64,000 bases of DNA from Streptomyces akebiae (GTDB taxonomy: Bacteria > Actinomycetota > Actinomycetes > Streptomycetales > Streptomycetaceae): assembly GCF_019599145.1 (NCBI RefSeq), contig NZ_CP080648.1, positions 228,177-292,176 on the forward strand, read 5' to 3'. Below the pieces are notes generated by a model. It saw only the letters and a list, made by a program, of their open reading frames with translations. It made no database searches and was not told the DNA's origin. Numbering within the stretch: the first letter of the stretch is position 1; each line of letters opens with the position of its first letter. This document shows positions 1 through 64,000 of this stretch, one piece after another. A program made the translations under genes and the position numbers.

Positions 1-2
1 TG

Positions 3-347
3 CCCATGCAGGGCCTGCTGCCGACCTGTTCGGCCGTGATCCACATCGGCGGAGCGGGCGTGCAGTCCACCGCCGCCTACTACGGCGTCCCGCAGCTGAT
101 CCTGCCCGGCTTCTGGGACACGGTCGTACGCGCCGAACTCGTCGAGCGGTCCGGCGCGGGCATCTCGCTGCCGCCGGGCCAGGTCACGCCCGAGGGCGTG
201 CGCGAGTCCCTCGTACGACTCCTCGAGGACCCGTCGTTCCGCACGGGCGCCGAGGCGCTGCGCAAGGACCTGCTGTCCGCGCCCTCGCCCAACGAAGTCG
301 TCCCGGTCCTCGAGGACCTCACCGCCCGCCACAAGAGCGCAGTCTGA
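3..347 (+). CDS. Glycosyltransferase, C-terminal part (5' end outside window)
   Basis: This is the last ~114 codons of an antibiotic-type glycosyltransferase, open to the left edge. It shows the nucleotide-sugar-binding end of the GT-B fold: HIGGAGVQSTAAYYGVPQLI, where macrolide transferases usually have HHGGAGT. Enzymes of this family (DesVII/EryCIII type) move a deoxysugar from dTDP to a macrolide hydroxyl in the cytoplasm. The stop is 22 nt before the N-methyltransferase start, with a GAGGGG ribosome site between them, so it heads a sugar operon. Donor and acceptor cannot be read from this piece; the neighbouring genes suggest a dTDP-amino-deoxysugar. Some members need a P450-like helper protein, and none is visible here. 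Confidence 0.85.
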   Translation, partial: PMQGLLPTCSAVIHIGGAGVQSTAAYYGVPQLILPGFWDTVVRAELVERSGAGISLPPGQVTPEGVRESLVRLLEDPSFRTGAEALRKDLLSAPSPNEVVPVLEDLTARHKSAV

Positions 348-369
348 GCAGTCCGAGGGGACCACAGCC

Positions 370-1080
370 GTGTACGGTGCAGAATTCGCCGAGATCTACG
401 ACCTGATCCACCAGGGCCGGGGCAAGGACTACGCCCTCGAGGCGCAGTTTGTCGCCGGCCTCGCCCGCGAGAAGGCCCCGGCCGCCACCTCGCTGCTGGA
501 CGTGGCCTGCGCCACGGGCTCGCACCTGGGCGCCTTCGCCGAGATGTTCGAGACAGTCGCGGGCGTGGAGCTGTCCGCGCCCATGGTCGAGGTGGCCCGT
601 CGCAAACTGGGGGACACCGTCCACCAGGGCGACATGCGCGACTTCGACCTCGGGACCCGTTTCTCCGTCGTCACCTGCATGTTCGGCTCCATCGGCCACG
701 CCATGACGGAGCCCGAACTCGTCGCCGCACTGCGCCGGTTCGAGGCGCACCTCGAGGACGGCGGCGTGATCGTCGTCGACCCGTGGTGGTTCGACGACAC
801 CTTCACCCCGGGCCATGTGGCGGGCGACGTGTGCACCGTGGACGGGCTCACCATGGCCCGCGTCTCGCACGCCACCCGCCAGGACGACAAGTCCCGGATG
901 GAGGTCCACTACACCGTGGCGGGCCCGGACGCCGGCATCAGCCACTTCGTCGAGACCTACCTGGCACGCCTCTACACCCGGGAGCAGTACGAGAAGGCCT
1001 TCGCCGAGGCCGGCCTGACCGCCGAGTACCTGCCCGGGGTGCAGAACGGCCGTGGACTGTTCCTCGCCGTACGCGCCTGA
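370..1080 (+). CDS. SAM-dependent NDP-aminosugar N-methyltransferase (DesVI/TylM1 type)
   Basis: A 236-residue class I methyltransferase that starts at GTG with [14 protein letters not shown], a typical beginning for the DesVI/TylM1 group. SAM motif I appears as [12 protein letters not shown] near residue 45 (the family usually has LDVACGTG, so one Gly is Ala). An acidic SAM-ribose-binding residue follows in VAGVELS, and motif II in [10 protein letters not shown]. Family members methylate the amino group of a dTDP-3-amino-3,6-dideoxyhexose, usually twice, before transfer. It lies between the glycosyltransferase and the 2,3-dehydratase (14-nt gap), which supports an amino-sugar role. A C-methyltransferase role is less likely given length and similarity. 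The number of methyl groups added is not visible. Confidence 0.85.
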
Positions 1081-1094
1081 CCGGGCCGCCCGAC

Positions 1095-2471
1095 ATGACA
1101 CAGGTGACCGAGCAGGCACCCGCCACGCGGTTCGCCGAGTCGGCACGGGCCGTCGACGGCGTCCGTACGGACACGGCGGCCTTCGACGCCTGGCTCGCCG
1201 ACTGCCGCGACCGCTTCCACACCACCGTCGAACTCCGCCCGCTGGACGCGCTGCAGGGCTGGTCGGTGGACCCGCACACCGGGGACGTCGGACATTCCAG
1301 CGGCAGGTTCTTCGCCGTACGCGGCCTCGACGTGCAGGTGCCGGGCGCCGCCGTGGAACGCTGGCAGCAGCCCATCATCAGCCAGCCCGAGGCCGGCATC
1401 CTCGGCATCCTCGTCAAGGAGTTCGACGGGGTGCCGCACTGCCTGATGCAGGCCAAGGCGGAGCCCGGCAACATCAACGGCATCCAGCTCTCGCCGACCG
1501 TCCAGGCGACCCGGAGCAACTACAGCGGCGTGCACCGCGGCAAAGCCGTCCCCTACCTCGAGTACTTCCGCGACACCGCATCCCACCGGGTGCTCGCCGA
1601 CGTCCTCCAGTCGGAGCAGGGCGCCTGGTTCCACCGCAAACGCAACCGCAACCTGATCGTCGAGACCACCGGTCCTGTCGAACTCCTCGACGGCTTCTGC
1701 TGGCTGACCCTGGGACAGCTCCACGAACTGCTGCGCCAGGACGACCTGGTCAACATGGACACCCGTACGGTGCTGTCCTGCTTCCCCGCCGCCCCCACGG
1801 CCGCCGAGTGCGCACCGTCGTACGGAGAACTCCTGCGCTGGATCACCGAGGAGCGCACCCGCCGCGAACGCCACGTCCGCGAGATCCCGCTGAACTCCGT
1901 CACCGGATGGCAGCTCCGCGACGGCCGCGTCACCCACCGGGACGGCCTCTTCTTCGACGTAGTCGGAGTCTCGGTGGAGGCGGCCGGCCGCGAGGTCGGC
2001 CGCTGGGACCAGCCGCTGCTGGCCCCGCGCGGCACCGGACTGGTTGCGCTGCTGGTCCGCGAGATCGACGGAATACCGCACGCGCTGCTGCACGCCCGGG
2101 TCGAAGCCGGCCACCTCGACGTCCTCGAACTCGCACCCACGGTGCAGTGCACCCCGCAGACCTACGCGCACCTGCCCCCCGAGGCCCGCCCCCGCTTCCT
2201 CGACACCGTGCTGACCGCGCCGGAGCAGAACGTCCTCTTCAGCGCCGTCCACTCCGAGGAAGGCGGACGCTTCCTGCACGCCCGCAACCGCTACGTGATC
2301 GTCGAGGCCGACCCCGGCCTCTCCCTCGCGGACTGCCCCGACTACCGCTGGACGGCGCTCCACGACACGGCCGCGCTGCTCCGCCACAGCCACTACCTCA
2401 ACATCCAGGTCCGCTCCATCCTCGCCTGTCTACACGGCCTGGCCGGCCGGGAGGGAAAAGAGAAGTCATGA
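1095..2471 (+). CDS. NDP-hexose 2,3-dehydratase (TylX3/SpnO/Gra-orf27 family)
   Basis: A 458-residue protein with the family's internal duplication: an N-terminal half ([16 protein letters not shown], then RWQQPIIS in related form) and a second half repeating the pattern ([32 protein letters not shown]). The two halves contain matching blocks such as [13 protein letters not shown] and [13 protein letters not shown]. The family removes the C2 hydroxyl of dTDP-4-keto-6-deoxyglucose, giving a 3,4-diketo intermediate. ATG 1095 is 14 nt after the previous stop and gives the expected length. The stop overlaps the aminotransferase start by 4 nt (ATGA). Its presence means the sugar is 2-deoxy, which excludes desosamine and mycaminose and points to an angolosamine-, rhodosamine- or forosamine-like sugar. 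Confidence 0.9.
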
Positions 2472-3577
2472 CCCTGCGCGTATGGGACTACCTCGACGAG
2501 TACGAAGCGGAGCGCGAGGACATCCTCGACGCGGTGGATCAGGTCTTCCGCTCCGGACAACTGGTCCTCGGACCCTCCACGACCGGCTTCGAGAAGGAGT
2601 TCGCCGCCTACCACGGGCTGGCGCACGGCGTCGGCGTGGACAACGGCACCAACGCCCTCGTCCTCGCCCTGCGCGCCCTGGGCGTCGGACCGGGCGACGA
2701 GGTCATCACCGTCTCCAACACCGCGGCCCCCACGGTCATCGCCATCGACCAGGTCGGCGCCACGCCCGTCTTCGTGGACGTTCGCGAGAGCGACTACCTG
2801 ATGGACACCGCGCAGGCCGAGGCCGCGGTCACCCCGCGCACCCGCTGCCTGCTCCCCGTCCACCTCTACGGCCAGTGCGTCGACCTCGCCCCGCTGGAGA
2901 AGCTCGCCGCCCGCCACGACCTGGCGCTCCTGGAGGACTGCGCCCAGTCCCACGGAGCCCGGCAGCACGGCCGCCTGGCCGGCACCACCGGCAAGGCCGC
3001 GGCGTTCTCCTTCTACCCGACGAAGGTCCTCGGCGCCTACGGTGACGCCGGCGCGGTCGTCACCGACGACGCGGCCACCGACGCCGCACTGCGCCGGTAC
3101 CGCTACTACGGCATGGAGCGGCGCTACTACGTCGAGCAGACCCCGGGCCACAACTCCCGCCTGGACGAGGTGCACGCCGAGATCCTGCGCCGCAAGCTGC
3201 GCCGGCTCGACGGCTACGTCGAGGCCCGGCGCCGCGTCGCGGACCGCTACGCCGAGGCGCTCGCGGACACCGACCTCGTCCTGCCGGAGGTGGTCTCCGG
3301 CAACGACCACGTCTACTACCTCTACGTCGTGAGGCACCCGCGCCGCGACGCCATCATCGAGGCGCTGCGCCCCCACGGCGTCGAGCTCAACATCAGCTAC
3401 CCGTGGCCGGTGCACACGATGACCGGCTTCGCCCACCTCGGGCAGCCCGAGGGTTCGCTGCCGGTCACCGAGGCACTGGCCGGCGAGATCTTCTCCCTGC
3501 CGATGTACGCCTCGCTCTCCGAGGAACGACAGGACCAGGTGATCGCCGCACTGCGCGAGGTGCTGCGCACGCTCTGA
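2468..3577 (+). CDS. PLP-dependent NDP-sugar aminotransferase (DegT/DnrJ/EryC1 family)
   Basis: A 369-residue DegT/DnrJ/EryC1 aminotransferase. The PLP lysine is Lys186 in [15 protein letters not shown], preceded by the cofactor-binding segment [28 protein letters not shown] is the phosphate/PLP-anchoring region. Residue pattern and length resemble C3 aminotransferases such as DesV and TylB. After a 2,3-dehydratase, a C3 amino transfer would yield a 3-amino-2,3,6-trideoxyhexose, then N-methylated by the product of 370-1080. C3 rather than C4 specificity is an inference from resemblance only. The ATG overlaps the upstream stop, so translation is probably coupled. It ends 24 nt from the convergent P450 end with no strong terminator between them. 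Confidence 0.88.
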
Positions 3578-3601
3578 CGCCGGACCCACCGGTGCGGGAG
3601 C

Positions 3602-4798
3602 TCAGTGCGTGAGACGCAGCGGCAGCTCCAGCAGGCCGTGCAGGTTGAAGTGCTTGTTGACCGGCAGGTCCTCCCGCACCAGCTCGATCTTCCCGTACCG
3701 CTCCAGCAGATGGGAGAAGACGGTCGCGGCCTCCAGCCGCCCCAGCACCGCTCCCAGACAGAAGTGCGGACCCGCACTGAACGCCAGCGTCTTCGGCTCG
3801 GTGCGGGCCAGGTCCAGCCGGTCCGGGTCGGGATAGCGTTCCGGGTCCCGCCCGGCCGCGTCCAGCAGCCCCATGACGTGAGCCCCCTTCGGTATCGTCT
3901 TCCCGCCGATCTCCAGGTCGGCGGTGGCGATCCGGGTGGCCAGCGTGACCGGCGGGTCGAAACGGGACAGCTCGTCCACGGCCGTCGGCATCAGCGAAGG
4001 GTCCGCCCGCAGCGCCTCCAGCGCCTCCGGCTGCTTCAGCAGAGCCAGCATGCCGTTGCCGATGAGATTCACGGTGGTCTCATGACCGGCGTTGAAGATG
4101 AGCAGGATGTTGGCGACGATCTCGTCCTCGGTGAGCTGGTCGCCGTCCTCCGCCTGCATCAGCACCGACAGCAGGTCGTGCTCGGGGTCGGCGCCGCGCC
4201 GGGACGCCATCAGGTCCAGCAGATACCTGCGGAACTCGGGCTCGGCCTTGTTCATGGCGATCCGCCGACTGGGCGAGACGTCCGGGTCCAGGACGTAACC
4301 CACCTTGTCCGTCCAGTCCCGGCAGCGCGCACGGTCCTCGACGGGGATGCCGAGCAGCTCCCCCACCACCGCGACCGGCATCGGCAGCGCCAGGTCGCGG
4401 ATCAGGTCCACCTCGCCGTCGCCCATGGCGTCCAGCAGGCCGTCCACGATCTCCGTGATGCGCGGCCGCAGCCGGTCGATGAAGCGTGGCGTGAACACCC
4501 GCGCGATCAGCTTGCGCAGCCGCCGGTGGTCCGCTCCGTCCTGGAGCAGCAGCCACTTGTCCACGCTGCGCATCACGGGGCAGGTCGGCCCGCCCCGCGT
4601 CATCGCCCAGCCCGGCTCCTTGGGAAAGGCGCTCGAAGAGTGCGGGGAGCGCAGCAGCGCGGACACGTCGTCGTAGCGAGTGAGCACCCAGTAGCCCAGC
4701 GGCGTACGGTGCACCGGATCCGTCTCCCGCAGCCGCCGGTAGTACCCGAACCGGTCGGCGGCCAGGGCGGGGTCGTTCAGGTCGTACAGCGCGCTCAT
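3602..4798 (-). CDS. Cytochrome P450 tailoring hydroxylase
   Basis: A 398-residue soluble bacterial P450. Signatures seen: I-helix oxygen-activation motif AGHETT, K-helix ELSRF (ExxR-type position) and heme-ligand loop FSAGPHFCLGA with the ligand at Cys347. No N-terminal anchor, as usual for actinomycete CYPs. In a macrolide cluster it most likely hydroxylates or epoxidises the polyketide after or before glycosylation; the substrate position cannot be deduced. It is co-directional with the type II thioesterase, 34 nt downstream, so both are probably one transcript from the divergent promoter region at 5,580-5,865. Ferredoxin and reductase partners are not in the window. Confidence 0.93.
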   Translation of the reverse strand: MSALYDLNDPALAADRFGYYRRLRETDPVHRTPLGYWVLTRYDDVSALLRSPHSSSAFPKEPGWAMTRGGPTCPVMRSVDKWLLLQDGADHRRLRKLIARVFTPRFIDRLRPRITEIVDGLLDAMGDGEVDLIRDLALPMPVAVVGELLGIPVEDRARCRDWTDKVGYVLDPDVSPSRRIAMNKAEPEFRRYLLDLMASRRGADPEHDLLSVLMQAEDGDQLTEDEIVANILLIFNAGHETTVNLIGNGMLALLKQPEALEALRADPSLMPTAVDELSRFDPPVTLATRIATADLEIGGKTIPKGAHVMGLLDAAGRDPERYPDPDRLDLARTEPKTLAFSAGPHFCLGAVLGRLEAATVFSHLLERYGKIELVREDLPVNKHFNLHGLLELPLRLTH

Positions 4799-4832
4799 GC
4801 CTTCGCTCCCTGTGCGTCGGTGGACTGCCGGC

Positions 4833-5579
4833 TCAGCTCTGGGCGAGCGCGGTGCGGATCACGTCCAGCACCCGCGCGCTGTGGTCGAGCAGGAAGAAGT
4901 GCCCACCGGGCAGCACCTCCATGGCGAAGGAGCCGGTGGTGTGCCGCGCCCAGGCCTCGACCTCGGGGATGTGCGCCTTCGGGTCGGCGTCGCCGATCAG
5001 CGCGGTGACCGGGCAGCTCAGCGGCTCGCCCTGCTTCCACTCGTACGTCTCGGCGGCACGGTAGTCGTTACGGACGGAGGGGAGCGCCATCCGCATGATC
5101 TCCTCGTCCTGCAGCAGTCGGCTGTCCGTACCGGCCAGCGCGCGCACCTCGGCGAGCAGGCCGTCGTCGTCGCGCTGGTGCACGGTCTCGTGGCGCGTCG
5201 CCGAGGGCGCGCGGCGGCCGGAGACGAAGACGTGGGCCGCGGGCCGGTCGGTCTCCATCAGCTGGGCCAGCTCGAAGGCGACGGTGGCACCCATGCTGTG
5301 CCCCAGCAGCGCCGTCGGCCTGTCGTCCAGCTGACCGAGCACCTCGTGGATGCGCAGGGCGAGTTCGGGAAGGTTGTCGATGCACGGCTCGTGACGGCGG
5401 TCCTGGCGGCCCGGGTACTGGATCGCGACGACATCCACCTGTGGGGACAGCGCCTTCGCCACCGGGAGCCAGAAGCTCGCCGAGCCGCCGGCATGCGGCA
5501 GGCACACGAGCCGGATCGGCGCGGCCGGGGCGGGCGCGTAGGCGCGGACCCAGGTCGAGGTGGTGTCGTGAGTCGTCAT
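4833..5579 (-). CDS. Type II (editing) thioesterase
   Basis: A 248-residue alpha/beta hydrolase of the GrsT/RifR thioesterase family. Nucleophile Ser95 in LLGHSMGAT, catalytic His227 in PGGHFFLLD, and the family start IRLVCLPHAGGSASFW are all visible. Such proteins are free-standing and clear stalled or wrong acyl groups from PKS carrier proteins. The ATG giving MTTHDTTSTW was chosen because the family alignment begins shortly after; an upstream ATG at 5,627 would add 16 unusual residues. It is first in a two-gene minus-strand unit with the P450 and diverges from the crotonyl-CoA reductase gene. Confidence 0.9.
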   Translation of the reverse strand: MTTHDTTSTWVRAYAPAPAAPIRLVCLPHAGGSASFWLPVAKALSPQVDVVAIQYPGRQDRRHEPCIDNLPELALRIHEVLGQLDDRPTALLGHSMGATVAFELAQLMETDRPAAHVFVSGRRAPSATRHETVHQRDDDGLLAEVRALAGTDSRLLQDEEIMRMALPSVRNDYRAAETYEWKQGEPLSCPVTALIGDADPKAHIPEVEAWARHTTGSFAMEVLPGGHFFLLDHSARVLDVIRTALAQS

Positions 5580-5824
5580 GTGGTCGTCCACTTCTCGCGT
5601 GCGGAAAGGCTGCCGTGATGCCAGCACCTCGCGGGCGCGCGGACAAGGGGAAGCCGGGGGAACAGGGGCAGCCGGCGCCGGATGTCAGGGGGCGGCCGGC
5701 CCCGGTGCGCCCGCGGGCCCCAGGACTGGGGTTCCGGCGCGCCAGTAGGGGGTGTCCAGGCCGTGGGGCGGTGAGTAGCGTCCCGCTCCGCATGAGTGTC
5801 ATCAATGAGGCAGATCCGAATCGG

Positions 5825-5846
5825 GCCGGCACACGCGTGCGCCGGC
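5825..5846. promoter_or_regulatory. Near-perfect 22-bp palindrome upstream of ccr homologue
   Basis: GCCGGC at 5825-5830 and 5841-5846 surround the self-complementary core CACGCGTG at 5832-5839; only the pair next to the core mismatches. It lies 20 nt before the GTG at 5866, in the 286-bp gap that must hold promoters for both divergent units. Shape and place suit a dimeric repressor operator overlapping the transcription start; no regulator can be named. Confidence 0.4.
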
Positions 5847-5865
5847 ACCGGGTGAGGGGGCGACC

Positions 5866-7122
5866 GTGTCACAACCGCTGTACGAGCTGGGCGATCCCCC
5901 GCCGCTGGGCGTGATTCCTGAGCAGATGTACGCGAACGTGATCCGGCAGGACCGCTTCGGGCCGCCCGTCAAGGCGATGCAGACCGAGGTCATGCCCGTG
6001 CCCCGGCCCGGGCGCGGCGAGGTCCTGGTCTACGTCATGGCCGCGGGCATCAACTACAACAACGTGTGGGCCTCCCTCGGGGAGCCCATCGACGTGATCG
6101 CCATGCGGCAGAAACTGCACGGCGCCACCGAGGACTTCCACATCGGCGGCACCGACGCCTCCGGCGTGGTCTGGGCCGTGGGCGAGGGCGTGACGCAGTT
6201 CAAGGTGGGCGACGAGGTCGTCACCTCCGGCGCGATCTGGGACGAGACCGCGGAGGACATCCGGATGGGTGTCGACCCCCTCGCGGCGAAGTCCCTGACC
6301 GCGTGGGGCTACGAGTCCAACTACGGCTCCTTCGCCCAGTTCACGCGCGTCAAGGAACAGCAGTGCCACCCGAAGCCCGCGAACCTGTCCTGGGAACGGG
6401 CGGGCAGCTTCCTGGTGTCCGGCGCGACGGCGTACCGCCAACTGACCAACTGGGCGCCGCACGACGTGCGGCCCGGAGACCCGGTGCTGATCTGGGGCGG
6501 CTCGGGCGGCATCGGTTCGGCCGCCATCCAGGTCACGAACCTGCGCGGCGGCATCCCGATCGCCGTCGTCTCCAGCGAGGAGCGCGCGAAGTACGCCCTC
6601 GACCTCGGCGCCAAGGGGGTGATCGACCGCACCGAGTTCCACCACTGGGGGCGGCTGCCCGACCTCGACGACAAGGCCGCGGCGAAGGCGTGGACCGCCG
6701 AGGTCCGCCGCTTCGGCGCGAAGTTCTGGGAGGTGCTCGGCGAGCGTCGCAACCCGCGGATCGTCGTGGAACACCCCGGCGAGGAGACCCTGCCGACCTC
6801 GATGTTCGTGTGCGACAACGGGGGCATGGTCGTCATCTGCGGTGGCACCAGCGGGTACAACGGCGACCTGGACCTGCGCTACCTCTGGATGCGCAGCAAG
6901 CGGCTGCAGGGCTCGCACGGCTCGAACACCCGCGAGAACCGGGCCGTCATCCGGCTCATGTCCGAGGGCCGCCTCGACCCGTGCATCACCTGGTGCGGCA
7001 CCTTCGAGGACATCGCCGAGGGCCACCAGAAGCTCTACGAGAACCGGCAGGGCACCGGCAACTTCGCCGTCCTCGTCAACGCCACGTCACACGGGCTGAC
7101 CACGCTGTCTGGGGTCGGCTAG
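5866..7122 (+). CDS. Crotonyl-CoA carboxylase/reductase family enzyme (extender-unit supply)
   Basis: A 418-residue medium-chain dehydrogenase of the CCR group: N-terminal GroES-like domain with AGINYNNVWASLGEP, NADPH-binding IWGGSGGIGSAAIQV near residue 210, and ATAYRQL. CCRs reductively carboxylate enoyl-CoAs to alkylmalonyl-CoA extender units; crotonyl-CoA gives ethylmalonyl-CoA. The usual GSHFAN motif that carries the CO2-pocket His reads GSHGSN here, so His is kept but the next residues are smaller. That may mean a longer substrate, by inference. None of the five acyltransferases in this window looks like an ethylmalonyl or longer-chain type, so its product is probably used by a module outside. 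GTG 5866 follows a GAGGGGG ribosome site. It is followed 85 nt later by the PKS start. Confidence 0.88.
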   Translation: MSQPLYELGDPPPLGVIPEQMYANVIRQDRFGPPVKAMQTEVMPVPRPGRGEVLVYVMAAGINYNNVWASLGEPIDVIAMRQKLHGATEDFHIGGTDASGVVWAVGEGVTQFKVGDEVVTSGAIWDETAEDIRMGVDPLAAKSLTAWGYESNYGSFAQFTRVKEQQCHPKPANLSWERAGSFLVSGATAYRQLTNWAPHDVRPGDPVLIWGGSGGIGSAAIQVTNLRGGIPIAVVSSEERAKYALDLGAKGVIDRTEFHHWGRLPDLDDKAAAKAWTAEVRRFGAKFWEVLGERRNPRIVVEHPGEETLPTSMFVCDNGGMVVICGGTSGYNGDLDLRYLWMRSKRLQGSHGSNTRENRAVIRLMSEGRLDPCITWCGTFEDIAEGHQKLYENRQGTGNFAVLVNATSHGLTTLSGVG

Positions 7123-7206
7123 GGGTTGCCGGGTACGGATCACCGCTTCCTACGATGGCGCGTCGTCGGTGCCGGCCGAGACCATCCCTGAGCGGTGGAG
7201 AACTCG

Positions 7207-31758
<24,552 letters not shown>

Positions 31759-31773
31759 TCCCGCCGCTCGACG

Positions 31774-31816
31774 CGACGTGGCCCGGACCGGGTTCACACC
31801 GGTCCGGGCCACGTCG
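31774..31816. terminator. Bidirectional terminator between PKS and LAL regulator
   Basis: A perfect 18-bp inverted repeat (31774-31791 and 31799-31816) with a 7-nt loop sits exactly between the convergent ends of the PKS (31758) and the regulator (31834). No U-tract follows, as is common in Streptomyces. Confidence 0.88.
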
Positions 31817-31833
31817 TCGACGGCGACAGCCGC

Positions 31834-34677
31834 TCAGCTCACCTTGTCCTGCACCTCCCGCGGCTGATGGTCGTCCATCGCCAGCAGCCAGCTCGGCAGG
31901 TCGGTGCGCTGACGTACGTTCAGCTTCCGGTAGGTCCGCGTCAGATGCTGTTCCACCGTGCTCACGGTGATGAAGAGCGCGTCGGAGATCTGCCGGTTGG
32001 TCTGCCCCCGCGCGGCCAGCACCGCCACCCGGAGTTCGGCCTCGCTCAGTACGTCGTCCCGGTCACCGTCTTCCGCGGCACGCGGATTGCCCTGCTGCTC
32101 CGGCGCCTGGCGCACCCAGGGCACGGCGTCCGGACCCTTTGCCGCGTCGTCGGCACGGAACACGAAATGCCGGGTGCGCTCCCCTCCCCCGGACTGTCGC
32201 AGCGCCTGGTTGGTGTCGGCCAGTGCGCGGGCGAGGCCTCGCCGGTCACCGCAGGACTGGAACAGCTCCACCGCTTTGGAGAGCAGCTTGCGACGGTGGT
32301 CGGGCGCGGCGGTGGAGGCGAGCAGGTGCAGCGCCCTGCCCCGGGTCCGCTCGTCGAGGCCGTGCGGAACGTGCAGCTGCTCCCGAAGGAGCTGCGCGGC
32401 GTGGGTACGGTTGCCGAGCGCGATCTGTACGCGCGCCAGCTCCAGTCGCCAGGGCACCAGCCCCGTGGCCTCCAGGTTCCAGCCGCGCATCATGGCACCG
32501 CAGCGCTGGAAGTCCGAGGAGGCGGCCTGGTGCCGACCCGTGCTGAGGTGGTGGGAGCCCCGGGCGATCAGGTAGTGCGCGCCCACCGGGGTGCGGAACA
32601 TCCCCGTCTGTACGGGCTCGGCGAGCCAGCGTTCGGCCTCGGCATGCCTACCGGCCTCCGTCGCACAGGAGATCAGTGTGCCCAACGGCCCGCCGACGGC
32701 CACTCCCCACGCGGGGGCGGGCAGGTCCTCCAGCGCGGCACGGGCATCCTGTTCCGCCTCGGGCAGATCGCCCAGGCGCAGCGCCGCCTCCGCGCGGATC
32801 GACCGCACGACGCCCCGCCACGCAGGGGTGTGGCGGGTCTCGGGCCGACCGAGCAGGATGCCGCACCACGCCACGACCCGGTCGGCACGCCCCGCGTACA
32901 GCAGTGCCAGCAGGGGAGCGACGAGCATGCCGCGGTCGCCCCGGTCGAGGTGGTGCCGCTGCAGGAACTGCTCGGCGGCGGCCGTACTGTCCACCTCGTC
33001 CGTCGGGAGCAGGGCGCTGCCCAGCACCGAGACGGCCTGCAGAAGCGGACTGACCGAGTGGGCTGCGGTGGCCGCTTTGCTCCACAGCCCCTGCGACTTC
33101 CGCGCCGACACCAGGAAGTCCGGGTGGGAGAGGGAGACCAGGAGCCGCATCGCCTGCAGCCGTCCGTCCTTGGGGCCCGCCGTCTCGCCGGCTTTCGCCT
33201 CCGGACCTGCGGCGACCGCTTCGGCGGCCTCCTCCGCCCGCCCCTGCCACAGCAGGTACGGAACCGCGGCGACGGCCGCCGAGACGGGGTACCCGTCGGT
33301 CTTCGCCGACCGCACCAGCCTGTCGAGGTCACCGTTGGCCGCCAGCGGATTGACCTGCCAACGTGCGCTGACCAGCATGCTCGTGAGGGCCTTGCGCCGC
33401 TCCTCGTCCGTGCCGGCCTCGCAGCCCAGCCGCAGATAGGCCACCGTCAGGTCGGGCCGGCCCGCGGACAGGGCGTGCTCGGCGGCGTCCTGCAGCACGG
33501 GCGCCACCCACTCCTCCCCGGTCAACCCGGAGGCGACCAGGTGCCCGGCGACCACGCTCGACTCGGCGCCGTACTCGTGCAGCGTCTTCGCGGCCCGCTC
33601 GTGCAGCCACTGCCGTATCTCGGTCGGCGTGTCGGACAGCACGGCGTGCAGAATGCGCGGGTGCCGCAGCCGGTCGGTGTCGACGAGCCCCGAGCTGTGC
33701 AGGACCCGCAGCGCCGACGTGACGGAAGCGGGCAGCAGGCCGAGGAGCTGGCCGAGCAGCTCCTGCGACACCGGCCGGTCGAGCACCGCCAGCGCCCGCG
33801 CGACCTTCCTGGCCTCCGGTTCGTGGCGGTAGAGACTGTGGAGCACGGCCCGGCCGAACGCGTCCCCGACGCGCGGCAGCGGGGCGGGCCCGCCCTCCTC
33901 CTCGCGCCGGTGGGGCTCGCCCACAAGCGCCTGGACGAGCAGCGGATTGCCACCGGTCATGTGCCGCAGGCGCTGAGCCTCCTGCACCACCTCGCTGCTC
34001 CCCGCACCCCCGGGCTCTCCGTCGCGCTCCTGCAGCAGCTGCGTGACCGAGTCCACGGTCAGCGGGGGCAGCGTGAGATGGGACAGCCTCGGCCGGCTTC
34101 CCAGCTCCGCATGGAACAGGGAGTTCGCCGGGCGCAACGTCGACGTCTCGGACAGCAACACCATGATCGGGGCGTGGTGCAGCCGCCGGGTCACGTACAA
34201 CAGGCAGTGCAGGGACGTCGCGTCGGCGTGCTGGAGGTCGTCGACCACGAGCACCAGCGGACCCCGGTCGACCAGTTCGAGAAGCGTCGCGAAGACATCG
34301 CGCAACAGCGGTGGCCACATGGGTCCTTCGGCCGGCAGTTCGTCCGCTGCCGCCCACCTGGCCTCGGCCGTGGGAATGGCGTCGGCGGCCTCGGCCATCA
34401 GCTTCTCCACCCGCGTGGTGTCGCACCCCGCCAACCGGGCGCCGTGCAGGAGCTGCCCGAGTACCCCGAAGGGCAGGCCCTGTTCCGCACGGGACCCGGC
34501 GGCCGTCAGCACCCGCGCGCCGGTGGAGTCCGCCCATTTGCCGAACGTCTCCAGCAGCTGTGTCTTGCCCATGCCCACCGGGCCCGTCACCAGGGCCACG
34601 TGTCCTATCCTGTGTTTCTCACAGGACTGCAGATTCCGGCGGAGTTGGGCGAGTTGTTCGCCTCGTTCGATCAGCAC
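31834..34677 (-). CDS. LAL-family LuxR-type transcriptional regulator (cluster activator)
   Basis: A ~947-residue large ATP-binding LuxR regulator. Near the N terminus is Walker A GPVGMGKTQLL and later Walker B LVLVVDDLQHAD; the middle is helical repeat-like; the C terminus has a LuxR HTH (LSEAELRVAVLAARGQTNRQ, then ISDALFITVSTVEQHLTRTY). Such proteins (PikD, NysRI type) usually activate macrolide clusters. I chose GTG at 34677 (VLIERGEQLAQL) because family members begin just there and GGGGAGG precedes it; the frame stays open upstream to a TTG at 34851, which would add 58 residues of unlikely sequence. It is convergent with the PKS and the last cluster gene on this side. Confidence 0.93.
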   Translation of the reverse strand: MLIERGEQLAQLRRNLQSCEKHRIGHVALVTGPVGMGKTQLLETFGKWADSTGARVLTAAGSRAEQGLPFGVLGQLLHGARLAGCDTTRVEKLMAEAADAIPTAEARWAAADELPAEGPMWPPLLRDVFATLLELVDRGPLVLVVDDLQHADATSLHCLLYVTRRLHHAPIMVLLSETSTLRPANSLFHAELGSRPRLSHLTLPPLTVDSVTQLLQERDGEPGGAGSSEVVQEAQRLRHMTGGNPLLVQALVGEPHRREEEGGPAPLPRVGDAFGRAVLHSLYRHEPEARKVARALAVLDRPVSQELLGQLLGLLPASVTSALRVLHSSGLVDTDRLRHPRILHAVLSDTPTEIRQWLHERAAKTLHEYGAESSVVAGHLVASGLTGEEWVAPVLQDAAEHALSAGRPDLTVAYLRLGCEAGTDEERRKALTSMLVSARWQVNPLAANGDLDRLVRSAKTDGYPVSAAVAAVPYLLWQGRAEEAAEAVAAGPEAKAGETAGPKDGRLQAMRLLVSLSHPDFLVSARKSQGLWSKAATAAHSVSPLLQAVSVLGSALLPTDEVDSTAAAEQFLQRHHLDRGDRGMLVAPLLALLYAGRADRVVAWCGILLGRPETRHTPAWRGVVRSIRAEAALRLGDLPEAEQDARAALEDLPAPAWGVAVGGPLGTLISCATEAGRHAEAERWLAEPVQTGMFRTPVGAHYLIARGSHHLSTGRHQAASSDFQRCGAMMRGWNLEATGLVPWRLELARVQIALGNRTHAAQLLREQLHVPHGLDERTRGRALHLLASTAAPDHRRKLLSKAVELFQSCGDRRGLARALADTNQALRQSGGGERTRHFVFRADDAAKGPDAVPWVRQAPEQQGNPRAAEDGDRDDVLSEAELRVAVLAARGQTNRQISDALFITVSTVEQHLTRTYRKLNVRQRTDLPSWLLAMDDHQPREVQDKVS

Positions 34678-35173
34678 GACTGGTCCTGCCTCCCCGTCTG
34701 CGGTGCCGGACCAGCAGATGTAGTGCTGGTCCGGCACCGCTCCCCGTACCGCGCCGCTGGGTGCCCGCTTGTATCCGTGGGTGTCCCTAGCGGGGGTGAA
34801 TCCATGCCGCTGATGCGGATCCCCGGAACTGACAAAAGTTCTCAAAATCAAAGCAATGCCGAGGCCAAACCTTCGTCAGAGTTGCATGTGCGTCTTAGGA
34901 GACGCAACAGAAGCAATCGAAACCAACCGGTGAAGAGGCCCCCACCGTGTGGGGGTCCCGTGAATGGAATCCGTGGCCGTGAAGCGTCCAAGAATGGGCG
35001 CTTTTCCCTGGCCGAAGCGGGTAGGGAACTTTTTGAGCCGGGACGCGTCGTGCCGACCGTCCCCCTCCGGAGAGACCGAGTTGTGGCGCGAGTTCACGCA
35101 CGCGTCCACGGCAATCGTTGAGACGGTCTGGAGTGTTTCTCTAGCGGCCGAAGGATTAGCCTCGATGTTTCAT
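34678..35173 (-). promoter_or_regulatory. Upstream region of the LAL gene with two hairpins
   Basis: No convincing gene on either strand. TGCGTCT/AGACGCA with a TAGG spacer at 34889-34906 is about 210 nt upstream of the LAL start and could be an operator or leader hairpin. CCCCCAC/GTGGGGG with a 3-nt loop at 34939-34955 looks terminator-like. Base composition falls noticeably between 34,820 and 34,920 (runs such as AAAATCAAAG), which suits a promoter for the minus-strand regulator. Exact -10 and -35 boxes are not clear. Confidence 0.4.
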
Positions 35174-35174
35174 G

Positions 35175-35203
35175 ACGGTCCGCCGACGGAGTCGGCGGAC
35201 CGT
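35175..35203. terminator. 13-bp-stem hairpin at cluster/mobile-belt boundary
   Basis: Perfect inverted repeat, arms 35175-35187 and 35191-35203, with a 3-nt loop (GGA), followed by TTTCG. It stands between the last cluster gene and the first insertion-sequence remnant. It could terminate transcription or be left from an element end. Confidence 0.6.
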
Positions 35204-35287
35204 TTCGCGTGCTGGGCTGAGGGTGGGCAGGGCGGTAGCCCGAGTGTGGGTCTGTCGAACGAGTGGTGTGACTGGGGGTGGTTGGGG

Positions 35288-35741
35288 TTACTGGCGGGCT
35301 GCTGAGAGGCGGCCGTCGAAGGTGATGTCGAAGGCGTTCAGTGCGGTCTTCCAGCGCATGGTCCAGCGGGCCTGGTCCTTGCCGGTGGGGTCGAGGGACA
35401 TGATTGCCATGTAGACGCATTTCAGGGCGGCCTGCTCGTGGGGGAAGTGTCCGCGGGCCTTGACCGCCCGGCGGATACGGGTGTTCACCGACTCGATCGC
35501 GTTCGTCGTGCAGACGATGCGGCGGATCTCGGTGTCGAACTGCAGGAACGGGGTGTACTCCTCCCAGGCGTTCTCCCACAGTTTCACGATCGCCGGATAC
35601 TTCCTGCCCCAGGTGTCGGCGAACTCGGCGAACCGGTCCCGGGGGGCTTCTTCGGTGGGAGCTGTGTAGACGGGCTTGAGGAGACGCGCGATCTTGTCCC
35701 AGTCCTGGCGGGCGGCATAGCGGAAGGAGTTCCGCAGCAGT
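35288..35741 (-). pseudogene. IS256-family (Mutator) transposase, C-terminal fragment A
   Basis: Reading leftward from 35741, the frame gives LLRNSFRYAARQDWDKIAR, later CTTNAIESVNTRIRRAVKA and MSLDPTGKDQARWTMRWKT, typical of the C-terminal ~150 residues of IS256 transposases, ending at TAA 35288. The N-terminal ~270 residues, with the first catalytic Asp, are absent. The break is at the LLRN codons, exactly where the ISAzo13-type element begins. Inactive remnant. Confidence 0.88.
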
Positions 35742-35743
35742 TA

Positions 35744-37782
35744 GGAGCCGTAAAGAATCAACCTGTCGGCGTGTTGCTGTCGATGGATGCCAGCAGTTCG
35801 GCGCCGGTGGCGAAGCGGGTCGGGGCGGGAGGCAGGGTGATTCCGGCTTCGCGGAGGACGGGTTGGGCGTCTTTGAGCGCGTTGTTGAGGGTGCCGAGGC
35901 TGACGCCGAAGGTGTCTGCCAGGACTTGTCGGGTGCCGAGCTTGCGCTCGTAGAGGACTGCGGCCAGGAGGCGTTCGGCATCGGTGATCTTCTGCCGGAA
36001 GACGCCGCCGCGGGTGCCGGGCTGGCGTGGTCCGCCCCGATGCTGGTGGTGGCGCCGCTCGATCAAGGCGGCTTGCTGAAGCGACAACTGGTCGATGAGC
36101 GAGGCCAGTTCGATGCGGTCCATGCCGGTCAGGGCAGGGTCGGCCAGGTGGTGGGTGCGCTGGAGGCGGGCGGTGACCGGGGTCCCGGAGCGTACGAAAT
36201 CCTCGAGCTCCTGGCTGCTTGAAAAGCACAGCGTGGTGGGCGTGATGGAGATGCTGTGTTCCTGGAGGAGGCGTCGGATCTCCTTGATGGACGGGCCGAG
36301 GGTGCGCCGGCACAGACCCAGCATCTCGGCGAGGAGGTTCTGCGAGGACACGTGGCGGAGGTAGATCACGCTCAGCAGGATGCGGTCCGCGGGGGCGAGG
36401 ACCGGGCGCTTGTTGTCTCCGGCGCCGTGGCGGCGCGGGCCGCCGCGCTTGCGGTGCAGTCGTTCCTCGCGAAGCGGGCCCAGCTCGGGCGTGAGTTTGC
36501 CGGCCAGGGCGGTCAGGTCCTCGCGGCTCATCCCGGTCAGGGCCGGCTCGGCCAGCAGGTCGAGGACCCGTCGGCGGGCAGCGTCACGGTCTGTGAGGGG
36601 TATGGGCTCGCCGTCGCAGGGGCCGTCGGGGCGGACGGTGTAGTTCCAGGTGCCGTGCGTGTCGTGGTACTCGATCGGCAGGCTCTTCAGCTGGGCCTTG
36701 CTGACCGCGATGCCCAGGTTCATCGTGATGTGGGAGAAGAGTCGGTGCTCGATCTTGTTCCACTTCGAGGTGCCGGGAGGGAAGTGACAGACAGTGACTG
36801 CCAGCCCGGTCTCGGCGGCGAATTTGGCTAGCTCCGCCTTCCAGAGGCGGTAGCGGTAGCCGTTGGAGCCACCCGCGTCCGCGGTGATCAACAGCTGGCT
36901 GGCCCGCGGATAGTCATGGCGGCCCCGGGCCTGCCACCAGCGGCGGATCGAGGCGACCGCGAAGACCGAGGTGTCGTGATCCACGCCAACGTTGACCCAG
37001 CCGGTGTCCGCCGAAAGATCGTAGATTCCATAAGGGATGGCGGCTTCGCCCGTCGGCCCGGAGAAGAAGCTGTGGTCATCGACCCGGACCGGGTCACCCT
37101 TCGGGCGCCACTGCCGACCGGGGTTCGGCAGCTGGCCGAGCATCTCCTTCTTCTTCGTGTCCACGCTGATGACGGGCTCGTCGTCGGCCTGGTGTCGTTT
37201 GACCTGCTCGTTGATGTAGCGGAACTGGGCGTCCCGGTTCGGGTGTTGCTCGCCCTCCAAGGTCTTGGCCTGGGCCTGGAGGCTGAATCCGTTGTCCTTC
37301 AGCAGCCTGCCCACCGTCATCGCCGAGACGGGATGGCCCTGGCCCGTCAGCTCGTCCGCGAGGATCCGTAGCGACTTCGTCGTCCACCGCAGCGGCGACA
37401 TCGGATCGCCCCGCTCATCCGGCTCGACCAGCGCCAACAGCGCGGGAAGCAGAGCCGGATCGACCTGCTCCGCACGCTTGCGGCCCCCGCCTGGCCTCCG
37501 GGTCCGCCCCGCGGACGCCGTGGTCTCGCCCGCCTCCAGCTCGAAGACTCCCCTGCGGACCGTGGTCTCGCTCACCCCCGCGGCCCGTGCGACCGCCCGG
37601 ACACCGCCGTGCCCCAGCAGTCTCGCCTCGGTGGCCAGCAGCAGCCTCCGCAGCCGCTCGTCCAGATGTGGCGACAACACCTCGAACCGCACGGCGAGTC
37701 GACCGTGCTTCCCCTCCGACAACGCCATACCAGGTCAACGAGGCACACCACAGAAGGCGACACCTCGTTTCCGTACGGCTCC
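35744..37782 (-). mobile_element. ISAzo13-family insertion sequence
   Basis: An element of ~2.04 kb with a single transposase gene. Short inverted repeats GGAGCCGTA mark the ends (35744-35752 and, reversed, 37774-37782), with partial match continuing a few bases inward. It separates two different IS256 transposase fragments, so no target duplication of one sequence is expected or found. The exact terminal bases are uncertain by a few nt. Confidence 0.75.
35758..37728 (-). CDS. ISAzo13-family DDE transposase
   Basis: A 656-residue transposase with an N-terminal HTH (VRAVARAAGVSETTVRRGVF), a DDE core visible as ISVDTKKKE, LLITADAGGSNGYR and PPGTSKWNKIEHRLFSHI, and a C-terminal extension with two more HTH-like segments (RHVSSQNLLAEMLGLCRRTL and ERKLGTRQVLADTFGVSLGT). 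The core is intact, so the element may still move. It is longer than the shortest family members because of the C-terminal extension, which probably binds the ends. ATG 37728 gives MALSEGKHGRLAV. Confidence 0.9.
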   Translation of the reverse strand: MALSEGKHGRLAVRFEVLSPHLDERLRRLLLATEARLLGHGGVRAVARAAGVSETTVRRGVFELEAGETTASAGRTRRPGGGRKRAEQVDPALLPALLALVEPDERGDPMSPLRWTTKSLRILADELTGQGHPVSAMTVGRLLKDNGFSLQAQAKTLEGEQHPNRDAQFRYINEQVKRHQADDEPVISVDTKKKEMLGQLPNPGRQWRPKGDPVRVDDHSFFSGPTGEAAIPYGIYDLSADTGWVNVGVDHDTSVFAVASIRRWWQARGRHDYPRASQLLITADAGGSNGYRYRLWKAELAKFAAETGLAVTVCHFPPGTSKWNKIEHRLFSHITMNLGIAVSKAQLKSLPIEYHDTHGTWNYTVRPDGPCDGEPIPLTDRDAARRRVLDLLAEPALTGMSREDLTALAGKLTPELGPLREERLHRKRGGPRRHGAGDNKRPVLAPADRILLSVIYLRHVSSQNLLAEMLGLCRRTLGPSIKEIRRLLQEHSISITPTTLCFSSSQELEDFVRSGTPVTARLQRTHHLADPALTGMDRIELASLIDQLSLQQAALIERRHHQHRGGPRQPGTRGGVFRQKITDAERLLAAVLYERKLGTRQVLADTFGVSLGTLNNALKDAQPVLREAGITLPPAPTRFATGAELLASIDSNTPTG

Positions 37783-37784
37783 AC

Positions 37785-38315
37785 CTATTGAGGAACAGCT
37801 TTCGTTACGCGGCCCGGCAGGACTGGGAGAAGATCGCGAAGGCGCTCAGGCCCGTCTGCACCGCGCCGACCGAGGACGCCGCACTGGAGCGGTTCGTGGA
37901 GTTCACTGACACCTGGGGCGGGAAGTATCCGGCGATCGTCCGGCTCTGGGAGGCGGCCTGGGCGGAGTTCGTGCCTTTCCTCCGGTTCGACGTGGAGATC
38001 CGCAAGATCGTCTGCACCACGAACGCGATCGAGAGCATCAACGCGCGGATCCGCAAGGCCGTCCGGGCCCGAGGGCACTTCCCCACCGACCAGGCCGCCC
38101 TCAAGTGCGTCTACCTGGCCGTCATGAGCCTGGACCCGACCGGCACCGGACGCAAACGCTGGACCATGCGCTGGAAGGCCGCACTCCAGACCTTCGACAT
38201 GGGAGGCAAACAGGCGGAGGCAGTACGGCACCGCATCAGGCACAGAACCAGCCCCTACTACCGGGGCCTTGCCGAACTCATCAACCAGGTTGCCGCGGCC
38301 GAACATCGGTCCTGA
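37785..38315 (+). pseudogene. IS256-family transposase, C-terminal fragment B
   Basis: The plus frame reads LLRNSFRYAARQDWEKIAK, CTTNAIESINARIRKAVRA and MSLDPTGTGRKRWTMRWKA, ending at TGA 38313-38315. It is homologous to fragment A but clearly divergent, so it is a different IS256 copy in opposite orientation. It begins at the same LLRN position. N-terminal two-thirds missing. Confidence 0.87.
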
Positions 38316-38317
38316 AG

Positions 38318-39600
38318 TGTCCCGTCTCGCTGGAGCTGAGGCACGGTGGCCGTCTGACCTGCTGCGTCTCAGGCTGAGTGAGACGCCGAGTGTCCGTCTG
38401 TCTCGCCCAACTGACTTCTGACTGGCGCCTCGTCGAGCACCTGCGTCCAGACCCAGGCTTGCTGGAAGGACTGAGCCGCACGGCCATCGATACCTGGAAA
38501 ATCCTTCGTCCGTGCCGCCGTCCGGATGATGAGGTGGCACGGTGATGAACCACGATGAGGCCGCGACTGTCCGACCGTTGACGCTGGCTTGGGTGGGTCG
38601 GCACCTGGAGGCCGGCGAACGGATCGTCAAAGCCGAGGTGCTGCACGGCGGCATCACCGCCGAAATGCGGAGGCTGATCATTGGCACACGGGACGGAGGC
38701 ACCCGGGACCTGGTACTGCGGAGCTACGTCGACCCGTTCTATATGGAGCACGCCGAGGACGGGCTGATTGGGGAGGCCGACGCTCTGACCTTGCTCGCGG
38801 GGACCGGCGTGCCGGCTCCTTCACTGGTCGCGGTTGATACGACTGCCGCGCAGTGCGAGTATCCGTCGCTCCTGATGACCCATCTGGCGGGCCGAACGGT
38901 CCTCGACGATGAAGGAATGGAGGCGCGCGTTCGCCTGCTGGCCCGTCAACTTGTGGCGATCCACGCGGTGAGCCCTGCTGAGCGGCCCCGGGAATATGCG
39001 ACGCTGACGACCGCCGACACCGTCGTGGTCCCCAAGGGCGCCGACGCGGCCGTATGGGCCGCAGCGATCGAAGTGATCCGCAGGCCCGCGCCACCCTATG
39101 AAGGGCGCTTCCTGCACCGGGACTTCCAGCCCGGCAACGTGCTGTTCGACGTGTCACCTTCGAACCCGGAAGGCGCCCGGATCACGGGCGTCATCGACTG
39201 GGCAGCAGCCTCCTGGGGCCCGGCCGATCTCGATGTGGCGCACTGCTCCGTCAATCTCGCGCTGCTGCACGGCCCGGCTTGGGGTCGGCGGTTCGCCGAG
39301 GCGTACGAGGAGGCTGGCGGTGTGCTGGCTGCGAGCGTGAGCGAGCGGCTGTACTGGCGGGTGCGGGACGCGCTGGCCGCCTCGGAAGAAGTGCAGTCGG
39401 TGTCGCAGCCGTGGCGGGAGGCCGGGAGGACAGAGCTGACGACGCGAGCTGTGGAGGAGCGGCTGGATGCCTATGTCACCGCCCTGATGGACGCGCCGGG
39501 CTGACACGCGAGAAACAACGGCAGTTGCCCGGGATTGAGCGAGACGTACGCCGATGCCTCACATCGACCGAGACTGCCTCCGCTTCAGCGAGACAGGACA
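38318..39600 (+). mobile_element. Inverted-repeat cassette carrying an APH gene, no transposase
   Basis: Imperfect 26-bp inverted repeats (23 of 26 matching) lie at 38318-38343 and 39575-39600; each contains AGCGAGAC. Inside are further copies of a GAG(C/T)GAGACG-type motif near 38,375 and 39,536. The only gene between is the APH-family kinase. This looks like a non-autonomous element mobilised by a transposase elsewhere. No clear target-site duplication. Confidence 0.55.
38542..39504 (+). CDS. APH/ChoK-family phosphotransferase
   Basis: A 320-residue aminoglycoside-phosphotransferase-family kinase. Catalytic loop FLHRDFQPGNVLF and metal-binding GVIDWAAASWGPADLD are intact, and GLIGEADALTLLAGTGVPAP is the N-lobe segment usual in these proteins. 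Members phosphorylate aminoglycosides, macrolides or small metabolites; substrate cannot be told here. GTG 38542 and ATG 38545 are both possible after GAGG at 38531. It lies inside an inverted-repeat cassette and so may be horizontally acquired cargo. Confidence 0.85.
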   Translation: MMNHDEAATVRPLTLAWVGRHLEAGERIVKAEVLHGGITAEMRRLIIGTRDGGTRDLVLRSYVDPFYMEHAEDGLIGEADALTLLAGTGVPAPSLVAVDTTAAQCEYPSLLMTHLAGRTVLDDEGMEARVRLLARQLVAIHAVSPAERPREYATLTTADTVVVPKGADAAVWAAAIEVIRRPAPPYEGRFLHRDFQPGNVLFDVSPSNPEGARITGVIDWAAASWGPADLDVAHCSVNLALLHGPAWGRRFAEAYEEAGGVLAASVSERLYWRVRDALAASEEVQSVSQPWREAGRTELTTRAVEERLDAYVTALMDAPG

Positions 39601-39634
39601 TGAACGTCCCGCACCAGTAGATGCGGGACTAGCT

Positions 39635-39730
39635 GGGGCCAGCTATCGATCCTCGCGGGGCCAACTACAGATCCTCACAGCCCGCCGACCTCGTCGACGG
39701 CCGAGGACGCGGGGCCACCTATCGATCGAA
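39635..39730. repeat. Three copies of a GGGGCCA-type repeat (IS21-like end remnant)
   Basis: GGGGCCAGCTATCGATCCTC (39635-39654), a variant GGGGCCAACTACAGATCCTC (39657-39676) and GGGGCCACCTATCGATCGAA (39711-39730) are direct repeats. Multiple such copies are typical of transposase-binding ends of IS21-family elements. No istA or istB gene is nearby, so this is a stranded end. Confidence 0.45.
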
Positions 39731-39740
39731 GTCACAGCGA

Positions 39741-39833
39741 CCCGCTCGGGCCACGGGAGGCCAGAGCCTCACGACCGCCGTACCGCCACAGCTGGTGCCA
39801 CTGGTAGGCAGATTTCAGGCTCACCCGCAGGCG
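39741..39833 (-). pseudogene. IS630-type transposase fragment, downstream half (interrupted)
   Basis: The minus frame gives RVSLKSAYQWHQLWRYGG and REALASRGPSGS, the second half of the N-terminal winged-helix region of IS630-family transposases. It continues the reading from 41606-41732; the two were separated by the IS256-type insertion. Beyond 39741 the gene is lost and the IS21-like repeats begin. Confidence 0.7.
39824..39833. repeat. Target-site duplication, left copy
   Basis: CCCGCAGGCG here is repeated at 41606-41615, immediately flanking the IS256-family element. IS256 elements make 8-9 bp duplications, so one or two outer bases may match by chance. Confidence 0.75.
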
Positions 39834-39956
39834 AGCAATGCTCATGACCTGTGGATCGGTGTCGGCGAGGCAACGTGGAGGGCGTACCTTCCCGAATGAT
39901 CCTGTGATGGTCATCGAGTAGGCCGACGTTGGCGCGTCGGTCGGGAAGGCACGCCC

Positions 39957-41207
39957 GTGCTCACGGTAGTCAATGCTGACGGTTCCACGCCAAACGGCTC
40001 CTTGATCGACGAGATCGTCCGTGAGGGGGCCCGGCGGATGCTGGCCGCAGCCCTGGAAGTGGAAGTCAACAGCTACATAGCCGAGTTGGCCGGTGAACGG
40101 GACGGCGACGGTCGCCGCCTGGTCGTGCGCAACGGCTACCACCAGCCCAGGAAGGTCACCACGGCAGCCGGGACGGTCGAGGTGCGGGCCCCACGCGTGA
40201 ACGACAAGCGCGTCGATGAGACCACGGGCGAGCGCAAGCGGTTCTCCTCGGCGATCCTGCCGCCCTGGTGCCGCAAGTCCCCGAAGGTCAGCGAGGTGCT
40301 GCCCCTGCTCTACCTGCACGGCCTGTCCTCGGGTGACTTCGTGCCCGCGCTGGAGCAGTTCCTCGGCTCCTCGGCCGGCCTGTCACCCGCCACCGTGACA
40401 CGGCTGACCGCACAGTGGCAGGCCGACCACACCGCGTTCATGGACCGGGACCTGTCCGCCAGCGACTACGTGTACGTCTGGGCAGACGGCGTCCACCTGC
40501 GCATCCGCCTGGAGGAGGCGAGGGCCGCCGTCCTGGTGCTCATGGGGGTGCGCACGGACGGCACGAAGGAACTGATCGCGATGACCGACGGATACCGCGA
40601 GTCGTCCGAGGCATGGGCAGGACTGCTGCGGGACTGCGCCCGCCGGGGCATGCGGGCCCCAGTCCTGGCCGTCGGCGACGGCGCGCTCGGCTTCTGGAAC
40701 GCGCTGAACGAGGTCTTCCCTGACACCCGCCATCAGCGGTGCTGGGTTCATAAAACCGCCAATGTCCTGGACGCGCTGCCCAAGTCGGCCCAGCCCGCGG
40801 CAAAACGCGCGATCCAGGAGATCTACAACGCCGAGGACAAGGACCACGCGGCCAGGGCCGTCCGCGACTTCGAACGGGCCTACCAGGCGAAATACCCCAA
40901 GGTCGTCAAGCGGATCACGGACGACGAGGACGAGCTGCTGGCGTTCTTCGACTTCCCCGCCGAGCACTGGATCCACCTGCGGACCACGAATCCGATCGAG
41001 TCGACCTTCGCCACCGTGCGGCTTCGAACCAAGGTCACCAAGGGTGCCGGCTCCCGCGCGGCGGGACTGGCCATGGTCTTCAAGCTCATCGAGTCGGCCC
41101 AGGCCCGCTGGCGGGCGGTGAACGCGCCCCACCTCGTCGCACTTGTCCGCGCCGGCGCCCACTTCGAACGCGGTCAGCTGGTTGAGCGTGAGGAGCAGGC
41201 AGCCTGA
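39957..41207 (+). CDS. IS256-family transposase
   Basis: A 416-residue Mutator-type DDE transposase: N-terminal LIDEIVREGARRMLAAALEVE, GYHQPRKVTTAAGTVEVRAP, first Asp in YVWADGVHLR, second Asp in AVGDGALGFWNAL followed by HQRCWVHKTANVLD, and Glu in TNPIESTFATVRLRT. All catalytic residues are present. GTG 39957 gives full family length. The stop overlaps the start of the passenger gene by one base (TGATG). Confidence 0.93.
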   Translation: MLTVVNADGSTPNGSLIDEIVREGARRMLAAALEVEVNSYIAELAGERDGDGRRLVVRNGYHQPRKVTTAAGTVEVRAPRVNDKRVDETTGERKRFSSAILPPWCRKSPKVSEVLPLLYLHGLSSGDFVPALEQFLGSSAGLSPATVTRLTAQWQADHTAFMDRDLSASDYVYVWADGVHLRIRLEEARAAVLVLMGVRTDGTKELIAMTDGYRESSEAWAGLLRDCARRGMRAPVLAVGDGALGFWNALNEVFPDTRHQRCWVHKTANVLDALPKSAQPAAKRAIQEIYNAEDKDHAARAVRDFERAYQAKYPKVVKRITDDEDELLAFFDFPAEHWIHLRTTNPIESTFATVRLRTKVTKGAGSRAAGLAMVFKLIESAQARWRAVNAPHLVALVRAGAHFERGQLVEREEQAA

Positions 41208-41569
41208 TGGACACGCCCAATCCGCTGACCGACGAGGAACTCTCCGAGATCGAGGATCTTGCCGGTGCCGCCACCCCAGGGCCCTGGCACGTGCGCCAAC
41301 TCGACGACGACTTCGCCATGAGCCTCGTCGCGATCAGCACGGTCCCCGACACCGGGACCGGCGAACGCTGGCCAGACTTCGACCACCGGCAGATCGTGGC
41401 CGCCACCCTGGTCCAGCAGCCACGTTATGTCGACGTCGCGGACGAACGCTGGGACGAGAACGCCCACTTCATCGCCAACGCCCGCCAGGACATTCCCCGC
41501 CTGATCGCCGAGATCCGACGTCTCCGCCGCATCCTCGACGCCAAAGATCAGGAGCCTGAAGAAAACTGA
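41207..41569 (+). CDS. Small IS passenger protein (TPGPW / Ead-like), unknown function
   Basis: A 120-residue acidic protein, coupled by TGATG to the transposase and inside the inverted repeats, so it is part of the insertion sequence. It contains ATPGPWHVRQLDDDF, WPDFDHRQIVAATLV and a C-terminal segment NARQDIPRLIAEIRRLRRIL. The TPGPW start and the NARQDIP-to-coiled-coil end resemble Ead/Ea22-like phage proteins of unknown role. No catalytic motif or membrane segment. A regulatory or host-interaction role in transposition is speculative. Confidence 0.75.
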   Translation: MDTPNPLTDEELSEIEDLAGAATPGPWHVRQLDDDFAMSLVAISTVPDTGTGERWPDFDHRQIVAATLVQQPRYVDVADERWDENAHFIANARQDIPRLIAEIRRLRRILDAKDQEPEEN

Positions 41570-41605
41570 AGAGCACCACCGATCCACAGGAATTGACAAT
41601 TACTC

Positions 41606-41732
41606 CCCGCAGGCGCCTTGCGACCTCCGGCGGCTTGATCTTCTGCTCGAACAGCTCGGCTCCCTGCATCCGTACCGTTTCGCGGCGCTGCCGCCCCGCA
41701 GCGGTCAGCCCGCCCCCATCCGCATACCTCAC
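41606..41732 (-). pseudogene. IS630-type transposase fragment, start of gene (interrupted)
   Basis: ATG 41732 begins MRYADGGGLTAAGRQRRETV and the frame continues ELFEQKIKPPEVARRLR, the typical N terminus of IS630-family transposases, up to the duplication at 41606-41615 where the IS256 element enters. The sequence resumes at 39833 with the next helix. Confidence 0.78.
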
Positions 41733-41814
41733 ACAGCACGGAATACAGCCACCCCTCGAGGCCCTTCAGAGACTTCGCAAAGATTCACCCTGACGAGCCG
41801 AAGTCAGTACCGTC

Positions 41815-42544
41815 TCGTTGACCGACTCGATGACCTGCCGCAACGGCTTGAACAGAGATCCGCCGGGCGCGGGTCGGACGCAGGAACTGGAGGCCCGGCT
41901 GCGCAAGTTCGTGTTCGAAGTCGCGGCCGAAGTGGTTCTTGTCGCCGATCAGTGTCTGGCCGGGCCGGGCGGCGACGAGGTGCGGCTCGGTCGCGAGCAG
42001 GTCCAGCAGGGTTTCGCGTTCGTCGGCCTTGGCGCTGGTCAGAGCGAAGGCGACGGGCAGGCCCTGGAGGGTGCACACCAGGTGCAGAAGCAGGCCCCAG
42101 AAAAAGCGGCTGTGACTGGCGCAGTAGCCGTACTCGGCCCATCCGGCCAAGTCGGAGCGCTTCACGGTCTCCCGTGAGCGGCCGCATTCCACGGGCGTGG
42201 AGTCCGCGCACGTCGTCGGCCCATGCCGAGGTGCTGGTGGCCGGAATCCGGGTGACCCGGCGGAGCAACTCGGTAGCCATGCGCAGCCGCTTGTTGTAGC
42301 CGGGTTGCTGCGGCAGGTAGGGGAAGAGGTGCCGCAGGTGGGTTCGGGCGTGCCGGAGCCATCTGGTCTCGGAAGTGAAGCCGAGCCTGGCCTGCATCAT
42401 CGCGAGAGTGATCAGCTCGGCGTCCGTGAGCTGCGGTGCAATCCCCACAGCCGGCCGCCACGGAGCCAAGTCCGGCCGCTCCTTAAACAGGTCGTCGGTC
42501 GTCGCATAGAGTGCTGTCGCGAGGGTGTCCAGGTTGTTCGTCAC
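41815..42544 (-). pseudogene. IS982-family transposase, frameshifted and truncated
   Basis: GTG 42544 starts VTNNLDTLATALYATTDDLF, with WRPAVGIAPQLTDAELITLA and LRHLFPYLPQQPGYNKRLR, typical IS982 sequence. Near 42,197 the frame shifts; the rest continues in another frame as DSTPVECGRSRETVKRSDLA, GYCASHSRFFWG and LIGDKNHFGRDFE. A second shift near 41,860 precedes LFKPLRQVIESVNET, after which homology stops. At least two frameshifts plus a lost C-terminal end make it inactive. Confidence 0.87.
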
Positions 42545-42665
42545 ACAATGATCATGGGTGCACTCGCGTCTGCCGCAGACCAACCGTGGGTTCGCTGGCG
42601 TGGAGTGCACCGGCGACAGACTCGCCCGATCTCATAGGCGATCTTGAAAGGTGGGTGGCAGCGTG

Positions 42666-43304
42666 ATGGAGATCCGCACGTTCACCGAGGCGGATCGGTC
42701 GGACCTCCGGTACCTGTTCGGCCGTGCCGGGGCAGGATCTCCCAGCGAATCGCTGTGGGGCCATGACGAGTCCGAGGCTGCCGTCTACCTTGAGCCATAC
42801 ATGGACCTGGCGCCCGCCTCGCTCTTCCTCGCCGTCGATGGCAGCCGTTTGGTCGGCTACCTGGCCGGCTGTACGAACAGTGCGGCGTTTCCCAGCGAGA
42901 GCGAGCGCATGGAGGAGGCCATCAAGCAGTACAGGCTGTTCATCAGGTTACGACCGGCGGCGTTCTTCGCTCGGGCTCTCGCCGATCTGGCATGGGCTGC
43001 GGTCCGACGGAGGCCGACCGCCAGCGACTTCGACGATGCGCGTTGGCCAGCACACCTGCATATCAACGTGGCCCCGGAGGCGCGCGGCTCCGGGACAGCC
43101 GATGGTCTGATGGACCGCTGGTTGGAGCAGGTGGCGGAGCAGACGGGCAAGGGCTGCCATCTGCAGACATTGTTGGAGAACACCCGGGCTGTCCGCTTCT
43201 TTGAGCGGAAGGGCTTCACCAAGCACGGTCCGGCAGCCCAAATCCCCGGGCTGCGTCACAACGGCCGACGTGTGCACCAGCAGACCATGGTGTGGAACCC
43301 CTGA
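42666..43304 (+). CDS. GNAT-family N-acetyltransferase
   Basis: A 212-residue protein starting MEIRTFTEADRSDLRYLFGR. The acetyl-CoA-binding motif A region is LHINVAPEARGSGTADGLMD (R-x-x-G-x-G/A pattern as ARGSGTA), and the C terminus AVRFFERKGFTKHG is the usual last helix and strand. Substrate unknown. GGTGG lies 7 nt before the ATG; GTG 42663 and GTG 42651 are alternatives. It is flanked by IS982 debris and a helicase fragment, so it is likely accessory cargo. Confidence 0.82.
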   Translation: MEIRTFTEADRSDLRYLFGRAGAGSPSESLWGHDESEAAVYLEPYMDLAPASLFLAVDGSRLVGYLAGCTNSAAFPSESERMEEAIKQYRLFIRLRPAAFFARALADLAWAAVRRRPTASDFDDARWPAHLHINVAPEARGSGTADGLMDRWLEQVAEQTGKGCHLQTLLENTRAVRFFERKGFTKHGPAAQIPGLRHNGRRVHQQTMVWNP

Positions 43305-43552
43305 ACGCGCAAACGTCTGCCCCGTAAAGGCCCCTCACCGACTGCTGGACGGCGAAGTCCTGACTCCGGGCCTGGCCAGACCCCCACTCCTCAACGGGCA
43401 CGAAGCAGGAAGCAGCCGTAGCGCTACTTCCCACGAGACGCCTGCCCCACCTCAAGCCACTTGTGTGATGCGGACCAGCTCCAGCCGTATCAATCGGGCT
43501 TGATAGACAGGCGTCCCCATACCTTCACGGCCTAACCCTTGGAATTGACCAT

Positions 43553-43985
43553 CTAGGTGGTCGCCGCACAGCCATGCCGACCAGACGCGGTCCGGGGGTA
43601 CGTGGCGGCCGGCCTGGAGTTCGTAGAACTCCGCGTCGATGGAGGACTTCGGCAGTTTGTCTGCGGCGGCCAGGTCGTCGTCGGTGGCGTCGTTGACGTA
43701 CAGCTCGGCAGCCGTCGCCGGGAGCTTCTCCGCGAACGCGGCGGCCTCTTCCACCTTCTGGTGGAACGTCATGACGGTCTTGAGGTTCCACTTCGCCGCG
43801 TGCTCAAGGAGCGCGGTCTGCAGGAGCGCCAGACGCCGGCCGCGCCGGGCTTCCTCGGACTCCCCGACGACGGGGGAGGGGTCGCGGATCTCCAGGACGT
43901 CGATCTCGAACCCGGCGAGGATCTCGCGCTCGATCGCCTCCGACAGCCCGAGCTCGGCGAGCCGCGTGCCGTACGTGTTCGTCAT
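43553..43985 (-). pseudogene. DEAD/DEAH helicase fragment (internal part)
   Basis: The minus frame reads LSEAIEREILAGFEIDVLEI, TVMTFHQKVEEAAAFAEKLP and ELQAGRHVPPDRVWSAWLCG. It is almost identical in DNA to 63,637-64,000 in the helicase at the window's right end. Homology stops abruptly at about 43,553 and 43,985, so both ends are broken. Unlike the other copy, it keeps a G in the GGGGAGGGG run near 43,876 and its frame is intact there. Confidence 0.85.
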
Positions 43986-44141
43986 GGTCGGGGTGCCGTC
44001 ATAGGACGGGCTCTGGGGATACGAACTCCCGGCTAGCGTCGGCACGTGGCGGGTCTGTCGCCGACGGGCTGAACGGGGTGCAACGGGAGGCGGGGCGGGG
44101 GCTAGCGCCGGCGGCGTTACGACCACAAGCAGCAAAAGACG

Positions 44142-44500
44142 CCATGCTGTCAGGGCGCGCGCAGCAGGACACCGCCCGGGCCCAGCCGCCCGGGCCCCGG
44201 CTGCTGGCTCCGCTTCCCTTCGATGCTGAGGCCGTCTTTCCGGAGCTGATCGGTAGGGCGCGCGAGGTCACCCTCCTCTACCCCCGGGCCGGGCAGCCGG
44301 GCCCGGGGGACAGTTCCATCGGCGGGCCCGTTGCTGTGGCCGGCCGACGAGCCCTGGCCGGTGTGCGTCGAACCGCACCACTACAAGCCGCTCGACGCGC
44401 CCGTAGGGCCGGAGCCGGTCGCGATGGTCCCGGTAGTCCAGCTGTATGCACGGGATGTGCCCGGACTTGTCTTCCCCGCCAATGCTGCCTGGTTTGGAGC
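44142..44500 (+). pseudogene. DUF1963-like protein remnant with frameshift
   Basis: One frame gives FPELIGRAREVTLLYPRAGQ and ends SSIGGP; after one extra G near 44,329 another frame continues LLWPADEPWPVCVEPHHYKP and MVPVVQLYARDVPGLVFP. The combined sequence looks like one DUF1963/YwqG-type protein broken by a single inserted base, and it stops at about 44,485. Function of the family is poorly known. Confidence 0.6.
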
Positions 44501-44564
44501 GCGGGGGTCATCGTTGCCAAAAGCCAGTTGAGATGGTGCCTTTGATGGGGAAGGGTCTGTGGTC

Positions 44565-45113
44565 ATGGAGTTCTTCTGCTACCACCGTGACCGGCCCGGC
44601 TCCCTCGCGTTACGCGAGGAGTTGGTGGAGGAGCACTGGTCCTACATGGACCGGTACGCGAAGGAGCTGATCGCTCGCGGCCCGACCTTCGCCGATGATG
44701 GTGAGACACCCACTGGCAGCGTGCACATCGTCGACCTGCCCGATCCCGCCGCCGCCCGCGCGTTCGCCTTCGACGAGCCCAACTACCAGGCCGGCGCGTA
44801 CCGGGATGTGCTGCTGCGCCGGTGGCGCAACGTGCTGGGGCGCACCATGTGGGATTTCCCCGGTGGCCGGACCGGTGGCAACCGGTACCTGGTGCTCGGC
44901 CTCGGCGTGGTCCCGGCCGCCGATCTTGCCCTGCCGCTCGAGGGGGACGAGCTGGTCGCGTACGGGCCGCTGCTGTCCGACGACGGCGACACCTGGCTGG
45001 GTACGGCGGTGCTGCTCAGGGCACCGGATCCGCAGACGGCACGAGCCGTCCTGACCGCGGACCTGTACGCGGACATCGAGGTCCACGACTGGGAGTTCGG
45101 CGGGCGTCGATGA
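44565..45113 (+). CDS. YCII-related domain protein
   Basis: A 182-residue protein with two similar halves. The first, MEFFCYHRDRPGSLALREEL, with HWSYMDRYAKELIARGPTFA and GSVHIVDLPDPAAARAFAFD, matches the YCII/DGPF ferredoxin-like fold, whose conserved His and Asp are thought catalytic but whose reaction is generally unknown. The second half (ELVAYGPLLSDDGDTWLGTA, TARAVLTADLY) repeats it more weakly. ATG 44565 follows GAAGGG by 9 nt. It ends 64 nt before the SGNH hydrolase on the same strand. Confidence 0.8.
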   Translation: MEFFCYHRDRPGSLALREELVEEHWSYMDRYAKELIARGPTFADDGETPTGSVHIVDLPDPAAARAFAFDEPNYQAGAYRDVLLRRWRNVLGRTMWDFPGGRTGGNRYLVLGLGVVPAADLALPLEGDELVAYGPLLSDDGDTWLGTAVLLRAPDPQTARAVLTADLYADIEVHDWEFGGRR

Positions 45114-45177
45114 GCCGCGACAGCACCAGGTCGATGTCATCTCCGGACCACATCGACCTGGGACAGGAGCGGTGACG

Positions 45178-46325
45178 GTGGCGACGCTGCGGGAGGTTCC
45201 GCTGGTGGGCGGGCCGGTGGAGTTACGGGGTGCGCTGGACCTGGAGACCACACAGGCAGGGGTGATGCCGCGCCGGTTGCCCGCCTGGACCAAGGCGCAG
45301 TATCAGGACCCGTCGGTCTACGGGGTGACCGTGATGCCTTCGGGGTGCGGCTGGTGTTCCGCACCGATGCACACACATTGGAGTTCGAGGTACTCACCTC
45401 CACCGGCCAGCTCGACTCCGATCCCCACCCTCGCCCGACCGGGATGCTGGAGTTGGTGGTCGACGGCGCCTTGGCCGGGCGTCAGCAGGCGCCGGTGGGC
45501 AACGTGCTGCGGATGGCGGGCCCCGGGGCCGTACAGCGACTCATCCCGGGCGAACCAGGGACCGTACGGTTCGCCGGGCTTCCGGCCGGCATGAAGGACG
45601 TCGAGTTGTGGCTGCCACAGCAGACCCCGACGGAACTGGTGGCACTGCGCGCTGACGGCGACGTACTGGCACCGCTGCCGGACGGGCGGCGCCGCTGGGT
45701 GCATCACGGCAGTTCCATCAGCCACTGCATCCAGGCCGACGGCCCGACCGGGACCTGGCCGGTGGTGGCAGCTTCGCTCGGAGGGGTGGAGGTGATCAAC
45801 CTCAGCCAGGCGGGCAACGCGCTGCTGGATCCCTATGTCGCCCGGACGATCCGCGATACGCCCGCCGACCTGATCAGTCTCAAGGTAGGCATCAACATCG
45901 TGAGCCTGTCCGCCTTCCGGCTGCGGACGTTCGGCCCGGCGGTCCACGGGTTCCTCGACACGATCCGGGACGGGCACCCGGACACCCCGCTGCTGTTGAT
46001 TTCTCCGGTGAGCTGTCCGGCCCTGGAGGAAGCCCCCGGCCCGACCGCGACCGGCCCGGACGGGAGGCTCGCTGCCCTGGGCGACCCGGCCGATGTGGCT
46101 GGCGGGGCATTGTCGCTGGCGGTGGTCCGTGCCGAGCTGGCCCGGATCGCTGCGACACGACAGGCGTCCGATCCCCACCTGCATTATCTCGACGGACGCG
46201 AACTGCTCGGCCCGAACGAGGCAGATGACCTGGCCGACGGCCTTCACCCCACCGCCTCCGCATACCGCCGAATGGGCAAGCGCTTTGCAGCCCACGCCTT
46301 CGCGACCGACGGTCCCTTCCGCTGA
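45178..46325 (+). pseudogene. SGNH/GDSL-type hydrolase with a one-base frameshift
   Basis: The first frame (GTG 45178, VATLREVPLVGGPVELRG) runs to YGVTVMPSG near 45,344; the next frame continues VRLVFRTDAHTLEFEV to 46325. One G is missing in TCGGGGTGCGG; restoring it joins the two. The catalytic part is complete: HHGSSISHCI (nucleophile Ser block), LISLKVGINIV (Gly-Asn block) and ADGLHPTASAYRRMG (Asp-His). This family includes actinomycete esterases and lipases. The catalytic half alone could start at GTG 45345. Either a real frameshift or a sequence error in a G run. Confidence 0.82.
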
Positions 46326-46334
46326 GTGAGCTGG

Positions 46335-46364
46335 GCTCCACACCCTGCACCCCAGGTGTGGAGC
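46335..46364 (+). terminator. Terminator after the SGNH hydrolase
   Basis: GCTCCACACC (46335-46344) pairs perfectly with GGTGTGGAGC (46355-46364) across a 10-nt loop, directly after the stop at 46325. Confidence 0.7.
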
Positions 46365-46654
46365 TTCCGCGCTCCGGGCAGGGCAGGTTCCCCGCCCGGC
46401 TGAGGTAACCCCGAGAGCCATGAGCCAGTAGGCGGGCGGGAGAGGGAAACCAAGCGCCCGCCGCCCCCAACGCCATCCGTACGTACTTGGCACGCACAAT
46501 GAACGCTCCACGATACGGTCGGCACACACACTGCAGCAGGTCCGAGCTAGCGGCGGGGGCGGCCGGTCCTGCTCACGGTCATGTCCAGCGCATGCCGATG
46601 GCAGAGAGCTGTTCTGTCCGGGAGCGGTGTTTCTGATCAGGAGCTGGTGGTCTT
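46365..46654. other. Gap without a recognisable gene
   Basis: I see no supported gene, RNA or clear repeat. Short frames here lack family features. Its right end is the left terminus of the IS5-type element. Confidence 0.5.
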
Positions 46655-46818
46655 AGAAGCCGTATTCCTATCGATCATGGGGGCGGTTCTGATCGAACGG
46701 GATCCCTGGCCGGGTGATCTTGGCCGGGTGGGGGCATGAAAGCAGGACCTCCGGTGCAGCACGAGGGTTGCGAAGCCAACTCGAGTGCAGGGAGGCCCTG
46801 TTGTTCCAGTCTTGCGTG

Positions 46819-47748
46819 ATGTACCCGGTCGCGTCCAACTCCCGCGTGTCGTCGTGTGATTGTCTCGCGCACAGGTTCGGGAACGCGGCCGACCGGCCGG
46901 AGCGGGTGCGGCGGTATCCGTCGGACATGACGGACGTGCAGTGGGCCGTGGTGCGCGAGGCGATGCCGGTTCCGGCCTGGCTGGAGGGCCGGGGCGGTCA
47001 GCCGGAGGGCTATTGCCACCGCGTGATGCTGGATGCTGTCTTCTACGTCACCGACAACGGGATCAAGTGGCGCTCCATGCCGGTGGATTTTCCCGCCTGG
47101 GACCGCGTGTACGCGTTCTTCCGCAGATGGTGCGCGAACGGCCTGGTCAAGGAGCTGCACGACCGGCTGCGTGGCAAGGTCCGCGTCGCCGAGGGCCGCA
47201 AGGTGGAGCCGACCGCGGCCATCATCGACTCGCAGTCCGTCAAGGGCGCCGCCTCGGTGCCCGCCGTCTCACGCGGTTACGACGGCGGGAAGAAGATCAA
47301 CGGGAGGCGCCGGCACGTCATCACGGACAGTCTCGGCCTGCTGCTGATGGTGCTGGTGACAGCCGGGAACATCACCGACCGGCAGGCCGCCCGCGGCATG
47401 CTGCCCTTGCTGCGGACCCGGTTCCCGAAGGTCGGCCTGGTGTGGGCCGACGGCGGCTACGCGGGCCGCGTGGTCACCTGGACGAAGGAGAAACTGCAGC
47501 TCACCGTGCAGATCGTCAAACGCAGCGACGACATGACCGGGTTCGTGGTACTTCCGAGACGGTGGGTAGTAGAGCGCACGCTGGGGTGGCTGATGCATTC
47601 GCGTCGTCTGGTGCGGGACTTCGAGACGCTGCCCGCGTCCAGCGAGGCGTTCATCTACTTCTCGCAGGTCATGCTCCTCAGCCGCCGCCTCGCCCGCCCG
47701 GCTCGTCACCCGGACCGGGAACGGCCAGGGTGGGCTGCCGCGGCGTGA
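46819..47748 (+). CDS. IS5-family transposase
   Basis: The core reads RRYPSDMTDVQWAVVREAMP, NGIKWRSMPVDFPAWDRVYA, first Asp in AAIIDSQSVKGAA, GKKINGRRRHVITDSLGLLL, second Asp in LVWADGGYAG, and Glu in RRWVVERTLGWLMHSRRL. All catalytic positions are present. The start is uncertain: ATG 46819 is given, but GTG 46906 (VRRYPSD) fits family N termini. The last ~20 residues run past the usual end and overlap the convergent gene by 71 nt. It may be active. Confidence 0.88.
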   Translation: MYPVASNSRVSSCDCLAHRFGNAADRPERVRRYPSDMTDVQWAVVREAMPVPAWLEGRGGQPEGYCHRVMLDAVFYVTDNGIKWRSMPVDFPAWDRVYAFFRRWCANGLVKELHDRLRGKVRVAEGRKVEPTAAIIDSQSVKGAASVPAVSRGYDGGKKINGRRRHVITDSLGLLLMVLVTAGNITDRQAARGMLPLLRTRFPKVGLVWADGGYAGRVVTWTKEKLQLTVQIVKRSDDMTGFVVLPRRWVVERTLGWLMHSRRLVRDFETLPASSEAFIYFSQVMLLSRRLARPARHPDRERPGWAAAA

Positions 47749-48226
47749 ACCGTCCCGAGGGCAACACGGTCAGCCAGCCCCGCCCGGCCAGACGCCTCGC
47801 CCGAGAGCGCACTCCCTCGATCTTCGCCGGCACCAGCGGCAGTTCCAGCCTGCCCGCGAGTTCCTTCGCCGAGATCCCTTCACCGTCGCCCGGCATGGAT
47901 TCCACCAGCTCCACGATCCGCCGGTAGTCCGCAGAGAGCGCCTCCACCGTCACTCCCCGGTGCCACCGCGGCACGATCGAACCCGCGACCGGAACCTTGT
48001 CCTTCGCCACCGCCTCCTCGCGCGGGCCGGGAACGGGCACCTCGGCTGGTCCGTCCGGAGCGGCCAGGGCCTCGGCCAGCTCCGCCAGCGCAATCACCCG
48101 GCGTTCCAACACCACCTGCGCATCGCCGAGTTCGGCAAGAACCCGCTCCGCCTCCGCCTGAAGCCCCTCCACCCGCACCCGGGCAGCCGCCTCCCGCTCC
48201 TCCAAAAGCCCCATCACCGACGTCAC
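47678..48226 (-). CDS. Coiled-coil plus winged-helix protein, probable IS passenger
   Basis: A 182-residue protein starting at GTG 48226 behind a strong GGAGGTGA site. Residues 1-60 are a long heptad-like helix (VRVEGLQAEAERVLAELGDA, VVLERRVIALAELAEAL); residues ~95-170 look like a small winged helix (YRRIVELVESMPGDGEGISA, KELAGRLELPLVPAKIEGVR, RLAGRGWLTVLPSGRFTP). It would bind DNA or pair with another protein, function unknown. It lies inside the inverted repeats and overlaps the transposase 3' end antisense, so the two may interfere transcriptionally. Confidence 0.75.
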   Translation of the reverse strand: MTSVMGLLEEREAAARVRVEGLQAEAERVLAELGDAQVVLERRVIALAELAEALAAPDGPAEVPVPGPREEAVAKDKVPVAGSIVPRWHRGVTVEALSADYRRIVELVESMPGDGEGISAKELAGRLELPLVPAKIEGVRSRARRLAGRGWLTVLPSGRFTPRQPTLAVPGPGDEPGGRGGG

Positions 48227-48489
48227 CGGTCACCTCCGCATCGCCGAGCACGAACTGAACGCCCGAACTCTCCCGCAACGACATCGAAACCATGCCTGAA
48301 CAGCGGAAACTCAACGATCACACCCGGAAAGACAACGGCTTCTTACCTGGGCTTATCGGTTTGGTGTGCTGGTCTGGTCAGGCGGTGCGGGTACTTCGGC
48401 AGGGGCCCGGGTGTGGGTGGCGGTCTTGATGTGTGCGGTCTGATCTGCGGGTTTGTCAGATAGCGGACTGGGCGATCAGCTTGTGTCTC

Positions 48490-48765
48490 TTATGGTGACC
48501 GGAGATCAGGTTCAGTGATCGCTGGTATGGGGCGGCCTCTTCTACGGGTGGTGGGGGCGATGTTGCAAGTGGGCAGGCCATTGGGCTGCGGGGGCCGTAG
48601 TGGTGGAGGGGTGCGGCGCACGGGTCCGATCTCCCAGAGTGGGTACCTCGACTGTGCGGCGATGGTGAGGCGTTCGCTTGGGGGCAGGCGCAGTTGGATG
48701 GGTCGGCTGGGCTGGCGCAGGTGTTCTTCGTCGACTCTGGTGACGATGAGTTCGTCCAGCGGCAC
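48490..48765 (-). CDS. Hypothetical protein, 91 residues
   Basis: GTG 48765 gives MPLDELIVTRVDEEHLRQPS, then RPIQLRLPPSERLTIAAQSR and a Pro/Arg-rich tail. It starts 8 nt after the stop of the upstream remnant, as in an operon. I do not recognise it and see no catalytic or membrane motif. The proline-rich tail could be non-native sequence after a frame change. Confidence 0.35.
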   Translation of the reverse strand: MPLDELIVTRVDEEHLRQPSRPIQLRLPPSERLTIAAQSRYPLWEIGPVRRTPPPLRPPQPNGLPTCNIAPTTRRRGRPIPAITEPDLRSP

Positions 48766-48773
48766 TGCCCAGG

Positions 48774-48937
48774 TTATTGCTCGCTTGGGCGGAGGCGCTC
48801 ACTGTCGAGGACCCGCAGTTCGATGCTGGCGGTCTCGCACAACGCACGGGCAAAGTCCTGAGTGGCTTGGGGAACGGTGTCGACTGCGGCCAGAAGGTGA
48901 ACGTCTGCGCCGAGGCGTGCACTGAGCCGGACGTTAG
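48774..48937 (-). pseudogene. Unknown gene, C-terminal remnant cut by IS6 fragment
   Basis: The minus frame, open from about 48,931, reads RLSARLGADVHLLAAVDTVP, then FARALCETASIELRVLDSER and a stop at 48774-48776. The sequence looks like real protein (alternating helix and strand, good codon use), but its beginning is lost where the IS6 fragment joins at 48938. Family not recognised. Confidence 0.35.
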
Positions 48938-49461
48938 AAGTACCTGTGGCGGGCCGTCGACCAGGACGGCAACGTCCTGGACATCCTCGTGCAGAACCGG
49001 CGGGACAAGGCCGCGGCCAGGCGCTTCTTCCGCAGGCTGATGAAGAAGACCGGTGCGATGCCGCGGGTGATCGTCACCGACAAGCTCCGCTCCTACGGCG
49101 CCGCCCACCGCGAGGTCATGCCCTCCGTCGAGCACCGGCAGTCGAAGTACTTCAACAACCGAGCCGAGAACAGCCACCAGCCAACGAGGCAACGCGAACG
49201 AGCGATGGAGGGCTTCCGCTCCGTGGGCGGGGCCCAGCGGTTCCTGTCCGCGTTCAGCGGTATCTCGCCCCCCTTCCGGCCCCGGCGACACCTGATGACC
49301 GCTGCCGCCCACCGAGCCGAGATGAGCATCCGCTTCGCAATCTGGGAGCAGATCACCGGCGTCGCCGGCCTCGCCAACGCTGCCTGAGCACAGCCCGGAA
49401 CCGAGCTGCACCACGCCGCGACGCCATCAGACACCTACCCACCCAACAACGTGACAGCGCC
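48938..49461 (+). pseudogene. IS6-family transposase fragment A (C-terminal half and right end)
   Basis: Begins at KYLWRAVDQDGNVLDILVQN and continues RVIVTDKLRSYGAAHREVMP, NNRAENSHQPTRQRERAMEG and FLSAFSGISPPFRPRRHLM, stopping at TGA 49385-49387. It contains the second Asp and the Glu of the DDE triad but lacks the HTH and first Asp. The right inverted repeat, CAACGTGACAGCGCC, ends at 49461. Upstream of 48938 the sequence is unrelated. Confidence 0.85.
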
Positions 49462-49843
49462 GTCCCAGCACGTTCCCGTCCTGGTCGACGGCCCGCCACA
49501 GGTAGCGGCTCTGCCCGTTGATCTTGAGGAAGACTTCGTCCAGGTGCCACTTGTCACCGGGCCGGGGCTGTCGGCGGCGCAGCGCGCCTGCGTAGGCCTG
49601 GTCGAACTTCACACACCAGCGGCGGACCGTCTCATAGGAGACGACGATCCCGCGCTCGAGCATCAGCTCCTCGACCTCGCGGAAGCTGAGGGGGAAGCGG
49701 TGGTACAGCCACACGCAGTGGGAGATGACCTCGACCGGGTAAAGGTGCCCCTTGTACGACGGCGACACGGCCTCTACGAACAGCCCCCTCCAACACGATC
49801 AACCAGAAGATCATCCCATCCAGCCAAGCAACGTGACAGCGCC
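49462..49843 (-). pseudogene. IS6-family transposase fragment B (N-terminal half and left end)
   Basis: From GTG 49768 the minus frame reads SPSYKGHLYPVEVISHCVWL, LSFREVEELMLERGIVVSYE and GDKWHLDEVFLKINGQSRYL up to WRAVDQDGNVL, where it meets the right tip of fragment A. It holds the HTH and first Asp only. The terminal repeat CAACGTGACAGCGCC is at 49829-49843. Together the two fragments cover a transposase but in opposite orientations. Confidence 0.85.
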
Positions 49844-49935
49844 CTGCTTCGGCTTTCACAGTTCGAACCCAGGGCGACATCCGCCCTGGAAGCGGGATGC
49901 CAGCGCTCACAGCAGCCCTGGCATCCCGCTTCTGT

Positions 49936-50442
49936 TCATCGCAGGAGTGCGGCCCAGCCCACCCAGCTCACCAGTGTGAGAAGGCCGGCTATGACATCCC
50001 CGTACCAGAACGCCAGGCCACGGAGGAGGCCCCTGCTCGCTGTTCCGTTGCGCAGAACGCGACGCACGAGGGCGTGGCAGATCTGCCGGGATACGAACAG
50101 CGCGCTGGGCACGGCCGGCAGCAGGGCTGCCGATACCCGGATCCATGGTGGCGAGGTGACCGGTATGAGCAGCACGAGCGCGACTCCGAATACGGCGGTC
50201 AGCAGAAACCAGCCGAACGAGAGCATCCCCATCAAGTACAGAGCAGGGGACCAGTTCTCGTTCTCCTGTTTCCTGCGGACGCTCCCAGGACGGTCGGTCA
50301 GTACGGCGTCGATGGAACGAACACCCGTAGCCGTCTCGGCCTCGGCCTCACTCCGGTCGCCACGAGCCACGGCGAGGGATATGAGGAACAGCAGCCACCG
50401 GTCCAGAGATCCTGCGAAACCTCGTCGCCCGCTCGTCACCAC
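49936..50442 (-). CDS. Small integral membrane protein, unknown function
   Basis: A 168-residue protein with at least three hydrophobic segments: LYLMGMLSFGWFLLTAVFGV/ALVLLIPV near residues 70-95, VSAALLPAVPSALFV near 105-118, and DVIAGLLTLVSWVGWAALL at the C terminus, plus a shorter one (WLLFLISLAVA) near residue 20. No family recognised. GTG 50442 is preferred because GGAGGAGG lies about 6 nt upstream; GTG 50448 would abut the ribosome site. It stands alone between an IS6 end and a kinase remnant. Confidence 0.6.
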   Translation of the reverse strand: MVTSGRRGFAGSLDRWLLFLISLAVARGDRSEAEAETATGVRSIDAVLTDRPGSVRRKQENENWSPALYLMGMLSFGWFLLTAVFGVALVLLIPVTSPPWIRVSAALLPAVPSALFVSRQICHALVRRVLRNGTASRGLLRGLAFWYGDVIAGLLTLVSWVGWAALLR

Positions 50443-50547
50443 AGCCACCTCCTCCAGCCACTCTGCCGATAGGTGCGATATTCACCGCAGGCACCGTAAG
50501 CAAGGGAGCCACCCTCGTACCACCTGTCGACGCGGTCGGCTCGCCGG

Positions 50548-51115
50548 GTGTACGGCGCCCTCGACGCCCAGCACGTCTTCGAGGACCTCGACAGGCGCCG
50601 GCCCGCCTTCCTGGCCGTCCACGACACCGTCGACGACGGCACCGCCTACCGGGCGGAGTTGTCGGCCCTCGTCGACCAGCCGGCCCTGTCCGACGACCCG
50701 GTCCTCCAGCTGCCGGACTCCTGGTGGGAGGACCTCGCCGGGACTCTGGAGAAGGTGGCGGCCGCCGACACCGACCGCGTCGCCGTACGACAGCAGTACA
50801 TGGACCGGGCGATCCCCGAATTCGTGGGCATCCCGGCCCCGGCCGTGATCCGCTGGACCGCCGCCCACTCCGACCTGCACTGGGCCAACGTCACCGCGCC
50901 GCTGAGGATTCTCGACTGGGAGGGCTGGGGGCGAGCTCCGGAAGGGTTCGACGCCGCCACGCTCTACGCCTACACGCTGCTCCAGGAGAACGTCGCCGCC
51001 CGCGTCCGCGCCGCCTTCCCCGTCCTGGGCAGCCCGGCCTGCCTCGCCGCCGAAGCGACCGTGTGCGCCCAACTGCTACAGACCGTGAGCCGCGGCGACA
51101 CCTCACCCTCGTTGA
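50548..51115 (+). pseudogene. APH-like kinase remnant
   Basis: The plus frame has the catalytic loop RWTAAHSDLHWANVTAP and ILDWEGWGRAPEGFDAATLY, marking a phosphotransferase (APH/ChoK fold). The N-lobe is missing before about 50,548, and after TVSRGDTSP near 51,110 the frame runs into the antisense helicase tail. So only the C-lobe is left; probably nonfunctional. Confidence 0.7.
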
Positions 51116-51154
51116 GCAGGGTGGGCCCGACTCTGCCGTCGGGCCCACCTTCGA

Positions 51155-51310
51155 CTACGTCCACTCCACGCCCAGTTTCCGCAGCGCGTCGAGCTGATCG
51201 GCCGTGAGTTTGTCGCGCCGGGTCTTGGTGTTGGAGACCCATACGCCCAGCTTGATGACTACAGGCTCCGGCTCGCCGTCGACTGCGATCTCTTCAGCGT
51301 GGCCTCGCGT
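51155..51310 (-). pseudogene. Helicase C-terminal tail remnant
   Basis: Ends ...EPVVIKLGVWVSNTKTRRDK then LTADQLDALRKLGVEWT and TAG at 51155. It closely matches the last ~50 residues of the helicase at 62,085-64,000 (KLGVWVSNTRARREKLTEEQ). Homology fades at about 51,310. Isolated last HA-type repeat with no helicase core. Confidence 0.78.
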
Positions 51311-51411
51311 GCGATCTCTCGGGTTGGTGTCGGTGTTGGTGAGAGTCGGTCGCGCTGGTCCAGGGGTGGGTGTTACGGGGCTGGTCAGCGGCTGTTTACG
51401 GGTGGGCAGGC

Positions 51412-51455
51412 CGCTGTCATGAGGTGAGAGATTAATGGGTGGGATCGCTGTCATG
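51412..51455. repeat. Repeated CGCTGTCATG, candidate left end of a TnsB-type element
   Basis: CGCTGTCATG occurs at 51412-51421 and 51446-51455, 34 bp apart in the same orientation, about 85-130 bp before the transposition operon. Mu/Tn7-like elements begin with TGT and carry repeated transposase-binding sites near their ends, so TGTCATG at 51416 is a candidate terminus. No matching inverted copy was found to the right by eye. Confidence 0.35.
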
Positions 51456-51539
51456 GGGCTTTATCGCATGGCAGCTGATGTTGTCTCAGGTTCGATAGTT
51501 CTTATGTGCTGAGGTTGGCCCGGTCGGTGTGATCGTGGG

Positions 51540-52769
51540 GTGGACCAAGAGGTAGGGGCCGGTCGTGGGCCCGTGCTGCCCAGGGGGTTGGTGGTGCGTC
51601 GTCTGCTGGAGCGGCAGCAGGCGGGGGAACTGGCCACGCGGCATGTGCGTGCGGTCGCGGAGACGGTGGGTGTCTCGGAGCGTACGGTGTGGCGCTGGCT
51701 GGAGCAGGCCAAGACGACCGGGCAGGTGGAGGCGCCGGTCCGGCAGGGGTATGCGGTGTCGGACGAGGTGTGGACGCTGCTGGGCGAGGTGGCAGGGAAT
51801 GTCGCTGAGCTGAGACGCCGGCTGGCCGCGGCTGGCGGGGCGTCGGTTCCGTCGGCGTCGACACTGCACCGGGTAATCCGCAGGGACCGCCGGGCGGGCC
51901 GGGCGTTGATGGTCGAGCGGGAGCACGTGGTGGCCGGGCCACGCAGGCCCGATCCGCTCAGCGAGCTCGGCCTGAACGTCGTGGCCGGCCAAGGCACAGG
52001 CGGGCAGGTGATCCTGCGGGAGCAGAAGCATCTGGCGCAGGTTCCGGTCCTGGTGCCGGGCGCGCAGGTGGTGCACACGTCCGCTGTGCGGTCGGTGCTG
52101 CGGACGGTCGCGCACGCGGCCGCGGTGGGGGCGGTGGTGTGTCTGTACGGCGACGCCGGCCAGGGCAAGACCGTCGCGCTGCAGTACGCCCTGTCCCAGC
52201 TGCCGCACCCGGCCCGGGTCCGCCGGGTCCATGTCGGTGTGCATCCGACGGTGCCGGAACTGCGCCGGGTGCTCGCGGACGCCCTCGAGCTGGGCAGGCG
52301 GCTGCCGCGCGGGGCGGTGGAGGCCGACCTGACGCTGGTGAACGCGCTACGGCAGCCCCGCGTGCTGGTGCTGGACGAGGCACAGCGTCTTCCGGGGCCG
52401 GCGCTGGAGTTTCTGCGCGGTCTGTGGGACCACCCGGACACGGACACGGCACTCGTGCTGGCGGGCGCGGGCAGCGAACGGGCGCTGCGCCGGGTGCCCG
52501 CGCTGGCCTCTCGGGTGCTGACCTGGGAGTTGGTGCCTCGTCTTCGCCCGGGCGAGGTGGCCGCAGTGATGGCGGCCTTCCACCCGCTGTGGGAGGACGT
52601 GAGCGAGGACGATGTCGCGTGGGTGGACGAGCATGTGGGCCACGGCAATTTCCGGACCTGGGCGAAGCTCACCTCGCACCTGACCGCCGAGATCTACGGC
52701 AAGAGCCGTGCGGTAGTGGACCGCCGGATGCTGGAGCGGGCCTGCGCACGGCTCATGGGGCCGCTGTGA
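51540..52769 (+). CDS. HTH-AAA ATPase fusion, TnsC/TniB-like with transposase-type N terminus
   Basis: A 409-residue protein in two parts. Residues ~18-125 are two helix-turn-helix units (VRAVAETVGVSERTVWRWLE; PSASTLHRVIRRDRR) that resemble the N terminus of the DDE transposase encoded next. Residues ~180-400 are an AAA ATPase: Walker A GDAGQGKT at 204-211, Walker B VLVLDEAQ near 278, and the tail FHPLWEDVSEDDVAWVDEHV then GHGNFRTWAKLTSHL, shared with the ATPase at 54,456. TnsC/TniB ATPases choose targets and activate the transposase; here the ATPase brings its own DNA-binding part. GTG 51540 is the earliest start; GTG 51591 is possible. It overlaps the next gene by 4 nt (GTGA). Confidence 0.78.
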   Translation: MDQEVGAGRGPVLPRGLVVRRLLERQQAGELATRHVRAVAETVGVSERTVWRWLEQAKTTGQVEAPVRQGYAVSDEVWTLLGEVAGNVAELRRRLAAAGGASVPSASTLHRVIRRDRRAGRALMVEREHVVAGPRRPDPLSELGLNVVAGQGTGGQVILREQKHLAQVPVLVPGAQVVHTSAVRSVLRTVAHAAAVGAVVCLYGDAGQGKTVALQYALSQLPHPARVRRVHVGVHPTVPELRRVLADALELGRRLPRGAVEADLTLVNALRQPRVLVLDEAQRLPGPALEFLRGLWDHPDTDTALVLAGAGSERALRRVPALASRVLTWELVPRLRPGEVAAVMAAFHPLWEDVSEDDVAWVDEHVGHGNFRTWAKLTSHLTAEIYGKSRAVVDRRMLERACARLMGPL

Positions 52770-54459
52770 CCGGCGCCTCCGGGATGGGAGAGGCTGGCAG
52801 CCACGAGGACGGGCACGCGCGGGGAGGTCTGCCTTCTTCCTCCCTGTCGGCGCTGCGCGGCCCTGCCGTGCGCCGGCTGCTCGCCCTGCGGCAGGACCAG
52901 AAACTGACGTCCCGCCATGTACGGCTGATGGCGGAGTCGTTGGAGGTGACCGAGCGCACGGTGTGGCGGTGGCTTGCCGCTGCCGAGCGTGACGAGTCCG
53001 CGGCTGCGGAGCCCGGGGCGCGGGCCCAGAGCAAGGGCGCTTCTCCGTCACTCCGGAGGTGCGCCGCCTGCTGGCCTTGTGGAAGGGCAACGTCGCGGCG
53101 GTCCATCGTGAGCTGACCGCTCGCGCGGCCAAGGGCGAGGGGGAGCCTCCTCCGTCGATCCCGACGCTGCACCGGGCGATCCAGCGGGATCTGACGCCGG
53201 GGGAGCGGGCGGGGCTTGCGGGAGGGGAACGTGCGGCACGCAAGCACGATGTGTTCCTGGCCCGGGCGCGCGGCTGGCGCAACCAGGTGTGGGAGACCGA
53301 CCACGTCCAAGCGGCGGTGCTGGTCGACGTCGAGGGCAAGGCCCGCAGGCCGTGGATCACCTGGTTCACCGACTGCGCGACGAACGCGATCACCGGTGTC
53401 GCGGTCACGCCGGGGGATCCGTCGCGGGAGTCGGTACTGGCCGCGCTGCGCTCCGCGGTCCTGCGCGAGGACCCCTACGGCCCGATCGGCGGCCTGCCCG
53501 AGAAGGTACGGGTGGACCGCGGTAAGGACTTCCTGTCCCGGACGGTGACCGCCGCGTTCGATCTCCTCGACGTGACGGTGGAGGACCTGCCCGCCTACAC
53601 CCCCCACCTCAAGGGCACCGTGGAGGGCCTGAACCGGGCGGTGGAGAGTATGTTCCTGGCCGCGCTGCCCGGCTATGCCCGCCAGCCGCGCCCCGGCAAA
53701 CGGGCTTCCCGCCCGAAGGACGAAGTGCTGCTCGGCTTCGAGGACTTCACCGCCCGGCTGCTGGCCTGGACGCTCTGGTGGAACACCGAGCACCGCCCGG
53801 CGCCGTTGCGGGGAAAGACTCCGCTTGAGGCGTGGCAGGGGGATCCCACTCCGCTGCGGGACGTGCCCGCGACGGATCTGTGGACGTTCACCCTGGAGGA
53901 CGCCGGCACCCGCACGCTGACCACCCGCGGCATCCGCTTCAGGAAACGCGACTACGTGGGGCCGTGGATGACCGGCCAGACCGGGATCCAGGTCCGCATC
54001 CGCTTCATGCCCCACCACGACCACCGCATCGAGGTGTACCACGCGGCCACTGGCCGCTATCTGGGTCCCGCGGACCTGGCCGACCAGGCCACCGAGGAAC
54101 AGGTCAGCGCCGTACGGCGAGCACGGGCCGCCCGTGCGCGCCGTCTGAAGAAGGACCTGGAGGCTTCCCAGCGCGAGCGCTACGCCGCCGCCATCCAGCC
54201 CGAGGCACCTCAGCGGCTCGGCGCGCTGACCACCGCGCAGGCCGAGGCCGAACTCGCCCAGACTGCCGGGACCGACCTCGCGCAGCTCGCAATGCCGGAC
54301 CTCATCCCGCCCGCCGCGCCCCCGGCCGACTGGCGTACCCCGCCTTCCCTCGCCACCCGGACCACGCCCTGCCTGCCTGCTCCCGTCCCGTCCGAACCTG
54401 CCTCCGACGGCCCACTCGAACCCAATGCACAGACTGCTGAAGACGGAGACGCCTCGTGA
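52766..54459 (+). pseudogene. Mu/TnsB-like DDE transposase with one-base frameshift
   Basis: GTG 52766 overlaps the previous stop. The first frame gives the HTH (RQDQKLTSRHVRLMAESLEV) to AQSKG at about 53,035; after a missing base the next frame continues FSVTPEVRRLLALWKGNVAA, TLHRAIQRDL and the DDE core: Asp at 53299 (WETDHVQ), Asp at 53515 (VRVDRGKDF) and Glu at 53623 (GTVEGLNRAVE). Then comes the Mu-type C-terminal barrel (TRGIRFRKRDYVGPWMTGQT) and a tail rich in Ala and Pro that could contact the ATPase. Adding one C in GGGCGC restores KGRFSVTPEV. So it was, or with corrected sequence still is, a complete ~565-residue transposase. Confidence 0.85.
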
Positions 54460-55198
54460 CCGCGGCCACCTACCAGTACGTCGACCTGCCCGATGCGTCC
54501 GTGGTCACCACCCGTGCCCTGCTCACCGCCCGGGAGAACATCTCCGACACCGTCGCCGCCCGCGCCATGATGTGCATCCACGGCGGCGCCGGCTTCGGCA
54601 AGACCCTCGCCGTCAACATCTGCCTGCGGGGACTCGAGCCTCACGAGGACGTCCGCAAGATCACTTTCCGGGCCCGTCCCACCGCCCGTGCGGTGCGCTA
54701 CGAGCTGTTCACCGCGCTCGACCTGGCCGGTGAACCGCCGCGTCATCCCAGTGAGTTCGACCGCCTGCTGAAGACGGCCCTGGCTGAACGTCCCCGCACC
54801 TTCCTCGTGGACGAGGCCCAGTGGCTCAACGGGGAGGCATTCGAGTACTTCCGCTATCTGTGGGACGAACCCTCAACCCAGCTCGCGATCATCTTCGTCG
54901 GCGGGGAGGGCTGCCACACCGTGCTGCGCCGTGAACCGATGCTGTCCTCCCGCATCTTCATCTGGCAGCACTTCACCCGCCTCACCCCCAGCGAGGTCCT
55001 GGAGGCCATCCCGCTGTTTCATCCGGTCTGGGTCGACGCCGACCCCGATGACATCACGTTCGCCGACCAGCACGCCGCGCACGGCAATTTCCGCGCCTGG
55101 GCCCAGTTGACTGCCCACACCCGCACTGCCCTGGCCCGCACCGGCCGCCCCGGGTGGATCAGGAGCTGCTGCGCTGGGCCTTCAGCCGCCTCGCCTGA
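54456..55198 (+). pseudogene. TnsC/TniB-like AAA ATPase with late frameshift
   Basis: GTG 54456 overlaps the transposase stop by 4 nt. Walker A GGAGFGKT at residues 43-50, Walker B TFLVDEAQ at 115-122, and the family tail FHPVWVDADPDDITFADQHA then HGNFRAWAQLTAHT. Near 55,152 a base is missing: the natural end, VDQELLRWAFSRLA with TGA at 55196-55198, is in another frame, and the present frame instead runs on into the next gene, making a 621-residue fusion to 56321. ATPase and arm are otherwise whole. In related elements such proteins form target-bound filaments that recruit the transposase. Confidence 0.83.
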
Positions 55199-55211
55199 CC
55201 ACCACGTCACC

Positions 55212-56321
55212 ATGCCGCCAGCCGTGCCACCGTCCGTCGCCGTGGTCCTCGACCCGGGCGACGACGCGATCCACACGCACACCGCCCTGGCCGCCCACCA
55301 TCCGCCGTCCGGCCGGATCACCCTGCACCCCGGCCCGGGCACCACCAGCGAAACCGGCCTCGCCCACGACCTTCTGGCCGCTCTGGGCAAACCGCCCCTG
55401 CTCCCGGGCCGTTTCCCCGCCGGCCGTCAGCCCGCCTGGGAAGCCGCCACCGCCTGGATCAACGCCCTGCCCGTGAACCGGCTGACCGTCCTGCGCGCCC
55501 ACCGCCTCACCGCCCGCCGCACGATGCGCCTCCTGGAGCTGCGCGCCCTGACCGGCATTCACCTGACCCTGGTCTGCCACCGCCCTCACCTGCCCGCCGC
55601 CCTGCACCAGGCCCTGCAGACGGCCGACTTCGCCATCACCGCCGACTTCCAGGCCGCCCGCCGCCACTACTACGGCACAACCGCTCCCGTACCCCGGCCT
55701 GCGGAGGAGCCCGCCCGGCCGGCCAACCGGTGGCTCACCCTGCCCGCACTGGACCGCCTGGTCTCCTACGACAGCCCTGCCCCCTGTACCGCCCCGTGCG
55801 TACCGCCGCCGATCACCTTCCGGCACCGCCCGCCACCGACACCCCTCACCGAGCAGGCAGTACAGGAAGTCGCCCGACGCCTCTCCACCGTGACCGCCCA
55901 CCCCCGCCTGGCCGCCGCCCTCGCCGCCGCCCTCTTTACCGGCGCATCCATCCAGCAGCTCGCCACCGCCCGCCCCGGCGACTACGACGCCGCCGCGGCC
56001 ACCCTGGCCCTGCACGACCGGACCCGCTACACCGACGGCTGCGCCTCGCACCGGGTGCCGCCGTGGGCACGCGTCTCCCTGAAGGCCGCCGTGTCCTTCG
56101 CTCAGCTCGCGCCCGGCCAGGACCAGCATCTGCTGGCCGGCCCCCACGACCGCGTCCACCTGCTGCGCATGGCGGAGGCGGCCAGGCTCCGCCCGCCGCA
56201 GCCGCCTGTCGGTCAGCGCACCGGCCCTGTCGGCCGCATCCAGTGGGACTGGCGCGAACGAAAGGAAGCACAGTGCTACGACACGATGCTGACACGGCAC
56301 CAGATGCCGCCCTCGCTCTGA
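55212..56321 (+). CDS. Unrecognised transposition-associated protein: degenerate ATPase-like plus integrase-like parts
   Basis: ATG 55212 gives MPPAVPPSVAVVLDPGDDAI, 369 residues, 13 nt after the ATPase's natural stop. The N-terminal half has an ATPase-like order (LAHDLLAALGKPPLLPG, LTVLRAHRLTARRTMRLLEL, GIHLTLVCHR) but no Walker A, and Asp-Glu of Walker B is replaced. The C-terminal half (LTEQAVQEVARRLSTVTAHP, AAALFTGASIQQLATARPGD, TLALHDRTRY, HRVPPWARVSLKAAV) recalls the tyrosine-recombinase fold, but the Arg of TGLR is missing and no His-x-x-Arg/Tyr set is visible. Probably non-catalytic; a target-selection or end-recognition role is inference from its place in the operon. It ends 19 nt from convergent tpg. 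Confidence 0.6.
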   Translation: MPPAVPPSVAVVLDPGDDAIHTHTALAAHHPPSGRITLHPGPGTTSETGLAHDLLAALGKPPLLPGRFPAGRQPAWEAATAWINALPVNRLTVLRAHRLTARRTMRLLELRALTGIHLTLVCHRPHLPAALHQALQTADFAITADFQAARRHYYGTTAPVPRPAEEPARPANRWLTLPALDRLVSYDSPAPCTAPCVPPPITFRHRPPPTPLTEQAVQEVARRLSTVTAHPRLAAALAAALFTGASIQQLATARPGDYDAAAATLALHDRTRYTDGCASHRVPPWARVSLKAAVSFAQLAPGQDQHLLAGPHDRVHLLRMAEAARLRPPQPPVGQRTGPVGRIQWDWRERKEAQCYDTMLTRHQMPPSL

Positions 56322-56340
56322 GCTCGAACCCGCGTGCACG

Positions 56341-56895
56341 TCAGTCGATGGAGAAAACGGCGAACTCCACGTCGGTGAAGGCGATTCCGAGCCCATGGGC
56401 ACGCAGGCCTCCGTCCCGGAAGTAGGCATGCCCCAAAGCACGGGCGAGGATCACCATCTGCTGCTGCTCACCCCCGCCGGCGTCCCGGGCGGCGAACAGC
56501 TCGCGGGCCACTTCTCCCGACAGGTACTGGGTGATCAGCCGTACCCGCGGATCGTCCGACGAGCCTGCCGGAGCGGCGAAACCGAACCGCGCCCTGGTGT
56601 GGAAGACAAACCCGTCGGCCTCGGCCCGGGCCCGTCGGCGGGCGCGCACCAGGGGCTGCCACCGTGCCCTGACGGCCTCATCGATCAACCCCGCATGCAC
56701 AGCACTTGGACGGCGACGCATTCCCGGCCGGGTCGTGACCCACCTTTGTACCGTGCGCTGGGAGATCCCCAGGAGGACAGCCATGTTCTTCGTGGAGCCC
56801 TTCTGCGCCCTGAGCAGGAAACGCACAGCGGCGTCACCAGTAGGCACCGGACGGCTCAGCAGCGCTCGCTCAAGCCCTTTGACGATCTCTCCCAT
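56341..56895 (-). CDS. tpg: Telomere terminal protein Tpg
   Basis: A 184-residue protein, the normal Tpg length. It has an HTH (MAVLLGISQRTVQRWVTTRP), the RARWQPLVRARRRAR segment, FVFHTRARFGFAAPAGSSDD, LFAARDAGGGEQQQMVILAR and the C-terminal AYFRDGGLRAHGLGIAFTDV block, all in the order seen in Streptomyces Tpg. Tpg is covalently bound to the 5' ends of linear replicons and primes end patching. The gene is intact, starting at ATG 56893-56895 after GGGGAGG. It normally follows tap in one operon; here tap is broken and lies on the other side, in the opposite orientation, so this Tpg stands without its usual partner. Confidence 0.87.
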   Translation of the reverse strand: MGEIVKGLERALLSRPVPTGDAAVRFLLRAQKGSTKNMAVLLGISQRTVQRWVTTRPGMRRRPSAVHAGLIDEAVRARWQPLVRARRRARAEADGFVFHTRARFGFAAPAGSSDDPRVRLITQYLSGEVARELFAARDAGGGEQQQMVILARALGHAYFRDGGLRAHGLGIAFTDVEFAVFSID

Positions 56896-56956
56896 GTCCT
56901 CCCCCCGAGCCGTTCTGCCGCCGCACAGCGGCCGTCTGCTCCCTCAGGTCTTTCAC

Positions 56957-56980
56957 ACTGGCCCGTTGCCTTTGGCCAGT
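56957..56980. promoter_or_regulatory. Inverted repeat upstream of tpg
   Basis: ACTGGCC (56957-56963) and GGCCAGT (56974-56980) form a 7-bp stem with a 10-nt loop about 60 nt upstream of the tpg start. Could be an operator or a small fold-back; nothing more can be said. Confidence 0.3.
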
Positions 56981-57120
56981 TCCGGCGTACGCGAGACATC
57001 CCTGCGGGTCCTCGGCTACTGACTCTGCTGTCCTATCTCGAGCCTGAGCTCGTCTCACTGAACCTGATCGCCGCTCCGTAGGGTTCGCGCGGCACCCAGC
57101 TGGTCGAGCAGCGTCCGTCT

Positions 57121-57169
57121 TTAAGAAAAGCTAGCTAACTTCTACTAGGTTTCTATAGTCTTCTCCTCG
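57121..57169 (+). promoter_or_regulatory. AT-rich promoter, probably giving a leaderless transcript
   Basis: The stretch 57121-57160 is unusually AT-rich for this DNA. TATAGT at 57154-57159 is a good -10 box only 9 nt before the GTG at 57169, and no ribosome site precedes that GTG. A start at or near the GTG would make a leaderless mRNA, common in actinomycetes. The -35 box is not obvious. Confidence 0.5.
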
Positions 57170-57525
57170 TGAACTCCTACAGCGAGGACCTCGCCAGCGT
57201 CGAGCGTGAACTCCGTGAAGCCGAACTCGAGCGTGACCGACTCGGAGCTCATATCGAGGGGCTCAAGGCCAAGCGGGACGCCTTCAAGAAGCTGAGTGCA
57301 GCGGTGTCCGAGCCGGGGTCGGCGGTCCAAGACCTCACCAAGGCGGATGCCATCGTCAAGATCCTCAGGGCGTCGCCTCAGCCCATGTCTCTCGGTGATA
57401 TTGCGGATGCTTTGACCGCCGGGGGCAAGCAAGCCAACCGCAACGGCGTCTCCGTCTACATAGACGGTCTGCTTAAGGCCGGCCGCGTCGTCCGTGTTGC
57501 CCGGAACCAGTACCGCGACGCCTGA
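57169..57525 (+). CDS. Small coiled-coil/winged-helix protein
   Basis: 118 residues. The first ~45 form a strong coiled coil (LASVERELREAELERDRLGA, HIEGLKAKRDAFKKL); residues ~55-115 form a winged helix (KADAIVKILRASPQPMSLGD, IADALTAGGKQ, YIDGLLKAGRVVRVARNQYR). Architecture is like the passenger protein at 47,678 but sequence is different. Likely a DNA-binding regulator; target unknown. Its promoter lies directly upstream and it sits between tpg and the tap remnant. Confidence 0.7.
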   Translation: MNSYSEDLASVERELREAELERDRLGAHIEGLKAKRDAFKKLSAAVSEPGSAVQDLTKADAIVKILRASPQPMSLGDIADALTAGGKQANRNGVSVYIDGLLKAGRVVRVARNQYRDA

Positions 57526-57554
57526 CAACTTCACTGAGGTGCGCCCATAGTTCG

Positions 57555-58560
57555 GTGAGCGACACCCGGCACTGGGCCGACGCCGCCCAGCTGCCGCCGG
57601 CAGACCTCGCGCGGATGCTGGGCACCTATGCGGCCCGGGTGATGACGCCGCGCGGCTCCACCGCCGTCACGGGCCTGGAGCTGATGACCGCGCTGCATCG
57701 GCCGACCCGCGCCTCCGAGCCGGACGCGACGGGTAGGCGGCATTCCGAGCACAACCCCGGTTCGCTGGGCAAGGACCCGGTGGACTGCGCGCCGTGCGAG
57801 GCCCCCGACGGGCACCCACAGCTGAAGGATCTGCCGCGCTTCCACCGCCGCACCCGGCCGAGGTCCTGGTGGAGGAGGCGTACGACTGGGCACGGCCGCT
57901 CACCGACGCCGAATGCACCCTTCGGCACCTGGTGGGCGTCGACGTGAACATGGCCTTCGCCGCCGGCGCCAACGGCCTCCTGGTCGGCCTCGGTGCGCCG
58001 TCGTACATCAAAGCGCCGGTGTTCGACGCGAAGTTGCCCGGTGCGTGGCTGGTCGACCTTTCCCACGTCGACCTGTTGAGGGTGAAGGTCGCCAAGGACA
58101 AGTGGGCGGACCTGGACGCTGACCTGCTGCCTAGCCCGTTCACGCCGAAGGGTGAGCGCCCGACGGTGGTGGCCTGGTACGCCACGCCGGCCGTGGCGTA
58201 CGCGGTGGAGCTCGGCTACGACGTCACGCCGATCGAGGCGTGGGTGCGCTACGACAACGGCCGTTACCTGGACGGCTGGTACAACCGGCTGCGCGACGCC
58301 TACCTCGCCACGATGGCCGACATCGGCGTGCACGCGGACATGCCGCCGGCCGACTTCCTCGCGGCGATGGACGGCTACCGGCAGCGTGACCCGCAGCTGG
58401 CGATCGTGGTGTCGGCGATCAAGGCGACCGTGAAGGACGGTATCGGCAAGCTGCGCGAGCGCCCTCGCGGGGAGGGCTGGAAGCCCGGGCAGCCGTGGCG
58501 GGCCCTTGCCCGGCCCACCTGGCGCCCGGACATCCGCGTCTCAGGTGCGGGAGCGGCAGC
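57555..58560 (+). pseudogene. tap: Telomere-associated protein Tap, truncated and frameshifted
   Basis: The first frame (GTG 57555) reads RMLGTYAARVMTPRGSTAVT, GLELMTALHRPTR, to LPRFHRRT near 57,850; after a one-base loss it continues AEVLVEEAYDWARPLTDAEC, LVGVDVNMAFAAGANGLLVG, LPGAWLVDLSHVD, PTVVAWYATPAVAYAVELGY and TVKDGIGKLRERPRGEGWKP, ending in RPTWRPDIR near 58,545. This is the middle of Tap, the protein that brings Tpg to telomere 3' overhangs. The N-terminal HTH and the last ~150 residues are missing. It has the strand opposite to tpg. Confidence 0.82.
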
Positions 58561-58602
58561 TGGACTTCGGGGACGTTGAGGTACTTGGCCATCCTCGTGG
58601 CG

Positions 58603-58634
58603 GTGCCCCGGGCTGCCACCGGAGCCCGGGGCAC
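58603..58634 (-). terminator. Terminator after the 30-residue peptide gene
   Basis: Perfect 12-bp stem (58603-58614 with 58623-58634) and an 8-nt loop, seven bases beyond the stop of the small minus-strand gene at 58641. It could also end the tap remnant's transcript. Confidence 0.75.
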
Positions 58635-58640
58635 TGACCG

Positions 58641-58733
58641 TTACCTGCCTCGGATTGAGGTGATGAGGTTGATGAGGGCGGCCATCAAGGACGTGGTGCC
58701 GCTGATGATCGCGGCGATCTCGCTGGTGTTCAT
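58641..58733 (-). CDS. 30-residue membrane peptide
   Basis: ATG 58733 encodes MNTSEIAAIISGTTSLMAAL followed by INLITSIRGR: one hydrophobic helix with a positive C-terminal end. A strong terminator follows at once, which argues for a real transcript. The frame is open upstream to 58841 but that part has non-coding character. Related in style to the other small membrane proteins of this block. Confidence 0.45.
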   Translation of the reverse strand: MNTSEIAAIISGTTSLMAALINLITSIRGR

Positions 58734-58865
58734 GGGGGCCTTTCGGGTGCCGGGGCCCGGCCCGGCCCGGAGCCGGGCGGGCGGTCGGCTCGGCCCATAA
58801 CCAGCAGTCGCTGCCCGGCTCCATGATGCACGTCCCTTCATGAAGCCGCCTATCGCCCAGGAGGG

Positions 58866-59351
58866 TTATCGGCGCAGGGCCCAGGTCATGACGCGGGCGA
58901 GGCCCCAGGCGGCGCCGGCGGCGGGGAACAGCGGGAGGGCCGCGGCGAGGTTGCCGAGCAGGATCAACACGACGGCGATGCCGAAAACGATCGTGCCGAT
59001 CACGGTGAAGACGTAGAAGGCGATGCGCGGCGCGACCCGGGCGGCCTTCTCCCGCAGCTGGCGGCGGCGGTGGGCGCGGCGCAGGTGGGCGACTTGGCGT
59101 ACGCGTCCCCGTGCGGCCCGCACGTCGTTCTTCTTGACGTCGAGGTCGGCCTCCATCGCGGAGAGCAGCGCGGAGAACGCCTCCGTCACGTCGTGGGCGT
59201 CGAGGCCGGTGTCCACCGTGGCGAGGAGCGCGGCAATGGCGTCGGTGACCTCGTCGTCCTCCTTGGTGTCGACGGCCGTCTTCAGCGCGGCGAGCCGCAT
59301 GTCGAAGCCGGTCTCGATGACCTCGATCCGGTGGGCGGGGGAGGCGCTCAT
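58866..59351 (-). CDS. Membrane protein with coiled-coil N terminus
   Basis: 161 residues. Residues 1-95 are polar and helical (RLAALKTAVDTKEDDEVTDA, LLSAMEADLDVKKNDVRAAR), then two transmembrane helices, FYVFTVIGTIVFGIAVVLILL and a shorter AAALPLFPAAGAAWGLARVM, with a short positive end. ATG 59351 follows AGGAGC. No family recognised. It lies downstream of a terminator and so has its own promoter. Confidence 0.72.
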   Translation of the reverse strand: MSASPAHRIEVIETGFDMRLAALKTAVDTKEDDEVTDAIAALLATVDTGLDAHDVTEAFSALLSAMEADLDVKKNDVRAARGRVRQVAHLRRAHRRRQLREKAARVAPRIAFYVFTVIGTIVFGIAVVLILLGNLAAALPLFPAAGAAWGLARVMTWALRR

Positions 59352-59397
59352 GATGGTGCTCCTGTGCTCGGTTTCGTCCTACGCCCGATACGACGAA

Positions 59398-59435
59398 GGG
59401 CCGGGACCCGACTGTGAAGTCGCAGGTCCCGGCCC
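59398..59435 (-). terminator. Terminator between two small membrane-protein genes
   Basis: GGGCCGGGACC (59398-59408) pairs with GGTCCCGGCCC (59425-59435), with an inner CGACT/AGTCG helix in the loop. It lies after the stop of the minus-strand gene at 59507. Confidence 0.72.
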
Positions 59436-59506
59436 GTACGGCGATCGTCTAACGGAAGCGTCCTACCATGCGCGCTCCTCTCGACGTGGCATCAGGTCGC
59501 ATGCTG

Positions 59507-59821
59507 CTAAGCCCTCTTGGGCTCCGACGTAACGGGTGTACGGGCGGGCTGTGACCTGCGCGGGGTAAGCCCCGCCGACTGCGGAGCCTTGAGGGTCGGG
59601 TCGTCCCACACTGCTACGGGAGTGCGGGCGGCCCGAATGCGCCTGACGATGCTGGCGATGAACGACGTCACGGCAGTGACGACGATCGAGACGATGAACA
59701 AGATGCGGTTGAGCACGGGGTTGGTCTCCTTCTCGATGGGCTTGTAATCCGTGGTCACGTTCTTGGTCGTGCTTCTGTCCTTCTTGGTCGTGGGGTTCAG
59801 GGCGATCGGCGATAGCCCCAC
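59507..59821 (-). CDS. Small single-pass membrane protein
   Basis: 104 residues from GTG 59821. A Lys/Thr-rich N terminus (TTKKDRSTTKNVTTDYKP) precedes one hydrophobic helix, LNRILFIVSIVVTAVTSFIA, and a basic Pro-rich tail (RRIRAARTP; RRSQPARTPVTSEPKRA). Low-complexity ends make the start uncertain. A terminator follows and a sigma-like gene precedes it by 78 nt. Function unknown. Confidence 0.5.
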   Translation of the reverse strand: MGLSPIALNPTTKKDRSTTKNVTTDYKPIEKETNPVLNRILFIVSIVVTAVTSFIASIVRRIRAARTPVAVWDDPTLKAPQSAGLTPRRSQPARTPVTSEPKRA

Positions 59822-59899
59822 TCGGGCCAGCCGATGAACGCGGAGGGGATCGGACCGATCCGCGCCATCCGTTGGCCCGCGAAGGGATACCCCCAGGCC

Positions 59900-60535
59900 C
59901 TAGTCCTGCAGGTGCTCACGCAGGCGCTGACGCACCTTTTCGTCCTTGAGGGCGGCCTGCGCCAGGGACAGGTCCTTGCGTACCGAGGTGACCTTGATGC
60001 CCAGCATCTCGGCGATCTCGGCGTTCTCGAACTTGCCGACGTGACGCAGCACGTAGGCCTCGTGCTGCCGCTCGGGCAGCACCTCACTCAGGACGGCCCG
60101 GACGCGGAGGTACCCCTCCGTCGCCTCGACGACATCCGGGTCCGTCCACTTCTCCGGCACGGCGCCGTGCTTCTCCAGCGCACGCGCCTCCGCATGAATA
60201 CGGCGCAGTTCGTCCACGGCCCGCCTGGAGAGAATGGTGGCGATGAACCCGCTGGGGTTCGTGATGACCTTCGGGTACGTGGGGAGGGTTTTGACGATCT
60301 GCTCGATGCCGATCTGCAGGACGTCCTCGCCGTGGTGGTACGACACGATGCGCCTGGTGAGCGCGAGCCAGTGCGACCTGTGCGTGACGAGGAGCTCCAT
60401 GACCGCCTCCTTCGCCTCCTCTGCGGTCATGGCGCGTTTCTTGGCACGGTTCTGGAACAGCTCGGGGATCACTCGCGCCCGCTTACGCGGTCGCCCTGAC
60501 CCTGCGACTGACTCGGTCACGTTGTTCTTCTCCAT
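59900..60535 (-). CDS. Sigma-70-family RNA polymerase sigma factor-like protein
   Basis: 211 residues from ATG 60535. A region-2-like helix set is visible (HRSHWLALTRRIVSYHHGED, VLQIGIEQIVKTLP, ILSRRAVDELRRIHAEARAL) and a region-4 HTH at the C terminus (GKFENAEIAEMLGIKVTSVR, KDLSLAQAAL). Such proteins direct RNA polymerase to a small promoter set. No anti-sigma factor with a usual domain is adjacent, though small membrane proteins are. The longer open frame to 60,670 is rejected for non-coding composition. Confidence 0.75.
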   Translation of the reverse strand: MEKNNVTESVAGSGRPRKRARVIPELFQNRAKKRAMTAEEAKEAVMELLVTHRSHWLALTRRIVSYHHGEDVLQIGIEQIVKTLPTYPKVITNPSGFIATILSRRAVDELRRIHAEARALEKHGAVPEKWTDPDVVEATEGYLRVRAVLSEVLPERQHEAYVLRHVGKFENAEIAEMLGIKVTSVRKDLSLAQAALKDEKVRQRLREHLQD

Positions 60536-60703
60536 CGATCTTCTGGTGACGCCGCCACACCGACCGAGCGCCACCGGGCCGCTACTGCCCCTACCAACCA
60601 CGACGTCGTGGCTGCGGCACGAAGTGTGAACTGGCAGGTCACAGCGGGAGCTTCCGGGCACGCTGCGCACCAGCTCATGCGCCTGGACGGCCGGATACGC
60701 GTC

Positions 60704-60734
60704 GGCGGGCCGGGACGAAGGCCACTGGCCCGCC
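60704..60734 (-). terminator. Terminator after the 68-residue membrane-protein gene
   Basis: GGCGGGCC (60704-60711) pairs with GGCCCGCC (60727-60734), 12 nt past the stop at 60746. Confidence 0.7.
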
Positions 60735-60745
60735 GCCCCCGTGTC

Positions 60746-60952
60746 TCACGTCAGGGCCGGGACCAGGACGGCCAGCAGCGCGATGAAGAGCGTCATGACA
60801 CTGAAGAACACGAAGCTGCCGCGGCCGATGGCCGTGGAGACCGGTGCTCCTCCCTCGCGGGCGACGTTGTATCCGATCAGGCCTGCGATGGCGGAGACCG
60901 CGGCGAGGGTGACCAGTGCCAGAAGCAGGGTCAGGAGGTTCTGCGTGCTCAC
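60746..60952 (-). CDS. 68-residue two-helix membrane protein
   Basis: GTG 60952 encodes a short start (STQNL) and two hydrophobic helices: LLTLLLALVTLAAVSAIAGL near the N terminus and FVFFSVMTLFIALLAVLVPA at the end, joined by a small polar loop with NVAREGG. The start overlaps the upstream sigma-like gene's stop by 4 nt (GTGA), so it is translationally coupled to it. A membrane partner for that factor is a reasonable inference. Confidence 0.7.
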   Translation of the reverse strand: MSTQNLLTLLLALVTLAAVSAIAGLIGYNVAREGGAPVSTAIGRGSFVFFSVMTLFIALLAVLVPALT

Positions 60953-61794
60953 GCCGCACCCCGCTGGTTCTGCCGACGGGTGACGGCCTTGGTGTGCAGC
61001 TGTTCCGGGATCCAGATCCGCTTCTCCCGGGCCGCCTGGTACAGGACCGTCCGGAAGCGCGACCTGCGCTGGCGGGCGGCGGCGGGGGAGAGCTTCAACC
61101 GCTCGGCGATCTCAGCGTCGGGAAAGCCCATGACCGTCAGACGTACGACCGCCTGCGTGTGCGGCGCCTGCTCATCGAGGATGTCCTCGAAGTCCGTACT
61201 GAACACCTCCGAGTCGATCTCGTAGCTGGCGGCCTCGAGCAGTCCGCCGATGCCGGCTTCGTTCGCGGCGTCCTCGGTGAAGTCGTACACGGCATGCAGA
61301 TGGGCCCAGTGGACCCGCTGCCTGGCCCATCTCACGTACGCGCGCCGGAACACCCACACGCACTGGCCGATGAAGTACGACATCAGGCTGCAGGCGCCGC
61401 GGGGTCCGTGGTGGTCGGCCTTCCAGCCCTGTCCACGCTGCAGGTCGCGATGGAACTTACGTGTCGCTTCGGTGAGGACGTCGACCATGATGATGTCCCG
61501 CTCGAGAGGGCTGCTGCGCAGCAGGCTCATGTCGTCCTCGTGGACGAAGAACTTCCAGCCCCGCTTCTTGCACTGCCTCACGGCAAGCCGGGCAAGCGTG
61601 CCCTCGCGGAGCATGCCGAGCAGGCGCGGCTCGGCCTCCCGGATCAGCTCGATCTCGAACACCTCGTAGGCCAGCCCTTCGAAGCCGCAGCTGGCCAGCT
61701 CCTCGATCCGCGCGGCGTCCTGCCCGATCCGGGCCGTGTGCTCCCCGCCCAGCACCGCGTCGATGGTCTCGAAGATCTCTACATCTACGCTCAC
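60949..61794 (-). CDS. Sigma-factor-like protein, 281 residues
   Basis: GTG 61794 follows GAGGGGG by ~8 nt. The C-terminal part is a region-4-type HTH (AVVRLTVMGFPDAEIAERLK, LSPAAARQRRSRFRTVLYQA). The middle holds aromatic-rich helices (LMSYFIGQCVWVFRRAYVRW) that may be a divergent region 2; the first 100 residues are not recognised. It is coupled to a small membrane protein. It may be a specialised sigma factor or only an HTH regulator. Confidence 0.65.
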   Translation of the reverse strand: MSVDVEIFETIDAVLGGEHTARIGQDAARIEELASCGFEGLAYEVFEIELIREAEPRLLGMLREGTLARLAVRQCKKRGWKFFVHEDDMSLLRSSPLERDIIMVDVLTEATRKFHRDLQRGQGWKADHHGPRGACSLMSYFIGQCVWVFRRAYVRWARQRVHWAHLHAVYDFTEDAANEAGIGGLLEAASYEIDSEVFSTDFEDILDEQAPHTQAVVRLTVMGFPDAEIAERLKLSPAAARQRRSRFRTVLYQAAREKRIWIPEQLHTKAVTRRQNQRGAA

Positions 61795-62084
61795 GGCATA
61801 AACCCCCTCGTCCTGGCCTGCTTCAGACCTCCACCGGTTGCTTTAAATGCGCGCGATGAAGCTGCGAAGCAGATCGCTTGTTGTACGGGGTTGTGTGCAG
61901 GCGAAGTTGGTGAACGTGACACACCAGCTGAAAATCTTTTTTCGCGAGGCTCAAATACGAGCTTGCGGGCCCGTTATTGCTGCACGGACCCGCAACCGAA
62001 ACCCACTATCCGGCCATGGGCCGGGCGCCCCTGTGTCCCCATCCTGAGGGGCCAGAGCCGCGCCTCACCTGCAGGCGGGCTCGC
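61795..62084. other. Intergenic region upstream of the sigma-like operon
   Basis: About 290 bp with no supported gene. AT-rich patches (TTTAAAT near 61,842; AAAATCTTTTTT near 61,931) stand out against the GC-rich surroundings and could hold the promoter of the minus-strand sigma-like operon and the 3' end of the helicase transcript. TTGCGGG and CCCGCAA near 61,953-61,994 can pair across a long loop; weak terminator candidate. Confidence 0.4.
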
Positions 62085-64000
62085 TCACGCCCACTGGATG
62101 CCCAGCTTGCGCAGCGCGTCCAGCTGCTCCTCCGTGAGCTTCTCCCGCCTGGCCCGGGTGTTGGAGACCCATACGCCCAGCTTCACGGTCACCGGCTCCG
62201 CCTCGCCGGCGACCGCGATCTCTTCGCTGTGGCCGCGGGGCACCGGCTTCTGGCCCTCCCGTTTGATCCACTGCGCGAGGGCTGCCATGCCTCGCTGGAA
62301 CGCCTGTTGCGCCTTGCTCGGGCCCTTCGCCGCCGTACGGCCGGCCGCTGCTGCGGGGGCGGCAGTCGGTGCCACGAGCGGTGCGATGCCCAGTGTGGTG
62401 AGCCGTTCCTGTTGGTTGGTGGGTAGCTGGGCCCAGGTGCCCGGCTGCTTCTGCTGCTGGAGCCACTTGCCGATGTCGTCGCCGTCCATCAGCACGCCGG
62501 GTGCGATGTCGGGGAGTTGGCCGTCGGCGTCGACGAGGTCGGCGAGGACGCGGTAGTGGCGTTGCCAGTCCAGTGGCCACGGGCAGTCCCAGTCCGGGTC
62601 GATCTCGGTCAGCTGCGCCGCGCGCCGGCGGCCCGCTCCGGGTCCTTGCCCAGGCCGTTCTTCGCGCCCTTGCGCCGGAGGTTGGCCATGTGCTGCCCGA
62701 CGGGCACCATCGCCTCGCCTTCGCCCCACAACTGATCCTGGCGCGGGGCGAGGTGTCCGGTGGCCCGCCGGTAGGACCGGAGCGCGGCGAGCTTGTTCTC
62801 CCACGCCTCCTCGCCCGGCTCCCAGACCATCCCGGCCTCTGGCGCGTTCAGGAGGACCTTGCGCCGCTCCTCCAGCTCACCGGCCCGCAAGGCCTTGCGC
62901 TGCTGGTGCACCCACCGCCCAAGCGGAAACGCCTTCGTCGCGCCGACTTCGACCTCGACGTCGTAGGGCACGGCGTAGAGGCCGGTGATCTGATTCTCCG
63001 CCCGCCAGCGGATCAGGGCCTGGTAGCCCTCGAGCCATACCAGGGATTCGGGCCGGTAGACCCGGGTGCGCAGGAACGCCGCGATGGTCGCGGCGTCGCG
63101 CGGGCTGGAGAAGTGCAGCAGGGCCGATTCTGCCGCGGCGTCGGTTTCGTTCTGCTCTTGGTCCTCGCCGTCGCTCGCGCCGCCGGCCCCGATGATCCGC
63201 CCGTCCTCGTCGCGCTGGAGGTGGACCTGGCGCTTGCCGCTGGTGAGGGCGCGGGAGGCGAGCTGCTCGACCAGGCGTTCATCGTGGCTGCGCAGGCCCT
63301 GGAGCACGGCCACGAGCGGCTTGAAGCTGGCGGAGGCGACCATGTTGGTGGGGTCTTCGCCGGGCTCGAGGAACACCGGCACGATGATCCTGGCGACCTT
63401 GGTGCTGCCGTCTTTGTTGAGCCGGAGGGCGCGGCCGATGTTCTGCACGATCTCGACCTGGGAGCCGCGGGTGTCGGCGAAGCAGACGGCTTCGACGCCC
63501 CGTTCGCCGGTGATGTCGACGCCTTCTCCGAGCACGCGAACGCTGGCGAGGAAGGCGCGGTGGACTCGGCGCCCGGCTGCGTCGATGCCGCCTGCGAACT
63601 GCCTGATGACCTCGCGCCGCTCGGTCACGAGGTGGTCCCCGCACAGCCACGCCGACCACACCCGGTCCGGCGGCACGTGGCGGCCGGCCTCGAGTTCGTA
63701 GAACTCCGCGTTGATGGAGGACTTCGGCAGCTTGTCGGCGGCGGCCAGGTCGTCGTCGGTGGCGTCGTTCATGTACAGCTCGGCAGCCGTCGCCGGGAGC
63801 TTCTCCGCGAACGCGGCGGCCTCTTCCACCTTCTGGTGGAACGTCATGACGGTCTTGAGGTTCCACTTCGCCGCGTGTTCCAGGAGCGCGGTCTGCAGGA
63901 GCGCCAGACGCCGGCCGCGCCGGGCTTCCTCGGACTCCCCGACGACGGGGGAGGGTCGCGGATCTCCAGGACGTCGATCTCGAACCCGGCGAGGATCTCC
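62085..64000 (-). pseudogene. Telomeric-type DEAD/DEAH helicase with HA repeats, frameshifted; 5' end outside
   Basis: The minus strand carries the second RecA-like lobe of an SF2 helicase (VLGEGVDITGERGVEAVCFA, VEIVQNIGRALRLN as motif VI) followed by three helicase-associated (HA) repeats: RWVHQQRKALRAGELEERRK, DWQRHYRVLADLVDADGQLP and the end KLGVWVSNTRARREKLTEEQ. This set resembles TtrA-like helicases at Streptomyces chromosome and plasmid ends. Two frame breaks are seen: one near 63,954, where a G present in the 43.9-kb copy is missing, and one near 62,620-62,640, where the frame ending [10 protein letters not shown] must change to reach AAQLTEIDPDWDCPWPL. So it is a pseudogene, or the sequence has errors. 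Confidence 0.82.

What the first reader, a model, noticed from the sequence alone, without database searches (positions are those of the whole stretch)
51412..58560. TnsB/TnsC-like transposition operon joined to telomere genes: candidate telomeric transposon
Seen: four overlapping or abutting plus-strand genes (HTH-AAA fusion, Mu/TnsB-like DDE transposase, AAA ATPase, degenerate ATPase/integrase-like protein), then 19 nt away a convergent intact tpg, then a tap remnant. Known: Mu/Tn7-type elements use a DDE transposase with an AAA target-selection ATPase; Tpg and Tap maintain Streptomyces telomeres. I recall reports of Tn7-like elements carrying terminal-protein genes and living at telomeres of linear bacterial replicons, but cannot check whether this is one. 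Inference: this is a telomere-targeting or telomere-carrying transposon, with TGTCATG near 51,416 as one end. No tnsA, no tniQ and no CRISPR genes are present, and two ATPases plus an unrecognised fourth protein make the gene set unusual.
Basis: partly seen in the sequence, partly recalled or inferred. Interest (0 to 1): 0.87.

Follow-up and report, generated by a model that had tools for sequence, protein, structure and literature searches.

The report
One-ended transposon that carries a telomere
This is a mobile element at the tips of linear Streptomyces chromosomes and plasmids that has one transposon end facing inwards and a telomere as its other end, so that each jump appears to replace the tip of a chromosome; telomeric transposons are already published as a kind, and this is a well-resolved member.

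Summary
The window is the right end of a 292-kb plasmid contig. The reported operon is real: it is the inner part of a 12.7-kb terminal segment ~99.9% identical at all four ends of this genome's two contigs.

The segment starts at one sharp junction, 5'-TGCGATCTCTCGG at 51310, not at TGTCATG 51416. No inverted partner end was found. In 5 of 8 within-genome pairs examined, shared terminal sequence begins within 7 nt of such an end. Of 23 plasmid records with >=60% identity to the transposase, 23 point to the nearest end and 21 lie within 30 kb of it. The own junctions cut a helicase gene and a dinB-like gene, whose outer parts were not found beyond them.

Best reading: a Mu/TnsB-type telomeric transposon with one end, its other end being the telomere. 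Inferred: it moves by one-ended replicative transposition that replaces the target's tip, with g4 (ATPase-like fold without ATPase motifs plus recombinase-like fold) as candidate target selector.

Telomeric transposons are published (Hsieh et al. 2025, not readable here): new member of a known kind.

The parts
51310..64000 (+). whole element as far as the contig reaches: inner transposon end to the (unassembled) telomere
   Evidence: ~99.9% identical at all four contig ends; chromosome-plasmid identity starts at 51309/51310
51158..51307 (-). remnant of the plasmid's earlier tip gene (helicase, last 50 codons), the cut target flanking the element
   Evidence: tblastn 74% to residues 593-642 of the terminal helicase
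51310..51539 (+). single transposon end: terminal TGCGATCTCTCGGGTT, then direct repeats (TGTC/TGTT words at 51328, 51371, 51393, 51415, 51449; three of them 22 nt apart)
   Evidence: conserved border; repeats
51540..52769 (+). g1: g2-like HTH joined to a g3-like AAA ATPase
   Evidence: Pfam AAA_22 E=1e-13; 39% to g3 over 241 aa and 45% to g2 N-terminus over 112 aa
52766..54459 (+). g2: Mu/TnsB-type DDE transposase (frame broken at 53032 in this copy, open in both chromosome copies)
   Evidence: phrog_310 E=9.4e-60; PADLOC TnsB_0_V-K E=8.5e-16; D179, D251, E287 invariant in 19 sequences
54456..55198 (+). g3: TnsC/MuB-type AAA ATPase (frame broken at 55147 in this copy, open in both chromosome copies)
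   Evidence: AAA_22 E=1.2e-15; phrog_296 E=7.1e-18; Walker motifs
55212..56321 (+). g4: TnsC/MuB-like fold without Walker motifs joined to a tyrosine-recombinase-like fold; candidate target selector
56341..56895 (-). tpg, terminal protein
   Evidence: NF047541 176.8 bits, cut-off 90
57169..57525 (+). 118-aa protein of unknown function
   Evidence: ORF; no curated family reached
57555..58579 (+). tap remnant in two frames, without the first ~294 and last ~95 profile positions
   Evidence: NF047542
58866..59351 (-). 161-aa protein, probably membrane-bound
   Evidence: weak T2SSF match below cut-off
59900..60670 (-). ECF-type sigma factor-like protein
   Evidence: TIGR02937 50.6 bits, cut-off 42.9
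60949..61794 (-). sigma-factor-like protein
   Evidence: TIGR02937 25.8 bits, below cut-off 42.9
62085..64000 (-). terminal helicase gene (helicase-associated domain), cut off by the contig end
   Evidence: PF03457 E=8.8e-20; open to the contig end in L013

Best explanation
Window 51310-64000 is one copy of a one-ended telomeric transposon. Its only transposon end (TGCGATCTCTCGG plus an array of transposase-site-like repeats) faces the centre of the replicon; its other end is the telomere. Likely mechanism (inferred): g2 binds the repeats and cuts and joins that single end; g3, perhaps with g1, forms the TnsC/MuB-type complex on target DNA; g4 brings it to subtelomeric DNA in the place of TniQ/TnsD. 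With no TnsA-like nuclease recognised, one 3' end is joined to the target, and replication from the target 3'-OH copies the element out to its telomere. The target arm gains a new tip with tpg and telomere, and its old outer piece is lost. Copying between the two arms of a replicon by recombination then gives longer terminal inverted repeats. Shown: the sharp single end, multi-copy terminal identity, position and orientation at ends, truncated target genes, and telomere palindromes at the outer end of several relatives. Inferred: the chemistry, the replication step, the role of g4 and the loss of the old tip.
For: Sharp border: 12 of 13 relatives aligned from their g1 start share it with unrelated flanks; over 50 end sites mean pairwise identity is 0.27-0.32 outside and 0.81 in the first ten bases inside (partly by construction, see full report). 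No inverted partner in the own terminal segment at up to 3 mismatches in 16. Identity within genomes starts at the end in 5 of 8 pairs, among them the two ends of one chromosome, G013. Orientation 23 of 23, within 30 kb 21 of 23 against 6.1 expected. Cut target genes: helicase in 9 of 53 flanks, dinB-like gene at the own chromosome junction. Archetypal palindromes at the tips of L083, L113, L118, L130. A 1,658-bp version, end plus telomere without transposase (L130). DDE residues invariant in 19 of 19; purifying selection on g1 to g4.
Against: The telomere of this genome is not in the assembly: all four contig ends stop inside the helicase gene within 33 bp of each other. The tips of L111 and L117 show no dense palindromes (L117 by eye). 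3 of 8 within-genome pairs do not start at the end. 9 of 46 assessable loci lack a convergent tpg. A remnant (L085) lies about 0.9 Mb inside a 2.67-Mb contig. Movement has not been observed; the role of g4 rests on fold resemblance.
Confidence: 0.85

Rival explanations
1. An ordinary two-ended Mu/Tn7-like transposon that inserts near telomeres and whose right end was missed; the telomere beyond it belongs to the host.
For: Right ends of this superfamily can differ from left ends (recalled). Similarity after tpg fades within about 150 bp between distant relatives.
Against: Identity between replicons runs to both record ends in NBC_01727 and to the contig ends here. No inverted end found. The outer parts of the cut target genes were not found on the far side. 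L130 has the end 1,658 bp from the tip.
Confidence: 0.08
2. Telomere exchange by homologous recombination or break-induced replication, with the operon as a passenger.
For: Such exchange is the published view for Streptomyces (PMC7205883, passages). Own repeats extend 3.9 kb (chromosome) and 6.4 kb (plasmid) beyond the element, and NBC_01237 and G109 pairs extend beyond it, so recombination does act.
Against: Recombination needs homology at the border, but flanks are unrelated and the border falls at the same base of the element in many loci.
Confidence: 0.04
3. A domesticated telomere module: the transposition genes no longer move the element but serve telomere upkeep.
For: Usually at ends and beside tpg; g1 and g4 are unusual for a transposon; the plasmid copies of g2 and g3 are frame-broken.
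Against: End and DDE triad are conserved, junctions are many and at different sites, and copies on different replicons are near-identical, which implies recent movement. Tips without g2 persist (L130 to L132).
Confidence: 0.03

Closest known systems
Telomeric transposons (Hsieh et al., Science 2025, eadp1973; paper not held; known here from its title, from one citing passage in PMC12669027, and from recall)
   Same: Transposon at the ends of linear bacterial replicons; the citing passage says a CAST associated with telomeric transposons lacks TniQ-TnsD, and none was recognised here.
   Different: No CRISPR genes recognised here. Whether the g1-g4 set, the single TGCG end or the g4 fusion is described there could not be checked.
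Tn7-like transposons and CASTs, type V-K TnsB closest in PADLOC
   Same: TnsB-type DDE transposase, TnsC-type ATPase, repeated sites in the end.
   Different: No TnsA, no TniQ/TnsD recognised; one end instead of two; end TGCG (Tn7-like ends begin TGT, recalled).
Phage Mu transposition (MuA/MuB)
   Same: g2 matches the phage transposase family phrog_310 (E=9.4e-60), g1 and g3 match phrog_296, a DNA transposition protein; g4 N-terminal fold is TnsC/MuB-like.
   Different: No phage genes recognised in the ORFs scanned; one end; telomere genes.
TnsF target selector of Tn6022 (PMC10293859, abstract, section 11 and passages seen)
   Same: An inactivated tyrosine-recombinase fold in a transposon operon, there shown to select the target.
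   Different: TnsF has zinc fingers and works with TniQ; g4 has a TnsC-like N-terminal fold and no TniQ was recognised. Analogy, not membership.
Streptomyces Tap/Tpg telomeres and turnover of terminal inverted repeats (PMC7205883, passages seen)
   Same: tpg, palindromic telomeres, telomere exchange between chromosome and plasmids.
   Different: That paper explains exchange by recombination; the word-start 'transpos' does not occur in its main text. Here a transposon end marks the exchange point.

Membership tests
Telomeric transposons (Hsieh et al. 2025) | located at the ends of linear replicons | tested here: met
   four own ends; 21 of 23 close relatives within 30 kb of a plasmid record end
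Telomeric transposons (Hsieh et al. 2025) | carries telomere functions | tested here: met
   tpg; palindromic tips in relatives; own telomere not assembled
Telomeric transposons (Hsieh et al. 2025) | sequence relation to the published families | not testable with these tools
   paper and supplements not held
Tn7-like transposon | TnsB-type DDE transposase | tested here: met
Tn7-like transposon | TnsC-type AAA ATPase | tested here: met
   g3: ShTnsC E=0.0036 by profile; phrog_296
Tn7-like transposon | TniQ/TnsD family target protein | tested here: not met
   none recognised in the 10 ORFs scanned nor in product names around 8 annotated or partly annotated relatives (L114 has no annotation)
Tn7-like transposon | TnsA nuclease (absent in some subfamilies, recalled) | tested here: not met
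   as above
Tn7-like transposon | two ends in inverted orientation | tested here: not met
   a strongly diverged right end cannot be excluded
Mu-like phage | MuA/MuB-type transposition proteins | tested here: met
Mu-like phage | phage structural genes | tested here: inconclusive
   none recognised in the 10 ORFs scanned with Pfam and NCBIfam; only 5 proteins were run against PHROGs
TnsF target selector | inactivated tyrosine-recombinase fold | tested here: inconclusive
TnsF target selector | zinc-finger N-terminus and TniQ partner | tested here: not met
   N-terminal TnsC/MuB-like fold instead; no TniQ recognised
Tpg terminal protein | NCBIfam telomere_Tpg above cut-off | tested here: met
   176.8 bits against 90
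Tap telomere-associated protein | NCBIfam telomere_Tap above cut-off | tested here: not met
   140.2 and 380.4 bits in two frames, cut-off 600: a remnant

The most novel reading that the evidence does not exclude
A transposon with a single end that uses replication out to its telomere in place of a second end, guided to chromosome tips by a protein that joins an ATPase fold without ATPase motifs to an inactivated tyrosine recombinase; its repeated one-ended insertion at both tips creates the terminal inverted repeats of some Streptomyces replicons from scratch.
Probability: 0.4. Interest if true: 0.85.

Novelty: new member of a known kind. Interest (0 to 1): 0.62.

Why it matters
Streptomyces tips turn over fast and telomeres move between chromosomes and plasmids, which has been put down to recombination (PMC7205883, passages). 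A transposon end at the exact exchange point gives such events an enzyme and a sequence tag. In G013 the repeat shared by the two chromosome ends starts at that tag, so the origin of terminal inverted repeats becomes testable by gene removal. A natural system that replaces chromosome tips might also serve in building linear replicons.

Tried and rejected
Rejected: TGTCATG 51416 as the end (one of several subterminal repeats). A right end just after tpg (no common sharp border; similarity is lost at different points in different subgroups). An assembly artefact as the source of the four copies: chromosome copies and plasmid copies share replicon-specific differences at 53032, 55147, 57980-57981, 60673 and 63952, and other genomes show the same layout. 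G007 as an internal counter-example: it has copies at 4.98 and 5.28 Mb of one 9.96-Mb contig, but the first runs from a truncated g1 straight into GC-loop palindromes and the contig has an N run, so I read it as joined replicon ends; not proven, and no dense palindromes were found below the second copy (L125). A tabulation of end type against g1 type is confounded because the g2 N-terminus matches g1; only intact g1 genes are used. A profile search of g4 against PDB sequences gave nothing convincing. TniQ-like folds do not appear in the fold lists for g4; that does not exclude them.

Mended on re-check: the query called tap is the longest ORF of L005, which proved to be an antisense frame over a tap-tpg operon; its strand labels are reversed and I take no tap count in relatives from it. 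The Tap remnant and the intact operon were then tested properly.

Rows dropped: of 55 end matches 3 secondary matches (L032 5152, L037 8435, L058 2695) and 2 without flank were left out for (50 used); 52 were used. Helicase count: 53 flanks over 100 bp, of which 9 have the gene to within 16 nt of the junction (window, L019, L030, L039, L051, L053, L112, L114, L115; L051 and L112 at under 50% identity); L037 and L077 have pieces nearby and are not counted. One search used the 60 listed rows of the 77 records, best place per record; related plasmids were not thinned. tpg count: of 72 loci 37 yes, 9 no, 2 contigs too short, 24 without a g4 match. Pairs of different strains (NBC_00455/01023, NBC_00466/01023) are not among the 8.

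Papers: searches. Seen: PMC12669027 (passages), PMC13228271 (one reference entry), PMC10293859 (outline with abstract, section 11, passages), PMC7205883 (passages). Hsieh et al. 2025: nothing seen but its title in reference lists.
Full report
WHERE IT IS. The window is the last 64 kb of contig C2 (292,176 bp) of a two-contig genome; the other contig has 10,257,202 bp. The relatives found by protein are nearly all Streptomyces, so I take the host to be one. A DNA search of the own genome with 51400-58600 finds four ~100% copies, one near each end of both contigs and each pointing outwards. Oriented with the tip on the right, the chromosome's two ends share 16.6 kb and the plasmid's share 19.1 kb, while chromosome and plasmid share the last 12.7 kb, at 99.9%. 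Most of the few differences are single-base indels in homopolymers; several separate chromosome copies from plasmid copies.

THE INNER END. Chromosome and plasmid become identical at window 51309 and are unrelated just inside it. Thirteen relatives were aligned from their g1 start, without use of the end motif: 12 share the border 5'-TGCG at 51310 with unrelated flanks, and L026 has no such end. Over 50 sites found with the end motif, mean pairwise identity is 0.27-0.32 in the four bins outside, 0.81 in the first ten bases and 0.84 in the next ten inside. The inside values are raised by the motif used to find the sites (16 bases, one mismatch); the outside values and the 0.70 at bases 20-30 inside are not chosen in this way. 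The end carries direct repeats: CTGTC[AG]TG averages 1.17 per end on the plus strand, 0 on the minus strand and 0.04 in shuffles, over 52 ends. In the window TGTC/TGTT words lie at 51328, 51371, 51393, 51415 and 51449, three of them 22 nt apart.

ONE END ONLY. A scan for the inverted partner with up to three mismatches in 16 finds none in the shared terminal segment of the four own ends; in 72 relatives it finds five minus-strand matches, all with two mismatches. Beyond tpg, similarity fades within about 150 bp between distant relatives and continues within subgroups, without a common sharp border.

PAIRS WITHIN ONE GENOME. I examined eight. Five begin at the element end: own chromosome and plasmid; NBC_01727, two plasmids, 16,219 bp at 100% from TGCGATC to both record ends; NBC_01306, chromosome-size contig and plasmid-size contig, 11,884 bp at 100% to the end of the fetched stretch, from 3 nt before TGCG; G013, the two ends of one 9.17-Mb contig, about 10.98 kb, from 6-7 nt before TGCG; G007, 1,247 bp from a variant end. 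Two pairs share more than the element (NBC_01237, G109). One, NBC_01078, starts 1,026 nt inside it, although its partner plasmid has the proper end. In G013 the repeat shared by the chromosome ends starts at the element end: the terminal repeat is the element.

POSITION AND ORIENTATION. 77 plasmid records match g2 at E<=1e-60; 60 were listed. Of these, 23 have at least 60% identity: 23 of 23 are transcribed towards the nearest record end, and 21 of 23 lie within 30 kb of it, against 6.1 expected for random places. Of the other 37, 28 lie within 30 kb and 23 point to the nearest end. Four chromosome-size records (L066, L076, L081, L083) have g2 about 16, 13, 36 and 7 kb from an end, pointing to it. 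L085 is a remnant about 0.9 Mb inside a 2.67-Mb contig. Most other loci are draft contigs that tell little about position.

GENE ORDER. In 37 of 46 assessable loci from genome contigs, and in 6 of 6 plasmid loci with a g4 match, a convergent tpg follows g4. The nine without are L028, L033, L045, L049, L063, L064, L066, L081 and L083. In L033 and L036 a different tpg, about 41% identical, lies elsewhere.

TARGETS. In 9 of 53 flanks the helicase gene typical of these tips reaches within 16 nt of the junction, its C-terminal part left on the inner side, cut at different places. This includes the window, with the last 50 codons at 51158-51307. The chromosome's junction lies in a dinB-like gene (identity as a Y-family polymerase recalled from its motifs, not tested by a family model): the intact homologue in L109 has 353 codons from its first ATG, and in the 60 kb of the C1 right end only residues 118-310 are matched, starting at the junction. 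Its missing part was not found beyond the element in that stretch. So the tip beyond each target appears to have been replaced.

THE OTHER END IS A TELOMERE. L083 (chromosome) begins, read inwards, CCCGCGGAGCGGGTACC with a run of GC-loop hairpins; L113 and L118 are similar, with 5 to 8 such hairpins in the last 300 bp, as described for archetypal telomeres (PMC7205883). L130 has the TGCG end only 1,658 bp from such a tip, with none of g1 to g4. L111 and L117 have no dense palindromes at the record end, so either their telomeres are of another type or the records are short. In this genome the contigs stop inside the helicase gene at all four ends, so its own telomere is unseen.

MECHANISM. With one end and no TnsA-like nuclease recognised, a single strand transfer followed by replication to the telomere is the simplest route (probability about 0.6). 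It explains why one end suffices, why copies stay in the donor, why target genes lose their outer parts, and why the same 12.7 kb caps four arms. Longer repeats within a replicon need later recombination, as proposed in PMC7205883.

NOVELTY. Telomeric transposons are published (Hsieh et al. 2025), but the paper is not held; the search for its number finds two held papers that cite it. One says a CAST associated with telomeric transposons lacks TniQ-TnsD. I therefore file this as a new member of a known kind and leave open whether g4, the TGCG end or the origin of the terminal repeats is new.

Noticed in passing
G000:C2:47359-50232 (L005) and C1:780776-781750 (L006): The plasmid has an intact tap-tpg operon about 47 kb from its left end, besides the element's tpg and tap remnant. 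A further tap-like stretch lies on the chromosome and was not tested.
   Followed up: partly
window 43555-43980: Fragment of a helicase gene, 97.7% identical over 128 aa to the terminal helicase and reaching beyond the point where the contigs end: perhaps a relic of an earlier tip.
   Followed up: partly
L111/L112 22148-23590; L118 17210-20204; L127 to L129 16227-19228: A recurring set of tyrosine recombinase, small HTH protein and a further protein (integrase or hypothetical) lies inside several elements of this group, where g3 is missing or broken.
   Followed up: no
L115 23649-26585; L127 7655-8173; L128 and L129 about 22.8-25.8 kb: Genes annotated as ABC-three component system or Pycsar effector lie in or beside these terminal segments.
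   Followed up: no
L038 position 1 and L050 position 2: Draft contigs start at or one base before the element end, as expected if the element is a multi-copy repeat that stops short-read assembly.
   Followed up: no
L130, and L131/L132: Tips with a TGCG-type end but no match to g1-g4: possible non-autonomous telomeric elements, one of them only 1,658 bp long.
   Followed up: partly
H63 to H100: More distant g2 relatives (50-60% identity), some on Rhodococcus, Nocardia, Arthrobacter, Embleya and Kitasatospora records, also often lie near record ends, but orientation is mixed (23 of 37 to the nearest end): possibly other families of the kind.
   Followed up: no
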